DNA of 64,000 bases, from assembly GCA_905181835.1 (NCBI GenBank), contig CAJIZF010000003.1, positions 146,074 through 210,073 on the forward strand, in the 5' to 3' direction. The stretch is from an uncultured Flavobacteriaceae bacterium. GTDB taxonomy: Bacteria; Bacteroidota; Bacteroidia; Flavobacteriales; Flavobacteriaceae. This document shows, one piece after another, positions 1-64,000 of this stretch. Below the pieces are notes generated by a model. That model did no database searches, was not told the origin of the DNA, and saw nothing but the letters and a program-made list of their open reading frames with translations. The position numbers and the translations under genes were made by a program. Position 1 is the first letter of the stretch; every line of letters starts with the position of its first letter.

Positions 1-295
1 TTACTGAAGATGAGGTAGGATTGGGATAAGCAATAATTTTAAAACCGGGATCATATCCTGGAATACTTAATATTTCTAATTTTAAAGAAGGAACATAACC
101 ATTCCCAATTTGTAAGGACTTGTCCATAGATTGCATATGGCCAATTTGAGCCTCTCCTATATTTTGACGGAGTACTAATGAATTATTTTCAGCCTCAAGA
201 CGACCTCCCATAGCTGATATACTTTGCTTGGAAATAGTTTGTGATGTAACTGATAGTCCAACACAAAAAAATAGTAATAAAAAAATACATCTCAT
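1..295 (-). CDS. Partial secreted protein entering a T9SS sorting domain
   Basis: Reads from an ATG at 295 on the minus strand and runs off the left edge of the window after 98 residues. A hydrophobic signal peptide covers residues 1-19 and ends near VTSQ. A stretch of about 60 residues follows that resembles the short N-terminal region of flavobacterial extracellular proteins. Residues 90-93 read YPNP, the usual opening of a type A C-terminal sorting domain exported by the type IX system. The protein is therefore probably small, with little besides the signal peptide and sorting domain; its function is unknown. The 271 bases between it and the next gene are AT-rich, and I see no gene there. 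Confidence 0.7.
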   Translation of the reverse strand, partial: MRCIFLLLFFCVGLSVTSQTISKQSISAMGGRLEAENNSLVLRQNIGEAQIGHMQSMDKSLQIGNGYVPSLKLEILSIPGYDPGFKIIAYPNPTSSSV

Positions 296-566
296 ACAAC
301 AAAAAATAACAATAATTAATACTAAAAATTTAAATACAAATATAATAATTCCAACTTCAATTATAGATACATAATTGATACATTGATTTATTTTTTACAA
401 TATTTATTATACAATACAATACTATTATAGTCAAAATCCGTTTAACTTTAAAAAGAGTATATCTATCATCTCTACCTAGAATTCTAACTAAAACAATCAT
501 TATCAATGTATTGATTAGCTAATTTAAATTCAATTAAAACTTTCATTAACCCTAATTGAATAAAAG

Positions 567-872
567 ATGATTAAATACAGCTTAATAATATTGTTAGGTA
601 TCAATACAATGCTAGGACAATCCGAAGACAAAATAATGCATACGGTGACTTGTATGGGAATAAGCGCAGCAACCTACACGTTTTTAAGGAATAGAAAACA
701 ACCAGAATTAAAAAGTAGATTTATTTCATTTGCTACTACGATGGCTATAGGAACATTAAAAGAAGTAGTAGATGATAACGCTATCAATAATAATTTTGAC
801 TGGAACGACATGGGAGCAAATGCGCTTGGTGCCTTAAGTTTCCAACTCGTTATTAGCGTTCCGTTAGATTAA
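567..872 (+). CDS. Small YfiM/DUF2279-like membrane-associated protein
   Basis: 101 residues. The N-terminus (residues 1-17) is hydrophobic and could be a signal peptide or anchor ending at GQS. A DK..H element at residues 21-25, a central hydrophobic segment (about 52-63), LKE at 64-66 and a C-terminal DWNDMGANALGA stretch (78-89) match the layout of YfiM-type proteins, where D-K-x-x-H, K-E and D-x-x-A-N-x-x-G recur. The function of that family is not established. It stands alone between a secreted protein and tRNA-Ser and is followed by a hairpin terminator. The family call is from memory of the motif pattern, so it is tentative. Confidence 0.6.
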   Translation: MIKYSLIILLGINTMLGQSEDKIMHTVTCMGISAATYTFLRNRKQPELKSRFISFATTMAIGTLKEVVDDNAINNNFDWNDMGANALGALSFQLVISVPLD

Positions 873-877
873 AAAAA

Positions 878-911
878 AATCGCAACTAACTTTTATTAGA
901 TAGTTACGATT
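878..911. terminator. Bidirectional hairpin terminator
   Basis: AATCGCAACTA (878-888) pairs with TAGTTACGATT (901-911) with one C-A mismatch. A T-run follows on the plus strand, and the A-run at 871-879 gives a T-run on the minus strand. It can end both the small plus-strand gene and the minus-strand tRNA-Ser transcript. Confidence 0.6.
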
Positions 912-919
912 ATTTTTTG

Positions 920-1004
920 CGGAGAAGGAGGGATTCGAACCCCCGGAGGTGTGACCCTCAACAGTTTTCAAGACTGCCGCATTCGACCACTCTGCCACTT
1001 CTCC
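920..1004 (-). tRNA. tRNA-Ser (UGA anticodon)
   Basis: The minus strand reads as an 85-base class II tRNA. The acceptor GGAGAAG pairs with CTTCTCC and the discriminator is G. The anticodon loop CTTGAAA gives anticodon UGA, which reads UCN serine codons. A long variable arm (around GAGGGTCACACCTC) and GGTTCGAATCC in the T arm are visible; the long variable arm is diagnostic for serine. It lies downstream of the glycosyltransferase on the same strand and ends at the hairpin at 878-911. Confidence 0.95.
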
Positions 1005-1077
1005 AATAGCGGTGGCAAATATAAAACGCTTTTTTTATTTATTAAAACTTTGAGCGTTTTTAATTTCAAAAAAAAGC

Positions 1078-2088
1078 CTAGCAAAAAAAGAAAAAATCTA
1101 TATTTTCAATACTTTTTTTTTCTTCAAAATAAGCTCTTATTTCACTTTGAGCTTCCTTATTTGCAACTGTTACAATGCTTTGAGGGTTTTTTATAGACTC
1201 TAATTCATTAAATGATAGCATTTCTTGATTGTAGACAAGTTTGCCAATTTTTTTTGGATTATCACAAATCCAGGTAAAAGGAATATTTTTAGCAATCAAT
1301 ATTTTAGCTAAAGACTTCCCTTTTCTTCCCGCCCCCCATATCACCAATTTTTTTTTTGAATGGTATTCCAATCTTAAAAAATAGTTAGATTTTATATCTA
1401 AAAAAGTGTTGTCGGAGTAATGATCATCTGTTCTGGAGGTTCTGCTAGGGTAATCTCTCCAATAATGTAAAATTTGATTGCACTTTATGGGTTTTAAGCC
1501 TTGCATATAAAAACGAAAAGCTAAATCATAATCTTCTGGATACTCATTAGAAGAAAATGCTTTACAGCGGTCTAAATCCTCTCGGTAAACCATCCAACAA
1601 GGAGACGGAATTACACATTCTTTATAGATATCTTTAAAATTTGTTCCTTTTTCTATTAAAGAATTTAACCATTCTTCATACCTCTTAAAGCCATCCCCTA
1701 ATGGTTTATCTGAAAAGTATTTTACTTTTCCCAAAGCTATATGTCCATGTCCTAAATTTTCTAAATTAGTTTTTAAAACTTTCAATTTATTTAGGCTCAT
1801 TATATCGTCAGAATCCATTCTGGTAATCAAACTTCCAGATGATTTATTATAGGCCAATCTCAACGCTTCTATGATCCCTTTTCCTGAATTCTTAAATACT
1901 TTAATACGCGAATCTTTATTACTATAATTATTTAATATTGAATAACTCTCATCTGTCGAATGATCGTCAATAGCTATTAATTCAAAATTCAATTCATTTT
2001 GATTAACAATGGAGTCTAAACATTCATTTAAAAACAATGCGGTGTTTTTAACAGGCATTAAAATGCTGATGATTAAAGGTGGATTCAT
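1078..2088 (-). CDS. Family 2 glycosyltransferase with C-terminal Rossmann-like domain
   Basis: 336 residues. Residues 7-220 form a GT-A glycosyltransferase domain: nucleotide-sugar strand ending at DDHSTD (41-46), the metal-binding DSDD at 92-95 and a late catalytic ED at 185-186. It would transfer a sugar from a nucleotide donor, probably for surface polysaccharide; donor and acceptor cannot be read. From about residue 247 a second domain starts with VIWGAGRKGK (249-258), a glycine-rich dinucleotide- or nucleotide-binding turn. This fused tail is unusual beside plain GT2 enzymes. The protein ends in a phenylalanine run encoded by a T-rich tract, so the last residues should be treated with care. 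There is no neighbouring polysaccharide operon in the window. Confidence 0.85.
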   Translation of the reverse strand: MNPPLIISILMPVKNTALFLNECLDSIVNQNELNFELIAIDDHSTDESYSILNNYSNKDSRIKVFKNSGKGIIEALRLAYNKSSGSLITRMDSDDIMSLNKLKVLKTNLENLGHGHIALGKVKYFSDKPLGDGFKRYEEWLNSLIEKGTNFKDIYKECVIPSPCWMVYREDLDRCKAFSSNEYPEDYDLAFRFYMQGLKPIKCNQILHYWRDYPSRTSRTDDHYSDNTFLDIKSNYFLRLEYHSKKKLVIWGAGRKGKSLAKILIAKNIPFTWICDNPKKIGKLVYNQEMLSFNELESIKNPQSIVTVANKEAQSEIRAYFEEKKSIENIDFFFFC

Positions 2089-2187
2089 GATTGTAAATAT
2101 AGAGACAATAATTAAATTTAAATTTCACATAACTTTTACAAATAAATTTAAGATATACTGTATATTGAGCTTTTTAAACTTTTAAAT

Positions 2188-3192
2188 ATGACACGATTTC
2201 TTTTCTTACTCGCTTTTACATTGAATGTATCCTGCAATACAGCACAAAATACCCAGTCTACAAAAAAGACCACAGAGGATTACGCCAAGACCATTACCTC
2301 CGAGGCCTTAAAAACTCACTTGTATACCTTTGCTGGGGACCAAATGGAAGGAAGAATGACGGGTGAAAACGGAAATAATAAAGCGGCAGAATACTTGAGA
2401 AATTTTTATATCGATCACGGAATTGACGCTCCTATCGAAGAAAAAAATTATTACCAACCGATTCCTGCTTCCTATTTTAAAGGAGGTTCTAAAGGAAATC
2501 CTTCTCAAAATGTGGTCGCAATGATAAAAGGTTCTGAAAAACCAGAAGAAATTATAGTACTTTCAGCACACTACGATCATGTAGGTACCGAAAATGGGGA
2601 GATTTTTAACGGTGCAGATGATGACGGAAGTGGAACGGTATCTTTAATAGAAATTGCCAAGGCATTTCAACAAGCTAAAAATGAAGGAAATGGTCCCAAA
2701 AGATCTATTTTGTTTTTACATGTAACTGGAGAAGAAATAGGATTGTATGGATCAAGGTATTATACTGAAAATCCATTATTCCCGCTAGCCAATACAATAA
2801 CAAACTTAAATGTAGATATGATTGGTAGGATTGGTTCTGAAAAGGAAGGAAATGATAATTACATCTATCTTATAGGTAGCGACAAATTAAGCCAAGGTCT
2901 GCACGATTTGTCGGAGGCTGTAAATAAAAAATACGTCAACTTAGAGTTAGATTATACGTATAATGATGACAATGATCCCAATCGTTTTTATTACAGAAGT
3001 GATCATTATAACTTTGCTAAAAATAATATCCCAGTTATTTTTTATTTCAACGGAACTCACGAAGATTACCACCAAGCATCTGATACACCCGAAAAAATAA
3101 ATTATGAATTATTAGCAAAGAGGTCTAAGCTAATATTTTTTACCGCATGGGAAATTGCTAATCAAGAAGAGCGCATCAAAGTAAATCCATAA
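2188..3192 (+). CDS. M28 family zinc aminopeptidase lipoprotein
   Basis: 334 residues. The signal peptide ends in the lipobox NVSC with Cys16 as the lipidation site, so it is probably an envelope lipoprotein. The M28 co-catalytic zinc ligands are present: His128 in SAHYDHVG, bridging Asp145 in GADDDGSG, catalytic Glu182 with ligand Glu183 in TGEEIGLYGS, Asp210 in NVDMIGR and His295 in DYHQASDTPEKI. It should release N-terminal residues from peptides, fitting a protein-degrading marine heterotroph. It is a single-gene unit; the hairpin at 3259-3280 downstream could also stop this transcript. Confidence 0.9.
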   Translation: MTRFLFLLAFTLNVSCNTAQNTQSTKKTTEDYAKTITSEALKTHLYTFAGDQMEGRMTGENGNNKAAEYLRNFYIDHGIDAPIEEKNYYQPIPASYFKGGSKGNPSQNVVAMIKGSEKPEEIIVLSAHYDHVGTENGEIFNGADDDGSGTVSLIEIAKAFQQAKNEGNGPKRSILFLHVTGEEIGLYGSRYYTENPLFPLANTITNLNVDMIGRIGSEKEGNDNYIYLIGSDKLSQGLHDLSEAVNKKYVNLELDYTYNDDNDPNRFYYRSDHYNFAKNNIPVIFYFNGTHEDYHQASDTPEKINYELLAKRSKLIFFTAWEIANQEERIKVNP

Positions 3193-3252
3193 AATGGATT
3201 TAAAATAATTCTACGGATTTCTACCGTTAGATTCTTTTTTGATTGATTCCAC

Positions 3253-3280
3253 AAAAAAAGCTTCTCTTTTCAGAGAAGCT
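3253..3280 (-). terminator. Terminator of tRNA-His
   Basis: A perfect 9-bp stem AGCTTCTCT (3259-3267) and AGAGAAGCT (3272-3280) with a 4-base loop. On the minus strand it is followed by seven T, making a textbook intrinsic terminator just 3' of tRNA-His. Confidence 0.8.
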
Positions 3281-3290
3281 GTTGTTTTTG

Positions 3291-3365
3291 GGTGGAAGAC
3301 GGGATTCGAACCCGCGACCCTCGGTACCACAAACCGATGCTCTAACCAACTGAGCTACAACCACC
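3291..3365 (-). tRNA. tRNA-His (GUG anticodon)
   Basis: The minus strand reads GGTGGTTGTAGCTC at the 5' end, with an anticodon arm CGGTTTGTGGTACCG giving GUG, and T arm GGTTCGAATCC. The extra 5' G (position -1) opposite discriminator C, the histidine identity element, is encoded. The acceptor stem as written has two U-U oppositions (positions 5-68 and 6-67), because the 3' strand reads CTTCCAC rather than CAACCAC. It is followed by a strong terminator. Confidence 0.9.
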
Positions 3366-3441
3366 ATTTTAGATTCGCTTTAAAAGCGGTTGCAAATATA
3401 AATGATTTACAACGTCCTCGCAATATAGAGCGTCAAGAATT

Positions 3442-4161
3442 TTAAATTAAATCAGATAAGGATTTTACGGCAACATAACGTTCAACGTTATAACCTTCTG
3501 CATGTTCAACTCCTATTAATCTTCCTAAATCTTGTGCTCTATAACTAATACTATCCTTAAAATTTGTTGTTGATATAGGAGTTATTGGCTCGCTAGAGCC
3601 TCTTTGGTGAAATTGTGTTTTGTAAGCAAATACTGCTTCTAATTTTTTATCTAAATATCCTGATACATCGACCACAAAATCAGGTTCAACATTTTTCCAT
3701 TGCATATAATGATAAACTTTACTAGGTCGCCATGGTTTTTGCAACACTCCTTTTTCGTCTTCTGTTATTATCTTTTGCAGTCCACTTAAAAAACAAGAAT
3801 GACTTGTTAAGTCACTAGCTTTAGGATGGTCAATATGACGATCATCAAAAGCATTGCATAAAATAATATCGGGTTGGTATTTTCTAATTTGTGAAATAAG
3901 CTTCATTTGGTGCTCTTTATCATTGATAAAAAAACCATCTGCAAAACCCATATTGATTCTAAAACTAGCACCTAATATTTTTTTTGCATTTTCAGCTTCC
4001 TCGTCTCTAGTTTCTGCAGTTCCTCTAGTACCTAACTCTCCTCTTGTTAAATCTATAATTCCAACAGTGCGCCCTTGAGCAATTTCTTTTGCCAGGGTTG
4101 CTCCTGCTCCTAATTCAATATCGTCGGGATGTGCACCGATAGCTAGTATATCTATTTTCAT
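3442..4161 (-). CDS. bshB1: Bacillithiol biosynthesis deacetylase BshB1
   Basis: 239 residues, the usual length for the family. The zinc motif AHPDDIE at residues 10-16 (His11, Asp13, Asp14) and the third ligand region DDRHIDH (106-112) place it in the LmbE/PIG-L N-deacetylases, and the LTRGELGTRGT segment (38-48) is typical of BshB1. It removes the acetyl group from N-acetylglucosaminyl-malate so that cysteine can be added to form the low-molecular-weight thiol bacillithiol. It lies 12 bases after a trans-sulfuration enzyme on the same strand, which suggests co-expression and fits a need for cysteine. Confidence 0.9.
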   Translation of the reverse strand: MKIDILAIGAHPDDIELGAGATLAKEIAQGRTVGIIDLTRGELGTRGTAETRDEEAENAKKILGASFRINMGFADGFFINDKEHQMKLISQIRKYQPDIILCNAFDDRHIDHPKASDLTSHSCFLSGLQKIITEDEKGVLQKPWRPSKVYHYMQWKNVEPDFVVDVSGYLDKKLEAVFAYKTQFHQRGSSEPITPISTTNFKDSISYRAQDLGRLIGVEHAEGYNVERYVAVKSLSDLI

Positions 4162-4173
4162 TATTTATTTTAT

Positions 4174-5325
4174 TTAGTTACTTTTAGTAAAAGCTTGTTT
4201 TAAATCTAGAATTAAATCGTCGGAATCTTCTATCCCTACTGAAAGTCTTAATAAACCCTCGCTTATTCCTTGCTTTTTGCGTTCTTCTTCTCCTAATAAT
4301 GCATGGGAAGCTTTTGATGGCGCTAATATAGTAGACTCCACTCCTGCTAGACTCATGGAAGGTTTTATAAGTCGTAAAGAATTTAAAAAGGTTTTTCCAT
4401 TTATTGATTTTTCCAATTCAAACGATAGCATTCCAGTATAGCCGTTCATTTGTTTTTTTGCGATGCTATGATTGGGATGCGATTTTAAACCAGGATAAAA
4501 AACTTGACTTACCAATGGGTTTTCTGTCAACCATTCGGCAATTATTTTAGCATTATTATTTTGTGCTCTTACTCGCAATGCCAAAGTTTTCATACTTCGC
4601 TCCAGTAGCCATACTGCATATTCACTCAAACTTCCTCCTAAATTTTTTGCTAAATTCCAAATTTGATCAATATGTGCTTGCGATGAAGCGATAGCACCTG
4701 CACAAATATCACTGTGACCTCCTAAATATTTGGTAGCACTGTGAATTACTACATCAATTCCAAAATCTATTGGAGTTTGATTGATGGGAGAAGCAAATGT
4801 ATTATCAATTAAACTTATTAAACCATTATCTTTTGCTAATCTCGAAATCATCGTTAAATCTGTAATTTTCATCAATGGATTGGATGGGGTTTCCACATAA
4901 ATTACTCGTGTATTTTTTTTTATTTTTGATTTAAAATCCTCCTCTAAAAAACCATCGGTAAAGTCATATTCAATTCCATATTTAGGAAATTCTTCCACAA
5001 TAAAATTATAAGTACCCCCATAAATAGTTTGTTGAACCACCACATGATCTCCTTTTTTTAAATAGGCTAAAAGTGCCGTACTAACCGCAGCCATTCCACT
5101 ACTTAAAATGAGTCCAGCTTCTGTTTTTTCTAAAGCAGCAATTTTTTTACACAATGCTTCTTGGTTTGGTGTATTAAAATATCTTGGATATCTTGATACT
5201 TCAACATTTTCATACGCATAGGAATTCGACATAAAAAGAGGAGAAATTGCTCCTTTGTACTGTTCATCTTTCACTTCGCCTATGTGAGTACAAATGGTGT
5301 TAATACCCATGCTTTTATTTTTCAT
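4174..5325 (-). CDS. PLP-dependent trans-sulfuration enzyme (Cys/Met metabolism family)
   Basis: 383 residues. The fold-type I PLP motif SATKYLGGHSD is at 196-206, with Lys199 the Schiff-base lysine and Asp174 in LIDNTF contacting the pyridine nitrogen; SSGMAA (75-80) lies in the cofactor phosphate region. Family members include cystathionine gamma-synthase, cystathionine gamma-lyase and methionine gamma-lyase. The sequence alone does not separate these, and no metabolic neighbour decides it apart from bshB1 downstream, which favours a cysteine-related role. A start at Met6 is also possible. It is divergent from hutI, with about 60 bases between them for both promoters. Confidence 0.85.
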   Translation of the reverse strand: MKNKSMGINTICTHIGEVKDEQYKGAISPLFMSNSYAYENVEVSRYPRYFNTPNQEALCKKIAALEKTEAGLILSSGMAAVSTALLAYLKKGDHVVVQQTIYGGTYNFIVEEFPKYGIEYDFTDGFLEEDFKSKIKKNTRVIYVETPSNPLMKITDLTMISRLAKDNGLISLIDNTFASPINQTPIDFGIDVVIHSATKYLGGHSDICAGAIASSQAHIDQIWNLAKNLGGSLSEYAVWLLERSMKTLALRVRAQNNNAKIIAEWLTENPLVSQVFYPGLKSHPNHSIAKKQMNGYTGMLSFELEKSINGKTFLNSLRLIKPSMSLAGVESTILAPSKASHALLGEEERKKQGISEGLLRLSVGIEDSDDLILDLKQAFTKSN

Positions 5326-5416
5326 TTTACAGATTTTAAGTCGTTAAATTTATTAAATACTTGAGAGGTTTGCTATCTTTATGCAATGAAAATTTTACTT
5401 ACCTCATATCAAAGAG

Positions 5417-6625
5417 TTGCTTCAAGTCCGTGACACACCTGTCGATAGACTATGTGGTACTCAAATGAAAACACTGCCAACTATAAAGAATGCGTGGCTT
5501 TACTTAGTCAATAATAAAATCCATGATTATGGTACAATGGATTCCATACCCAATTTAGACGCTGACAAAATTATTAATTGTAGCGGAAGCATCGTTTTAC
5601 CAACTTGGTGTGATTCTCATAGTCATCTTGTATATGCCGGTAATAGAGAACAAGAATTTGTAGATCGAATAAATGGTCTTTCTTATCAAGAAATAGCGGC
5701 CAATGGTGGTGGAATAATTCATAGTGCAAAAAAACTTCAGGCGACCTCTGAACAAGACTTATTCACTCAATCTGAAAATCGTTTAAATCAAGTAATGAAT
5801 TTAGGCACAGGTGCTATCGAAATAAAATCAGGCTACGGTCTTACCCTCGATGCAGAGCTAAAGATGCTTAAAGTCGCCAAACAACTAGGAGAAAAACATC
5901 CTATTAAAGTGAAAACTACTTTTTTAGGGGCGCATGCAGTACCTCCAGAATTTAAGAACAACAAACAAGGATACTTAGATCACATTTGTAATGATATGTT
6001 GCCCAGAGTGGCAGAAGAAAAGCTAGCTACGTATGTAGATATTTTTTGTGAAAAGGGTTATTTTTCTGTAGCCGATACGCACCAATTATTAAAAGAGGCT
6101 AAAAAATATAATTTAATACCAAAAATACATGTCAATCAATTCAATGCAATTGGAGGTGTCGCAGAAGGTGTAAAACACCAGGCACTTAGTGTAGATCATT
6201 TAGAGGTATTAACCGATGATGATATTTTAGCTTTAAAAGGATCTATAACTATGCCAGTAGCTTTACCTTCCTGCTCCTATTTTTTAGGCATCCCTTACAC
6301 TCCTGCTAGGAAAATTATTGATGCTGGGTTACCATTAGCACTTGCTACAGATTACAATCCAGGCTCGACCCCTAGCGGTAATATGAATTTTGTGGTAGCT
6401 ACCGCATGTATAAAAATGAAATTAACACCAGAAGAAGCGATTAATGCTGCTACGATCAACGGAGCTTATGCAATGGGGCTTAGTGGCAGTCATGGTAGTA
6501 TCAGTAAGGGGAAAAATGCTAGTGTAATTATTACCAAAGAAATTCCATCCTATAGCTATTTACCATATGCTTTTGGAAGTAACTTAATTCAACAGGTGAT
6601 CATTAATGGTCAGTTGATTCTCTAA
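5417..6625 (+). CDS. hutI: Imidazolonepropionase HutI, N-terminus frame-broken
   Basis: Third enzyme of histidine degradation, opening imidazolonepropionate to N-formimino-glutamate. The amidohydrolase metal motif CDSHSH is at residues 65-70 counted from the TTG at 5417; HVNQFNAIGG, the basic THF/substrate-pocket region and ATDYNPGSTPS follow in normal order. The TTG start is probably not the real one. An ATG at 5386 opens with MKILLT in another frame, while the codons just before 5417 read IKELLQVRD, a typical HutI continuation. One extra base between about 5392 and 5407 would join them to a normal 412-residue protein. ftcD follows 53 bases later, so the two are likely co-transcribed. Confidence 0.9.
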   Translation: MLQVRDTPVDRLCGTQMKTLPTIKNAWLYLVNNKIHDYGTMDSIPNLDADKIINCSGSIVLPTWCDSHSHLVYAGNREQEFVDRINGLSYQEIAANGGGIIHSAKKLQATSEQDLFTQSENRLNQVMNLGTGAIEIKSGYGLTLDAELKMLKVAKQLGEKHPIKVKTTFLGAHAVPPEFKNNKQGYLDHICNDMLPRVAEEKLATYVDIFCEKGYFSVADTHQLLKEAKKYNLIPKIHVNQFNAIGGVAEGVKHQALSVDHLEVLTDDDILALKGSITMPVALPSCSYFLGIPYTPARKIIDAGLPLALATDYNPGSTPSGNMNFVVATACIKMKLTPEEAINAATINGAYAMGLSGSHGSISKGKNASVIITKEIPSYSYLPYAFGSNLIQQVIINGQLIL

Positions 6626-6678
6626 ATTTATAAACCAATAACATTAATTATTTAAGATTAGTATTTAATAAATAACAG

Positions 6679-8370
6679 ATGCAAAAACAACTCATAGAAT
6701 GTGTTCCAAATATTAGTGAAGGTCGTGATTCAAAAATTATAGAAATCGTATCGAAAATCGTTGAAACAGTCGAAGGGGTGACACTTCTAGATGTCGATCC
6801 TGGAAAGGCAACTAACCGGACCGTTATTACCTTTGTAGGAGAACCTCAGTTAGTTATTGAGGCAGCTTTTCGATTGATTAAGAAAGCAGCAGAGCTTATC
6901 GACATGAGTAAACATACTGGAGAACACCCACGTTTTGGTGCTACGGATGTTTGTCCGCTTGTTCCTATTTCTGGAATTAGTCTGGAAGAAACCGCTCAAT
7001 ATGCACATCAATTAGGAGAACGAGTTGGAAAAGAATTAGGAATTCCTGGTTATTTCTATGAAAATGCTGCTAGAGAAGAGAAAAGGAAAAATCTTGCAAA
7101 TTGCAGAAGTGGCGAATACGAGGGGCTATCTGCTAAATTATCAGATCCCGATTGGAAACCTGATTTTGGTTCTGCTAAATACAACAACGAGGTAGCAAAA
7201 ACAGGTGCCATCGCAATATCTGCTCGTGACTTTTTAATTGCTTATAATGTAAATTTAAATACCACTTCAACTCGAAGAGCAAACGCAATAGCTTTTGATA
7301 TTCGAGAAGCAGGTAGAATTAAAAGAGATGGAAATCCGATTACTGGTAAAAAAATATTAGACGCTAACGGAGAACCCGAACGAGTACCCGGAAAACTTAA
7401 AGCCGTGAAAGGAATCGGTTGGTTTATCGATGAATACGGAATTGCTCAAATATCTTACAACCTAACCAATATATCGATTACTTCCATGCATGAAGCTTTT
7501 GATGAAAGTTGTAAAGCAGCATTGGCAAGAGGAATTAGAGTAACAGGTTCTGAGATAATTGGATTAATCCCACTACAAGCAATGTTGGATGCAGCCGATT
7601 ATTATTTAATCAAACAAAAACGATCTCTAGGAATTTCAGAAAGTGAAAAGATAAAAATTGCTGTTAAATCTCTAGGATTAGATGACTTAAAACCTTTTCA
7701 TCCAGAGGAAAAGATCATCGAGTATATGTTAGAAAATGATAAAAAAAAATTAATTGATTTTAAATTAAATGATTTTGCAGACGAAACTGCTGGAGAGTCT
7801 ATGGCTCCGGGTGGTGGTTCTATTTCGGCATATGTTGGAGCTCTCGGAGTTTCTTTAGGAACCATGGTAGCTAATTTGTCTGCCCACAAGGCTGGCTGGG
7901 ATGAACGCTGGGAATTTTTCTCAGATTGGGCTATAAAAGGTCAGGAATATAAAGAGCAGCTTTTATTTTTAGTTGATGAAGACACCAATGCTTTTAATAA
8001 AATTATCGATGGTTTTAGAATGCCTAAGGATACTGATTTAGAAAAGAAAATTAGGTTAGACGCCATAGAAAATGCTACCAAATATGCAACCGAAATTCCA
8101 TTTAAAGTAATGGAGACCTCCTTTCAATCAATGGAGATTATGCAAGCTATGCTAAAGGATGGTTTAAAAAATTCACTATCCGATGCAGGAGTTGGAGTAC
8201 TTTGTGCCAGAGCGGCTGTAATTGGAGCTTACTTTAATGTTCGAATTAATGCTAAAGACATTAAAGACAGGGATTTTGCAACTGTTATTTTAAATAAAGC
8301 TGCCACTATTTATAAAAAAACTATTGCATTAGAACAAGAAACTATTTCTTTTATCGATTCACAAATGTAA
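6679..8370 (+). CDS. ftcD: Bifunctional glutamate formimidoyltransferase / formimidoyl-THF cyclodeaminase
   Basis: 563 residues. Residues 1-310 form the formiminotransferase, opening with ECVPNISEGRD and carrying HTGEHPRFGATD (79-90), whose His83 matches the catalytic histidine of the family. After a linker, residues 345-560 form the cyclodeaminase, with the GESMAPGGGSISAY signature near 373-386. It moves the formimino group from formiminoglutamate to tetrahydrofolate and releases ammonia, giving methenyl-THF. The two-domain fusion, as in vertebrates, is common in Bacteroidota. It directly follows hutI and supplies glutamate and one-carbon units from histidine. hutH and hutU are not in this window. 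Confidence 0.95.
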   Translation: MQKQLIECVPNISEGRDSKIIEIVSKIVETVEGVTLLDVDPGKATNRTVITFVGEPQLVIEAAFRLIKKAAELIDMSKHTGEHPRFGATDVCPLVPISGISLEETAQYAHQLGERVGKELGIPGYFYENAAREEKRKNLANCRSGEYEGLSAKLSDPDWKPDFGSAKYNNEVAKTGAIAISARDFLIAYNVNLNTTSTRRANAIAFDIREAGRIKRDGNPITGKKILDANGEPERVPGKLKAVKGIGWFIDEYGIAQISYNLTNISITSMHEAFDESCKAALARGIRVTGSEIIGLIPLQAMLDAADYYLIKQKRSLGISESEKIKIAVKSLGLDDLKPFHPEEKIIEYMLENDKKKLIDFKLNDFADETAGESMAPGGGSISAYVGALGVSLGTMVANLSAHKAGWDERWEFFSDWAIKGQEYKEQLLFLVDEDTNAFNKIIDGFRMPKDTDLEKKIRLDAIENATKYATEIPFKVMETSFQSMEIMQAMLKDGLKNSLSDAGVGVLCARAAVIGAYFNVRINAKDIKDRDFATVILNKAATIYKKTIALEQETISFIDSQM

Positions 8371-8386
8371 TGGTGACGTTCGGGTT

Positions 8387-8812
8387 TTAAACATCATAAT
8401 AATCTAATTTTAGATGATTTATTTTCATATCTATCATCTTGGCTAAGAATTTTTTGTTATTTCGATAATTTCTATTTTTCTTAAACTTTATAAAATGACC
8501 ATTTGAATGTATGCTAAATCTTTTATTACTATAAGTGACAAGACGGTAATAAGGTACAATCCATGAATAACGGTCTAATTTATTACCAAAATGAATAATG
8601 ATTCCCTTATCTCGTAACTCAATATTGGCATAACTTATTGAATTGGGGTGAAGATTTTCGGGTTTTAATTGTGTACTTAATTCTTCTATAATTAATCGAC
8701 TCGAACCAACACCTCGCATTTTAATTTTTCTAAAAAGTGAATAAGGAGGTCCGACTGAAAGGGCACTTTCTTTTGAGTAGTCTTTATTTTTGTAGGTCGT
8801 ATTAAAAAGCAT
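8387..8812 (-). CDS. Uncharacterised 141-residue protein at the end of the photolyase operon
   Basis: No family recognised. It is soluble, basic and rich in aromatic residues, with no signal peptide or membrane helix. The middle part alternates strands (ISYANIELRD, GIIIHFG, WIVPYYRLVTY, RFSIHSNGHFIKF) and ends in a short helix, a pattern that could fit a small PH-like beta-barrel; this is inference only. It starts 2 bases after the stop of the FeS-BCP-like photolyase and is the last gene of a run with almost no spacing, so it is almost certainly co-translated with the light-related genes. Its role there is unknown. Confidence 0.7.
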   Translation of the reverse strand: MLFNTTYKNKDYSKESALSVGPPYSLFRKIKMRGVGSSRLIIEELSTQLKPENLHPNSISYANIELRDKGIIIHFGNKLDRYSWIVPYYRLVTYSNKRFSIHSNGHFIKFKKNRNYRNNKKFLAKMIDMKINHLKLDYYDV

Positions 8813-8814
8813 TG

Positions 8815-10302
8815 TTAGTTTTTTAAGTTTTCTAGAAATAACTCTCCATTTGAGAGATGTTGATGTTGTTTTTCTTGAGGCATCTTATCGAACATTCTAA
8901 CCAGCATTCCTAAACGAGGATTTGATAAAAAGAAATCTCGATGAACATTCATAAACCGCCAAAATAAGCCATCCCAAACAGATTGCCATTCTCCTTTTTT
9001 ATAATTACTCATTTTCATTAAATAATTACTACCGCTTATATAAGGTTTTGAGGCTAACAACCCTCCATCAGCAAATTGACTCATACTGTATACATTTGTT
9101 ACCATAACCCAATCATAGCTGTCAATAGATAATTCCATAAACCAACGATAAACCTCATCTGGATCAAACTCACATAATAACATGAAGTTACCGAGCACCA
9201 TCAAACGTTCAATATGATGGCAATAACCTGTTTCTAACAACTTTTTAATGGTAAGGTCTATAGGGGGAATACCCGTGGTACCATCGTAAAATGATTGTGG
9301 TATCTTCTTTTTAAAGTTCCAGAAATTAGTAGTTCGTGCATCAACTCCACGAGCTTCGTAAATACCTCTTACAAATTCTCGCCATCCAATAATCTGTCGA
9401 ACAAAACCTTCTGTTGAATTAATGGGAATATCGTTTTGCTCTGCGAATAAAAGGCATTCTTCAATGATTTTTTTAGGACTAATTAAACCAACATTTAACA
9501 TGGGAGTTAAAACACTATGGTTTAATATAGAGTTTTCAGCTACAATTGCGTCTTCATAAATACCAAAATCCATAAATCGGTACTCAAAAAATTGATGAAG
9601 CCACTTATTCGTCAAATCAAAATTAATTGGGTAAAGTGGCGTATCAGTAAGATTTCCTAAATGATCTGAGAAATTTTTAGCAACATAGGTTTTAGCTTCT
9701 TCATAGAAGGGATCGGTATCAGGAAAAATAATTGGAGGAGGTGTTTTTGTTTTTGGATATTTTTTTCTGTTCTGGGTATCATAAGTCCAAGAGCCTCCTT
9801 CGGGTTTACCATCTGTTTCGAGAAGAATTCGATTATTTTTTCTTTGTTCAATATAAAAAGAAGTTTGGTTATACTTTTTTTTGTCCAATCTAAAAAAAGA
9901 AGTCAGATCGTCTTTTGAGTTTAAAAATAAAGGGGAAGTATATTGTTTATGTGTAAACCCTTCTTCTTTTAACCCTTTGTTTAAACGCTTTTGCAACCAA
10001 TTATCTGTGGGATCAATATAGTTGATATGGGTATACCCTTTGCGTTTTAATTCTGGAATAAGAAAACGAATATCTGCTATTTTTTCAGTAGATTCAATAT
10101 ACGTTATCGCAATATTTTTTTCTTTTGTTACATAATCTGCATACCATTTCATTGTTGCTCTGTGAAAAGCAATTTTTTGTTTATGAAACTTGTAGTGTTT
10201 GAAAAATAAATATTCTTCAACTAAATAAATAGGCTCTTTATTTTCAAAAATTGGAGAATTTTGAAATAATTGATGTGGAAATACTACGTTTAAACTTTTC
10301 AT
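8815..10302 (-). CDS. FeS-BCP-type cryptochrome/photolyase-related protein lacking cluster cysteines
   Basis: 495 residues in the PhrB/CryPro (photolyase-related) family: an N-terminal alpha/beta domain (1-150) opening VVFPHQLF, then the helical FAD-binding domain with [12 protein letters not shown] and SMSQFADGG. Known members repair (6-4) photoproducts or act as light sensors and bind a 4Fe-4S cluster through four cysteines. Here the C-terminal region where YCxxC and ACPFN are expected reads [19 protein letters not shown], without cysteine, and the earlier ligand site also appears to be Leu. A cluster is therefore unlikely; it fits a cluster-less branch. Its start codon overlaps the upstream DUF2256 stop (ATGA). 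Confidence 0.85.
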
Positions 10303-10427
10303 TTGTTTTTTCTGCAGCGTTCGCTACAATATTTTACTTCTTCCCAGTCTTTTTTCCATTTTTTTCGCCAACTAAAAGGACGATCACATACTGGACAAAT
10401 TTTCTGAGGAAGATTTTTTTTATTCAT
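10299..10427 (-). CDS. DUF2256 family 42-residue zinc-ribbon-like protein
   Basis: A 42-residue gene. It reads [15 protein letters not shown] at residues 10-24 and YCSERCR at 33-39, the pattern of DUF2256 proteins, which are small C-x2-C / C-x3-C proteins often found beside cryptochrome or photolyase genes. The four cysteines could bind zinc; the function is unknown. Its TGA overlaps the ATG of the following photolyase-related gene as ATGA, and it begins 2 bases after the flavin reductase stop, so it is translationally coupled on both sides. Confidence 0.85.
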
Positions 10428-10429
10428 GT

Positions 10430-11056
10430 TTAAAATTTTGGCACTTGTTCTACTCGTGCATATGGATGTGTTTCAATTTTTTTTAAGGTATAGTAACTGT
10501 TCAGCCCTGAAATTCCTACACTGTTTGTCAGCTCTAAATCAATGTCATTATTGACAATAGCACTTTCTGGGATGATTAGTTGTTCTACTTCACCAATAAC
10601 CATGATGGTACCATTATTTTTTATATCTAAGGATTCTTTAAAACACATTCCTATTTTTAAATTACTTTCTTTAACAAAGGGAGCTTTAAAATTTCCTTGA
10701 TATTCCTCAGTTAGTTTGCAACGTTCAAATTCTGATACTTCGGAATCAAATTTAGCAGAGGTATAATGTGCCTTTTTTATAAATTCAGGATGAATATGAT
10801 TTATGGTATACTGTCCAGTCTTTTGGATGTTGGTATACGTATGTCCAAACTTTAATCTTCTGGGTCTTGATATAAATCCCAATAGCGGGGGATTACTACC
10901 TAAGTGTACAACAGAACTAAAAATAGCCAAATTTGTTTTACCCTCATCGTCAATAGTACCAACTAAATTTGCCGGCTTAATTCCAGTAATTGAATTGATG
11001 ATTTTTAATCTCGATACACGATCTAATTCTTGTATTTGTTTATTAGTATATCTCAT
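10430..11056 (-). CDS. Flavin reductase family protein (FMN-binding split barrel)
   Basis: 208 residues. The split-barrel flavin-binding core covers residues 15-190, with [23 protein letters not shown] and a conserved [14 protein letters not shown] segment near 64-77. Family members bind FMN and reduce flavins with NAD(P)H or act as flavoprotein oxidoreductases. Placed between two flavin-dependent photolyase-type genes with gaps of 1 and 2 bases, it plausibly supplies or keeps reduced flavin for them; that role is inferred from position only. No signal peptide is present, so it is cytoplasmic. Confidence 0.85.
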
Positions 11057-11057
11057 A

Positions 11058-12515
11058 TTAACGATTATTTACATGTGTTTTAATTATACGTTTCTTCTCT
11101 TTTAGTACTATTGGGTGTTTTTTATGATTCCATATTTTCGAGCGTGCAGTTTTGGCACTTTCCTTTAAATCTACAATAGGCTTGGGATAATGAGTGCCAA
11201 TAACCACATCATAAAATAGTTGTTCCATCGCTGTCATATTCCATGGCTCGTGGATGTGCGAAGTAGGAATTTCGGCTAATTCAGGAACCCATTTTTTTAT
11301 AAACAAACCTTTTGGGTCATGTTCATATGAATTTTTAACTGGGTTGTATAAACGAATAGTGTTTATTCCGGTTGTTGCGGCTTGCATCTGAAATTGAGGA
11401 TAATGAATTCCTGGCTCGTAATCTAAAAAAAGGTTTGCGAGATGATAAACACCATCACGCCAATCTTGGTCTAAATTCATTGTAAAAAATGAAACTAACA
11501 TAGCACGCATTCTAAAATTAATCCAGCCCGTTTGAATAAGTGCACGCATACAAGCATCAATAAGAGGGTACCCAGTTTTACCAAGTTTCCATGCTTCGAT
11601 ATAGTGTTGATTTTTTTCATGGAGTAAAAACTCATAACCTTTGTTAATACAATGGGTCTCGTAAGTACATTCTACCTCAAATTTTTGTATGAAATGACAA
11701 TGCCACTTTAATCGAGTTAACATTCCATTAAAAGCTCTTTTATTGTTTTGTCGATTTGGATGTTTACTAACAAATTGAAAGACTTGTTTTATACTCAAAT
11801 TTCCCCAAGCTAAAAAAGGAGATAGCCTACTGCAACTCGATCTACTCTCGTGAGGTTTCGATATATGTTTGTGATAATTAAAACCTCGAAGTTGAGTAAA
11901 AGTGTTTAAATATTTCCAAGCATTACGAGCTCCTGCTGGTTGAAATTGTTTTGGATATTTTTTAAGTGTTTTTTCAAATTCTTCAGGTAACAAAAAGGGA
12001 TGGTTTATTTTTTTAAGTTTTGCACAAGAGTACGTATTTAATATCTGAGGTTCGTTCATTGTTGCAAACCATTTCTTGTTCCAATCTACTCTATTTTTTA
12101 TCCCCCTTAGAATACCATCTCTCTGAAATTGAGACCACAAAATATGATTTTTTTCAGAAAATGATTCAATACGTTGATCTCGCAGCCATGTTTTTGCTAT
12201 GCCACTTTCACGATAACTAAAGATATTTTTAATTTTATAATATTGGTTTAAAAAAAGAAATACATCTAAAGCCTCAGCATAAAATATATCAACACTCCGG
12301 TTGTATTTTATTAGCTCCATATCGAGTACTTGAATCGAATGGTAAATAAATTGCAAATGTCTATTGCTTGTATCAAAATGATTGATCAAGCTTGGCTCAA
12401 AAACAAATATGATAAGATAAGGCTGGCCCGATTTTTCTGCGAGAAATAAAGGTTCATGATCTTGAGACCGTAAATCTCGCTTTAACCAAACTATATTAAT
12501 TTCTTTTTTTATCAA
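11058..12515 (-). CDS. Cryptochrome/deoxyribodipyrimidine photolyase
   Basis: 485 residues with the full photolyase layout. The N-terminal alpha/beta antenna-binding domain begins [18 protein letters not shown], and the C-terminal FAD domain contains [39 protein letters not shown] and [13 protein letters not shown]. The flavin-cradling arginines, aspartates and tryptophans typical of the class are in place, so it should be a CPD photolyase or close cryptochrome. Repair activity cannot be separated from sensing by reading alone. The start codon overlaps the preceding gene by 4 bases (ATGA), and the flavin reductase follows after 1 base. Confidence 0.9.
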
Positions 12516-13614
12516 TAGATTAGTTCTTTTTTACATTTTTTCCAATAGGAGAAAAAACTTGGATAGTACCCTTTAACATCAAAAATAAAATCTCTTGGAA
12601 CTTTAATTCCTGTGTAATGTGAGTTTAGTGGATGTTCCTTATAATTGACTTCGCTTGGAGCGTGATCTTTGATGAACTCATTAAACTCACCGACGTACAG
12701 CTGAATGTTATCAATATTATTTTTACTAAATTCCAACATAAAGTTCATACTATTAAGTGATATTGGATATTGATTAAAATGTGAGGGTTCAAGTAAAAGT
12801 ATTCTATTGGCAAAATTTCTTGATCCCAAAGAGGATCTAAATTATAAAAGTTATAGATATAAGTAGATTTTTTCTTATCAATTTTGATGGATTCTTTCTC
12901 AGGCATAGGTGTTTTTAGTAAACAGGAATCCGTCTCTAAGAGTTCTTTTGGTATTTTTAAAGTATCAAAATCGTCATAAGAGATATCTAAAAAGGTATTG
13001 CTTTGTTTTGTGTGACAATACTTATTTATGTTGTCTTGATTTGCAATATATTTTTTATTGGAGTTAGTTCCGGCTACCCATTGCCAACTCAAAGCGTTAC
13101 TTGCCCAATCAGCATCTAAAAGATGATAATACATCCACTTTGCAGGAAAACTCCAATGACTTTGAGCTACATTACATGCTAATGAGGCAATATACATTCG
13201 AAGATGATTGTGTAAGTAACCATTATTGTAAAAGTTAGTAATAGCAGTATCTATAGCTTTTATACCTGTATTGGCTTCTAAAATAGATTTCGAGATTGCT
13301 GTGTTAGATACTTTTAGCTGTTTGTTTTTTAAATCAAAATTAATTTCATTTTCCTTAGCTATCCAAATCTGTTGCCAATAATCTCTCCAAGTAAGTTCTT
13401 GGATAAACTTTTCTGATTGTTTAACCGAATAACCTAAATTTAAGACTTGTTGAAATACATCTTTAGTAGAAATTATACCTCTTGAGATATATGGAGATAG
13501 ATAAGAAACTGAGCCATCAACGTAATTTCTAGTATTGGTGTATTTTACCGGATTTATCTGCTGTAAACGCTCTTGAACTTCCGAAAAGAGTATAGGAAAC
13601 TTTATTATTTTCAC
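12512..13614 (-). CDS. Short FAD-binding photolyase-like protein, frame-broken
   Basis: The first part (289 residues as read from 13614) starts directly with the photolyase FAD-binding domain: [37 protein letters not shown] and [11 protein letters not shown]. The usual N-terminal antenna domain is missing. After DPLWDQE the frame ends, while the next frame continues with [14 protein letters not shown] and a 100-residue alpha/beta-like tail, ending with ATGA overlap into the photolyase. One missing base near 12812-12826 (probably one A of an AAAA run) restores a 367-residue protein. Intact junctions and conserved residues on both sides argue for a sequencing error or a very recent break. Function unknown; probably flavin-based light response. 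Confidence 0.8.
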
Positions 13615-13713
13615 ATTAACATTTTGTGTAAATATATAAAATGTTTAACTGTTTTGCAATTTTGTTAAACAATGACTTTTTAAAAAATATTAACTTAACA
13701 GTAAATAAGCATT

Positions 13714-14583
13714 TTATCGTTGCATTTTAAAAATGACGAAAGCATGAGGAAAAGTAATGGAAGCTAATAAGGCAACAAAAAGAAGGTTAAATAATGCAGT
13801 ATTGTCAGCAGTATAATAAGAGAGCATACAAATACCAATAACTGACAAGCCCCAGTACAAAATAGAAACTCTTAAGTATTTGATAATATTGGTTAAATTA
13901 GTTTGACCATAAATATTAATTATCTGATCATTGAGAGATGGTAATGCGTGCCATACTATAAAATAGATAGCAAAAGACCATAATAAAGTTGAATTAGTAA
14001 ACAATATGTAAAATAAAAATACATAAGCCACTTCTTCAAATAGTTGAATTAATGAATTTTTATTGTTAGAGTAAACCAGGTAGAATGTTAAAAGACTTAT
14101 TAAATTTATAAATAAAAAATAACTAAAAAAAGTGGTACTTAAGTTAATATTTGTGATATCATTTATAATTACTATTACCTCATTACTGTGTGTTTGAAAT
14201 ATTAAAAAAAATACGAGTAGACCATAAATTAGGTACAGAAAATATTTTGACCAATGCTTTGATTTAATTTTTTCTGCCAAATGTTGTTCGCCAAAATGAT
14301 AACCACTAAATAAAATAAAGAGCAAAAAGCCTATAGTTGGAAAAATTAGAAAAAAACAAAAACTAAATAGTACTACAAAAACATAAATAGAAAGTTTAGT
14401 TCTAAAAGTGTATCTTATTTCACCACTAAAATTTCCAATAAGTTTTAGATCGTTAGAGCCGTGAAGAATACCAAGACTCAAAACAAAAATATAAGCAAGT
14501 AAATTTTCAATATCAATTCCGAATTGTGTAGTAACCCACAAAAAGAAGAAAGTTAGTAGTAATTTAACAGTTTTTAAATTCAA
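13714..14583 (-). CDS. blh: Brp/Blh family beta-carotene 15,15'-dioxygenase
   Basis: 289 residues, almost entirely membrane-embedded with about eight hydrophobic segments. LGILHGSNDLKL near residues 37-48 and FGEQHLAE near 98-105 carry the conserved histidines expected to hold the iron; IVWHALPSL (about 207-215) provides another. Blh cleaves beta-carotene into two retinal molecules. It lies divergent from proteorhodopsin with 113 bases between the starts, the classical pairing that supplies the rhodopsin chromophore. No carotenoid biosynthesis genes (crtE, B, I, Y) are in the window. The photolyase-type genes follow on the same strand after 99 bases. Confidence 0.92.
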   Translation of the reverse strand: MNLKTVKLLLTFFFLWVTTQFGIDIENLLAYIFVLSLGILHGSNDLKLIGNFSGEIRYTFRTKLSIYVFVVLFSFCFFLIFPTIGFLLFILFSGYHFGEQHLAEKIKSKHWSKYFLYLIYGLLVFFLIFQTHSNEVIVIINDITNINLSTTFFSYFLFINLISLLTFYLVYSNNKNSLIQLFEEVAYVFLFYILFTNSTLLWSFAIYFIVWHALPSLNDQIINIYGQTNLTNIIKYLRVSILYWGLSVIGICMLSYYTADNTALFNLLFVALLASITFPHAFVIFKMQR

Positions 14584-14663
14584 TTTTTCTTAATTTGATA
14601 ATAAATATATTAAAAAAATAACAAAATAATAATAAAAGTATTTTTTCTTGTTTAATTATTTGT

Positions 14664-14671
14664 TATGTTTG
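14664..14671 (+). promoter_or_regulatory. Candidate -7 box of the proteorhodopsin promoter
   Basis: TATGTTTG fits the Bacteroidota -7 consensus TAnnTTTG and ends 25 bases before the proteorhodopsin ATG. An upstream TTG at 14648-14650 is only 13 bases away, shorter than the usual 17-23, so the -33 element is uncertain. Confidence 0.4.
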
Positions 14672-14696
14672 TTTAACTTTTAAAAACAAATATATT

Positions 14697-15433
14697 ATGA
14701 AAACACTTTTAACTATGATTGATTTAGTTGCTGTTGGCGGCGATGTTAACGATCCAGTCAACTTTACATTCTTTATTGGATGTATGGCTATGATGGCAGC
14801 TTCTGCTTTCTTTTTTCTTTCATTAAATCAATTTGACAAAAAATGGAGAACTTCTGTTTTAGTGTCTGGTTTAATTACTTTTATTGCAGCAGTACATTAT
14901 ATGTACATGCGTGATGCAGCTATGGATGGAGATGTAATGAACATTACCGCATTTAGATATGTGGATTGGATTCTTACAGTCCCATTAATGTGCGTTGAAT
15001 TCTACTTAATCCTTAAAGTAGCAGGCGCAAAGCAAAACTTAATGTGGAAGCTTATCGGTTTATCGGTTGTAATGCTAGTTACAGGATACATGGGAGAATC
15101 TGGTGGGGTGACGCTGTAGTTTGGGGAACAATATCTGGTTTAGCTTATTTCGTAATCGTTTACGAAATATGGTTAGGTGGAGCTGCGAAACTCGCTAAAG
15201 AAGCTGGTGGAGATATATTACATGCACACAAAATCCTTTGTTGGTTCGTACTAGTTGGTTGGGCAATATACCCTGTTGGTTATATGGCAGGAACAGCTGG
15301 ATGGTATGGTGCTGCAGGTGAATTCTTCGGAATGAATCTAGATATGCAAGTATTATACAATATTGCAGATGCAATTAACAAAATTGGATTTGGTTTAGTA
15401 ATCTATTCTTTAGCAGTTAAGAAAACAGCTTAA
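14697..15433 (+). CDS. Proteorhodopsin, green-tuned proton pump, frame-broken
   Basis: Seven-helix retinal protein. Counting the repaired 245-residue protein, Asp90 and Glu101 are the proton acceptor and donor with Thr94 between them (the DTE pump motif), His67 is the Asp partner, Met98 sits at the spectral-tuning site (green type) and Lys229 in DAINKIGFG is the retinal Schiff base. As written, the frame stops after GYMGESGGVTL (15119), while another frame continues DAVVWGTISG to 15433. One missing base in GGTGGGGTGAC (15102-15111), probably a T giving GVD, repairs it. Both halves are fully conserved, so I treat it as functional. A strong terminator follows. Confidence 0.93.
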
Positions 15434-15456
15434 GTCAACTTAAAATAATACTTATT

Positions 15457-15488
15457 AAAAGCGTAACTATTATGGTTACGCTTTTTTT
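15457..15488 (+). terminator. Proteorhodopsin terminator
   Basis: AAAAGCGTAAC (15457-15467) pairs perfectly with GTTACGCTTTT (15475-15485) around a 7-base loop and is followed by a T-run. It isolates proteorhodopsin as a single-gene transcript. Confidence 0.85.
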
Positions 15489-15560
15489 ACACTATAACTC
15501 TAAAAGTATTTGATTATACTTTATAAGTCCTTATAACTGATTATATTAAAAAATTCTGAT

Positions 15561-16453
15561 ATGACTAATAAAAACAATATAGTAAAAACTCTTTTTGATC
15601 TATTTCTATCTGAAGACACTCGCCTCAAGACAGAAAAAATAATATTAAAAATAGCCTTGGTGAGTTTTTTTATTCATTTAGTTATCATTTATTTAATGAA
15701 GTTTGATTTTTTAAGTTTCTCATCAAACTCAGAGCTATTTATTAATCCAATTTCAGCGATATATACACCATTTTCATTTATTCTTATCTATGAAGTTTAT
15801 CTATTGATTTACTACCTACCTAAATCATTTACAACATACATAACTAAGCAATATGAAATTATAACATTAATTATTATAAGAAAGTTGTTTAAAGATTTAT
15901 CTGCTCTTGAGCTTACTGAAAATTGGTTTGAAATTAAAGGTGATTTGCAGTTTACCTACGATTTGATTGCTTCTCTTTTACTATTTTATTTAATATTTTT
16001 ATTCCAAAAACAAGGGAAAATAAAATCAATACAAGAAGTAAACATCAAACCTTTTATTGAAAAGTTTGTGAATAAAAAGAAGTTAATTGCAGTTATTTTG
16101 GTGCCTTTGTTTTTTTTTATGGCCCTATACACTCTTATTGATTGGTCATCTGGCATTTCAATTGTATCCAACGATCTTTCTAACTTTTCAAAGTATTAAC
16201 AATTTATTTTTTGATAAATTTTTTACGGCACTTATTTTGGTGGATGTCATTTTACTATTAATATCATTTTTTTACACCGATCAATTTCATAAAATAATAA
16301 GAAATTCTGGGTTTATTATTTCTACCATCTTAATAAGAATGTCTTTTGCGTGTAAACGGGTTGATAAGTACCATATTAATCCTTGTAGCTGTTCTTTTTG
16401 GACTAGCAATTATAAAGATTCACAACAGTTATGAGAAAAATGAATTGACCTAA
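15561..16453 (+). CDS. Unknown polytopic membrane protein, two frame breaks
   Basis: No family recognised. The first frame gives 212 residues with hydrophobic segments at about 26-46, 61-86, 133-148 and 176-190. It then stops, but a shift in the TTTT at 16186-16189 continues NFQSINNLFFDKFF and a further helix (LILVDVILLLISFF). A second shift near AAA at 16354-16356 leads into GLISTILILVAVLFG and ends at 16453. Removing one base at each site gives 296 residues with about six helices. Two independent shifts that each recover a membrane helix point to indel errors. It follows proteorhodopsin beyond a terminator, so a shared role is only a guess. Confidence 0.65.
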
Positions 16454-16510
16454 TTAATTTTTCATTTAATCAAATTTTATTGGTAACTCAATTGAAAGTT
16501 TTCTATTAAA

Positions 16511-18097
16511 TTATTCAATAATAACTTTTTGTAAACTCTTATAATTGTTCATAAAAACCTCTATAAAGTAAATACCGGAGTTCAAACTACTAACTTTAAT
16601 AAATTTAACATCATTATTTTTTTCAAGTACTAATTTACCCTGATAATCGTAAAGCTTTATTTTAGTTATTAGTTCTTCTGAAATTAGATTAATCTCATTT
16701 TTAACTGGATTTGGATAAATTTTTAAAGTTTTTTTAATATGAGTATTAATTGTATCCTCAATACTTAGTGGACTTTCTTGGTAAACTCTAACATAATCAA
16801 TAATCATTGCACTTTCAGTATATTGAGGGTCGATTGGTCCGGCAACTCCTCCCATAGCAACATTAAGTAAAATATATTGATCTTCAAAAAATGGCCAAGT
16901 GTTCTCATCCTTTATAGCTGGATTATAGGTATAAAAACCAACCCCATCCAATAGGAACGTAATTTGATCGGGAGACCAATTTACTGAATACACATGAAAT
17001 TGATTTTCAAGGTTACTAGCTATAGTCCCTCCTGAATTTGGGTTACCACCGTTACAACAAGGAGTATGTAGTGCACTACCGATATAATCAATATCCTCAA
17101 AAGGAAAAATACCGTGCTCCATAATATCAACTTCTCCACATGCTGGCCAATTTGTAGTACCAAATACAGGGTCCCAATAAGCACCATTTTCATTTATATT
17201 TTTTCCTAACATCCATATTGCTGGCCAAGTTCCTATATCTATTGGTAACTTTGCTCTTACATCCACCCTACCATAAGTAAAAGCAAACTTAGAGTTTAGA
17301 CGTGCTGAAGTATAATTTTTTGTCAAATTCTGATCTGTAAACGTTTCTTTTTTTGCGACAATATTTAAAAATCCTGAATTATCAACGTACGAATTATCTA
17401 TTCGATTTGTATAATGCTGTTCTTCACCGTTTGCCCAACCTACACCAGGTATAATGACTTGAGTTTGATGGTGCCAATTTAAAGAATTAACTACTCCTGG
17501 AGTTTCAAAATTATCTTCCCAAACCAAATAGTTGTATTCAACATCAACTTCATTGGGGTCTGATGGTAGCGATCCATCTTCGATATTATCTACCAAAAAA
17601 GACCCTGAAAGCGAAAAACCTCCATCTATAAAAATAGTTAACCGGTTATAATTACCTGTTGCATCAACAGGTGTAGTACCATCTGAACTCAATACGGCAT
17701 CAGAAAAGTCAAAAGTGACATTGTCTGTCCATCCAGTATCATACGGAATATCTACAGCTACTTGTACGTCTGGATTTTCACCATTTTCTAATTTCAATAA
17801 AACAGTGTGTGTTTCGGAATCAAATGCATAAAAAGACAAAGAGATCGTGTTTTGAAAATCCAAATCAACAGGGTCATTTAAATCAATATAAAAGCCTTGC
17901 CACGGTTCCGATCCATCATTAAAAAAATTACCAACTATATTTTCGTTATCATTAGGGTCTTCAAAAAAAATAAATTCTGAACCTGCAAAAGGAACGAACT
18001 CGTCTGAGGAATCAGAAAAATCAAGCGGCATCACTTGGCTAATTAATGATGATGAAAAAAAAAGTAACACATAAAGTAATCGAAAATAGAATTTCAT
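16511..18097 (-). CDS. GH16 family laminarinase, T9SS-exported
   Basis: 528 residues. Signal peptide 1-20, then a beta-sandwich of about 150 residues (22-175) resembling a carbohydrate-binding module. The GH16 domain spans 188-440 with the catalytic motif GEVDIMEH at 321-328: Glu322 nucleophile, Asp324, Glu327 acid/base. A C-terminal sorting domain starts at YPNP (461-464). It should cut beta-1,3-glucans such as laminarin outside the cell, the main storage glucan of marine algae. It stands alone; no SusC/SusD pair or other glycosidase adjoins it, so it is not part of a visible polysaccharide utilisation locus. A licheninase or agarase-like specificity cannot be excluded. Confidence 0.9.
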   Translation of the reverse strand: MKFYFRLLYVLLFFSSSLISQVMPLDFSDSSDEFVPFAGSEFIFFEDPNDNENIVGNFFNDGSEPWQGFYIDLNDPVDLDFQNTISLSFYAFDSETHTVLLKLENGENPDVQVAVDIPYDTGWTDNVTFDFSDAVLSSDGTTPVDATGNYNRLTIFIDGGFSLSGSFLVDNIEDGSLPSDPNEVDVEYNYLVWEDNFETPGVVNSLNWHHQTQVIIPGVGWANGEEQHYTNRIDNSYVDNSGFLNIVAKKETFTDQNLTKNYTSARLNSKFAFTYGRVDVRAKLPIDIGTWPAIWMLGKNINENGAYWDPVFGTTNWPACGEVDIMEHGIFPFEDIDYIGSALHTPCCNGGNPNSGGTIASNLENQFHVYSVNWSPDQITFLLDGVGFYTYNPAIKDENTWPFFEDQYILLNVAMGGVAGPIDPQYTESAMIIDYVRVYQESPLSIEDTINTHIKKTLKIYPNPVKNEINLISEELITKIKLYDYQGKLVLEKNNDVKFIKVSSLNSGIYFIEVFMNNYKSLQKVIIE

Positions 18098-18231
18098 TTA
18101 AATATATTTAAATATTGGCAAGTGTTTTGTATTATTAAAATCAAAAATATTAAAAATAAGCAATGATTACAATACTTTAACAATTTATATAGAAGGAAAA
18201 AGTATCTTAGCAATATTGTTAATTAGCACTT

Positions 18232-19911
18232 GTGGACTCCTATTTTCAAAAATTTCCGTCATCATCAATTAAAGGCATAAAACTTCCAAGTAGGTTTACA
18301 TTTCCATTTTATTATGAACCTCATCCATTATGTAAGGTTGCTGTAAAAGAGGTACAGAAATATTTACTAAATCAAAAAGAATTTGAGCATAATTTTGGAG
18401 TAAACCCTGACAAAAAAGGTTTAATCATAGGTAAAATGTTTGGAATCTTAATTGTTCGTAATAAAAAAAGAGAAATTGGATATATAACAGCTGTTTCGGG
18501 TAAAATGGCAGAAACTAACTGTCATAAAAGATTTGTACCACCTGTGTATAATATGCTTGAAAAAGACTCTCAATTTTTAAATGAAGAAAAAATATTAAAT
18601 AAAATAAATGCTGAAATTGAACAACTAGAGAGGGATTCCACCTATAACGATTTAAAAGCTAGACTAGCATCTGAAAAAATAAAAGCTGTTCTAGATATTT
18701 CTGAACATAAAGAACTTCGAAAAATAGCAAGAAAAAAAAGAAAACTTAAAAGACTAAATGCTGTTTCAGAATTATCAGGTAGTTCATTACAAATGCTTCA
18801 AGAAAAATTAAATAACGATAGCATTAAAGAGAAACAATTAATTAATAATGTCAAACGCTATTGGAATTATCAAATAGAAACCATAAATGAGGAATTGTCT
18901 TTCTTTACCAATCAAATTTTTGATTTAAAAAAGTTACGAAAAAGAAAATCTGCTGATTTACAGCATTATTTATTTAAGCAATATCAATTTTTAAATTCAA
19001 AAAAAGAAACTAAAAATTTAATTCAACTATTCTCCGAAAAAAACGATCAAAATATTCCCGCAGGTTCAGGAGAATGTGCAGCTCCTAAGTTATTACAATA
19101 CGCATTTTTAAATGATTTGAAACCTCTAGCTATGGCAGAATTTTGGTGGGGAAAATCACCAAATAAAGAAATCAGAAAACACCAGCAATTTTATCCATCT
19201 TGTCAAGGAAAATGTAAGCCAATATTAAAACATATGTTATCAGGGATTAAAATGGATACTAATCCTATGCTTGAAAACCCTGCCATAGGCAAAGAATTAG
19301 AGATTATTTTTGAAGACAACGAACTAATTGTAGTCAATAAACCTGCAGATTTTTTATCAGTTCCAGGAATTCATATTCATGATTCTGTATTCACAAGAAT
19401 TAAACAGCAAGTAAAAAACATATCAGGTCCCATTATTATACATCGATTGGATATGGCTACCTCAGGACTTTTAGTATTAGCAAAAAATAAAAGAGCTCAT
19501 AAAGAAATACAGAATCAATTTATTAAAAAAACAGTAAAAAAAAGGTATACTGCTTTGATAGAGGGAAACCTCATTAAAGATAGCGGCATCATTATTTTAC
19601 CTCTAAGAGTTGACTTAAACGATCGTCCAAGACAATTAATTTGCTATGAGTTTGGAAAAAAAGCGACCACTAACTGGGAGGTCATAAAGCGAAATAAAGA
19701 TAATACCAAAATATATTTCTACCCTATTTCCGGCAGAACGCACCAATTAAGAGTTCATGCAGCTCATACTCTGGGATTAAATTCTCCTATTATCGGAGAT
19801 GACTTATATGGTAATAAATCGAAACGATTGTATTTGCATGCTGATAGTTTAGAATTTAAGCATCCTCTTACCAACAAAAAAATGAAATTTAATAGAGCAG
19901 CAGATTTTTAA
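18232..19911 (+). CDS. RluA family pseudouridine synthase with long N-terminal extension
   Basis: 559 residues from a GTG start. The C-terminal 220 residues are a RluA-type pseudouridine synthase: VVNKPADFLSVPG, the catalytic HRLDMATSGLLVLAK with its Asp, and the ISGRTHQLRVHAAH motif. It isomerises uridine in rRNA or tRNA. The first 330 residues are extra: a charged coiled-coil region (about 125-260) flanked by conserved-looking cysteine sites HPLCKVA, AETNCHKRF, GSGECAAPK and SCQGKCKP. That layout is known from a RluA subgroup whose extension has no assigned function. Target uridine unknown. Confidence 0.85.
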   Translation: MDSYFQKFPSSSIKGIKLPSRFTFPFYYEPHPLCKVAVKEVQKYLLNQKEFEHNFGVNPDKKGLIIGKMFGILIVRNKKREIGYITAVSGKMAETNCHKRFVPPVYNMLEKDSQFLNEEKILNKINAEIEQLERDSTYNDLKARLASEKIKAVLDISEHKELRKIARKKRKLKRLNAVSELSGSSLQMLQEKLNNDSIKEKQLINNVKRYWNYQIETINEELSFFTNQIFDLKKLRKRKSADLQHYLFKQYQFLNSKKETKNLIQLFSEKNDQNIPAGSGECAAPKLLQYAFLNDLKPLAMAEFWWGKSPNKEIRKHQQFYPSCQGKCKPILKHMLSGIKMDTNPMLENPAIGKELEIIFEDNELIVVNKPADFLSVPGIHIHDSVFTRIKQQVKNISGPIIIHRLDMATSGLLVLAKNKRAHKEIQNQFIKKTVKKRYTALIEGNLIKDSGIIILPLRVDLNDRPRQLICYEFGKKATTNWEVIKRNKDNTKIYFYPISGRTHQLRVHAAHTLGLNSPIIGDDLYGNKSKRLYLHADSLEFKHPLTNKKMKFNRAADF

Positions 19912-19936
19912 AAAAAATAACTCTATTACCAAACGA

Positions 19937-20626
19937 TTACAATAATTCTAGTAAATCTGAGGCTAATTCTACTTTTTTAAATTGATGATGACTTACTTTT
20001 TTCGTTATCTTTTCATGTTCCCAAGTAATATGAAACGGTATGTGAATGGCATAAGCGCCTAATTCTAAAACTGGAAGAACGTCTGATTTAAGAGAATTAC
20101 CTATCATCAAAAATTGCTTTGAGGTAATATCTAAATGTTTTAGTAATCTTTGATAGTTATCTGGTTGCTTATCACTCATCACTTCTATGTGATGAAAATA
20201 ATTTTCTAAACCTGATTTTTTTAATTTACGCTCTTGATCCAATAAATCACCTTTAGTAGCCATGACCAAACGGTATTTAGAAGAAAGTTTTATTAAAGTT
20301 TCTTCAATTCCATCTATTAGTTTAATTGGTTTAGAAAGCATTTCTTTACCTAATTCTATAATTTTAGATACCGTCTCTAATGGTATTCTATTTTTTGAGA
20401 GTGCAATAGCAGCTTCTATTAAAGATAAGGTAAAAGGTTTAATTCCATAACCATACATGGGTAAGTTTTTAATTTCAACTTCAAATAAAAGTTGCTTACA
20501 ATCTTCTTCAGAAATGTAATTTTTTAAAAGTTTACAAAATTCATTTTCGGCATCTCTAAAAAAAGGCTCATTTACCCATAAAGTGTCATCTGCATCAAAT
20601 GCAATCACTTTTATATTTCGATACAT
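19937..20626 (-). CDS. HAD family hydrolase
   Basis: 229 residues. HAD motif I is FDADDTLW at residues 10-17 (nucleophile Asp11, general acid Asp13), motif II is MATKGD near 121-126, followed by a lysine region and the acidic motif IGNSLKSDVLP near 175-185. A helical cap lies between motifs I and II, as in the phosphoglycolate phosphatase-like group. The substrate cannot be named. It starts 7 bases after the ettA stop on the same strand and is probably read with it. Confidence 0.85.
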   Translation of the reverse strand: MYRNIKVIAFDADDTLWVNEPFFRDAENEFCKLLKNYISEEDCKQLLFEVEIKNLPMYGYGIKPFTLSLIEAAIALSKNRIPLETVSKIIELGKEMLSKPIKLIDGIEETLIKLSSKYRLVMATKGDLLDQERKLKKSGLENYFHHIEVMSDKQPDNYQRLLKHLDITSKQFLMIGNSLKSDVLPVLELGAYAIHIPFHITWEHEKITKKVSHHQFKKVELASDLLELL

Positions 20627-20633
20627 AGTGAAA

Positions 20634-22326
20634 CTATCTTATTAATTTTTTATACTTGATGCGTTTAGGTAATAAATCACCACCAAGACGTTTCTTTTTG
20701 TTTTCCTCATATTCACTAAATCCACCTTCAAAAAAATAGACTTGACTATCTCCCTCAAAGGCAAGAATGTGAGTACATACTCGATCTAAAAACCATCGAT
20801 CATGTGAAATAACTACTGCACATCCAGCAAAGCTTTCCAATCCTTCCTCCAGAGCACGTAGAGTGTTAACATCTAAGTCGTTCGTAGGTTCGTCTAATAG
20901 CAAGACGTTTCCTTCTTCTCTTAATGTCATTGCTAAATGTAGGCGATTTCTTTCTCCACCTGAGAGCATAGAAACTTTTTTATTCTGTTCACTTCCACCA
21001 AAATTGAAACGACTCAAGTAAGCCCTTGAATTTACTTGTTTTCCTCCCATCATTATTAATTCCTGACCATCGCAGAAATTTTGCCATATCGATTTTTCCG
21101 TATCGATATTTGCGTGAGCTTGATCTACATAAGCAATCTGAGCAGTTTCGCCAACATTAAATTCTCCGTTGTCAGGCTTTTCTTGTCCCATAATCATTTT
21201 AAAAATAGTCGTCTTTCCAGCACCATTAGGACCTATAATTCCGACAATCCCTGCTTGCGGCAGGTTAAAATTTAAATTTTCATACAACAATTTATCACCA
21301 AATGCTTTGGACACTCCTCTTGCTTCAATGACATTCGTTCCTAATCTAGGACCGTTTGGAATATAAATTTCTAATTTTTCATCCAACTGTTTTTGGTCCT
21401 GACTCATTAACTTGTCATAATTATTAAGCCTTGCTTTTTGCTTCGTTTGTCTTCCTTTTGCGCCCTGTCTGACCCAATCCAATTCTCGTTCTAGTGTTTT
21501 TTGACGTTTAGATGCCGTTTTACTTTCTTGTTCTAATCTTTTAGACTTTTGATCTAACCAAGACGAATAAGTTTCCTTTCCAAGGGATTCCTTCTCCCCT
21601 ATCCAACTCTAAAATCCAACCAGCTACATTATCCAAAAAATACCGATCATGGGTAACAGCAATTACTGTTCCTTTATATTGAGACAAATGATGTTCTAAC
21701 CAATGGACACTTTCTGCATCTAAATGATTCGTCGGTTCATCAAGTAGCAAAACGTCGGGTTCTTTTAACAATAACCTACACAAGGCAACTCTTCTTCTTT
21801 CTCCTCCAGACAAGACTTTAATTGGAGTGTCTCCCGGAGGAGTTCGAAGAGCATCCATAGCTATTTCTAATTTGGTATCTAACTCCCAAGCATTGGTAGC
21901 ATCAATTTTATCCTGTAATTCAGCTTGTTTAGTCATGAGTTCTTCCATTTTTTCAGGATTCTCGTAGACTTCGGGTAAGCCAAACATATCGTTAATTTTA
22001 TTATACGCATCAAGAACATCCACTACCTCTTGAGCGCCTTCTTTAACAATCTCTATGACGGTTTTAGAATCGTCTAATTGAGGTTCTTGTTCCAGATAAC
22101 CAACCGAATAACCATCAGCAAAAACAACATCTCCACGATAGTTGGTATCAACACCTGCTATAATTTTTAAAAGGGTAGATTTACCACTTCCATTTAAGCC
22201 TAAAATTCCAATTTTTGCTCCATAAAAAAAACTCAAATAGATGTTTTTGAGAACAGGTGTTTGTGAATTCTGGTAGGCTTTTGTAACTCCAGACATGGAG
22301 AAAATTACTTTTTTATCATCTGACAT
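20634..22326 (-). CDS. ettA: Energy-dependent translational throttle protein EttA, frame-broken
   Basis: ABC-F ATPase that binds the ribosomal E site and gates elongation according to ATP/ADP. The first half carries GLNGSGKST and [11 protein letters not shown], the second GPNGAGKTT and [11 protein letters not shown], with the DEPTNHLD and DEPTNDLD Walker B boxes. The frame as written ends at 21541 after WKGN, but the neighbouring frame continues [10 protein letters not shown] and runs to 20634. One extra base near 21567-21571 explains this; without it the protein is 563 residues, the normal length. The break lies in the linker between the two ATPase domains. EttA is normally intact in this group, so a sequencing indel is most likely. 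Confidence 0.92.
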
Positions 22327-22358
22327 AAATCTACTTTTTACAACAAATTACACTTATA

Positions 22359-22541
22359 CTAAACTCTCCCTTTTAAGGCATTGAAAACCCATGCGTTGGC
22401 AAAGAATCCAATTCCAACTGAAGCAAACCCCCACCCTGCAACATCATCATAACGAAATGCACCAAGGCCTATCAATACAAAACCCATTATTATCATAATA
22501 AAAGTTGCCCATGCTAAAACTGTATTTTTATTCATACTCAT
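22359..22541 (-). CDS. CAL67264-type small membrane protein
   Basis: 60 residues with two hydrophobic helices (about 8-27 and 38-54) around the conserved-looking GAFRYDDVAGWGF centre and the ending NALKGRV. This matches the small flavobacterial family called CAL67264 membrane proteins, of unknown function. It lies 32 bases upstream of ettA on the same strand and may be read with it. Confidence 0.75.
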   Translation of the reverse strand: MSMNKNTVLAWATFIMIIMGFVLIGLGAFRYDDVAGWGFASVGIGFFANAWVFNALKGRV

Positions 22542-22743
22542 ATTTAATCTAATTAATTAACTTTTCTTGATTTAGAAAAATCATTGTTGTTCTATAACAA
22601 ATATCGTGTTTTTAAATAAAAAAAGTATGAATATGGAATCTTAATTATTAACTAGTTTGCGGTATGGGTAATATTCGATAGCACCTTTATTTTTTTGTTT
22701 GGAAATGTTGTTTTAATTTTTTTATATATCTCCCATTTTATAA

Positions 22744-23274
22744 TTATAAAGCTTTTTCGAATTTAGTAATTTCATGACTAAAAGAATTTCTTAACTCTCT
22801 GTCCACAATTCCCGAACTAGAATAGTTTTTTTCAAAAAATGGTAATGAAAACTCGGCAACAATATTACCTCCCATAAAAGGAAATCTTCCCTTTGCAATT
22901 TCTAGCACCGAAGCACCTCCTCTGCCTCCAGGAGAAGTAGCCATCAAGAACATGGGTTTGTTACCCCAAAGCTTTCCGTCAATTCGAGACATCCAATCAA
23001 ACATGTTTTTAAACACCGATGTATAAGCCCCATTATGTTCCGCTAATGATAAAACGATACCGTCAGAATTTTTAATTTCATTTAGAAAACTTTGAGCATT
23101 ATCTGGGATACCACATTCATTCTCGTAATCAATACCATATAAAGGTAATTCAAAGTCGTTTAAATCTAATATCTTCACTTCTATATCTTTTATTTTAGTT
23201 ACAGTAAAAACTGCAAGTTTTTTATTTATTGAGTCTTTATTGTTACTTCCTGCAAATGCGATAATTTTTTTCAT
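22744..23274 (-). CDS. NAD(P)H-dependent FMN reductase
   Basis: 176 residues in the flavodoxin-like NADPH-dependent FMN reductase family. The FMN phosphate loop is AFAGSNNKDSINKKL (7-21); SLAEHNGAYTSVFKNMFDW (77-95) and ATSPGGRGGASVLE (112-125) complete the flavin pocket. It should reduce FMN, quinones or azo compounds with NAD(P)H; the physiological substrate is unknown. It is a single-gene unit, divergent from the acyl-CoA carboxylase with about 90 bases between. Confidence 0.85.
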   Translation of the reverse strand: MKKIIAFAGSNNKDSINKKLAVFTVTKIKDIEVKILDLNDFELPLYGIDYENECGIPDNAQSFLNEIKNSDGIVLSLAEHNGAYTSVFKNMFDWMSRIDGKLWGNKPMFLMATSPGGRGGASVLEIAKGRFPFMGGNIVAEFSLPFFEKNYSSSGIVDRELRNSFSHEITKFEKAL

Positions 23275-23366
23275 TTTTTTAAAATTTTTACAGTAGAAAT
23301 GTACATAAAATATATTAATATTATTTAAATTTAAAGTTTTGTACTTTAGCCCAAAGCAATAAATAC

Positions 23367-24995
23367 ATGGATTTAGACTTCAACAAAAACGAAGATCACA
23401 ATAAATTATTAAACTCCAAATTAAAGCAACGATTTGCAAAAGTTAAGCTTGGAGGTGGTAAAACTAGAATCGAGAAACATCATGCCAAAGGTAAAATGAC
23501 AGCTCGAGAGCGAATAGATTATTTATTTGATCCTAAATCTAAAAGTATAGAAATTGGAGGGTTTGCTGGATATAAAATGTATGAGGATCATGGTGGTTGT
23601 CCTAGTGGTGGTGTTGTTGTTAAGATTGGCTATGTTAGTGGAAAACAATGTATTGTTGTAGCCAACGATGCTACTGTAAAAGCCGGTGCTTGGTTTCCTA
23701 TAACAGGAAAAAAAAATTTAAGGGCACAAGAAATTTCTATTGAAAATAACTTACCGATTATTTACTTGGTCGATAGTGCTGGAGTATATCTTCCTTTACA
23801 AGATGAAATATTTCCCGACAAAGAACACTTTGGCCGTATTTTTAGAAATAATGCTGTCATGAGTAGTATGGGAATCACACAAATTTCTGCTGTTATGGGA
23901 AGTTGTGTTGCTGGTGGGGCCTACTTACCCATTATGAGTGATGAAGCTTTAATTGTTGACAAAACTGGAAGTATTTTTTTAGCTGGAAGCTATTTAGTAA
24001 AGGCAGCTATTGGCGAAACGATAGATAATGAAACTTTAGGAGGAGCTTCAACCCATTGCGAAATTAGCGGTGTTACCGACTACAAATCCAAAAATGATAA
24101 AGATGCTTTAGAAACTATAAAAAATATTTTTTCAAAAATTGGAGATTATGAAAAAGCAGGTTTTAATAGAGAGAAATCATTAAAACCTAAAAATGATCCA
24201 AAAGAAATTTTTGGTATTCTACCAAAATCAAGAGCTGATCAATACGATATGCGTGAAATCATTAAACGTATTGTTGATGATTCATTATTTGAAGAATATA
24301 AAAAAGATTATGGAAAAACCATCTTAACAGGTTATGCCAGAATTGATGGATGGGCCGTTGGAATTGTCGCCAATCAAAGAAAATTAGTAAAGTCTAAAAA
24401 AGGCGAAATGCAATTTGGAGGAGTTATTTACAGCGATAGCGCAGACAAGGCAACCCGTTTTATTGCTAATTGCAACCAGAAAAAAATTCCTTTGGTATTT
24501 CTACAGGATGTAACTGGATTTATGGTGGGCAGTAAAAGTGAACATGGAGGTATCATAAAAGATGGGGCTAAAATGGTAAACGCGGTAAGTAATAGTGTGG
24601 TACCTAAATTTACAATTATTATCGGAAATTCTTACGGAGCTGGAAATTATGCAATGTGTGGTAAGGCTTTCGATCCAAGGCTCATAACAGCTTGGCCAAG
24701 CGCTGAATTGGCCGTAATGAGTGGAAATAGTGCAGCAAAAGTTTTGCTGCAAATTGAAGCAGCATCGCTGAAAAAACAAGGTCAAAAAATAACTCCAAAA
24801 TTAGAAAAAGAACTCTACGAAAAAATAAAATCAAGTTACGACGAGCAAGTATCTCCCTATTATGCTGCTTCTAGATTATGGACTGACGCAATCATAGATC
24901 CTTTAGATACTAGGAACTTGATTTCTATGGGAATAGAGGCTGCAAACCATGCACCGATAAAAAAGAAATTTAATTTGGGGGTGATTCAGGTTTAA
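23367..24995 (+). CDS. Acyl-CoA carboxylase beta subunit (methylcrotonoyl-CoA type)
   Basis: 542 residues, the carboxyltransferase beta subunit. The N-terminal crotonase-like half contains GKMTARERIDYLFD, PSGGVVVKIG and GSCVAGGAYLPIMSDE; the C-terminal half has QDVTGFMVGSKSEHGGIIKDG and IIGNSYGAGNYAMCGKAFDP. Length and these signatures fit 3-methylcrotonoyl-CoA carboxylase beta, which acts with a biotin-bearing alpha subunit in leucine breakdown. Propionyl-CoA or geranyl-CoA carboxylase is possible, and no alpha subunit lies nearby to decide. Confidence 0.88.
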   Translation: MDLDFNKNEDHNKLLNSKLKQRFAKVKLGGGKTRIEKHHAKGKMTARERIDYLFDPKSKSIEIGGFAGYKMYEDHGGCPSGGVVVKIGYVSGKQCIVVANDATVKAGAWFPITGKKNLRAQEISIENNLPIIYLVDSAGVYLPLQDEIFPDKEHFGRIFRNNAVMSSMGITQISAVMGSCVAGGAYLPIMSDEALIVDKTGSIFLAGSYLVKAAIGETIDNETLGGASTHCEISGVTDYKSKNDKDALETIKNIFSKIGDYEKAGFNREKSLKPKNDPKEIFGILPKSRADQYDMREIIKRIVDDSLFEEYKKDYGKTILTGYARIDGWAVGIVANQRKLVKSKKGEMQFGGVIYSDSADKATRFIANCNQKKIPLVFLQDVTGFMVGSKSEHGGIIKDGAKMVNAVSNSVVPKFTIIIGNSYGAGNYAMCGKAFDPRLITAWPSAELAVMSGNSAAKVLLQIEAASLKKQGQKITPKLEKELYEKIKSSYDEQVSPYYAASRLWTDAIIDPLDTRNLISMGIEAANHAPIKKKFNLGVIQV

Positions 24996-25083
24996 AAAAA
25001 TTAAAAAAACACAAAACAACTTAAGGTTTATTAATCAAAAATTTTATAAATTGCTCTATATTAATGAACTAAAATAAATTTTT

Positions 25084-25587
25084 ATGAAACAACTTACAAT
25101 TATTATAGCTTTTATAGTTTTATGGGGCTGCCAAGAAGCTACAGAAACTTCAAATCCCTTTGTGGATTTTAATACCAATAAAGAAATGGCAGATCGTGCT
25201 TACAACCTATTTGAAGCTGGAGATGTAGAAAATATGGCTGCTATGTGGTCAGAAGATATGTTTTGGTCTCCTGCTAACACAAATGACTCCTTATCGAAGG
25301 ATCAATGGAAACAGGCAATGAAGGGATGGCATGCAGAATTTGATAACTTTAAGTTTTCTGATCGCCAATATTATCCTGGGGTAGATGAAAAGTTTGTACC
25401 TAATGGATCTGTTAGAGTTTATGGAACTTGGAGCTCAACTCATAAAGCTACAGGTAAAAATACTGAGACAAAATATTATGCCGTAATTGAATATGATGAA
25501 GATAATCTAGGAAAAGGAACTATGGAATGGTTTGATCTTGGTGGTGTTTACGATCAAGTTCAAGAAGAAGAAGAAGAAGAAGAATAG
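25084..25587 (+). CDS. NTF2/SnoaL-like lipoprotein with poly-Glu tail
   Basis: 167 residues. Signal peptide with lipobox LWGC (Cys16), then a single domain with MADRAYNLFEAGDVENMAAMW, the helix start of the SnoaL/NTF2-like fold, and strand-rich FKFSDRQYYPGVDE and GSVRVYGTWSSTHKATGK. Such domains bind small ligands or act as enzymes; no function can be assigned. The C-terminus is seven consecutive glutamates encoded by a GAA repeat immediately before the stop. A bidirectional terminator follows. Confidence 0.75.
   Translation: MKQLTIIIAFIVLWGCQEATETSNPFVDFNTNKEMADRAYNLFEAGDVENMAAMWSEDMFWSPANTNDSLSKDQWKQAMKGWHAEFDNFKFSDRQYYPGVDEKFVPNGSVRVYGTWSSTHKATGKNTETKYYAVIEYDEDNLGKGTMEWFDLGGVYDQVQEEEEEEE
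25562..25584 (+). repeat. AAG trinucleotide tandem repeat
   Basis: About seven AAG units at the end of the NTF2-like gene, encoding its glutamate tail. The repeat length could vary between strains without changing the frame. Confidence 0.85.
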
Positions 25588-25606
25588 AACAACACATCAA
25601 ATAATT

Positions 25607-25638
25607 AAAAAAAGCACAAGGTTACTTGTGCTTTTTTT
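25607..25638. terminator. Bidirectional terminator between NTF2-like gene and menE
   Basis: AAAAAAAGCACAAG (25607-25620) pairs perfectly with CTTGTGCTTTTTTT (25625-25638) around GTTA. The A- and T-runs serve both strands; the menE stop codon lies inside the loop. Confidence 0.85.
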
Positions 25639-26725
25639 GTTGAATTATTTCAGCAGCTTGGTCTAAATTCTTGATAATCTCTGAACGTTTAACTTTACCG
25701 GTTTCAGTGAAAGGAAATTTAGAAAAAATATAGATCTTTTTTGGCCGCTCGTAATTTGATAGAATAGAAAAAGCTGTTTTAATATCAAGAATTGGTTTTG
25801 ATGAGTCCTCTTCTAAAATTAAAATCAATTGTTCACCTAAAGTTTCATTTTTCTCTGAAGCAATTATAAATGGAATATTTATAAATTTAGCCAATTTAGC
25901 TTCAATTTGTTCAGGAAATAATTTCACTCCCCCACTATTTACTACATTATCTATTCTTCCTAAATACTTAAATGAACTAGGTGATATTAATTTAACCAAA
26001 TCATTGGTAACTACATTATTATTCGAAACTTCTGAAGCTTCAATTACCAGACAATTCCTTTCATCTAATGAAAAGTTCACATTAGGTAAAGCATTGTAAT
26101 AATAAGATTTAGCCAACCCATTAATTCTTCTTACTGCAATATGAGTAATAGTTTCTGTCATTCCATAGGTAGCAAATACTTCGGTGTCTACATGTTGTAA
26201 TTGATCATTTAAATCTATAGAAATAGCACCTCCACCAATTATAAGCTTCTTGATTTTATTTAATGATTTTAATGAATAGTGAACTTGATGAGGCACCATT
26301 GCAACAAAATCGTAATCTCTATCGTATTGAGTAATTGCATCTTTTTCAGGTGCTTTAATATAAAGATCCCATCCTAAAATTATCGCACGCACCAACATCA
26401 TTTTACCAGCGATGTAACTTGCGGGCAAACATAAAAGAGCTCTTGTTTCACTTGGTAATTCAAAAAAAGTACCCGTAGCTATCGCACTATTAATCGTATG
26501 AGTTTTTAAAATATTTATTTTTTTTGGAGCTCCAGTAGATCCAGAAGTAGAAACACTTATATAATCGTTGTTATTTAGCCATTCTATTAAAAACTTACCT
26601 ATCTCTATCTCGTGAAATGCCAGAGATTTCTCGAAATCTAGAGCCAATTCATATAAATCATCAAATCGGTATGGAAGACCGTTTAATTTAAATTTTGGAT
26701 GAACATAAATGCTAGAAGACATCAC
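25622..26725 (-). CDS. menE: o-Succinylbenzoate--CoA ligase MenE
   Basis: 367 residues, a compact AMP-forming acyl-CoA synthetase. The nucleotide loop STSGSTGAPKKI is at 59-70 and the adenylate motif ATYGMTETITHIA near 185-197; the C-terminal lid ends with FTETGKVKRSEI, including the catalytic lysine. It activates o-succinylbenzoate in menaquinone synthesis. The short length is usual for Bacteroidota MenE. It is the last gene of a minus-strand run menA, hydrolase, menC, CPBP protein, menE, with 19 bases to its upstream neighbour, and ends at a strong terminator. Confidence 0.9.
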   Translation of the reverse strand: MMSSSIYVHPKFKLNGLPYRFDDLYELALDFEKSLAFHEIEIGKFLIEWLNNNDYISVSTSGSTGAPKKINILKTHTINSAIATGTFFELPSETRALLCLPASYIAGKMMLVRAIILGWDLYIKAPEKDAITQYDRDYDFVAMVPHQVHYSLKSLNKIKKLIIGGGAISIDLNDQLQHVDTEVFATYGMTETITHIAVRRINGLAKSYYYNALPNVNFSLDERNCLVIEASEVSNNNVVTNDLVKLISPSSFKYLGRIDNVVNSGGVKLFPEQIEAKLAKFINIPFIIASEKNETLGEQLILILEEDSSKPILDIKTAFSILSNYERPKKIYIFSKFPFTETGKVKRSEIIKNLDQAAEIIQQKKHK

Positions 26726-26744
26726 TTTTTACTTATATTTTTTT

Positions 26745-27692
26745 TTAAATTGAATCTTTTTTTAATGGCAAAACTTTTCCAAATAGTTTTTCTTTCCAGT
26801 TAGTCCATTTATACTTCCAAGCCATCACACCCAACAATATTGGATACAATATGAATACAGGTAATACTACCTCAATTCCCTTACTAGGATCTGAAAGATC
26901 TAATAAAATGGAATTGGTTTGAAAAACTGTCCAATCACTTGTAACTAACAATACAATTATCAAATTAGTTCCCGCATGAAAGCCTAAGGATAATTCCATT
27001 CCTTCATCCATTAGCGTAATTATTCCTAGAAAAAATCCTGTTCCTATATAATAAACCATGGCTATATTTCCAATTTTATCTACCTCTGGATTAAAAAAGT
27101 GCAAACTTCCAAATATAATAGATGTCATTAGTAATGGAATCCATTTATTTTTTACTGCAATTCCAATTCCTTGCATTAAATATCCTCTAAAAAAATATTC
27201 CTCAAAACTAGTTTGTAATGGAATTAAAACAATGGCTATTAAAAACATAATAGAAAAAGATTTCCATTCAAACTGAATTAAATAATTCTCAGGATTGGAG
27301 TAAAAATCAAATGCCGTTGTGGTGATAGTTAAAAAAGCTATGATCCCAAATCCGAAGAAAAAACGACTCCAATCAATTTTATCTCTAGAAGTGGTTAGTT
27401 GAATAAAAGATTGATGATGTAAAAATTTAATAACTACAAACAACGCAACAAATCCTCCTATAAAAGTTAATAGCATTAAGAAAAGATAGAGATTACTTTT
27501 TAAAGGAAATAAAGTAGAAAAAGCAGATTCGCTAGCAGTTATAAATTCTTCTAAATTACTAGCTTTAAACCAAGAAACAATTCCTAAAGGAATCACTCCT
27601 ATTATCTGCCATCCCAATATGAAAACAATTAATATTCCCAGTAAATAACGCCAAAGGTCTTGTTTAAATTTAAATGCCTGTTCAATATACAT
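26745..27692 (-). CDS. CPBP family intramembrane metalloprotease
   Basis: 315 residues with about eight membrane helices. The CPBP (Abi) motifs are present: FEEYFFRGYLMQG (Glu-Glu and Arg) in one helix, FGSLHFFNPE with its histidine, and a later GFHAGTN. The family includes Rce1-like proteases and proteins of unknown activity. It sits 18 bases after menC and 19 before menE, so it is embedded in the menaquinone run, although no menaquinone role is known for it. Confidence 0.85.
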   Translation of the reverse strand: MYIEQAFKFKQDLWRYLLGILIVFILGWQIIGVIPLGIVSWFKASNLEEFITASESAFSTLFPLKSNLYLFLMLLTFIGGFVALFVVIKFLHHQSFIQLTTSRDKIDWSRFFFGFGIIAFLTITTTAFDFYSNPENYLIQFEWKSFSIMFLIAIVLIPLQTSFEEYFFRGYLMQGIGIAVKNKWIPLLMTSIIFGSLHFFNPEVDKIGNIAMVYYIGTGFFLGIITLMDEGMELSLGFHAGTNLIIVLLVTSDWTVFQTNSILLDLSDPSKGIEVVLPVFILYPILLGVMAWKYKWTNWKEKLFGKVLPLKKDSI

Positions 27693-27710
27693 AGTTTAAA
27701 ATTTCATTAT

Positions 27711-28757
27711 TTAGAATTTAATCATATCAAGGTCCCACTTTTTATTAGTATGGTAATATAAGTTTCCGTTACAAACTTCTAGAGGTGAAGGAATGTTATT
27801 AGTAAAAAGACTACCTGTACCTAAACCCTGAGGTAATTTACTGCTTTTTGTATGAGTATATTGTGCAATAGCATTTAAGCCAATATTACTTTCTAAAGCT
27901 GAAGTTATCCACCAACCAATATTTTTATTTTCAGAATATGAAATCCAATCATCACTACCTCTAAATCCTCCTATCAAACTAGGTTTCAAGATGATATATT
28001 GTGGATGAATCGTATTTAATAGTTCTAATTTTTCTTTTTCTGAAAAAACTCCAATCAATTCTTCATCCAATGCAATAGCTAAAGGAGAATCTTCACACAA
28101 TCTAGCCATTTCTTGCCATTGGCCTTGTTTAATAGGTTGCTCAATGGAATGCAATTCTAATTCGGAAAGCCATTTTAATTTCTCTAAAGCTTCGGATGGA
28201 AAAAATGCACCATTAGCATCTACTCTCAATTCTATATCTGATGATGAATATTCTTTTCTTATCGATTTTAACAAATTCATCTCTACATCAAAATCAATAG
28301 CTCCAATTTTCATTTTTATACATCGAAAACCTTGAGCTAACTTTTCAGAAATTTGTTGTTTCATAAAAGATTCACTCCCCATCCAAACTAAACCGTTAAT
28401 TGAAATATTATCATTTCCATTAGAAAATTCTGATGGAAAAATTCTAAATAAATCTTGAGAAGCTAATGATTTAAATGCGGTTTCCAATCCAATCTGGATA
28501 GAGGGGAATTCTATTAATTCGTTGTATAATGGTTCAAACCCTAAATTTATGTGGTCACAAACCCATTTTAGTTTCTTTTCATAATCTGGGCGATCATCAA
28601 TACTCAAACCTCTAAATAAACCACACTCTCCTATTCCTTTCTGACTTTCATCTTCTAGAAATATAAAAAAAGTTTCTTTGGTTTTAAGCATCCCTCTTGA
28701 AGTACCTCCTGGAAGTTTAAATTTTAATAGATGCTTTTGGTATGAAGCAGTTAACAT
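27711..28757 (-). CDS. menC: o-Succinylbenzoate synthase MenC
   Basis: 348 residues, enolase superfamily. The KxK element KMKIG ends with Lys150, the metal ligands are Asp180 (RVDANG), Glu206 (EQP) and Asp231 (ALDEE), and the second catalytic base is Lys258 (LKPSLIGGF). It dehydrates SHCHC to o-succinylbenzoate for menaquinone. It is followed by the CPBP protein and menE, and preceded by a metallo-beta-lactamase-fold gene 18 bases upstream. Confidence 0.92.
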   Translation of the reverse strand: MLTASYQKHLLKFKLPGGTSRGMLKTKETFFIFLEDESQKGIGECGLFRGLSIDDRPDYEKKLKWVCDHINLGFEPLYNELIEFPSIQIGLETAFKSLASQDLFRIFPSEFSNGNDNISINGLVWMGSESFMKQQISEKLAQGFRCIKMKIGAIDFDVEMNLLKSIRKEYSSSDIELRVDANGAFFPSEALEKLKWLSELELHSIEQPIKQGQWQEMARLCEDSPLAIALDEELIGVFSEKEKLELLNTIHPQYIILKPSLIGGFRGSDDWISYSENKNIGWWITSALESNIGLNAIAQYTHTKSSKLPQGLGTGSLFTNNIPSPLEVCNGNLYYHTNKKWDLDMIKF

Positions 28758-28775
28758 GTAATCAATTTTATTATT

Positions 28776-29456
28776 CTATAATTCTAATGATGAACCAATA
28801 TCTAGCAATATTAAATCTTTTTCTGCATCAAAAAATTTCTTTTTCGCTTCTTCATGATTGATTTCAATAAATCCAAAAGTATCATAATGAACTCCTAATA
28901 TTTTTTCACATTCCAAAAAATTGCTGGCTAAGATAGCATCATCAATTCCCATAGTAAAGTTATCTCCAATTGGGAGTATAGCAAGATCCAACTTGGTTTG
29001 TAACGGAATCAATTTCATATCCATCGTTAAAGCTGTATCTCCTGCAATGTAAATGTTTTTGTGCTCACCTTCGATAACAAATCCTCCTGGCTGCCCTCCA
29101 TAACTTCCATCAGGGAAAGAGCTCGTATGCACAGCATTCACAAATTTTAAATTTCCAAAATCAAATTTCCAATTTCCTCCATGATTCATAGGATGCACAT
29201 CAAATCCTTTAGCTTGGTAGTACATAGCAATTTCATAATTACTAACAATTTTAGCATTGGTATTTTTAGCAATCGCTTCTGCATCAAGAATGTGATCTTC
29301 ATGAGCATGCGTTAATAAAATATAATCAGCTTTTAATGATACTATATCAACTTTATCTTTAGATAATGGATTCCCAGAAATAAATGGATCCACAATTATG
29401 TTTTTTCCTGAAACTTCTATAGATAGTGAGTTTTGACCGTAAAAAGTAATTTTCAT
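28776..29456 (-). CDS. UPF0173 metal-dependent hydrolase (metallo-beta-lactamase fold)
   Basis: 226 residues. The motif THAHEDHI (49-56) gives the first metal ligands His50, His52, Asp54 and His55; NHGG, VHTSSFPDGSYGGQPGG, IAGDTALTMD and LGVHYDTF carry the later ligands. This is the UPF0173 group of the MBL-fold hydrolases, whose substrate is not generally known. It lies between menA and menC with gaps of 12 and 18 bases, so it is transcribed with the menaquinone genes; a role in that pathway, for example as a thioesterase, is speculation. Confidence 0.88.
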   Translation of the reverse strand: MKITFYGQNSLSIEVSGKNIIVDPFISGNPLSKDKVDIVSLKADYILLTHAHEDHILDAEAIAKNTNAKIVSNYEIAMYYQAKGFDVHPMNHGGNWKFDFGNLKFVNAVHTSSFPDGSYGGQPGGFVIEGEHKNIYIAGDTALTMDMKLIPLQTKLDLAILPIGDNFTMGIDDAILASNFLECEKILGVHYDTFGFIEINHEEAKKKFFDAEKDLILLDIGSSLEL

Positions 29457-29468
29457 GAGATTAAATAT

Positions 29469-30362
29469 TTAATGAAAGAAACCAAACAAAATAGCGAATA
29501 AAAAGGTGCTTAAAGCAACTTTCTTCAATTCGTTATCTAATAATTTAGGTTCTTTATTTTTATAAACAGTTACTAAATTCAACCATAAAGGTATAAAAGC
29601 AATACAATAGGTAAATTGATTAATTGAATGATAATTTATACCTGAATATAACAAAGTTAAAACCATACCAAGAGATATTAAAATGTAATGGTATATTTTT
29701 GCTTTTAAACTTCCTAAACTTACTACCAATGTATTTTTTTTGTTCTTTTTATCATTTTCAATATCGCGCATATTATTTAAGTTAAGTACAGCCATACTAA
29801 ACAATCCTATACTTGAAGCAGGTAATAATAAATCCCATTTTGGTTCGTGGGTAAATAAATAATTACTTCCTAAAACACTAAGCAATCCGAAAAATAGAAA
29901 TACAAATACATCACCAAGACCAGAATAACCATAAGCATTTTTACCAATGGTATATTTTAACGCAGCAACTATTGAAATGATTCCTAGAACAAGAAACAAT
30001 AGAGAATTAAAAAAATCTTCCCAACCAAACGCTGCATAGATCAAATTTACCGCAATTGATAAAGTCACAAAAGCAGTCATCATAATTCCGTATTTCATCT
30101 GCTTAGCGGGAATTAGCCCAGAAGCAACCATCCTTTTTTCACCCTCGCGATGATCGTCGACACCTTTAATTCCGTCGCCGTAATCATTTGCAAAATTTGA
30201 TAACACTTGAAATCCTATGGTAGTTAAAATAGCTAACCAAAAGATTTCAGGTTGAAATAATGAGTTTTTTTTTGCTATTGCTGAACCAACAATTATACCA
30301 GAAACTGACAAAGGTAGCGTCCTTAGTCTTGCTGCAGCTATCCATGCTTTAAACTTTGGCAT
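29469..30362 (-). CDS. menA: 1,4-Dihydroxy-2-naphthoate polyprenyltransferase MenA
   Basis: 297 residues from the ATG at 30362 (MPKFKAWIAAARLRTLPLS), preferred over an upstream in-frame ATG that adds ten lysine-rich residues. UbiA-type membrane prenyltransferase with eight or nine helices; the first Asp-rich motif is NFANDYGDGIKGVDD and the second NMRDIENDKKN. It attaches the isoprenoid chain to DHNA to make demethylmenaquinone. First gene of the menaquinone run, with menC and menE downstream. Confidence 0.92.
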   Translation of the reverse strand: MPKFKAWIAAARLRTLPLSVSGIIVGSAIAKKNSLFQPEIFWLAILTTIGFQVLSNFANDYGDGIKGVDDHREGEKRMVASGLIPAKQMKYGIMMTAFVTLSIAVNLIYAAFGWEDFFNSLLFLVLGIISIVAALKYTIGKNAYGYSGLGDVFVFLFFGLLSVLGSNYLFTHEPKWDLLLPASSIGLFSMAVLNLNNMRDIENDKKNKKNTLVVSLGSLKAKIYHYILISLGMVLTLLYSGINYHSINQFTYCIAFIPLWLNLVTVYKNKEPKLLDNELKKVALSTFLFAILFGFFH

Positions 30363-30445
30363 TGGTTGAATTTTTTTTTTACAAAAATACATTTATTAAA
30401 TTATTTTGTACTTTCAGAAAGGGCAAATACGCAATAAAAAAGTAA

Positions 30446-31447
30446 TTATTTTGTCACCTCAACTAAAAGTTCTTTAAGAATATCCTCATGAGTTAAATTT
30501 GCTCCAACTCCCTTGCTTTTAACATCCACTTCTCGGATAGAGGCGATTATAGCACTTATTTTTTTCATCGGAAAATTTCGAGCAGCTACTTCATAGTCTT
30601 TCATGAAATATGGATGAATACCAAGTTTTTTTGGGGCTTGTGATTTATTTGATAAGGTTTGGTACTTCATTACCTTGGAAAAAAAACCAAATAGTATGGA
30701 AACAGTAACCACAGTCGGATGATTTTTTGAATTTTGTGAAAAATATTGAATGATGCCAAATGCTTTCTTAATATTCTTGTGGGCTAATGCGTTGATAAGT
30801 TCAAAATTATTATAATCCTTACTTATTCCTATATTATTTTCTATTATTTGAGCTGAAATCTGATTCTCAGGTTTTACTATCAATTGAATTTTTTGTAATT
30901 CATTATTGATTTTTGACAAATCATTACCTAGAAACTCTACTAACATTTGCGAAGCTTTTGGAGATATGGTATATCCTTTTTGCGCAAGTACTTTTCTTAT
31001 CCAATCGGGTAATTGATTGTCATACATTTTTTTACTTTCAAAAATGACTCCATTTTTTTGTATTGCTTTAAAGACTTTTTTGCGCTTGTCTAACTTCTTA
31101 TATTTATAACAAAATACTAATACTGTAGAAGGCTGAGGATTTTCTGCATACGAAACAAGGTTTTCAATAGTTCTAGATAAATCTTGCGCCTCCTTAACAA
31201 TAATAACCTGTCGCTCTGCCATCATTGGAAATCTTTTAGAAGCACTAACAATATCTTCTATTTTTGAATCACGACCATAATAAAGTATTTGATTAAATCC
31301 TTTCTCTTCTTCTGAAAGTATATTATTTTCAATAAATTTTGACAATGTGTCTATAAAATAGGACTCCTCTCCCATTAAAAAATAGATGGGCTTTATATCT
31401 CCTTTTTTAATAGCTGAAATAATATGTCTTACTTTGTCTAAAGGCAT
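30446..31447 (-). CDS. holA: DNA polymerase III delta subunit HolA
   Basis: 333 residues. The N-terminal AAA+-like clamp-loader domain opens with KPIYFLMGEESYFIDTL, followed by ERQVIIVKEAQDL and the domain III lid with LSKINNELQKI and SKDYNNFELINAL. The subunit opens the beta sliding clamp in the clamp loader. It is read toward menA, with 83 bases to the menA start, and is divergent from the HsdR_N-like gene; transcription start lies in the 49-base gap before 31497. Confidence 0.88.
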   Translation of the reverse strand: MPLDKVRHIISAIKKGDIKPIYFLMGEESYFIDTLSKFIENNILSEEEKGFNQILYYGRDSKIEDIVSASKRFPMMAERQVIIVKEAQDLSRTIENLVSYAENPQPSTVLVFCYKYKKLDKRKKVFKAIQKNGVIFESKKMYDNQLPDWIRKVLAQKGYTISPKASQMLVEFLGNDLSKINNELQKIQLIVKPENQISAQIIENNIGISKDYNNFELINALAHKNIKKAFGIIQYFSQNSKNHPTVVTVSILFGFFSKVMKYQTLSNKSQAPKKLGIHPYFMKDYEVAARNFPMKKISAIIASIREVDVKSKGVGANLTHEDILKELLVEVTK

Positions 31448-31496
31448 TTATCCTGCAGATTGTTTAATTGTTTTTAAAAAATAAGTACCTTGCAAT

Positions 31497-31949
31497 GTGC
31501 AAAAACTCAACTTTCCAAAATATAATTTTCGATTCAAAAGTAACGAAAATAAAACGTTGATTTTTGATATCATCCGAAAAAAATTTGTGATTTTAACACC
31601 AGAAGAATGGGTCCGACAACACACACTACATTTTTTGATTACTGAAAAAAAATATCCAGTTTCCTATATTAATGTTGAGAAGCAGTTATTGTTAAACGAT
31701 ACTGTAAAGAGATACGATATTGTAATTTTTAAAAATGATGGAGACGTAGAGATTATAATCGAATGTAAAGCCCCAAGTATAACTATTAATCAAGTAAGTT
31801 TTGATCAAATTGCTCGTTATAACCTAGCTTTAAATTCTAATTTACTAATGGTGACCAATGGATTGACACATTATTTTTGCAAAATGGATATTAAAAATAA
31901 AAAATATATTTTTTTGCGTGATTTACCTAAATATGTACAACTCAAATAA
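31497..31949 (+). CDS. Stand-alone type I restriction HsdR N-terminal domain protein
   Basis: 150 residues from a GTG start, chosen because QKLNFPKYNFRFK follows directly. The region RYDIVIFKNDG (73-83) and IIIECKAPS (87-95) forms the D...E-x-K core of a PD-(D/E)xK nuclease fold as in the N-terminal domain of HsdR. There is no helicase, methylase or specificity gene nearby, so this is not a restriction system. Such small proteins are common next to holA in flavobacteria, with no known function. Confidence 0.8.
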   Translation: MQKLNFPKYNFRFKSNENKTLIFDIIRKKFVILTPEEWVRQHTLHFLITEKKYPVSYINVEKQLLLNDTVKRYDIVIFKNDGDVEIIIECKAPSITINQVSFDQIARYNLALNSNLLMVTNGLTHYFCKMDIKNKKYIFLRDLPKYVQLK

Positions 31950-32000
31950 AATTAATTAAATAAGAATTTGTATGTTAACCATATATATTAGTTTATTAAT

Positions 32001-32996
32001 ATGAAAGTTGCTATTGTAATACTTAATTGGAATGGAAAAAAAATATTAGAACAATTTTTACCATCAGTTGTTGAATTCTCAGAAGAAGCGACTATTTATG
32101 TTGCTGACAATGCATCTACAGATAAATCTATACCATATCTTAAAGAAAAATTTAATAAGGTGACTATTATCCAAAATAAAACAAACGGAGGTTACGCAAA
32201 AGGTTATAACGATGCTTTAAAAAACGTCACTGAAGACTTGTTAGTTTTATTAAATAATGATGTAGAAGTTACTCAAAACTGGTTGCAACCAATAATTAAT
32301 GAATTTAAACGTGACGATTCTTTAATCGCTGCACAACCAAAAATATTAGATTTTAATAATAAAAGATATTTTGAATATGCGGGAGCAGGAGGCGGTTTTA
32401 TTGATCAATTAGGATATCCTTATTGCCGGGGAAGAATTTTTAATACGATTGAAAAAGACAAGGGTCAGTACAATGATATAAATAAAATATTTTGGGCTAG
32501 TGGCGCCTGCTTTATTGTGAGAAGTAATGAGTTCAAAGAATTAAATGGATTTGATGAAAACTTTTTTGCACATCAAGAAGAAATCGATTTGTGCTGGAGA
32601 ATACAACAAAATGGTGGAATTATAAAATACATCGGAAATAGTACTGTGTATCACGTTGGTGGCGCAACGCTATCCAATATAAACCCAACAAAAACCTTTT
32701 ATAATTTTAGAAATTCTCTTTTAATGCTTGTTAAAAATATAAAAAGCTCAAAAGTTTGGATAATTTTATTTATTAGACTTTTAATGGACGGTATTGCTGG
32801 ATTACACTTTTTAATTCAAGGAAAGTGGAAACATACATTAGCTATTATAAAGGCCCATTTTAGTTTTTACAGCCTACTTCCAAGATATATCAATAAAGAA
32901 TATAAAATTAGAAAAGAAATTAAATACTATCATATAAAGTCAATTGTTTGGAATTATTTTATTAGAAAAAAGCGTATTTTTAAGGAGCTAAATTAA
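32001..32996 (+). CDS. Family 2 glycosyltransferase, rhamnosyltransferase-like
   Basis: 331 residues. GT-A domain with VILNWNG (6-12), ADNASTDKS (35-43), LLNNDVEV (78-85, metal site), WASGACFIVRS and the late HQEEIDLCWR catalytic acid region. A hydrophobic segment near 245-275 and a basic tail may bring it to the membrane. It probably adds a sugar to a surface or lipid-linked glycan; substrate unknown. It starts 51 bases after the HsdR_N-like gene on the same strand. Confidence 0.85.
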   Translation: MKVAIVILNWNGKKILEQFLPSVVEFSEEATIYVADNASTDKSIPYLKEKFNKVTIIQNKTNGGYAKGYNDALKNVTEDLLVLLNNDVEVTQNWLQPIINEFKRDDSLIAAQPKILDFNNKRYFEYAGAGGGFIDQLGYPYCRGRIFNTIEKDKGQYNDINKIFWASGACFIVRSNEFKELNGFDENFFAHQEEIDLCWRIQQNGGIIKYIGNSTVYHVGGATLSNINPTKTFYNFRNSLLMLVKNIKSSKVWIILFIRLLMDGIAGLHFLIQGKWKHTLAIIKAHFSFYSLLPRYINKEYKIRKEIKYYHIKSIVWNYFIRKKRIFKELN

Positions 32997-33044
32997 TAGT
33001 TACAGAAAAACATAAATACTTTTTTTTTCTATCCTACGTTTTAA

Positions 33045-33052
33045 TATTTTTG
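33045..33052 (+). promoter_or_regulatory. Candidate -7 promoter box for the OmpA lipoprotein
   Basis: TATTTTTG matches TAnnTTTG and lies 25 bases before the OmpA-family start. No TTG sits at a normal distance upstream, so only half the promoter is seen. Confidence 0.3.
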
Positions 33053-33077
33053 AACTATATCTAAACCTAATATACAA

Positions 33078-33938
33078 ATGAAAAATTTTCTAATCCTAGC
33101 AGCCTGTTCTAGTCTACTTTTAACATCTTGTGTTACTAGTAAAAAATACGCTGAACTAGAAGGCAAACAAAAAAGCACTCAAGATTTATTGAATACAGCA
33201 ACTGTCAAATTAAATGACTGTTTATCTGAAAAGTCAGGTTTATCCGCTGAAAACAGTACCTTAAAAAACCAAGTTAGTTTTTTAAACGCTACTAACGGTG
33301 ATTTAATTAAGCAAATTGGCGACTTTACAGATCTAACAATTAAAGGTGCAGAGAACCTAGAAAAGTCACTAGAAAGCATGAAAGAGAAAGATCTGACCAT
33401 AAACAAACTAAGGGATGCTATTACTCGTCGTGATTCTGTGAATCTAGCACTTGTACAAAGCTTGAAAGGAGTTCTTGGAGACCTAAATGATACAGATATT
33501 GAAGTCAATGTCGAGAAAGGTGTCGTTTTTGTGAGTATATCTGACAAGTTATTATTTAAGAGTGGAAGTATCAATGTATCGAGTAAGGCTAGAGAAGTTC
33601 TTGGAAAAATAGCTACTGTAGTTAACAATAAACCAGATTTCGAATTTTTAGTAGAAGGTCATACCGATTCACAGTCCATAAGCACAGAATGTATGAAAGA
33701 CAATTGGGACTTAAGTGTTCTTAGAGCAACTACTGTTGTTAGAATATTACAAGACGATTTTGGAGTAGCTCCTGAAAGAATGACAGCTGGAGGACGCAGT
33801 CAATACATTCCAAAGGCTTCAAACGAAACCGCGGAGACTAGGGCTAAAAACAGAAGAACAAGAATTGTAGTTCTTCCTAAGCTTGATCAATTTTATTCAA
33901 TGATTGAAGAAGGTTTAAATGACCCTGCAATTAACTAG
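33078..33938 (+). CDS. OmpA family outer-membrane lipoprotein
   Basis: 286 residues. Signal peptide with lipobox LLTSC (Cys18), then a coiled-coil region (about 20-120), then an OmpA-like peptidoglycan-binding domain (150-270) with VEGHTDSQS, NWDLSVLRATTVVRIL and ETRAKNRRTRIVV. It should tether the outer membrane to peptidoglycan, like Pal-type proteins. It stands alone and ends at a hairpin shared with the convergent Sua5/YciO gene. Confidence 0.9.
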   Translation: MKNFLILAACSSLLLTSCVTSKKYAELEGKQKSTQDLLNTATVKLNDCLSEKSGLSAENSTLKNQVSFLNATNGDLIKQIGDFTDLTIKGAENLEKSLESMKEKDLTINKLRDAITRRDSVNLALVQSLKGVLGDLNDTDIEVNVEKGVVFVSISDKLLFKSGSINVSSKAREVLGKIATVVNNKPDFEFLVEGHTDSQSISTECMKDNWDLSVLRATTVVRILQDDFGVAPERMTAGGRSQYIPKASNETAETRAKNRRTRIVVLPKLDQFYSMIEEGLNDPAIN

Positions 33939-33958
33939 GAATTTAAAAAATATAAAAC

Positions 33959-33991
33959 AAAAAGAGGCTGAATAAAATCTGCCTCTTTTTT
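33959..33991. terminator. Bidirectional terminator between OmpA and Sua5/YciO genes
   Basis: AAAAAGAGGC (33959-33968) pairs with GCCTCTTTTT (33981-33990) around a 12-base loop, with T-runs on both strands. It serves two convergent genes. Confidence 0.75.
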
Positions 33992-34607
33992 ATATATCTA
34001 ATCCTCCTTTTCCTTGCCTAATTAATAAAGGTTCATCTCCACATAGATTGATTACTGTAGAAGGAATGTTATCGCCATATCCTCCATTTACTACTAAATC
34101 TATTCGATTGTTCCATTTTTCATAAATCAGTTCAGGATCTGTTGTGTACTCAACAACTTCATCCTCATCGTAAATTGATGTGGAAGCTATTGGGTTACCA
34201 AGTTCTCTCACAATAGCTAATGCTATTTCATTTTTAGGGACTCTTATTCCTACTTCCTTTTTCTTTTTGAATGCTTTAGGAAGATTGTTGTTTCCTTTTA
34301 AAATAAATGTATACGGACCCGGAAGAGATCTTTTTAATATCTTAAATGTTGGTGTACTTATATGATTTACATAATCGGATATATTACTGATACTATCACA
34401 AACAAACGAAAAATTAGCTTTCTCTAATTTTATTTCTTTAATTCTTGCAAGTTTTTCTAATGCTTTATAATTTGAAATATCACAACCTAAGGCGTAAACT
34501 GTATCACTAGGATAAATAATGAGTCCTCCTTTCCTAAGAACAGACACTACTTTTTTTATATCATTTGAATTAGGGTTTTCCTCGTAAATTTTAATCATTT
34601 CAGCCAT
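33990..34607 (-). CDS. Sua5/YciO/YrdC family protein (threonylcarbamoyl-AMP synthase)
   Basis: 205 residues forming one YrdC domain: GGLIIYPSDTVYALGCD (about 27-43), SLPGPYTFILKG and GIRVPKNE, with the late STVINL segment. TsaC/Sua5 members make threonylcarbamoyl-AMP for t6A37 of ANN-reading tRNAs; the length and lack of a Sua5 C-terminal domain match the shorter YciO-like branch, whose contribution is less clear. It lies 67 bases downstream of the helicase on the same strand. Confidence 0.85.
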   Translation of the reverse strand: MAEMIKIYEENPNSNDIKKVVSVLRKGGLIIYPSDTVYALGCDISNYKALEKLARIKEIKLEKANFSFVCDSISNISDYVNHISTPTFKILKRSLPGPYTFILKGNNNLPKAFKKKKEVGIRVPKNEIALAIVRELGNPIASTSIYDEDEVVEYTTDPELIYEKWNNRIDLVVNGGYGDNIPSTVINLCGDEPLLIRQGKGGLDI

Positions 34608-34674
34608 AAAGTTGTATTTATATGAGAATTCAATCTTAAAAAGATAGTTGTAAGATTATAAAATCAAATGATAA

Positions 34675-36993
34675 TTATACGATTACTTTTAATTTTGCAA
34701 AACGTAGTAATAACTTTTTAAGTCCTCCATTACTAAAGTTTATTTCAGCTTTTGTATCTGCACCAGAACCTTCGATTCTTATAACACTACCCTTGCCAAA
34801 TCTGACATGCTCAACAATAGTTCCTATCGATATATTTAAGTCTTTCGCATCAATATTTTTTGATGCCGAGCTAGTTACTGGCTTTATTCTTCGGAGTTTT
34901 CGTAAATTATTTTCATTAGGGCCCCGAGGAGGAGAACTTGATACAGGTTTTCGAAGCCTTAGTTTACTCTTATCAACCTCACCAAAAATATCAACATCTA
35001 ATAAAGGTTTATATCTATTTTCAGTGATGGTAGTTAAATATTCTAAAAAGCTTTCATCAATTTCTTCAATAAATCTGCTTGGCTCAGCATCAATTAATTT
35101 ACCCCAACGATATCTTGATTGGGTATAAGTTAAATAAGCTTGCTTTTCTGCTCTCGTAATAGCTACATAAAATAATCGTCGCTCCTCTTCTAATTCACTC
35201 CTAGTATTCATACTCATAGCACTTGGAAATAAATCTTCTTCCATACCCACAATAAAAACATACGGAAATTCTAATCCTTTTGCTAAATGAACCGTCATTA
35301 AAGCAACTTTATCTTCATCGCCTGTTTCTTTATCCAAATCTGTAGCAAGTGCTACATCTTCTAAAAATTCGGCCAAAGAACCAGTAGTATCAGCTAACTC
35401 CTTTTGTTCTTCAACAAAATCACGCATCCCATTTAAAAGCTCTTCTATATTTTCAATCCTTGCTATACCCTCAGGAGTTCCGTCTTTTTTGAGTTCTGTA
35501 TACAAACCAGTTTTTTTAATCACGTGCTCTGTAATTTGAAATACATCATAACCTTCATTTAAAATTTGAAAGCTTTTTACCATTGTTACAAAATCTTGTA
35601 ACTTAGATTGAGTCCCTTTATTTATTTGAATTTCAACTTTATCCAAATTCTGCATCACTTCAAAAATCGATCTATTGTATTTATTTGCAACCACAATTAA
35701 TCGTTCAATCGTAGTCTGTCCTATTCCTCGTGCAGGAAAATTGATAATTCTTTTTAATGCTTCTTCGTCTTTTGAGTTGATAAGTAAACGTAAATAAGAT
35801 AATACATCTTTAATTTCTTTTCGTTGATAAAAACTTAGACCTCCATAAATTCGATAAGGAATATCCTTTTTTCTTAAGGCATCTTCAATGGCTCTGGATT
35901 GAGCGTTGGTTCTGTATAAAACCGCAAAGTTTCCGTTAGCTAATTGCTGATTCATTTTTTGTTCAAAAATAGTGCTCGCCACAAACCTACCCTCGTCACC
36001 ATCTGTCATACTTCGATTTACTAATATTTTAGAACCTTCGTCATTAGCAGTCCAAACAATTTTATCCAATCTTGTTTTATTTTTTTCTATGATACTATTA
36101 GCAGCATTAACAATATTTTTTGTAGATCGGTAGTTTTGTTCTAATCTAAAAACTTGAACATTATCATAGTCGTTTTGAAAATTTAAAATGTTATTAATAT
36201 TCGCTCCACGAAATGCATAGATACTTTGGGCATCATCACCTACTACACAAATATTTTGGAATCGATCGCTCAATGCTTTTATAATTAAATATTGACTATG
36301 ATTGGTATCTTGATACTCATCTACCAGGATATACCTAAATCGATCTTGATATTTAGCAAGCACCTCTGGAAAACGAGTTAAAAGCTCATTAGTTTTTAGT
36401 AATAAATCATCAAAATCCATGGCTCCTGCTTTAAAGCATTTATCCACATAAGACTTATAAATTTCGCCCATCCTCGGAATTTTAGCCATTGCATCTGCTT
36501 CCATTAATTCGGGATTATTAAAATAAGCTTTCACCGTTATTAAACTATTTTTGTAGGAAGAAATTCTAGAATATACCTGTTTGTACTTGTAGATGTCTTT
36601 ATCAAGATGCAGCTCTTTTATAACTGCCCTAATCACACTCTGCGAATCTTGAGTATCATAAATAGTGAAATTTGATGGGTATCCCAATCTGTCTGCTTCA
36701 AATCTCAAAATTTTTGCAAATACACTATGAAATGTACCCATCCAAAGATTTTTAGCCTCGCTACCGCCAACAATTCGTGCAATTCGAGATTTCATTTCTC
36801 TAGCTGCTTTATTCGTAAAAGTTAATGCCAATATATTGAAGGGGTCGACTCCCTTAGACATCAAATAAGCTATTCTAAAAGTTAAAACTCTTGTTTTACC
36901 TGAACCAGCACCTGCTATAACAATCATAGCACCCTGCTGTTGTAGAACAGGAGCTAATTGCGCTTCATTAAGTTGATTTAAATATTCTTGCAA
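34675..36993 (-). CDS. UvrD/PcrA-type superfamily 1 DNA helicase
   Basis: 772 residues. Motif I GAGSGKT is at 28-34; LTFTNKAAREM, DEYQDTNHSQY, GDDAQSIYAFRGA, LEQNYRST and VHLAKGLEFPYVF supply the remaining SF1A helicase motifs in order. The C-terminal tail (IGTIVEHVRFGKGSV) is the Tudor-like domain of PcrA/UvrD that contacts RNA polymerase. It acts in nucleotide-excision and mismatch repair and clears replication blocks. Single gene with a 230-base AT-rich upstream gap. Confidence 0.92.
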   Translation of the reverse strand: MQEYLNQLNEAQLAPVLQQQGAMIVIAGAGSGKTRVLTFRIAYLMSKGVDPFNILALTFTNKAAREMKSRIARIVGGSEAKNLWMGTFHSVFAKILRFEADRLGYPSNFTIYDTQDSQSVIRAVIKELHLDKDIYKYKQVYSRISSYKNSLITVKAYFNNPELMEADAMAKIPRMGEIYKSYVDKCFKAGAMDFDDLLLKTNELLTRFPEVLAKYQDRFRYILVDEYQDTNHSQYLIIKALSDRFQNICVVGDDAQSIYAFRGANINNILNFQNDYDNVQVFRLEQNYRSTKNIVNAANSIIEKNKTRLDKIVWTANDEGSKILVNRSMTDGDEGRFVASTIFEQKMNQQLANGNFAVLYRTNAQSRAIEDALRKKDIPYRIYGGLSFYQRKEIKDVLSYLRLLINSKDEEALKRIINFPARGIGQTTIERLIVVANKYNRSIFEVMQNLDKVEIQINKGTQSKLQDFVTMVKSFQILNEGYDVFQITEHVIKKTGLYTELKKDGTPEGIARIENIEELLNGMRDFVEEQKELADTTGSLAEFLEDVALATDLDKETGDEDKVALMTVHLAKGLEFPYVFIVGMEEDLFPSAMSMNTRSELEEERRLFYVAITRAEKQAYLTYTQSRYRWGKLIDAEPSRFIEEIDESFLEYLTTITENRYKPLLDVDIFGEVDKSKLRLRKPVSSSPPRGPNENNLRKLRRIKPVTSSASKNIDAKDLNISIGTIVEHVRFGKGSVIRIEGSGADTKAEINFSNGGLKKLLLRFAKLKVIV

Positions 36994-37178
36994 TGTTAAG
37001 TGGTATTTTTGAGGATAATCGCTGTGAAATTAAAGAAAAAATCAAAACTAATTCAATGGTTTAGGTACAATTTATAAACAGTTTTTAAAAAATAAATACC
37101 TAGTTGTCAAAACATTTTTCTGAGCTATTTATAGTCACCGTATATTATTTTAAAACTTCTAGTTTGTCAGTATCAATA

Positions 37179-37209
37179 TTGTAAAATAAAATTAAACACC
37201 GTAAATTTG
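37179..37209 (+). promoter_or_regulatory. Candidate Bacteroidota promoter (TTG-N20-TAAATTTG)
   Basis: TTG at 37179-37181 and TAAATTTG at 37202-37209 are 20 bases apart, inside the usual 17-23 range for the TTG/TAnnTTTG promoter, and end 18 bases before the ATG at 37228. Confidence 0.5.
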
Positions 37210-37227
37210 TTAAATAGATAATTATTT

Positions 37228-37752
37228 ATGGAAGACATTACTCTCGTTATGAGTTATTTCTCTTACTTATTGCCAGCTATTGTAGTAGGTTTAATAGCAT
37301 ATTATTTTTTCAAAGGTCATACGGCAAATGAAGAAGGGAGAAGACGCTATTTAATACAAAAAGAAGCTCAAAAAAAGGTATTGCCAATTCGACTGCAAGC
37401 ATATGAACGACTAACGCTATTGTTGGAGCGTATTGACCCCAACAAATTATTACTAAGAGTAAAACCATACTCTGATGATTTACAAAAATATGAGTCTTTA
37501 TTAATTCAAAATATTGATAAGGAGTACGAACATAATTTATCTCAGCAAATATATGTAAGTCCAGAATGTTGGAGTTTTATTACTGTAGCTAAAAACGCAA
37601 CTATTCAAGTTTTAAGACAATCAGGAATGAATAAAAAAGTGGACAATTCAGAAAAATTAAGAGCATTTTTACTAAATCACTTTATGGATGAGGATACACC
37701 ATCTCACAAAGCTTTGCTATTACTGAAAAAAGAAGTGAGCGAATTATATTAG
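37228..37752 (+). CDS. Conserved flavobacterial membrane-anchored protein of unknown function
   Basis: 174 residues. One membrane helix (about 13-28) near the N-terminus, then a cytoplasmic or periplasmic helical domain with EEGRRRYLIQKEAQKKVLPI, RLQAYERLTLLLERIDPNKL and a region ending SPECWSFITVAKNATIQVL. I know this pattern from flavobacterial proteins without assigned function. It overlaps the end of the convergent M1 peptidase by 4 bases. Confidence 0.7.
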   Translation: MEDITLVMSYFSYLLPAIVVGLIAYYFFKGHTANEEGRRRYLIQKEAQKKVLPIRLQAYERLTLLLERIDPNKLLLRVKPYSDDLQKYESLLIQNIDKEYEHNLSQQIYVSPECWSFITVAKNATIQVLRQSGMNKKVDNSEKLRAFLLNHFMDEDTPSHKALLLLKKEVSELY

Positions 37753-39863
37753 TTTTCCTTCATCAACTTACTTAAAAAACTTTGGTTTTTATCATCCATT
37801 GTATCACTCAATAAAATTATTTGTTTTTTGTAGGTATCAATTTTTAATAATTTATTTAATATTTCTCTGGAGGATGCTCTAAATCTCCAATAGTGGTGTT
37901 GACTTGCATTGATCAAATTATAAATAGTTTCATGATCCCATAGGCTTAAATAATCAATAAACTCAAATGCCTTCTCTCTAACTGCATACCCATAAATTGA
38001 AGATGAATATTGCTTTAGTTCGTTAGCATATAAATCTTTTTTTTCTTGTTTATAATCTTCTGTAATTAAGGCCATAAACAACCAAACCTGTCGAATATTT
38101 TTATCTCTAAAGCCAATAACAGTATCTATTTTATTTAAATAACTAAGTCGATCTCCATAAAAATTTGCGCATAAATTTCCAAGTGCGATCTCTTGAGTTA
38201 AATAGGACTTGTCATCTAATAAACTTTCATAATCCGTTTTTAATTCCGTTGGTATTTTATTCATAGACATGGCAATAGCTTGTCGAATGTGTATATTATT
38301 TGTTTGGAAAGCCTTTTTATAGAATGGCAATGTTTGTGAAATCGATTCATTTTGAAGTTGATATACAACTTCTTGCCCTAGAAAAACATTTGAAGAACTT
38401 AATGCTTTTTCAAAATCAAATGTTTTCGAAGAAATAGAGCGTGGTCTTAAAGACAAAAGATTAAGGTAATCCCTCATAAATTTTGATTTCATTAATGATT
38501 TGTATACTTGTTCATATTGAAATTTTGTTTGGTTTATCCAATCATTTTCAAAATCATTTAAATTCATTCCATAAACCAACTCTATTTCGATCAAGAAATC
38601 TTTAATTTTTACATTTTGGAATTGATACTTAAACAAATAATTTTTAATTCCTTTTTTAAAAACCTCATCGCCAACTTTTTCTCTGAGAATATGTAATGCC
38701 CAAGCACCTTTTTCGTAAAAAGTTATTGAGCTTGCTCCAGGATCGTTTAAGGCCTCTCCTTTTCCTTCTTCACTCAGAGATCTTAGTTGTTCCGAAGATT
38801 GATATAATTTCCAATAATAATTATCTTCCCCAAAGATTTCTTTTTCTGCTAATAATGCGTAATAACTGGCAAAACCCTCATGCAACCAATGATCTGAACC
38901 CGATTTTTCGGTAACTAAATTACCAAACCATTGATGGGCTAACTCATGAGCATTAACATTGATGTAGTTTCTATCATTAAACCCTGTTGAATCGACTATG
39001 AAATTATCAGAAAAAAAAGTTGCAGTAGTATTTTCCATTCCTGCATACATAAAATCATGCAAAGGAACTTGTTTATAATTTACCCATGGATATTTAAAGC
39101 CAATCTCGCTTTCTAAAAAATTAAAAATTTCCCCAGAAAATCGGTAGGTAGGTTCAAAATGTAAAGAGTCATTTGTAGGATAATACAATTCAATTAGCGT
39201 ATTTGTTTTTGATTTTATTATTTTTTTAGAAAAATCTCCAACTGCAAATGCAACCAAATAACTAGAAATCGGCTTAGTCATTTTATATTCCCATGTGCTA
39301 AATTTTTCATTTTTAGTGACTGATTTCAAAATGCCGTTTGCAACTATTTTTTTTTCGGATGGAATTATATAACTTATATTAAACTCTATTTTATCGTTCA
39401 TATCGTTGATACTAGGTAACCAGTTAGAGGTATATTTACCTTGGCCTTGTGTCCATATCTGATTTTTAAAAAAGTACAAGGCTTTTTTTGGAATAGCCTC
39501 GTAACTAAAACAAATTTTGTAAGTTTTATTTACTTTAAAATCAGCGAATAACCATATTTTTTTATTTTTTGAAACTATTTTAATTTGAGAATTAAAATTT
39601 TTAGTATTTAATAAATAAATATTGGGTGCATCCAGATAAATAGAATCACATTTTTTTAAAATTTTAAAAGTGTAAGAGGCAGTAGCTTTAACTTTTTTTT
39701 CAGCAAATATTGGTTGTACCGTTGCCTTAACGTCTATAAAATCAACTTTTTCTATTTGTTGAGAATAAGAAGTGTGAAAACTAATTATGAAGAACAAGAA
39801 GCTAAAAAAAACTTTATTGTAGATAAATAATGTTACAAATTCAATCCAATGATTAGATTTCAT
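37749..39863 (-). CDS. M1 family metallopeptidase
   Basis: 704 residues. A secretion signal is likely in 15-34 (ending SYSQQ). The M1 exopeptidase motif GMEN is at 275-278, and the zinc site HELAHQWFG at 306-314 (His306, Glu307, His310) with the third ligand Glu329 in WLHEGFASYY. The C-terminal 240 residues are helical repeats, as in other aminopeptidases. It trims N-terminal residues of peptides outside the cytoplasm. The start is uncertain: the ATG directly touches the hairpin of the upstream gene's terminator, and a start slightly inside would still leave a signal sequence. Confidence 0.9.
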   Translation of the reverse strand: MKSNHWIEFVTLFIYNKVFFSFLFFIISFHTSYSQQIEKVDFIDVKATVQPIFAEKKVKATASYTFKILKKCDSIYLDAPNIYLLNTKNFNSQIKIVSKNKKIWLFADFKVNKTYKICFSYEAIPKKALYFFKNQIWTQGQGKYTSNWLPSINDMNDKIEFNISYIIPSEKKIVANGILKSVTKNEKFSTWEYKMTKPISSYLVAFAVGDFSKKIIKSKTNTLIELYYPTNDSLHFEPTYRFSGEIFNFLESEIGFKYPWVNYKQVPLHDFMYAGMENTTATFFSDNFIVDSTGFNDRNYINVNAHELAHQWFGNLVTEKSGSDHWLHEGFASYYALLAEKEIFGEDNYYWKLYQSSEQLRSLSEEGKGEALNDPGASSITFYEKGAWALHILREKVGDEVFKKGIKNYLFKYQFQNVKIKDFLIEIELVYGMNLNDFENDWINQTKFQYEQVYKSLMKSKFMRDYLNLLSLRPRSISSKTFDFEKALSSSNVFLGQEVVYQLQNESISQTLPFYKKAFQTNNIHIRQAIAMSMNKIPTELKTDYESLLDDKSYLTQEIALGNLCANFYGDRLSYLNKIDTVIGFRDKNIRQVWLFMALITEDYKQEKKDLYANELKQYSSSIYGYAVREKAFEFIDYLSLWDHETIYNLINASQHHYWRFRASSREILNKLLKIDTYKKQIILLSDTMDDKNQSFLSKLMKEN

Positions 39864-39865
39864 AA

Positions 39866-39898
39866 AAAAGGTTATTTCTGACTTAAAAATAACCTTTT
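39866..39898 (-). terminator. Terminator of the PNGase F-like gene, abutting the M1 peptidase start
   Basis: AAAAGGTTATTT (39866-39877) and AAATAACCTTTT (39887-39898) form a perfect 12-bp stem with a 9-base loop; on the minus strand it ends in T-rich sequence running straight into the ATG at 39863. Confidence 0.7.
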
Positions 39899-39920
39899 AA
39901 TATAAGTTCCAATAATTTAA

Positions 39921-42203
39921 TTAATCAATTATTATTTTCTTGGTTCCAGTGCCTTTTTTGTTATCAATATTTACAAAATAGATGCCGGAAGAAAGGTTAG
40001 ATAAATCAAACTTAGTATTCGACATCTCTGAACTAGAATTAAAATAATAAGATTTGATTAAACTTCCATCTATAGAATGCACCGTAACTCTTGTACTACC
40101 ATCGAAACTATCAGTGTAAATATTAAAAAACCCGTTTGATGGATTTGGATAGATAGAAACATTAAAAATTAATTCATTAGTAGAATTAATTCCTAAATAA
40201 TTTCCATAAACAATGGGCTGACTACTGTAGTTAATTATTTGACCATCTACGTAATAGACAGGATTATAACCATCGTTACAATCTGAGCAAGTAACACCAG
40301 ATACGCATTCCGAATTATTTGGGTGACAAAAATCTTCATAAGTAGGATGAAAACGATAGTCTATATCAATAGAGGTTCCGATGTAGGGTGTTAAATCGTA
40401 AATATTTGGTGGTGCAATAGCCCCAGGACACCAGCCGGCTCTGTCATACTGCCAAGTTCCTTGCTGTCCAGTGCAATTGTCGGGATTAGGATTACAATCG
40501 TTCCATAAATGTTGAATAAAAGTTTGTTCACCATCTACATCAATAAAATGATAGGCATTAAAAAATTCTGCAGCATTTCCAGTATTATTACTTCCCCAAC
40601 CATGACCTGTATTTGATAGCCTCAAAAAAGACGCCTCAACCTCATCTATAAGACCAGCATTGTAAGTTTCTACTGGCTGTAAATTAGCAGGATTACCAAA
40701 ACTATAACTTCCATCCCAAGTTTCAGTAACTGTACTGTAGGGAAAGGTTGGTGTTCCTGTTGTATAATCAATGTCTAGAGTTAGTTGCCAACCACCTGTT
40801 CCCCAGGTGTCAATAAAAACTCTAAATTCTACTTGTCCTTGCAATAAAGAGGAATAATCCGTTACATTTAATTCGTGATCGCATGCAACGCCATAGGGAG
40901 TTATGTAACGAATTAATTGCACCCAGTTTCCATCTGGAGCTTTTATATCGATGTGAGCCCATCGGTCCCAATCATCGCAACCACCTCCAATATTTGGGCA
41001 TTCAACATCTAAAAAAGCGTTTAAATTCTCATAAGCTCCAACAAATTGAGGTAAATTGTAGGTTCCGTAATACCAACGGCTATTCTCTCCTCCAAATTCG
41101 ATAACTATATCTTCAAGAGTTCCAACAGTTTGAGTAGCATAAGAGTCCGTAACATCAATATTTCTTGTAATTATCGACTCATTTCCGTTGCTAGCAATGG
41201 CTTTTATAACTATTGTATGACTTCCAAAAGAAGTGGGCGTCCATAGATAGTAATAAAAACCATCTTGTTCTTCTGCAGTAAAAGTGTCATCTCCAATAAG
41301 TAAATCGACTTGTTGAATATTTATTAAATCATCCGAAACAATTATTGAAGAGTTTATATAAATAGGATATGCCATCAAAGAGGGCATCTCTAGGGGAAAA
41401 TCATCTATGAATGAGGTTGTCACATCCGGATAATACAAAGACAGATCAATAACTTCAAAATTAGTAGTGTTTTCTGATGGATAATAATCCTCATTCCCAG
41501 CTTGTGTAGCTTTTAATACAACAACTCCTGGAGCTCCAGTTAAGGTAATTATATTATCATTAACAGTCGCTGGACCCGATACAATTTCAAAAGTAAGATC
41601 TAAACCGTAATTTGAAGATGCATTTATTTCAAAGGGACCGTCCTCAGTCCCTTTATCAAATATCTCCTCAAAGGTAATTAGTTGATTATCTTGACCAGTA
41701 GGTGAACAAACTAAATCTTGGTAAACTTCTAATTCTGCAATTGCCATATAATCATCAGCGTAACCTGAAAGTCCAATAATTTTTAAATACCTTGCATCAA
41801 CAGCATGGAAAGTAGACTGTTTAATAGACGTGTCACTCTCATTGTCATAATTAAAAGTTCCCCCGCCCTGAACTAGCCAGGTAATACCATCGCTACTTAA
41901 AAATATTTCATGATCTTTAACTTTTGCATTGGTGGGACTCTGTCGTGGTAAAATACCAATACCAGAAATCGGGTACTCAGCTCCTAAATCAACTTGTATC
42001 TCGTGAGGATAAGGAATTCCACTAGCAGTATGCCAAATAGAAGTAGGGTCTCCATCAATTGCAAATTCACCCAAATAATCTGCAGACCATTCACTATCGG
42101 TATAGACCACTGTCCAGGAATTAGAGTCTATAAGTGATATGTCGCATTGAGCCCATGATTGAATACTCAATAATAAAACGAATAAAAAGTAATTTTTTTT
42201 CAT
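39921..42203 (-). CDS. PNGase F-like glycoamidase with F5/8C domain, T9SS-exported
   Basis: 760 residues. Signal peptide 1-18; an F5/8-type C (discoidin) carbohydrate-binding domain about 20-163; an Ig-like region about 175-355; then the two beta-sandwich domains of peptide-N-glycosidase F: CDDWDRWAHIDI (409-420), RYITPYG, VTDYSSLLQG, and WGSNNTGNAAEF (536-547), DRAGWCPG (587-594). The PNGase F catalytic residues Asp60 and Glu206 correspond to Asp413 and Glu546; the Glu118 position appears as Asp465. A T9SS sorting domain begins at YPNP (685-688). It should release N-glycans from glycoproteins outside the cell. Confidence 0.85.
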   Translation of the reverse strand: MKKNYFLFVLLLSIQSWAQCDISLIDSNSWTVVYTDSEWSADYLGEFAIDGDPTSIWHTASGIPYPHEIQVDLGAEYPISGIGILPRQSPTNAKVKDHEIFLSSDGITWLVQGGGTFNYDNESDTSIKQSTFHAVDARYLKIIGLSGYADDYMAIAELEVYQDLVCSPTGQDNQLITFEEIFDKGTEDGPFEINASSNYGLDLTFEIVSGPATVNDNIITLTGAPGVVVLKATQAGNEDYYPSENTTNFEVIDLSLYYPDVTTSFIDDFPLEMPSLMAYPIYINSSIIVSDDLINIQQVDLLIGDDTFTAEEQDGFYYYLWTPTSFGSHTIVIKAIASNGNESIITRNIDVTDSYATQTVGTLEDIVIEFGGENSRWYYGTYNLPQFVGAYENLNAFLDVECPNIGGGCDDWDRWAHIDIKAPDGNWVQLIRYITPYGVACDHELNVTDYSSLLQGQVEFRVFIDTWGTGGWQLTLDIDYTTGTPTFPYSTVTETWDGSYSFGNPANLQPVETYNAGLIDEVEASFLRLSNTGHGWGSNNTGNAAEFFNAYHFIDVDGEQTFIQHLWNDCNPNPDNCTGQQGTWQYDRAGWCPGAIAPPNIYDLTPYIGTSIDIDYRFHPTYEDFCHPNNSECVSGVTCSDCNDGYNPVYYVDGQIINYSSQPIVYGNYLGINSTNELIFNVSIYPNPSNGFFNIYTDSFDGSTRVTVHSIDGSLIKSYYFNSSSEMSNTKFDLSNLSSGIYFVNIDNKKGTGTKKIIID

Positions 42204-42281
42204 GAAATTATTTTTTTAAGATTTATAAAAAATTGTAGTTTGCAAATTACAATATAATAAAGATTAAATAAATTTATCCTT

Positions 42282-44387
42282 GTGAATTCTAATTTTTTTC
42301 AAACTTCAATTGAATATCTAAAGGGCGTCGGGCCCAATAGGGCAGACTTGTTAAAAAAAGAATTAGGAATATTTACTTTTCAAGACTTAGCGAATCTATT
42401 TCCAAATCGTTATTTAGATCGTACTCAATTTTATAAAATAAGCCAACTAGAAAGAACCAACGCAGAAGTACAAATTATTGGTAAAATAATACAAATTAAA
42501 ACGGTTAGTCAAAAAAATAGAAAACGATTGATTGCAAAGTTTGAAGATGATTCAGGAATAATGGAATTAGTTTGGTTTAAGGGACATAAATGGATAAAAG
42601 AAAATTTAAAACTTAACATATCCTATGTTATTTTTGGAAAAACCAACTGGTTTAACGGCACATATTCTATGCCACATCCAGAAATGGAAACATTAAAAAA
42701 TTATGAAAAAAGTTTACGTCCAGCTATGCAACCTGTATACCCCTCGACGGAACTATTGTCCTCGCGAGGAATTTCGAACAGAGTTTTATACAACCTAATG
42801 GAAAATTTATACTCTGAGTCTCAAAATTATATCGTTGAAACGCTCCCAAAAAATATTCTAGAAACCTTTAAATTATTATCAAAAAAAGAAGCGCTTAGGA
42901 ACATCCATTTTCCTCAAAATCAACACTTACTTTCAAGAGCTCAATATCGGTTAAAATTTGAGGAATTTTTTTATATCCAATTACAATTAATTCGTAAAAA
43001 CTTACTTCATAAAGCAAAAATTAAAGGATATCCATTTTCTGAGATTGGAGATAATTTTAACTTGTTTTATAAAAATTATTTACCCTTCAAATTAACCAAT
43101 GCACAAAAACGAGTAATTAAAGAAATTAGATTTGATTTAGGAAGTTTTGCGCAAATGAATCGGTTATTGCAAGGAGATGTAGGTTCAGGCAAAACTATAG
43201 TAGCTTTAATGTCAGCATTGATAGCTATTGACAATGGATTTCAAGCTTGTTTAATGGCGCCAACTGAAATTTTGTCAGTCCAGCACTATAACGGGTTAGT
43301 TGAATTATGTAAATACTTGAATATCAGTATATATATACTTACTGGCTCAACTAAAACTTCAGATAGAAAAAAAATACATGAAAAACTAGAAAATGGAGAA
43401 ATTAACCTTTTGATAGGAACCCATGCGTTACTTGAGGATAAGGTCAAATTTAGAAATTTAGGTCTAGCAATTATCGATGAACAACATCGATTTGGGGTTG
43501 CTCAACGAAGTAAACTTTGGCACAAAAACACCTTACCTCCTCATATTTTAGTGATGACCGCTACACCCATTCCTAGAACTCTTGCAATGAGTATTTATGG
43601 AGACCTAGATATTTCAATAATTGATGAGCTTCCTCCAGGAAGAAAAGAGATTAAAACAGTACATCGATTTGATGCAAATAGACTTCGAGTTTTTAAATTT
43701 ATTCGAGATGAAATTTCTAAAGGAAGACAAGTTTATATTGTTTATCCTCTCATACAAGAAAGCGAAGCTCTAGATTACAAGGACCTTATGGACGGCTTTG
43801 AGAGTATCTCTAGAGAATTTCATAAACCAACCTATCAAATTTCTATCGTCCATGGAAAAATGAAAGCAAAAGATAAAGAATTTGAGATGAACCGCTTTCT
43901 AAAAGGAGAAACCCAGATTATGGTTGCGACTACCGTCATTGAAGTTGGTGTTAATGTTCCAAACGCGAGCGTTATGATAATTGAAAGTGCTGAACGTTTT
44001 GGCTTGTCACAATTACATCAACTTAGAGGTCGTGTAGGTAGAGGTGCAGATCAAAGTTATTGTGTATTAATGACGAGTCATAAATTATCCGAGAATGCTA
44101 AAACAAGAATAAAAACCATGGTAAAAACTAGTGATGGTTTTGAAATAGCAGAGGTAGATTTAAAATTAAGAGGTCCTGGAGATCTCATGGGTACTCAACA
44201 AAGTGGTGTTCTAAATCTTCGGATAGCAGACATTGTAAAAGATCATGACATATTAAATATTGCCAGAAATGCAGCAATTGATATATTAAAAAGCGACCCT
44301 TCTCTTTCATTATCTGAAAATTTACCAGTAAAGATGACTTACATACAATTGGCAAAATATAAAAACATATGGAATTTTATTTCCTAG
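42282..44387 (+). CDS. recG: ATP-dependent DNA helicase RecG
   Basis: 701 residues from a GTG start. The wedge/OB region (1-260) opens LKGVGPNRADLLKKELGI, followed by SF2 helicase motifs GDVGSGKT, MAPTEILSVQH, IIDEQHRFGV, MTATPIPRTLAMS, and the C-terminal QLRGRVGRG motif VI. It regresses stalled replication forks and processes recombination junctions. The SOUL-family gene follows on the same strand after 65 bases. Confidence 0.93.
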   Translation: MNSNFFQTSIEYLKGVGPNRADLLKKELGIFTFQDLANLFPNRYLDRTQFYKISQLERTNAEVQIIGKIIQIKTVSQKNRKRLIAKFEDDSGIMELVWFKGHKWIKENLKLNISYVIFGKTNWFNGTYSMPHPEMETLKNYEKSLRPAMQPVYPSTELLSSRGISNRVLYNLMENLYSESQNYIVETLPKNILETFKLLSKKEALRNIHFPQNQHLLSRAQYRLKFEEFFYIQLQLIRKNLLHKAKIKGYPFSEIGDNFNLFYKNYLPFKLTNAQKRVIKEIRFDLGSFAQMNRLLQGDVGSGKTIVALMSALIAIDNGFQACLMAPTEILSVQHYNGLVELCKYLNISIYILTGSTKTSDRKKIHEKLENGEINLLIGTHALLEDKVKFRNLGLAIIDEQHRFGVAQRSKLWHKNTLPPHILVMTATPIPRTLAMSIYGDLDISIIDELPPGRKEIKTVHRFDANRLRVFKFIRDEISKGRQVYIVYPLIQESEALDYKDLMDGFESISREFHKPTYQISIVHGKMKAKDKEFEMNRFLKGETQIMVATTVIEVGVNVPNASVMIIESAERFGLSQLHQLRGRVGRGADQSYCVLMTSHKLSENAKTRIKTMVKTSDGFEIAEVDLKLRGPGDLMGTQQSGVLNLRIADIVKDHDILNIARNAAIDILKSDPSLSLSENLPVKMTYIQLAKYKNIWNFIS

Positions 44388-44452
44388 GTTAAACAACGCT
44401 GTAAATTAAAAAGGAAAGCTGTAAATTAGATCCAAAGTAATTTAGAAAGAAA

Positions 44453-45037
44453 ATGAAAATATTATTAATTATTCTCGGAGTAATTTTAGCACTATTCGTT
44501 ATTGTTCAGGTTTTTGCATTCAGCGGAAGAAAAAATATTGAATCATACTCTTACCAAGTAGTAAAAAAATATAAAGATTTTGAAATAAGAGACTATGAAG
44601 CAAGCTTATTTACAACAGTAAAACTTTCGTCAAAAGGCTATAAAAATACTTCTAGAAAAGGTTTTTCAATTTTAGCAGGCTACATATTTGGTGATAACGA
44701 TAAAAACAAAAAAATAGCCATGACCTCCCCTGTCGCCATGTCTTTAGAAGATTCAGTTACCATGATGTTTATGGTTCCAAGAGAATTTGATAAAAAAACA
44801 CTTCCTAAACCAAATCAATCGCAAATAAACTTTGTGGAAGAACCCGCAAAAAAAATTGCTGCAATAAGCTTTACAGGCTGGGCTAATGACGAAAAAATCG
44901 CAAAATATCAAGAAAAATTAAAACTAGTTTTAGAAACTGAAAACATCTCCTATACAAATCAATTTTATTTTTTCGGATACAACCCTCCCTACGAAATTTT
45001 TAATCGAAAAAATGAAGTTATAGTTGAATTATATTGA
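44453..45037 (+). CDS. SOUL-family heme-binding protein
   Basis: 194 residues. One N-terminal membrane helix (4-24), then a SOUL/HBP domain: YKDFEIRDYE, a stretch around SILAGYIFGDNDKNKKIAM, TSPVAMSL, MMFMVPREF and a final FFGYNPPYEIF. Bacterial SOUL proteins are thought to bind heme or tetrapyrroles; the function is not proven. Membrane-anchored, probably periplasmic. Between recG and pheT. Confidence 0.87.
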   Translation: MKILLIILGVILALFVIVQVFAFSGRKNIESYSYQVVKKYKDFEIRDYEASLFTTVKLSSKGYKNTSRKGFSILAGYIFGDNDKNKKIAMTSPVAMSLEDSVTMMFMVPREFDKKTLPKPNQSQINFVEEPAKKIAAISFTGWANDEKIAKYQEKLKLVLETENISYTNQFYFFGYNPPYEIFNRKNEVIVELY

Positions 45038-45081
45038 AAATTTTTATAATTAAAAATACTCATAAAAAACATGTGAAGTAG

Positions 45082-45089
45082 TATATTTG
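45082..45089 (+). promoter_or_regulatory. Candidate -7 promoter box for pheT
   Basis: TATATTTG fits TAnnTTTG and lies 22 bases before the pheT ATG. No -33 TTG at a normal spacing is visible. Confidence 0.3.
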
Positions 45090-45111
45090 ACCTTTGTAAC
45101 AAAGAGCAAGC

Positions 45112-47538
45112 ATGAAAATTTCATACAACTGGCTAAAACAATTCATTAAATTAGATTGGGATGCCGAAAAAACTGGTAATTTATTAACAGACCTAGGATT
45201 AGAAATTGAGGGAATTGAGGATTTCGTTTCCATAAAAGGAGGCCTTAAAGGAGTAGTAGTTGGCCATGTTATTGAATGTGAACAGCACCCAAATGCTGAT
45301 CGTTTAAAGGTTGCAAAAGTTGATATTGGAACTCACGGTATCGTTCAAATAGTTTGTGGAGCATCTAATATAACTATCAATCAAAAAGTACCTGTAGCTA
45401 CAATTGGCACAACACTTTACGATGAGAATGGAAGTCCTTGGAAAATAAAAAAGGGTAAAATACGCGGTGAAGAAAGTCATGGAATGATTTGCGCAGAAGA
45501 TGAATTGGGACTTGGAAAAAATCATGAAGGAATTATGGTCCTGAACAATGATTTAATCCCAGGAACTTTATGTTCTACTATTTTTAATATAGAAAACGAT
45601 CAGATTTTCGAAATTGGCTTAACTCCTAATAGAGCAGACGCCATGAGTCACTGGGGAGTAGCGAGAGATTTGAAAGCGGGATTATTGAGAAATAACGTTT
45701 CATTAGAATTAATTACTCCTTCCAATAGTAGCTTTAGAGTAGAGAATAGAACTCATAAAATAGATGTTCAAGTAGAGAAAAATCATTTAGCTCCAAGATA
45801 TTGTGGTGTCACAATTAGTGGAATTAAAGTGACTGAATCTCCACAATGGTTACAAAGTAGATTAAAAGCTATCGGCTTGACACCCATCAATAATATTGTA
45901 GACATAACTAATTATGTATTACATGAACTAGGTCAGCCTCTTCATGCCTTTGATAGTAGTAAAATATCAGGGGATAAAGTTGTTGTTAAAACTGTCAAAA
46001 AAGGAACCAAGTTTACTACGTTGGATGGTCTAGAGCGAGAACTACACGAAGATGACCTAATGATTTGTGATATCGAAAAACCAATGTGTATTGCAGGAGT
46101 TTTTGGCGGAATTGATAGTGGTGTTACCGATGTCACCGAAAGCATCTTTTTGGAGAGCGCATATTTTAATCCAGTAAGTATTCGTAAAACTGCAAAACGA
46201 CACGGATTAAACACAGATGCATCTTTTCGTTTTGAAAGAGGTATTGATCCAAATATTACCGAATATGCTTTAATGAGAGCCTCTTTGTTAATCACTGAAA
46301 TTGCTGGAGGTGAAATAACTAGCGATGTTGTAGATATCTATCCAAAAAAAATAAAAGATCATCAAGTGATTTTAAACTTTCAAAATACAACAAATCTTAT
46401 TGGCGAGGAAATACCAAGAGAAACCATAAAAGAAATTTTAACATCTTTAGAAATTAAAATAAATAATGTTACTGAAGCCGGATTAGGAATGACCATTCCT
46501 GCTTACAGGAATGATGTAACCCGTGAAGCAGATGTAATTGAAGAAATTCTAAGAGTTTATGGCTATAATAATATTCAATTCACTGAAAAATTAAAAGCTT
46601 CTATTTCATCAAATCAAATAGTAGAAGATTATCAAATACAAAATAAAATTAGCAACCAGTTAACAGCGTTAGGATTTCATGAAATGATGGGTAATTCATT
46701 AACAAGTCCCAAATATGTAGAACTTTCTGATAATTTAAGTTCAGATCATAATGTAGAAATGCTTAACCCATTGAGTAACGATTTGTCAATTATGCGACAG
46801 TCTATGCTATTTAATGCGTTGGAGGCACTTATATATAACGTGAATAGAAAAAATAGTAATGTAAAACTATTCGAGTTTGGTAAAACATATCATAATTTTA
46901 AAGAAGGTCGGCAAGAACCTAAGCACTTGTCAATAATCGTATCCGGGTTAAAAAACAATGAAAACTGGACACAAAATTCTCAACAAAGTAATTTCTTCTA
47001 TTTTAAAGGCATTGTTAGTTCACTTTTAGAGCGCTTAGGAATCATTTATTTTTCAGAAATAGAAACAAAAAATCCTATCTTTTCAGAAGGACTAGCACAC
47101 CAAATTGGTGATAAATGTTTAGTTGATTATGGAATTATAACGAAAAATATTGCATCTAATTTTGATATTGATTCTGAAGTTTTTTATGCAGATTTCAAAT
47201 GGGACAATATTCTTGAGCAAATAGTAACCGAAAACTTTAAGTTAAAAACGATTCCTAAGTTCCCAAAAGTAAAAAGAGATCTTGCTTTATTAATAGATAA
47301 AGATATTTCCTTTGATTCCATAAGAGAATGCGCAATAAAATCAGAAAGAAATTTACTCAAAAACATTAATTTATTCGATGTATACACGGGCGATAAACTA
47401 CCTAAAGATAAAAAGTCATATGCCGTCAGCTTTACTTTACAGGATGAAAAAAAGACGCTAACCGATAAGCAAATCGATAAGATTATGAAAAAGCTTCAAC
47501 AAAATTTCGAAAAAGATTTTGGTGCTACGCTTCGATAA
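45112..47538 (+). CDS. pheT: Phenylalanyl-tRNA synthetase beta subunit
   Basis: 808 residues, full length. The EMAP-like tRNA-binding domain is at about 40-150 (VVVGHVIECEQHPNADRLKV), B3/B4 editing domain near 210-400 (NNIVDITNYVLHELGQPLHAFD), B5 around 400-475 and the FDX-ACB anticodon-binding domain at 715-808 (FPKVKRDLALLID). It pairs with the alpha subunit PheS, which lies elsewhere, to charge tRNA-Phe. No ring of tRNA-dependent leader or T-box is seen upstream. Confidence 0.95.
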   Translation: MKISYNWLKQFIKLDWDAEKTGNLLTDLGLEIEGIEDFVSIKGGLKGVVVGHVIECEQHPNADRLKVAKVDIGTHGIVQIVCGASNITINQKVPVATIGTTLYDENGSPWKIKKGKIRGEESHGMICAEDELGLGKNHEGIMVLNNDLIPGTLCSTIFNIENDQIFEIGLTPNRADAMSHWGVARDLKAGLLRNNVSLELITPSNSSFRVENRTHKIDVQVEKNHLAPRYCGVTISGIKVTESPQWLQSRLKAIGLTPINNIVDITNYVLHELGQPLHAFDSSKISGDKVVVKTVKKGTKFTTLDGLERELHEDDLMICDIEKPMCIAGVFGGIDSGVTDVTESIFLESAYFNPVSIRKTAKRHGLNTDASFRFERGIDPNITEYALMRASLLITEIAGGEITSDVVDIYPKKIKDHQVILNFQNTTNLIGEEIPRETIKEILTSLEIKINNVTEAGLGMTIPAYRNDVTREADVIEEILRVYGYNNIQFTEKLKASISSNQIVEDYQIQNKISNQLTALGFHEMMGNSLTSPKYVELSDNLSSDHNVEMLNPLSNDLSIMRQSMLFNALEALIYNVNRKNSNVKLFEFGKTYHNFKEGRQEPKHLSIIVSGLKNNENWTQNSQQSNFFYFKGIVSSLLERLGIIYFSEIETKNPIFSEGLAHQIGDKCLVDYGIITKNIASNFDIDSEVFYADFKWDNILEQIVTENFKLKTIPKFPKVKRDLALLIDKDISFDSIRECAIKSERNLLKNINLFDVYTGDKLPKDKKSYAVSFTLQDEKKTLTDKQIDKIMKKLQQNFEKDFGATLR

Positions 47539-47571
47539 GTTAAGTAATTAAGAGAAGGTTTTTTTTACAAT

Positions 47572-48267
47572 TTAAATTCTTTTTGCAATTCTATCTTTTG
47601 CTAACTGTAATATAATATGAAATTGATCTTCCCTATTAGTTTCTGAATTGTTAACTTCTATGGCATCTGTTGCTTTAACTAAGGGTGAATCAATTCTTGT
47701 CGTATCCATTAAATCCCTTTTTTCAACATTTTTAAGAATTTCGTCAAAGCTCACATTTTGTCCTTTTTCAATTAATTCATTATACCTACGCAATGCTCTA
47801 ACTTGAGTGTTTGCATTCATAAATATTTTCAATTCTGCATCAGGAAAAACGACTGTACCGATATCTCGACCATCCATTACAATCCCTTTTTTAATTCCCA
47901 TTTTATGCTGAATAGATACTAACTTTTTTCTAACTTCAGATAGAGTAGCTATTGGACTCACAAAGTCAGATACGTGCATCGTTCTAATTTCTTTTTCTAC
48001 ATTTATATCATTTAAAAATATATCGGCACGGTTATTTTTAGCCTCTTTTTTAAAATCAATTTTAATTGTAGGTAATGCCATTAAAAGCGATTGTTTATCG
48101 AAATGATTTTCAGAAAGATAGTTGTTTTGCAAAGCAAATAAAGCCACAGCTCTATACATAGCTCCAGAATCAACATAAATATAATTTAAATAATCTGCTA
48201 ATTGTCTGGCTACGGTACTTTTTCCGGTGGAAGAATATCCGTCTATAGCTATTATTATTTTATTCAA
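47572..48267 (-). CDS. cmk: Cytidylate kinase
   Basis: 231 residues. P-loop GYSSTGKSTVA (10-20), DSGAMYRA (33-40), GRDIGTVVFPDAELKIFM (128-145) and RRYNEL in the lid. It phosphorylates CMP and dCMP. It lies 51 bases after porQ on the same strand; the porQ-cmk pairing near lon recurs in flavobacteria. Confidence 0.93.
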   Translation of the reverse strand: MNKIIIAIDGYSSTGKSTVARQLADYLNYIYVDSGAMYRAVALFALQNNYLSENHFDKQSLLMALPTIKIDFKKEAKNNRADIFLNDINVEKEIRTMHVSDFVSPIATLSEVRKKLVSIQHKMGIKKGIVMDGRDIGTVVFPDAELKIFMNANTQVRALRRYNELIEKGQNVSFDEILKNVEKRDLMDTTRIDSPLVKATDAIEVNNSETNREDQFHIILQLAKDRIAKRI

Positions 48268-48318
48268 TATATATATTTTAAAGTGTATAAGTTAATCAAT
48301 TAAAAATAAAGCATCGGA

Positions 48319-49338
48319 TTACTGAAGGTTTAACATGAGTCCAAAATAACTTGAAGCGGCTGCCGAACTATACTTAGCATAGGAATAACTTAATCTTAGT
48401 TTGTTAAACTTTACTGAAAATCCAGCACTTATACCTGCAAAAGCTCTCTTTTCTATAATTCTTAACTCTTCACCTCTTCTAAAATTATATCCCAATCTCA
48501 AGTTAAATCCTTTATCTGGGAATAATTCTATACCAACAATAGTATGTCTAAAAATATTATCAATAAAATTTATTTTTTCAGTAGTGGTATTTCCCTCTAA
48601 ATCGGTTTCATCTCTGTTTGGATTTTCAAAAGCAATATTCCAAATCTGCATATTCTCGAAAGTAAGGTGCCATCTTATTGGAACATTTAATAAAGTTTGA
48701 GATATTCCAAATATAACCTCTAGAGGTAAAGGTTCATTTACTGCGTCATATGGTTTTATTTGGGTTCCTATATTCCTAACAACTCCTGAAATATTCAAAT
48801 CCCAATCTTTATAAACATAAATAACACCAATATCTAAAGCTACACCAAAAGAAGAATATTGTTCTAAAGTTGACGATATAAATTTTAAATTTGCACCAAT
48901 ATGAAAATCAGTAAAAGCAATATTTCTTGAATGCCCTACAGATAATGCTATGTCAGAACCAGAAAAGCTATTGGTAGTATTTCCTTGCTCATCATAACCA
49001 TCAAAACTTCCGTAATTCACATAGGATACACCAGCATGAAGTACTTGTGTCCTTCTATCCCATAAATATGCATATGCAGCAGAGCCATAATTTATATCGC
49101 CTATGTAATTGACGTAATTAACCGATAAATGATTATCCATTGAAGGATTAATTGCAGCCGGATTTACAAGGGCTTGTGTAGGATCGTAGTCAAAATTAGT
49201 AATGTTTTTTCCTCCCAAAGCTGCCATTCTAGGTGATGTCGTGAGGTTTAAAAATTGATAAGCATACTTACCACCAATTTGAGCATTTGTCAAATATGAT
49301 GAAAGCACTATAAAAAATAAAATAATATTTTTATTCAT
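48319..49338 (-). CDS. porQ: Type IX secretion system protein PorQ
   Basis: 339 residues: signal peptide 1-19 and a transmembrane beta-barrel opening GGKYAYQFLNLTTSPRMAALGG, with strand pairs to the C-terminal SSAAASSYFGLMLNL. PorQ-type proteins (UPF0164/PorV-like barrels) are outer-membrane parts of the type IX system and help deliver cargo to the surface. It matches three T9SS cargo genes in the window. Confidence 0.9.
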   Translation of the reverse strand: MNKNIILFFIVLSSYLTNAQIGGKYAYQFLNLTTSPRMAALGGKNITNFDYDPTQALVNPAAINPSMDNHLSVNYVNYIGDINYGSAAYAYLWDRRTQVLHAGVSYVNYGSFDGYDEQGNTTNSFSGSDIALSVGHSRNIAFTDFHIGANLKFISSTLEQYSSFGVALDIGVIYVYKDWDLNISGVVRNIGTQIKPYDAVNEPLPLEVIFGISQTLLNVPIRWHLTFENMQIWNIAFENPNRDETDLEGNTTTEKINFIDNIFRHTIVGIELFPDKGFNLRLGYNFRRGEELRIIEKRAFAGISAGFSVKFNKLRLSYSYAKYSSAAASSYFGLMLNLQ

Positions 49339-49496
49339 TTAAGCAAAATTGCTTTATCTGAAGATTTAACGAATTCTAGTTTGTTTTATTTCAAATAATC
49401 AATAAATGATATATTTCAAACTACATCCCTTAAATAATAATGAAAGCAAAAAAAAATTAAAATAATGATATGCTTTTCTTTAGTTTTAATTAAAAT

Positions 49497-51951
49497 TTAA
49501 GAAATTATTTTAGCATTTTTCACTTTTTGTTTTGTTAATGCTATATCAATTACTTGGCTCATATCTTTAACATAATGAAATTTTAATCCTTTGATGTATT
49601 CAGGTTTAATTTCTTCAATATCTCTTTTGTTTTCTTCGCAAAGTAAAATTTCTTTAATATGAGCTCTTTTAGCAGCTAATATCTTTTCCTTTATACCCCC
49701 TACAGGGAAGAACTTTTCCTCTCAAAGTTATTTCTCCTGTCATCGCGATACTACGCTTAACTTTTCTTTGTGTATATAAAGAAACTAGTGAGGTTAGCAT
49801 CGTAACACCAGCACTTGGACCATCTTTTGGTGTAGCTCCTTCAGGAACGTGTATGTGAACATTATATTTTTTAAATACATCAGCTGAGAGCCCTAATAAG
49901 TCAGCATTTGCCTTGATATATTCCATCGCAATTGTTGCGGATTCCTTCATTACTTTCCCTAAATTTCCGGTTAAAGTAAGCAGTCCTTTACCTTTAGAAA
50001 TAATCGATTCAATAAATAAAATATCACCTCCCACTCGCGTCCATGCAAGACCCGTGACTACACCAGCTACATCATTATTTTCATACTTATCTCTTTCAAG
50101 TTTTGGGGCACCCAATATTTCAATGATTTGTTCATTTGATATTTTCACAATATACTTCTCTTCCATTGCAATTTTCATAGCTGCAAATCGTACCATTTTG
50201 GCAATTTGTTTTTCCAATCCTCTAACACCACTTTCTCTGGTATATCCCTCAATAATTTTTTCTAATTGTGGTTTTCCAAGTTTTAAATCACTGTTTGTTA
50301 GACCATGATCTAACAACTGCTTTGGTAATAAATGTCTTTTTGCAATTTCTACTTTTTCTTCAATTGTGTATCCCGAAACATTAATAATCTCCATACGGTC
50401 AAGCAGAGCAGGCTGAATAGTCCCTAAACTATTTGAAGTTGCGACAAACATAACTTTAGACAAATCATAGCCAACCTCTAAAAAATTATCATAAAAAGAA
50501 TTATTTTGTTCAGGATCAAGAACCTCTAACATGGCAGAGGACGGATCTCCTTGGCTTCCCATAGAAAGTTTATCTATTTCGTCCAAAACAAAAACTGGGT
50601 TTCCAGTAGCTGCTTTTTTCACATTTTTTAAAATTCTACCGGGCATCGCTCCAATATAGGTTTTACGATGTCCTCTTATCTCAGATTCGTCTCTCAAACC
50701 ACCTAAAGACATTCTCACATATTTTCTACCTAAGGCTTCCGCAATCGATTTCCCAAGTGAAGTTTTACCAACTCCAGGAGGTCCATATAAACAAAGTATG
50801 GGGGATTTCATATCGTTACGAAGTTTTAATACTGCCAAGTACTCAATAATTCGCTTTTTAACATCATCTAGACCAAAATGATCTCTATCTAATATTTTAC
50901 GAGCTCTTTTTAAATCAAATTTATCGACACTATATTCCTCCCAAGGAAGATCTAAATACAATTCTAAATAGTTGCGCTGTATACCGTATTCAGCTACTTG
51001 AGGGTTCATCCTTTGTAATTTTGCCAATTCCTTGTCAAAATGTTTAGACACCTCCTGATTCCATATTTTCTTTTTAGATCTGAGTCGCATTTCTTCTATT
51101 TCTTCCTCCGAAGTGTTACCTCCCAATTCTTCTTGAATTGTTTTCATTTGTTGGTGAAGAAAATACTCTCTTTGTTGTTGGCTAATATCACTTTCTACTT
51201 TCGACTGAATATCGATTCGGAGTGATAATTTTTTTAATTCAATTTCCATGAAGCGCAATGTTTCCAAAGCACGATCTTTCAGATCACTAATCTCTAATAA
51301 TTTTTGTTTGTCACCAACAGTAACATTGAGATTGGATGAAACAAAATTTATTAGAAATGAAGAACTTTCAATGTTTTTAATAGCAAATGCAGCTTCTGAG
51401 GGAATATTAGGACTATTTTTTATAATCTGAAGTGACTTTTCCTTTATCGAATCTATTATTGCTTTGAATTCTTCATTTTCAGTAGCCGGTTTTGCCTCTG
51501 GAACCTCTTTAATGGTTGCTGTCATGTATGGGATTGAAGTAATTATTTCATTCACTTCAAATCTTTTCTGACCCTGTAAAATTATAGTAGTGTTGCCATC
51601 AGGCATTTTTAATACTCTTAAAATTTTAGCAACAGTTCCAACTTTATTAATATCTTTTAATTCAGGGTCCTCAATATTCTCATCAATTTGAGAAACTACC
51701 CCAATTATTTTATTTCCTTTGTTAGTTTCATTTATTAATTTAATTGATTTATCCCTTCCAGCTGTAATAGGAATTACAACCCCAGGAAACAAAACTGTGT
51801 TCCTTAAAGGTAATATTGGTAGAATTTCAGGTAATTCTTCTTTATTCATTGCCTCTTCATCTTCAGGAGTCATTAAGGGTATTAATTCTGCATCTTCATT
51901 AATATCTTGAAATGACAAACTGTCGAGAGATGTTACTTTTGATCTAGCCAT
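49497..51951 (-). CDS. lon: Lon protease, frame-broken at the C-terminus
   Basis: ATP-dependent serine protease. The N-terminal substrate domain is at about 45-240, the AAA+ module has [13 protein letters not shown] and [10 protein letters not shown], and the proteolytic domain has the active serine in DGPSAGVTM. As written the frame ends at 49669 with [16 protein letters not shown]; the other frame continues [13 protein letters not shown] down to the stop at 49497-49499. One extra base at about 49704 explains this and would give 817 residues. The catalytic lysine (in GGIK) falls just after the break, so the uncorrected frame would lack it. Interpreted as an indel error. Confidence 0.92.
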
Positions 51952-52181
51952 ATAGTTATTTAGGACATAATGTCACAAACCTTACCGTAGTAATTAGTGA
52001 TATTATACTTTATTATTTTTATTTATTAGTTAAACATCTAAAATTAAGCCATCAACCTAATAATTAGATATATTCTATAAATTAATATTCAATTGTTGTG
52101 CCATTATATTTATTGCCAAACATTTTTTGGTTCAGTGTAAAAAATAAAAATGGTATTAAAATTTTAAAATCAAAAAAACAT

Positions 52182-52213
52182 AAAAAAACCTCTTAAAAAA
52201 TAAAAGAGGTTTT
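52182..52213 (-). terminator. Terminator of the DUF6252 lipoprotein gene
   Basis: AAAACCTCTT (52185-52194) pairs with AAGAGGTTTT (52204-52213) around a 9-base loop, with a T-run on the minus strand. Confidence 0.75.
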
Positions 52214-52235
52214 ATAATTTGATTGATAATATATT

Positions 52236-53633
52236 TTAAAACTCGATAGTAAATTCTCCCTCGGTAATTTGATATACCTCTGGATCTTGAGCAGTTAAAT
52301 CAAGGGCAGTATAAGTGAAGGTTCCTTCTACAAAACCTGCGTCTTGATCATAATCCGAAATAGTCAAGGTCCCAGGATTTGAAATATAAGTTATTGTTTC
52401 ACCAATCTCAGGTGTATATTGACAGAATTTTTCAGAACCATCTATTAGGTTAGTGGTCATTTCATAAGTTCCAATTTCAATATCAGTTGGAAAAAACAAG
52501 CCCATTTTTTGGCCTGTGTCAGATATAATCGCTGTTATATTGAAACGAGATAGTCCGTTGAAAATAGTCTCTCCTACAAAGATAGAGTCAGGGCCAAAAA
52601 ATTCGCCATCAATAAATGCGGTAAAACTCGTAACGGTATCTCCAGGAGAAGATATATAGTCTACTTTAAAAGAACCTTCTGTAATTTCTGCAATACTCGG
52701 ATCTTGACCTAGTGGGTCTGTCGCAGTAAACTCGAAAGTAGCTTCAATAATTCCAGTAAAAACATTGAATCGTGTAATATTGATAGTTCCGGGGTTAGAA
52801 GTTAAATTTTCTCCAACAGTTGCCGGATTAAACAAACCAATCAATTTCGTTCCATCTGAAAGTGGTTCCATGGCAAAAGTTCCAATTCCAAGATCTTCTG
52901 GTATATCGATTCTAATAATCTCTCCAAGTTCGTTAACGGCTACTATTTTCACTACCGATACACCTGCTACTGTGTTTAGGGATGTGGTTACTGATTCAGC
53001 ATCAAAATTAACACCATCGACTTTGGCAAAAAATTCATCAGTGATTGGGGTACCCCCACCACCTTGGTCTTGGGTAGTGTACGGTATTTTGTTAAAAATA
53101 CCATTCGTTATTTCCTCAGTCTCAAGAGTAGGCTGACCATTACTGTCCAAAACTGGATTGCCGTCGACATCTAGAACAACTCGGACTCCCGTAAAACTAA
53201 ACGTTCCGGAAACTGTAGCGTTTTGAGCATCAAATTCTGTAATATTTAATTGCCCAAAAACTCCAAAAGTTCCATCTGATACGAAAGGATTTTCTGGATT
53301 TGTTTCTATGTAAACTCCGCTATTTTGAGTTCCTAAGCCAGCTGTGATATTAAAAGTTCCTACACCAGGGTTTTCTATTGTTAAAACAATACTTTCGCCT
53401 GTATCAGGAACGGTTCCAGTTATCGTGAGTAAATCAGTATTACTAAGAACACCTACAGCAAAACCTGTGGAAAAATCACCAATACCTACGTTCGCTCTGA
53501 ACTCACCTTCTTCGATATTTAGAACTCCATCATCTTGAGGAAAATCACCCTCTAACGGCTCATTTACACATGAGAAGTGAATAAAAATTAATAAAAGAGA
53601 AATTGTCCTACTCGCGTATTTTAAGATTTTCAT
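52236..53633 (-). CDS. Lipoprotein with three DUF6252-like repeats
   Basis: 465 residues from the ATG at 53633 (MKILKYASRT), preferred over one nine bases upstream. Signal peptide with lipobox HFSC near residue 22. After an acidic linker come three similar beta-sandwich repeats of about 120-130 residues, each starting with an F-x-A-x-[VI]-D/G element (FRANVGIG, FFAKVDGVNF, FTAFIDGEFF) and ending near GTFT/EFTA and an EGxF strand. This matches DUF6252 proteins, which are surface lipoproteins of unknown function. Single-gene unit with a terminator. Confidence 0.75.
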   Translation of the reverse strand: MKILKYASRTISLLLIFIHFSCVNEPLEGDFPQDDGVLNIEEGEFRANVGIGDFSTGFAVGVLSNTDLLTITGTVPDTGESIVLTIENPGVGTFNITAGLGTQNSGVYIETNPENPFVSDGTFGVFGQLNITEFDAQNATVSGTFSFTGVRVVLDVDGNPVLDSNGQPTLETEEITNGIFNKIPYTTQDQGGGGTPITDEFFAKVDGVNFDAESVTTSLNTVAGVSVVKIVAVNELGEIIRIDIPEDLGIGTFAMEPLSDGTKLIGLFNPATVGENLTSNPGTINITRFNVFTGIIEATFEFTATDPLGQDPSIAEITEGSFKVDYISSPGDTVTSFTAFIDGEFFGPDSIFVGETIFNGLSRFNITAIISDTGQKMGLFFPTDIEIGTYEMTTNLIDGSEKFCQYTPEIGETITYISNPGTLTISDYDQDAGFVEGTFTYTALDLTAQDPEVYQITEGEFTIEF

Positions 53634-53691
53634 TCCTTGCAATTTGTTTTTGTAATAACAACAAACTTAAATAAAAATTGTGAAGAATATA

Positions 53692-55002
53692 CTATTTATT
53701 TGGAACTCTAGCCAATAAAATTGCTCCTACAATAAAAAACAGCATCAAAAATACAATTGAATTTCGCATACTTCCAGTAAATTGATCAATAAAACCATAA
53801 ATTAACATTCCGATGACAATCCCTATTTTTTCAGAAACATCATAAAAACTAAAATAAGAGGCTGTATCTTTAGTGTTGGGCAAAAATTTTGAATAGGTCG
53901 ATCTGGACAATGCCTGAATACCACCCATTACCATTCCTACAAATCCAGCAGTAATATAAAATTGTAAAGGTATCGTCATAAAAAAAGCAGCTACACAAAT
54001 TACTGCCCAAATTCCATTTATTACAATTAAAGTAGGTAAGTTACCAAATTTACTTGAAGCTTTAGAGGTTAATTGTGCTCCTATTACGGCAACTAATTGA
54101 ATGATTAGTATACTAGATATTAAACCTATTGTTTTTTGATTATCGCTACCCCAATTAATTTCTTGTTCCCCAAAATAAGTAGCTACAAGCATTACTGTCT
54201 GAACTGCCATACTGTAAACAAAGAATGCGTATAAATAGCTCTTTAGAACTTTGTTTTCGGAGAGTGAACGGTATACACTTTTTAATTCTCTGTAACCATC
54301 AAAAAGTATATGCCAAGTAACTTTATTATTAGTTATATTCCCTTTTGGCAAATAATAAAAGGTATACTGACTAAATACTAACCACCAAACACCAACAGAT
54401 ATAAATGAAATTTGCATCGCTTTCATTTTTGAGGCTCCATCATCTCCCAACCCAAAGCTTTCAGGAAACATGATCATTGCTAGGTTGAATAATAACAATA
54501 GTACACTTCCTATATAGCCTAATGAAAATCCTTTAGCACTCAATTTATCTTGTTGCTCTGGATAAGCTACGTCTGGCAGGTATGAATTGTAAAAAATCCA
54601 ACTACACCAAAAACCTATAAGGGCTAAAAAATAAAATAATAAACTTGTTAAAATATTTTCTAAATTAAAAAAGTAAAGCCCCATGCAGGAAAACGCACCT
54701 AAATAACAGAAAAATTTCATAAACACTTTCTTGTTACCCACAAAATCAGCAATCCCGGATAGTATCGGAATTAGTAAAGAAATAAAAATAAATGCAATTG
54801 CGGTAGTGTAGGTTATAAGCGGAGTACTTCTAATAGTTCCTCCAAAAATAGTTATGTATTCAATACCAGCAGAGCTAAATAAAGCTTGATAATATAGTGG
54901 AAATACTGATGAAGCTATAACTAAACTATAAACAGAGTTTGCCCAATCATAGAAGGCCCAAGCATTTAATAACTTTTTACTACCTTTTTTTGGTGTTTGC
55001 AT
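53692..55002 (-). CDS. MFS transporter of the UMF1/Atg22 type
   Basis: 436 residues with about 12 membrane helices. The start AWAFYDWANSVYSLVIASSVFPLYY is the UMF1 (Atg22-like) signature, and YNSYLPDVAYPEQQDKLSAKGFSLGY near 143-168 is the loop typical of this group. Substrate unknown; amino-acid efflux is only suggested by distant eukaryotic members. Single gene. Confidence 0.85.
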   Translation of the reverse strand: MQTPKKGSKKLLNAWAFYDWANSVYSLVIASSVFPLYYQALFSSAGIEYITIFGGTIRSTPLITYTTAIAFIFISLLIPILSGIADFVGNKKVFMKFFCYLGAFSCMGLYFFNLENILTSLLFYFLALIGFWCSWIFYNSYLPDVAYPEQQDKLSAKGFSLGYIGSVLLLLFNLAMIMFPESFGLGDDGASKMKAMQISFISVGVWWLVFSQYTFYYLPKGNITNNKVTWHILFDGYRELKSVYRSLSENKVLKSYLYAFFVYSMAVQTVMLVATYFGEQEINWGSDNQKTIGLISSILIIQLVAVIGAQLTSKASSKFGNLPTLIVINGIWAVICVAAFFMTIPLQFYITAGFVGMVMGGIQALSRSTYSKFLPNTKDTASYFSFYDVSEKIGIVIGMLIYGFIDQFTGSMRNSIVFLMLFFIVGAILLARVPNK

Positions 55003-55242
55003 CTTATTTTAATGGGATTACATTGTGAAATGTAGGTTCTAACAAAAATAAACATTCTTTTGTTAATGTTTTAAACTATTTTTTTTATTAAAATTTAAGT
55101 TCTAATTATCATTCACAATCTAAATATCATTTGATGTTTATTTATTAGAAAAAAAAGGATAAAAAATATTTTTATTTTACTAAATATATTTTTCGTTTTC
55201 TATTTGGAACAGATTTTGATTATATTGAAAAAAAATTATATC

Positions 55243-55737
55243 ATGAAAAAATTATTTACACCTCTAGCAGTTTTTTTAACTATTTTCATCACATCATGTA
55301 CTGGCCCGGCAGGACCTCCCGGATACGATAATCTAGGGAAGGTTTTTGAAACTACCATCAATTTTAATCAAGGCAATGGTTACGCTAGACTTGTTACATT
55401 CCCCTCTGATATAGTGGTTTATGAATCGGATGTGGTAATGGTTTATATGCTTGAAGAAGTCGTAGACGGTGATATTGACGTTTGGAGTCAACTTCCACAA
55501 ACATATTTTTTAAATCAAGGAACCTTACTTTACACATTTGATCATACTTTTTTAGATGTCAATATTTTTTTAGATGCTAATTTTAACCTTAACACACTAG
55601 GGTCTAATTATACAGACAATCAAGTTTTTAGAATTGCTATTCTTCCAGCTGAGTATGGCACAAGTAATCTAAGTATGAATGAATTAATGAATAATTTAAA
55701 TATTGAGGATTCTGATATGTATTCTTTATACAATTAA
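55243..55737 (+). CDS. Lipoprotein with short collagen-like GPAGPPG motif
   Basis: 164 residues from the ATG at 55243 (MKKLFTPLAV), preferred over an upstream TTG/ATG because a normal signal peptide starts here. Lipobox TSC then TGPAGPPGYD, a collagen-like turn right after the lipidated cysteine. The rest is beta-rich with no recognised domain. I know similar flavobacterial lipoproteins with no assigned function. Confidence 0.65.
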   Translation: MKKLFTPLAVFLTIFITSCTGPAGPPGYDNLGKVFETTINFNQGNGYARLVTFPSDIVVYESDVVMVYMLEEVVDGDIDVWSQLPQTYFLNQGTLLYTFDHTFLDVNIFLDANFNLNTLGSNYTDNQVFRIAILPAEYGTSNLSMNELMNNLNIEDSDMYSLYN

Positions 55738-55836
55738 CTCTTAAAAATTTTAGTTTAGGTATTTTGGTCACCTTAAAATTTATAATGGTGTACGCTAATT
55801 TTAATTCTAGAAAATTAAGGATCACAAAGCAAAAAA

Positions 55837-56328
55837 ATGAAAAAAATAATTATTCTATTAGTGGCTATTTTAGTAGTGAGTTGCCAAAGTAAAGCACAAT
55901 CTAAAAAAGAAAAGGAGACTTTTAAAATAACTAAAACGGAAGCCGAATGGAAAAACTCGCTAAGTAAAGATGAGTTTTATGTTTTACGTAAAAAAGGTAC
56001 AGAACCCCGATATTCAAGTAAGTTTAATTATAATGATCAAGAAGGAGTTTATTCTTGCTCTGCATGCGGTACAGCCCTTTTTGAAAGCGATTATCAATAT
56101 AATAGTGGATCAGGTTGGCCAAGTTTTGATCGTGAAATTAAAGGAAATGTTGCTTATTCTACAGATAACAATTTAGGATATACGAGAGTCGAAGAACACT
56201 GCGCAAATTGTGGTGGACATTTAGGACATGTTTTTAACGATGGTCCTATTGAAACAACCGGAAAAAGGCATTGTATAAATGGAATCTCCTTAAAATTTAC
56301 ACCTACAAAAACATCGGATGAAAAGTAA
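55837..56328 (+). CDS. msrB: Peptide-methionine (R)-S-oxide reductase, lipoprotein form
   Basis: 163 residues. Signal peptide and lipobox VVSC (Cys16), then an MsrB domain: TEPRYSSKFN, zinc pair CSACG, GSGWPSFD, zinc pair CANCGGHLGHVF, and the active site RHCINGISL. It reduces methionine-R-sulfoxide in envelope proteins. A second msrB starts inside its last codons. Confidence 0.92.
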   Translation: MKKIIILLVAILVVSCQSKAQSKKEKETFKITKTEAEWKNSLSKDEFYVLRKKGTEPRYSSKFNYNDQEGVYSCSACGTALFESDYQYNSGSGWPSFDREIKGNVAYSTDNNLGYTRVEEHCANCGGHLGHVFNDGPIETTGKRHCINGISLKFTPTKTSDEK

Positions 56329-56719
56329 TATATTCCCAAAACAAGCGTCAGATAAATACTGGAAAGAAAATCTATCTGAGGAGTCCTATCGTATTCTTAG
56401 AGAAAAAGGTACAGAACCTCCCTTCTCGGGCAAGTATAATCTTCATTTTGAAAATGGCTACTATCTATGTAAAGCATGTGAAAATCCTCTTTTTAAAAGC
56501 GGTCAAAAATTTGATAGTGGTTGCGGTTGGCCCTCTTTCGATGACGCAATTAAAGGAAGTGTCAAAAACATATTAGATAAAAGTCATGGAATGATCCGAA
56601 CAGAAATCGTTTGTAATAATTGTGGTGGTCATCTAGGACATGTTTTTAACGATGGCCCGACTGAAACGGGTCAACGCTATTGCGTTAATTCCTTATCTGT
56701 AGACTTCAAGAAAGAGTAG
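56318..56719 (+). CDS. msrB: Peptide-methionine (R)-S-oxide reductase, cytoplasmic form
   Basis: 133 residues, a complete MsrB domain without signal peptide: TEPPFSGKYN, CKACENPLF, GCGWPSFDD, CNNCGGHLGHVF and active-site RYCVNSLSV. It overlaps the secreted msrB by 11 bases (ATG inside GATGAAAAGTAA), so translation is coupled. The pair gives repair of methionine sulfoxide on both sides of the membrane. Confidence 0.92.
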   Translation: MKSNIFPKQASDKYWKENLSEESYRILREKGTEPPFSGKYNLHFENGYYLCKACENPLFKSGQKFDSGCGWPSFDDAIKGSVKNILDKSHGMIRTEIVCNNCGGHLGHVFNDGPTETGQRYCVNSLSVDFKKE

Positions 56720-56825
56720 TTTTTTATAAGCTACCAATTCATAAAAATTTTATTATCAATTTATTTTTTTTATTATTTCGTTACACATACATTTTGTAAT
56801 TTTGTAACTTAAAATTTAGAACAAA

Positions 56826-58202
56826 ATGAGCAAATACGATATTATAGTTTTAGGGAGTGGCCCAGGAGGTTATGTTACTGCCATAAGAGCTTCTCAACTA
56901 GGATTTAAAACCGCTGTTATAGAAAAAGAAAATTTAGGAGGTGTATGTCTTAATTGGGGATGTATCCCAACAAAAGCCCTACTTAAAAGCGCTCAAGTTT
57001 TTGATTACCTAAAACATGCTGAAGATTATGGCTTGAGTCTTGATAATCCTGACAAAGATTTCACAAAAGTAGTAACGCGAAGTCGTGGAATAGCAGACGG
57101 AATGAGTAAAGGTGTTCAATTTTTAATGAAAAAAAATAAAATTGACGTAATTGATGGCTATGGAAAACTAAAACCAGGAAAAAAAGTGGATGTGGACGGA
57201 ACTGAATATAGTGCTGATCACATTATTGTTGCAACGGGTGCAAAATCAAGACAATTACCCAATTTACCGCAAGATGGCGAAAAAGTTATTGGCTATAGAG
57301 AAGCAATGACTTTAAAAAAACAACCGAAAAGTATGATTGTTGTTGGAAGTGGTGCCATTGGAGTTGAATTTGCCCATTTTTATAATGCCATGGGAACGGA
57401 TGTAACAATTGTTGAATATTTGCCGAACCTAGTACCTTTGGAAGATGAAGAAGTTTCCAAGCAGTTTGGAAGATCTTTCAAAAAAGCAGGGATCAAAGTC
57501 ATGACCAATGCTTCCGTTGAGAGTGTAGACATTACCGGTAAAAAAATAAAAGCTACTGTAAAAACAAAAAAAGGTGAAGAGGTCCTAGAAGCAGATATTG
57601 TTCTTTCTGCGGTGGGTATTAAATCCAATATAGAAAATATTGGGTTGGAAGAAGTAGGAATCATGGTAGATCGAGACAAAATAATCGTAAACGATTGGTA
57701 CCAAACAAATATACCCGGTTATTATGCCATAGGTGATGTAGTTCCTGGACCAGCATTAGCTCACGTTGCTTCAGCTGAAGGGATTACTTGTGTTGAAAAA
57801 ATAAAAGGAATGCATGTTGAAGCTATAGATTATGGCAACATTCCCGGTTGTACCTACGCAACTCCAGAAATCGCTTCTGTAGGATACACCGAAAAGCAAG
57901 CATTAGAAGAAGGATATGATATTAAAGTAGGTAAATTTCCATTTTCAGCCTCCGGAAAAGCAAGTGCCGCTGGCACCAAAGACGGCTTTGTTAAAGTAAT
58001 CTTTGATGCCAAATATGGGGAATGGTTAGGATGTCATATGATTGGGGCTGGAGTCACCGATATGATAGCTGAAGCAGTGTTAGGTAGAAAGCTAGAAACT
58101 ACAGGTCACGAAGTATTAAAGACTATACACCCACACCCGACCATGAGTGAGGCTGTAATGGAAGCTGTTGCAGATGCCTATGACGAAGTAATACATCTTT
58201 AA
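56826..58202 (+). CDS. lpdA: Dihydrolipoyl dehydrogenase
   Basis: 458 residues. FAD-binding GSGPGGYVTAIRASQLG, redox-active disulfide GGVCLNWGCIPTK (38-50), NAD-binding GSGAIGVEFAHFYNAMG, FAD motif TNIPGYYAIGDVV and the C-terminal catalytic histidine region HPHPTMSEAVMEA. E3 component of the pyruvate and 2-oxoglutarate dehydrogenase complexes or the glycine cleavage system; no E1/E2 genes nearby. TAATTTTG at 56797-56804 is a weak -7 box. Confidence 0.93.
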   Translation: MSKYDIIVLGSGPGGYVTAIRASQLGFKTAVIEKENLGGVCLNWGCIPTKALLKSAQVFDYLKHAEDYGLSLDNPDKDFTKVVTRSRGIADGMSKGVQFLMKKNKIDVIDGYGKLKPGKKVDVDGTEYSADHIIVATGAKSRQLPNLPQDGEKVIGYREAMTLKKQPKSMIVVGSGAIGVEFAHFYNAMGTDVTIVEYLPNLVPLEDEEVSKQFGRSFKKAGIKVMTNASVESVDITGKKIKATVKTKKGEEVLEADIVLSAVGIKSNIENIGLEEVGIMVDRDKIIVNDWYQTNIPGYYAIGDVVPGPALAHVASAEGITCVEKIKGMHVEAIDYGNIPGCTYATPEIASVGYTEKQALEEGYDIKVGKFPFSASGKASAAGTKDGFVKVIFDAKYGEWLGCHMIGAGVTDMIAEAVLGRKLETTGHEVLKTIHPHPTMSEAVMEAVADAYDEVIHL

Positions 58203-58222
58203 AAATTTATTTAATAAGTATA

Positions 58223-58254
58223 AAAACACTCTATGAAAATAGGGTGTTTTTTTT
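58223..58254 (+). terminator. Terminator of lpdA
   Basis: AAAACACTCTAT (58223-58234) pairs with ATAGGGTGTTTT (58239-58250) including one T-G wobble, loop GAAA, followed by T. It overlaps the end of the convergent aroQ. Confidence 0.8.
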
Positions 58255-58669
58255 ACAGAAAACTTTTTAATGCCAATTCATAACTTTTCAAACCAAAGCC
58301 CAAAACAATTCCTTTTGCATTTGGGGAAATGTAGGAATGATGTCTAAACTCTTCTCGAGAAAAAGTATTGGATATATGTACCTCCACTACCGGGACAGTA
58401 ATTCCCTTTACTGCATCTCCAATTCCCACTGAGGTATGTGTATAAGCAGCTGCGTTTAAAATAATTCCATCAACTTTAAAACCAACCTCCTGAAGTTTAT
58501 CAATGAGTTCTCCTTCTATATTAGATTGAAAGTAAGATAAGTTAAGTAAGGGATATTTTTTTTGTAAACTAATAAAATAATCCTCAAAGGTTTGATCCCC
58601 GTAAATAAGTGGCTCTCGTTTACCCAATAAATTTAAATTAGGACCATTGATGATAATAAAGTTTTTCAT
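58253..58669 (-). CDS. aroQ: Type II 3-dehydroquinate dehydratase
   Basis: 138 residues from the ATG at 58669 (MKNFIIINGPNLNLLGKREP); an upstream start would add five hydrophobic residues. The active-site tyrosine YGDQTF, the LNAAAYTHTSVGIGDAV loop and VEVHISN with HHSYISPNAKGI are all in place. It dehydrates 3-dehydroquinate in the shikimate pathway. Next to lpdA (convergent); no other aro gene nearby. Confidence 0.93.
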   Translation of the reverse strand: MKNFIIINGPNLNLLGKREPLIYGDQTFEDYFISLQKKYPLLNLSYFQSNIEGELIDKLQEVGFKVDGIILNAAAYTHTSVGIGDAVKGITVPVVEVHISNTFSREEFRHHSYISPNAKGIVLGFGLKSYELALKSFL

Positions 58670-58723
58670 GAGGTAAAAATACAAAAGTTATGGTGTTAAA
58701 AGTATCAAATAAAAATTTCGGTT

Positions 58724-58751
58724 AAAAAAAAAGGAGCCAATGGCTCCTTTT
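58724..58751 (-). terminator. Terminator of the outer-membrane barrel gene
   Basis: AAAAGGAGCC (58729-58738) pairs perfectly with GGCTCCTTTT (58742-58751) with a 3-base loop; the A-run upstream gives a T-run on the minus strand. Confidence 0.8.
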
Positions 58752-58771
58752 AAAATTATTTAGTAGTTAGA

Positions 58772-59344
58772 TTATAATCTAAAACCAACTCTCATCATTC
58801 CAGTTACTCCTCCATCTAATCCCCATGAAGTATCATCCTGTGATGCAACACCTAAACCGTATCCAAGCTCTAAACCAACATATACTTTAGGGATGATGTA
58901 ATAATCAGCACCTAAAAATACACCTACACCTACTGTAACAGATCCGTCTAGATCTTCACCAGCTTCGTCAGTACCACCCATATCTTCATAACCTAAGCTA
59001 CCACCGTAACCCCAGTATGTTGATAAACGTTCTGCTCCTGCAAGATGATTCTCTATACCATAACCTAAAGCAACACCATAAGTCATGTCAGATCCTTCTT
59101 CACCAGTATCTGCAACATTCAAAGAAGCAGTCCAACGAACAGCTTTTGTGTCAGATTTGAATTGTCTCATCATAACATTAGCCCTGTCAGTAAACATAGT
59201 TGTACCATCTAAATTTGGCATAAAATTGAATTCAAATGCAGTCTCACCTTCTCCAGGTTTGTTAAAAGTTCCTGCATTTGTTGTAATCTGTGCTGAAGCA
59301 AAACTAAAGCTTACTAAAGCAATAAAAAGTAAAAAATTTTTCAT
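58772..59344 (-). CDS. Outer-membrane beta-barrel protein
   Basis: 190 residues. Signal peptide ending SFASAQ, then alternating amphipathic strands with glycine-rich turns and aromatic girdles (YGVALGYGIENHL, YWGYGGSLGYEDMG, VGVGVFLGADYYIIPKVYVGLELGYGLG), ending in an outward Leu as in porins. Small 8-stranded barrel; function unknown. A 262-base AT-rich gap follows before the next gene, holding only an inverted repeat at 59418-59443. Confidence 0.75.
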   Translation of the reverse strand: MKNFLLFIALVSFSFASAQITTNAGTFNKPGEGETAFEFNFMPNLDGTTMFTDRANVMMRQFKSDTKAVRWTASLNVADTGEEGSDMTYGVALGYGIENHLAGAERLSTYWGYGGSLGYEDMGGTDEAGEDLDGSVTVGVGVFLGADYYIIPKVYVGLELGYGLGVASQDDTSWGLDGGVTGMMRVGFRL

Positions 59345-59417
59345 AATATTTATAATTTTGATTATTATTCTTCAAATTTAAATAAAGTAAAATACTATTC
59401 TACTAAGTGTTAAATAG

Positions 59418-59443
59418 GTTATTAACAATAAAATGTTAATAAC
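59418..59443. repeat. Perfect 10-bp inverted repeat, possible operator
   Basis: GTTATTAACA (59418-59427), spacer ATAAAA, TGTTAATAAC (59434-59443). It lies upstream of the outer-membrane barrel gene. Its symmetry could suit a dimeric regulator; there is no T-run, so it is not a terminator. Confidence 0.4.
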
Positions 59444-59606
59444 TATTATTTACGAATATATTCTAAAATACTGTTTATCAGCACTATAAAGTAGCATGAA
59501 GAGTGAAAACTGTTAAATTAACTGTAGCTATCTTTAATTATGAACAATTATCAATAGGTGCAAAATCATTAAATTTCAAATAAATTGGGAAAATATTAAG
59601 ATAAAA

Positions 59607-60129
59607 TTAAAGAATTGACCAGCCTACAGACAAGCTAAAAACATTGTTTTTTACATCGGGAAGGAATTCAGTTAGACCAAAATTATAACGCCCGTCAACT
59701 CTAAAGCCTAGAGGTAAATCTAAACCAAGGCCTACAACACCCGATACATCTGTTGATTTATAACTATCTTCAAATTCACTAGTATCAAAATCGCTTACCA
59801 AAAAACCAAATTGGGGACCAACATGAAGATTGAGTCTTTTAACCAGGTAATATTTAAAGACAATAGGCACATTTACATAATTCTAAATCCACTTTTCCTA
59901 TATCAAGAAGTTCAGCGCCTTGCTGAGAATAAAGGACATCTCCTTGTAATGCAATCTTATCATTAAATTTTATGGTAGCAAACGCTCCAAAGCTTAAACC
60001 AGTTCTAGTCTCAATGTGATCTGTTAACGTGGCAAAATTTGCTCCAACCTTGATCCCTAAATCTACTCCTTGCGAAAGGGATTTAGTAGTAAATAATACT
60101 ATAAGCGATAAAAAAATAATTTTTTTCAT
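59607..60129 (-). CDS. Porin family outer-membrane beta-barrel protein, frame-broken
   Basis: From the ATG at 60129 (MKKIIFLSLIV). Signal peptide ending SLSQ, then strand motifs IKVGANFATLTD, LSFGAFATIKFN and KIALQGDVLYSQQGAE. The frame ends after KVDLELCKC, but the other frame continues VPIVFKYYLVKRLNLHVGPQ and ends VGWSIL at 59607, completing an OmpW/PorT-like barrel. One extra base near 59877-59882 (GAATTATG for GAATATG) restores 173 residues. Probably an indel error. Confidence 0.75.
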
Positions 60130-60233
60130 AATTGTGTTAATTTTTAAGTTTTTCAAATATAATTAATTCAGTCGTTTGTCTAATAAAAATTTATACATTA
60201 TGTTTAATAGTTGTAATTAATTATTTTCTGCAA

Positions 60234-61130
60234 ATGAACTGGTTGGATGCTTTAAAATATTATCAGGATTATTTAAAAATAGAAAGAGGATTGTCAGAAA
60301 ATTCAATTTCAAACTATTCTTTCGATATTAAAAAGTTAGTGAAATGGCTTGATGATTCCTCAATTAAAGATTCACCAGTAATCATAAAGAGAGAAATCCT
60401 CCAAGAATTTATTTATCATATTGCAAAAGAAGTCAATCCCCGTTCGCAAAGTAGAATAATTTCTGGCTTGAAAGGTTTTTTTAACTATTTAGTTTTTGAA
60501 GAATATCGAACAACAAATCCCGTAGATCATATTGAAAGTCCCAAAACCGGAAGAAAGTTACCTGATACGCTATCGGTGAAAGAAATAGATCATTTAATTG
60601 CTAGCATTGACTTGAGCAAACCACAAGGGGAAAGAAATAGAGCTATCATTGAATCATTATACGGTTGTGGTTTGCGTGTTTCAGAATTAATAAATCTTAA
60701 ACTATCCGATTTATTTTTTGATGAAGGTTTTATTAAAGTTACAGGAAAAGGAAACAAACAACGGTTTATTCCAATAGGGAATGTAACGGTCAAATACATT
60801 AGCATTTACAAAAACGAAATAAGAGCAACTCAAACTATAGAACCCTCAGCAAAAGACACTTTATTCTTAAATAGAAGAGGAAATAATTTAACGAGAGCTA
60901 TGATATATCATATTGTAAAGGAGTTGACAATCAAAGCGGGAATACGAAAAAAAATCAGCCCACATACTTTCAGACATTCATTCGCTACACATCTCCTGGA
61001 GAACGGTGCAGATTTAAGGGCAATTCAACAAATGTTAGGTCATGAAAGTATAACTACTACTGAAATTTACACGCACATCGATAAAAGTCATTTAACCCAA
61101 GTAATTAATAATTTTCATCCAAGAAGATAA
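60234..61130 (+). CDS. xerD: Site-specific tyrosine recombinase XerD
   Basis: 298 residues. N-terminal core-binding SAM-like domain (1-100), then the catalytic domain: CGLRVSELI (Arg), VTGKGNKQRF (Lys), HTFRHSFATHLL (His, Arg), LGHESITTTEIYTH (His, Tyr). Single gene without integrase neighbours or repeats; it is the chromosome dimer resolution recombinase rather than a phage integrase. Convergent with rny, whose stop is adjacent. Confidence 0.92.
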   Translation: MNWLDALKYYQDYLKIERGLSENSISNYSFDIKKLVKWLDDSSIKDSPVIIKREILQEFIYHIAKEVNPRSQSRIISGLKGFFNYLVFEEYRTTNPVDHIESPKTGRKLPDTLSVKEIDHLIASIDLSKPQGERNRAIIESLYGCGLRVSELINLKLSDLFFDEGFIKVTGKGNKQRFIPIGNVTVKYISIYKNEIRATQTIEPSAKDTLFLNRRGNNLTRAMIYHIVKELTIKAGIRKKISPHTFRHSFATHLLENGADLRAIQQMLGHESITTTEIYTHIDKSHLTQVINNFHPRR

Positions 61131-62696
61131 TTACTTTGCAATATTCACTGCTCTTGTTTCCCTTATAACAGTTACTTTTACTTGACCTGGATAAGTCATT
61201 TCTGTTTGGATTTTTTGAGAAATATTAAAAGATAATTCTGATGCTTTTTCATCACTTACCTTTTCGCTTTCTACCATAACTCGGAGTTCACGACCAGCTT
61301 GAATGGCATATGCCTTGTTTACACCTTTAAATCCAAACGCCACTTCTTCTAAATCTTTTAAACGTTGAATATAAGAGTCTAATACTTGTCGTCTTGCTCC
61401 GGGTCTTGCTCCACTAATTGCATCACAAACTTGAATTATTGGTGACAACAAACTGTTCATTTCAATTTCATCGTGGTGGGCACCAATCGCATTACAAACG
61501 TCTGGCTTTTCACCGTGTCTTTCTGCTAATTGCATTCCTAATAAAGCATGAGGTAGTTCTGTTTCTGTTTCTGGGACTTTTCCTATATCATGCAATAAAC
61601 CAGCTCTTTTGGCTAATTTAGGATTCAAACCAAGTTCAGAGGCCATCACTCCACAAAGTTTTGCAACCTCACGAGAGTGTTGTAGAAGATTTTGACCATA
61701 AGAGGAACGAAATTTCATTCTACCTACAGCTTTAATTAATTCTGGATGAAGCCCATGAATTCCAAGATCTATTACGGTTCTTTTTCCTACTTCTTTGATC
61801 TCTTCTTCTATCTGCTTTTTGGTCTTTTCAACTATTTCCTCAATTCTGGCAGGATGAATACGACCATCTGTAACTAATTTGTGTAATGACAAACGAGCTA
61901 TTTCTCTTCTAACAGAATCAAAGCAAGACAATATGATAGCATCTGGAGTGTCATCAACTATTATTTCTACACCAGTCGCAGCCTCTATAGCGCGAATATT
62001 TCTACCTTCTCTCCCAATAATACGGCCTTTTACATCATCACTTTCTAAATTAAAAACTGAAACACAGTTTTCTACTGCTTCTTCAGTCCCTATTCGCTGG
62101 ATGGTATTGATGACAACTTTCTTTGCCTCTTGCTGGGCTGTTAATTTAGCTTCTTCTAGGGAGTTTTGGATATATGCCATGGCATCTGTTTTAGCCTCAT
62201 CTTTAATACTCTCCATTAATTGAGCCTTTGCATCATCAGCTGAAAGACTTGAAATGACTTCAAGTTGTTCTATCTGCCTGCGATGTATTTTATCTATTTC
62301 TGCTTGTCTTTTGTCAAGGAAAGTCAGTCTTTCATTGTACTCATTTTTCTTGGATTCTAAACTTGAATTTAGATTTTTAGTTTTTGCTAATTCACTGGTC
62401 ACTTTGGATTCTTTTTCTCTCGTTCTTTTCTCAGATTCAGATATTTTTTTATCTCTATTTAAAATGACTCTTTCATGCTCAGCCTTTAATTCTAAAAACT
62501 TTTCTTTTGCCTGTAACATTTTATCCTTTTTAAGTGATTCTGCATCTTTACCTGCCTGCTTAGCAATTGCAGTAGCCCTTTTTTTGGCAGACTTAATAAT
62601 GTGTGAAGCTTTATTTTTTTCAAGAATCTTTGCAATACCATAACCTACAATTATTGCTACAACTCCTATTATTACGGGTAACATTATATCATTCAT
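61131..62696 (-). CDS. rny: Ribonuclease Y
   Basis: 521 residues. N-terminal membrane helix (4-22), a long coiled coil (30-190), a KH RNA-binding domain (210-270, [19 protein letters not shown]) and an HD domain (340-430) with the metal pair HDIGK. Membrane-bound endonuclease that starts mRNA decay. Its stop abuts xerD. Upstream on the minus strand lie the 6S-like RNA and zapA, so a readthrough transcript is possible. Confidence 0.93.
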
Positions 62697-62745
62697 ATCT
62701 ATATTCTTTTGAATTCAAGTACTCATATACTTGAGTTTTATTCAT

Positions 62746-62920
62746 AAAAAAACCTACATTAATAGCTGGTTTTGTATAAACTCCTTATAACAAGTTTAGG
62801 GTTAATGAGTTGGTCAAGTATCCGCTCTCCCTAGGGACACGGCTCGCTTTTGCAACTACAACTCGCCCTTTTTAAAGAATTCGCGTTGAGTTTACCAAAA
62901 ATAGTATTAATGTAGGCAGT
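62746..62920 (-). ncRNA. 6S-Flavo-like RNA (ssrS analog)
   Basis: No protein in about 250 bases between zapA and rny. On the minus strand the ends form a 12-bp closing stem, CCTACATTAATA (62905-62916, given 5' to 3' on the minus strand) with TATTAATGTAGG (62753-62764), immediately followed by seven T. The middle has two arms around GGGCGAG and GAGCGG with an internal bubble. A long hairpin with a central bubble plus the zapA neighbourhood is the 6S pattern, which in Flavobacteria has been described as 6S-Flavo. It would bind RNA polymerase holoenzyme. Assigned by structure and position, not by a covariance model. Confidence 0.7.
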
Positions 62921-62945
62921 AACCTTATTTTAAGAACGTTACGAT

Positions 62946-63230
62946 TTAAAAATCGTGCAACATTTGATTTAATTTTTCAATTTGATCTTCAATATGTTGA
63001 CTATCTTCTAATTTATCTATTTCTTTTTGAGCTACTTGAGTTGCAAATTGTAGTGCGCACATGGCCAATACATCTTGCTTGTCTCTTACAGCGTAACTTT
63101 TTTCAAACCTTTTAATCATTTCATCTATCTTCTTTGTAGCTTTTCTTAAGGCTTCTTCTTGCTCAGGTGTAGTTGTTAATGGGTACACTCTGTCTGCTAT
63201 TGATAGTTTTATTTTTTGTTGGTTTGACAT
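62946..63230 (-). CDS. zapA: Cell division protein ZapA
   Basis: 94 residues from the ATG at 63230 (MSNQQKIKLSIADRVYPL), chosen because it begins 4 bases after the upstream coiled-coil gene ends and gives the usual length; an earlier ATG would overlap it. The N-terminal sheet (IKLSIADRVYPLT) and the C-terminal helix (ALQFATQVAQKEIDKLED) match ZapA, which cross-links FtsZ filaments. The 6S-like RNA follows 25 bases later. Confidence 0.88.
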   Translation of the reverse strand: MSNQQKIKLSIADRVYPLTTTPEQEEALRKATKKIDEMIKRFEKSYAVRDKQDVLAMCALQFATQVAQKEIDKLEDSQHIEDQIEKLNQMLHDF

Positions 63231-63234
63231 TTTT

Positions 63235-63525
63235 TTATTCAGAAAGTTGGGTGATGCATTTGTCAATTTCCCGAACTAATTCATTTATTTTGAGTTTTGT
63301 TTCTCGTTTATGTTTATTACTGCCAAGCATTGAATTTGCGATTCTTAACGTATTACATTCGTCTTTCCAGGAATCGATTTCTATGATATTTTGATCTTGT
63401 TGAGATTTTAAAATTGTAATTTCATCTTCCAATTTAGTATTCAAACGCTTCAAATTTTTATATTCTTGAAGTAGTTTAACGACCCTACTCTCTAAAGAAT
63501 CAACAATTCCTGATAGATTACTCAT
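63235..63525 (-). CDS. Coiled-coil protein upstream of zapA (ZapB-like candidate)
   Basis: 96 residues, almost entirely predicted coiled coil (SLESRVVKLLQEYKNLKRL, KLEDEITILKSQQ) with a basic tail. No family beyond coiled coil recognised. Its position directly upstream of zapA in one transcript suggests a division partner with a ZapB-like role; this is inferred from position. Confidence 0.7.
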   Translation of the reverse strand: MSNLSGIVDSLESRVVKLLQEYKNLKRLNTKLEDEITILKSQQDQNIIEIDSWKDECNTLRIANSMLGSNKHKRETKLKINELVREIDKCITQLSE

Positions 63526-63675
63526 TAATAATTAATTCAATACTATTTTTACAAAGTTAACAATCGCTTGATGAAAAGCCAATTAAAAAGTAAATAATTT
63601 TGTAATATTGATAACTTGTCTGATAATTTGATTAACTCCCAACAATTATTTATAGCGTATCACTAATTTTACACT

Positions 63676-64000
63676 ATGAAAAAGATTAAAGTTTTATTTT
63701 TTCTCTGTTGCGCTCCTTTATTTGCTCAGGAAGAACTTCCAGAAAATTATTTTAGTAACCCTGTAAAAATTCCACTTGTTCTTTCTGGAAATTTTGGAGA
63801 ATTAAGAAATAACCATTTCCATAGTGGATTGGACATAAAGACACAACAGCAATCAGGAATTCCTATTTATGCTCCGGCTGATGGTTTTGTCAATAGGATA
63901 AAAGTTTCTCATTTTGGTTATGGTAAAGCGCTTTATTTAAAACATCCAAATGGATTCCAAACAGTATATGCGCATTTGAAAAAATACAGTGATACCGTTC
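63676..64000 (+). CDS. Partial M23 peptidase, secreted
   Basis: 108 residues before the right edge. Signal peptide ending CCAPLFAQ, then ENYFSNPVKIPLVLSGNFGEL, the M23 signature HFHSGLDI with the first His and Asp ligands, and VYAHL (third ligand) near the end. Zinc endopeptidase that cuts peptidoglycan cross-links or acts as a LytM-type activator; the substrate is unresolved because the C-terminus is outside the window. Confidence 0.85.
   Translation, partial: MKKIKVLFFLCCAPLFAQEELPENYFSNPVKIPLVLSGNFGELRNNHFHSGLDIKTQQQSGIPIYAPADGFVNRIKVSHFGYGKALYLKHPNGFQTVYAHLKKYSDTV

Follow-up and report, generated by a model that had tools for sequence, protein, structure and literature searches.

Light-responsive expression of proteorhodopsin (PR), photolyase and cryptochrome genes in Dokdonia is cited in the accessible portion of PMC9040609, and a photolyase gene cluster is enriched in PR-bearing Flavobacteriia according to the available part of Kumagai et al. 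2018 (PMC5932025). Within the accessible portions of the literature on the light response of flavobacterial PR, no regulator of PR expression was found. For CarH proteins, the excerpted text of PMC8156234 gives ExHx2Gx41SxV/Tx22-27GG as the strict B12 motif. We analysed a stretch of 64,000 nucleotides (the window) from an uncultured Flavobacteriaceae bacterium (assembly GCA_905181835.1, contig CAJIZF010000003.1, positions 146,074 to 210,073) and propose that six genes in it make up a photorepair operon that is switched on by light from a promoter of its own, which an operator of the CarH/LitR family overlaps. From sequence comparisons, we give this reading a probability of roughly 0.7.

The initial annotation had described the six genes as tightly packed, and open reading frames and Pfam searches bear this out: on the minus strand, three junctions leave 1, 2 and 2 bp between neighbours, and at the other two the genes overlap by 4 bp. 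The first gene encodes a photolyase (SPL) that is divided here into an N-terminal FAD-binding part (12745..13614; Pfam FAD_binding_7 4.4e-21), whose frame is broken near 12800, and a C-terminal alpha/beta part in another frame (12512..12829), continuous with the N-terminal part in relatives. It is followed by PHR, a photolyase/cryptochrome with antenna and FAD domains (11058..12515; FAD_binding_7 2.6e-64, DNA_photolyase 2.9e-13), a flavin reductase-like split-barrel protein (10430..11056; Pfam Flavin_Reduct 1.8e-16, PDB 3fge 1.9e-52), a DUF2256 mini-protein of 42 aa (10299..10427; Pfam DUF2256 1.4e-22), a DPRP/FAD_binding_7 protein of the prokaryotic 6-4 photolyase type (8815..10302; Pfam DPRP 1.8e-50) and UNK (8387..8812), all on the minus strand. 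Of the membership claimed for this run, the identity of the families stands except for the FeS-BCP label (below), UNK being without a family; the first photolyase is two frames here rather than one gene. As had also been stated, blh (13714..14583, minus strand; beta-carotene 15,15'-dioxygenase, TIGR03753 3.6e-44) lies 99 bp upstream of the run, outside the predicted unit, and is divergent from PR (14697..15433, plus strand), in which Pfam Bac_rhodopsin matches both pieces of a frame broken near 15107.

The SPL frame is split at ~12784-12811 and the PR frame at ~15107, and both are single frames in the relatives L031 and L032. Because four genes are broken in the stretch that the window shares with L031, assembly indels seem likelier than gene decay as the source of these frameshifts.

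Conservation of the gene order had been named as the check on the operon, and the order recurs in named Bacteroidota genomes. In line behind SPL, 80 named loci had PHR in 44 cases, the flavin reductase in 34, DUF2256 in 62, the 6-4-type photolyase in 60 and UNK in 17; as these loci are the best 80 of at least 351 confirmed relatives, the counts lean to close homologues. The flanking sequence covered reached at most 10 kb and was often shorter; within it, PR or blh was present at two of the 80 loci, L104 and L118, besides L031, and among the loci examined PR adjoins the photolyase run only in the lineage of the window and in one other MAG. The view of the run as a PR-associated unit was not supported by these counts, and PR was rejected as an operon member. 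A palindrome separates blh from the six genes, which points to the run having its own promoter.

This palindrome, TGTTTAAC-N14-GTTAAACA (13642..13671, minus strand), is a perfect match within the 99-bp gap between blh and SPL and is the predicted operator. A predicted -33 TTG (13657-13659) lies within its spacer and a predicted -7 box, TATATTTA (13629-13636), 5 bp beyond it; the accessible text of PMC9723704 gives TAnnTTTG as the flavobacterial -7 box. Of 44 palindromes located before SPL, 33 have the motif TAnnTTT within 16 bp beyond them; two of the 44, both from L104, are the site belonging to PR and a site within SPL. An E. coli-style promoter scan placed hexamers at 13659/13631, but is uninformative because it returned 39 sites overall against 33.3 expected.

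The copy before the operon is one of three without mismatches in the 2.30-Mb genome. When any spacer from 2 to 30 bp was allowed, the same genome had three copies, all with N14, and the reversed control had one. At 0, 1, 2 and 3 mismatches there were 3, 5, 1 and 40 sites (reversed control: 64 in all); about nine copies stand out. Across 90 loci we counted 64 sites at up to two mismatches against 2.0 expected; a spacer of 16 between TGTTTAA and TTAAACA was found 45 times, and any other spacer from 0 to 45 at most once. The palindrome precedes the operon in 39/80 named loci, with the same spacing upstream of homologous operons. No site at up to two mismatches was present in the searched stretch of the other 41/80, or of 35/72 where at least 800 bp lay upstream.

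Elsewhere in the same genome, one copy is flanked by crt genes on one side and a CarH/LitR-like regulator on the other, and further copies precede a photolyase operon and folE; the predicted regulon includes photolyase, folE and SDR genes. Upstream of PR in the window there is a degenerate copy with three mismatches (14649..14678, plus strand), with a predicted -7 box, TATGTTTG (14664-14671), inside it. Taken alone, this site is within chance (1.40 sites with three mismatches expected in the window). Copies with two mismatches occupy the same place before PR in L189 and L190, and 21 of 29 PR loci of the family have a palindrome at up to two mismatches (0.02 expected). These 29 are the best of 70 PR genomes (30 loci, one of which, L192, had already been counted) and represent 28 genera by database labels, G378 and G590 sharing one. 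TAnnTTT[GA] lies inside the palindrome at 22/34 PR sites, 9 of which were chosen because a site was present. Among relatives' PR loci, 6/15 were without a palindrome at up to three mismatches. The regulator is encoded in 26 of the 29 PR-locus genomes. An attempt to explain the poor sites of G378, G486 and G590 by absence of the regulator failed for two of the three: G378 and G590 have it, and G486, which is 76% complete, had no match.

The regulator itself (L156:5788-6714, outside the window) is encoded beside crtI/crtB and has one match in G000. It combines a MerR domain (MerR_1 7.5e-11) with a B12-binding domain (B12-binding_2 8.1e-6) and resembles CarH of PDB 5c8d (7.4e-12). Wx9EH is present in it, in 23/25 readable homologues and in 22/25 of a second set, and ExHxxG in it and in 22/25 regulators. 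The strict B12 motif was found in 0/25, SxV/T and GG not being in the strict form; we call the protein CarH/LitR-like because this remainder of the motif is unmatched.

We counted by hand the exact pattern TGTTTAAY-N14-RTTAAACA (Y/R form) in genomes with and without the regulator. Among relatives it occurred in 24/34 with the regulator vs 2/25 without (summed sites 78 vs 2; reversed control 4, also by hand). In Bacteroidota genomes at large the figures were 39/64 vs 2/232 (Fisher 3e-29, kinship ignored), which leaves 25 of the 64 regulator-bearing genomes without an exact site. A joint light response, as originally suggested for the run, thus gains indirect backing: one palindrome is common to the operon, the PR of relatives and carotenoid genes, and it co-occurs with a CarH/LitR-like regulator.

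Intact SPL homologues were obtained from 10 relatives. After four of 80 proteins had been dropped beforehand from the alignment (A2) as too short, FAD_binding_7 was found in 76/76 and a DNA_photolyase match at E 1 in none. The best profile matches were PDB 4u63, a class III photolyase, and 1owl. With a FAD domain akin to class I/III and no N-terminal alpha/beta domain, the protein has the features of short photolyase-like proteins (SPL), reportedly a subject of Xu et al. 2021. E (76/76), W (76/76), N (76/76), M (72/76) and the N at flavin N5 (76/76), which we take to be the class I CPD photolyase active-site residues, are kept, and SPL is predicted to act in CPD repair on these grounds. By the same comparison PHR lacks most of these residues: at five CPD active-site positions W is kept and the other four read R, F, A and H in 13/13. 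The proximal Trp is also replaced in 13/13, so that by residue mapping PHR has lost both CPD-site and proximal-Trp residues (n=13: the window protein and those 12 of 46 homologues that exceed 470 aa, many others probably being truncated by start-codon choice).

An AlphaFold model of an intact SPL relative has alpha/beta elements at residues 256-367. This C-terminal alpha/beta domain is perhaps a relocated antenna domain. In hhalign it matched the antenna at E 6.6e-4 with 0/200 shuffles above, the best shuffle being close (27.16 vs 27.89), and in profile comparison shuffles numbered 0/60 for two single antenna profiles and 32/60 for the 6-4-type. Against the 6-4-type antenna there was no signal, and that antenna had no match to the classical antenna either. 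Neither Pfam, with 10 fragments, nor a PDB profile search gave an antenna-domain match for the SPL C-terminus. A further alignment (A4) used 41/74 fragments. Foldseek aligned 183-242 columns of the SPL model to photolyases/cryptochromes among the matches listed; these came without ranges, so the C-terminal domain is not placed by Foldseek.

The DPRP protein, initially called an FeS-BCP-like photolyase, is a member of the prokaryotic 6-4 photolyases by its DPRP domain and full-length similarity (PDB 7ykn 2.4e-74, spanning residues 23-493 of 495); the cysteine loop binding [4Fe-4S] in FeS-BCP is missing. In the 45 residues examined there, 57/60 homologues had no cysteine at all, the other three being truncated (two) or unmatched by the pattern (one). 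Such an absence is described for some family members, e.g. Prochlorococcus PromaPL, in the available part of PMC9178010. DUF2256 stands directly before the 6-4-type photolyase in 57/80 loci, which supports its prediction as a companion of that enzyme; of the two accessory proteins supposed earlier, UNK is optional (17/80). Neither Pfam nor NCBIfam gave a family for UNK at E 0.1. Its AlphaFold model (pLDDT 86.7) matched mostly PH/EVH1 domains in Foldseek (best E 0.016, none at 0.001), and its predicted fold is PH-like.

We propose that the palindrome is read by the CarH/LitR-family repressor (MerR plus B12-binding) encoded elsewhere beside crtI/crtB. In the dark, the repressor with adenosylcobalamin would sit on the palindrome and cover the -33/-7 promoter; in the light, the cobalamin bond would be broken and the repressor would leave the DNA. 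Photolyases, carotenoid genes and, in Flavobacteriaceae, PR would then be switched on together, the six genes presumably as a single transcript. Repair of CPDs would fall to SPL and that of 6-4 photoproducts to the DPRP protein, accompanied by DUF2256; the flavin reductase may hold flavins in the reduced state. A bolder version, which we consider possible but less likely than not, is a Flavobacteriaceae-wide B12-photoreceptor regulon of PR, carotenoids and photorepair, with a new 30-bp operator, B12 gating phototrophy and an SPL of reversed domain order, its antenna moved to the C-terminus.

A joint flavin system in which the flavin reductase keeps the photolyases reduced is a possible yet doubtful reading of the operon. 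The flavin reductase, when in line (34/80), is always 0-16 bp before DUF2256, and photoreduction may be weak, as PHR lacks the proximal Trp (13/13) and SPL the distal Trp (76/76). However, the reductase is not in line in 46/80 loci, and it accompanies PHR in 20/80 when 18.7 are expected from 44 and 34; a tie between it and the proximal-Trp-less PHR was dropped because this co-occurrence is at chance. Electron supply and a light regulon are compatible and can both hold.

Other accounts concern the palindrome itself. It might be the operator of another regulator inherited together with the CarH-like gene, e.g. TetR or an unrecognised stress regulator, answering to oxidative stress rather than light: a TetR_C_23 gene heads one palindrome-bearing run with ABC1, folE, glutathione peroxidase and TspO, and the described CarH operators, direct repeats in the excerpts of PMC8156234, do differ from it. 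We regard this as improbable, since the palindrome tracks the CarH-like gene over 296 genomes, and within one genus it occurs in 9/9 genomes with that gene vs 1/10 without. It also lies in the gene's own ~4-kb locus (21/30 and 9/27; expected sites 0.2 and 0.1), and the same source has MerR proteins typically binding promoter-overlapping palindromes. Still harder to credit is the view that the palindrome arises from the AT richness of promoters and that the operon is constitutive housekeeping repair. In its favour, the sites are rich in A and T and coincide with promoter-like sequence, and about half of the operon loci have no recognisable copy; against it, few or no sites at 0-2 mismatches turned up in shuffled sequences or with the reversed pattern used as control, the spacer is fixed and the sites track one regulator.

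A defined palindrome at the PR promoters of numerous genera and one candidate repressor make PR light regulation directly testable, and the shared switch offers a testable answer to the joint activation of light genes in flavobacteria. The motif could be used to list candidate light genes of any sequenced flavobacterium. Should the sensor be B12, phototrophy, pigments and DNA repair of marine flavobacteria would be tied to a vitamin.

Kumagai et al. 2018 (PMC5932025) had earlier described clusters of photolyase and photolyase-related genes in flavobacteria with PR; the available part of that paper gives no regulator or operator and has neither the word cryptochrome nor flavin, whereas an operator and a candidate regulator are proposed here. 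Like the short photolyase-like proteins in the accessible portions of PMC9178010 and PMC9649867, SPL has its FAD domain first, no N-terminal antenna and similarity to class I/III CPD photolyases; set beside those descriptions, its order is FAD domain, then C-terminal alpha/beta domain. The DPRP protein shares domain and overall sequence with the prokaryotic 6-4 photolyases/FeS-BCP (PhrB, CryB), but not their clustered Fe-S cysteines. With CarH/LitR of Thermus, Bacillus megaterium and Myxococcus, as far as the excerpts of PMC8156234 describe them, the regulator shares MerR and B12-binding_2 domains, Wx9EH, ExHxxG, the crtI/crtB neighbourhood and a site overlapping promoter-like boxes, and the crt genes in its predicted regulon resemble the CarH regulon. 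It differs in the rest of the B12 motif, in a 30-bp palindrome in place of 11-bp direct repeats, and in predicted targets that include a photolyase operon and PR. Class II LitR of Pseudomonas (PplR, PmlR, with LOV partners), in the available part of PMC9758184, has photolyases, folE and SDR in compact polycistrons and two half-sites at the promoter, as here; unlike the palindrome described here, its sites read TRTACA-N12-TGTAYA, its light sensor is a LOV protein and that text mentions no proteorhodopsin.

Six genes follow blh (13714-14583, minus strand) on the same strand, in the order SPL (a short photolyase-like gene with FAD_binding_7 as its only photolyase domain), PHR, flavin reductase, DUF2256, a DPRP-type (prokaryotic 6-4-type) photolyase and the last gene, UNK. 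The initial annotation had described them as a tightly spaced operon; its intergenic spacing agrees with ours and the operon is real. The assembly containing the window comprises 2.30 Mb in 8 contigs and is 90.4% complete. Relative to intact homologues, SPL and the proteorhodopsin (PR) gene are each broken by one frameshift (at 12784-12811 and 15107, respectively); both are single frames in relatives L031 and L032. Two further genes are frameshifted (about 16105-16352 and 21571-21578) in the stretch that the window shares with L031, and for this reason we consider all four lesions to be probable assembly indels. At another position the genome encodes a fourth FAD_binding_7 protein, which is a two-domain photolyase of the classical type. 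Two genes resembling hutI and FTCD (5417-8370; named by eye, with the look of histidine degradation) lie tail-to-tail with UNK at a distance of 16 bp, and L031 and L104 have the same neighbours.

Among 18 genomes of the same genus, five (G018, G010, G001, G004 and G014, the last complete only as far as its contig end) retain the SPL-to-DPRP segment, four of them together with UNK; SPL of G006 is truncated. Named genomes scanned with SPL yielded 80 loci, the best of at least 351 relatives. Behind SPL in line were PHR (44/80), flavin reductase (34/80), DUF2256 (62/80), the DPRP photolyase (60/80; immediately preceded by DUF2256 in 57/80) and UNK (17/80), and ahead of it DUF2805 (50/80) and DUF2452 (23/80). 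PR or blh occurred within the fetched flank of only two of these best 80 loci, L104 and L118. L118 (2-2152), which belongs to a different Flavobacteriales MAG, offers a second PR-photolyase adjacency: its PR, about 60% identical, and SPL are divergently oriented, and the gap between them holds a two-mismatch palindrome. Of 296 evenly sampled Bacteroidota genomes, 17, including that of the window, had SPL matches with E <1e-100. SPL-PHR pairs in L054, L097 and L103, where the contig labels are Rhodobacteraceae, Opitutaceae and Opitutales, may reflect misbinning or transfer.

The blh-SPL gap contains the palindrome TGTTTAAC-N14-GTTAAACA (13642-13671). With the spacer left free, the genome held three copies, every one N14, against one in the reversed control. 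Allowing 0, 1, 2 or 3 mismatches gave 3, 5, 1 and 40 sites; about nine stand out, since the reversed pattern gave 64 in all. Across 90 SPL loci, 64 sites with at most two mismatches were found in 49 loci (2.0 expected), and the spacer was constant, with 45 sites at 16 bp between TGTTTAA and TTAAACA and no more than one at any other length. Upstream of SPL, a -7-like box lies beyond the palindrome by at most 16 bp in 33 of 44 sites (two of the 44 come from L104, where one belongs to PR itself and the other lies within SPL), and exactly 5 bp past it in 26 of those 33. At PR promoters the box falls inside the palindrome in 22 of 34 sites; nine of the 34 were selected because a site was present. 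A protein bound in either arrangement could block RNA polymerase.

The palindrome upstream of the window's PR has three mismatches and, taken alone, is no better than chance. In 15 PR loci (relatives and window), sites within 130 bp were present in 9/15 at up to three mismatches (0.14 expected) and in 5/15 at up to two (0.01 expected). The best PR matches supplied 29 further loci from the family, with 25/29 (0.3 expected) and 21/29 (0.02 expected) at the same respective thresholds; 26 of these 29 genomes, and all 24 of good quality, carry the regulator described below. Poor sites were seen at PR in G378, G486, G590 and G520. Absence of the regulator does not explain these, perhaps excepting G486, where no regulator match was found in a genome 76% complete.

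Among the roughly nine sites, one is flanked by a DUF4397-crtI-crtB run on one side and on the other by a MerR/B12-binding_2 gene whose product has CarH among its best PDB relatives. Exact sites with a degenerate Y/R inner base, searched in 59 relatives, numbered 78 in the 34 genomes with this regulator and two in the 25 without it; the reversed control gave four in all 59. Within the genus such a site was present in 9/9 genomes with the regulator against 1/10 without, and across 296 Bacteroidota in 39/64 against 2/232. Regulator loci themselves contained the palindrome in 21/30 cases in a first set and 9/27 in a second.

Further sites precede a CIA30, DUF2867, photolyase and SDR gene run; a TetR-ABC1-folE-GPx-TspO run, with a Porph_ging gene on the divergent side; a fasciclin gene; two genes of unknown role; and DUF2452-DUF2805, with a methyltransferase on the divergent side. 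In the window's genome this last pair is located away from SPL (L158:6632-7325) and behind its own palindrome; its members precede SPL in many relatives (L042-L121), so the operon may have been divided and the switch duplicated in the process. The copies at L153 (7014-7043) and L157 (5849-5878), near genes of unknown role and in one case near large proteins with repeated segments, are not accounted for by a light response.

The joint light response proposed in the initial annotation has support, but the key is regulatory DNA that the annotation did not mention. We put the probability that a CarH/LitR-like protein controls both the operon and PR at about two in three; that B12 and light are the signal is less certain.

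SPL has its FAD domain first. For the homologue from Gillisia mitskevichiae, an AlphaFold model built on 76 sequences (pLDDT 93.8, pTM 0.91) shows a five-stranded alpha/beta domain at the C-terminus. Sequence searches found no antenna-domain match for this C-terminus; profile comparison with classical antenna domains gave E 6.6e-4 and beat 200/200 column shuffles, only narrowly. This domain may be a relocated antenna, which would make the domain order reversed. In 72-76 of 76 homologues SPL retains the residues of what we take to be the class I CPD active site; of the three tryptophans in the presumed photoreduction chain it keeps two. In PHR, 13/13 proteins have lost the proximal tryptophan together with four residues of the active site. 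The Fe-S cysteine loop is absent from the DPRP protein. The predicted fold of UNK hints at a PH/EVH1-like domain (best Foldseek E 0.016).

Neither the palindrome nor a link between a CarH/LitR regulator and PR was found in the portions of the literature available to our search, which does not prove their absence from print. Kumagai et al. report that PR-bearing Flavobacteriia are enriched in a cluster of photolyase genes (PMC5932025), and light-responsive expression of PR, cryptochrome and photolyase in Dokdonia is cited in PMC9040609. For MED134, an RpoD promoter consensus was noted before PR and no operator appears in the accessible text (PMC3587595). A LitR-like role was speculated for a Chryseobacterium gene near crtB in PMC7064467, and the LitR light regulon of Pseudomonas is described in PMC9758184.
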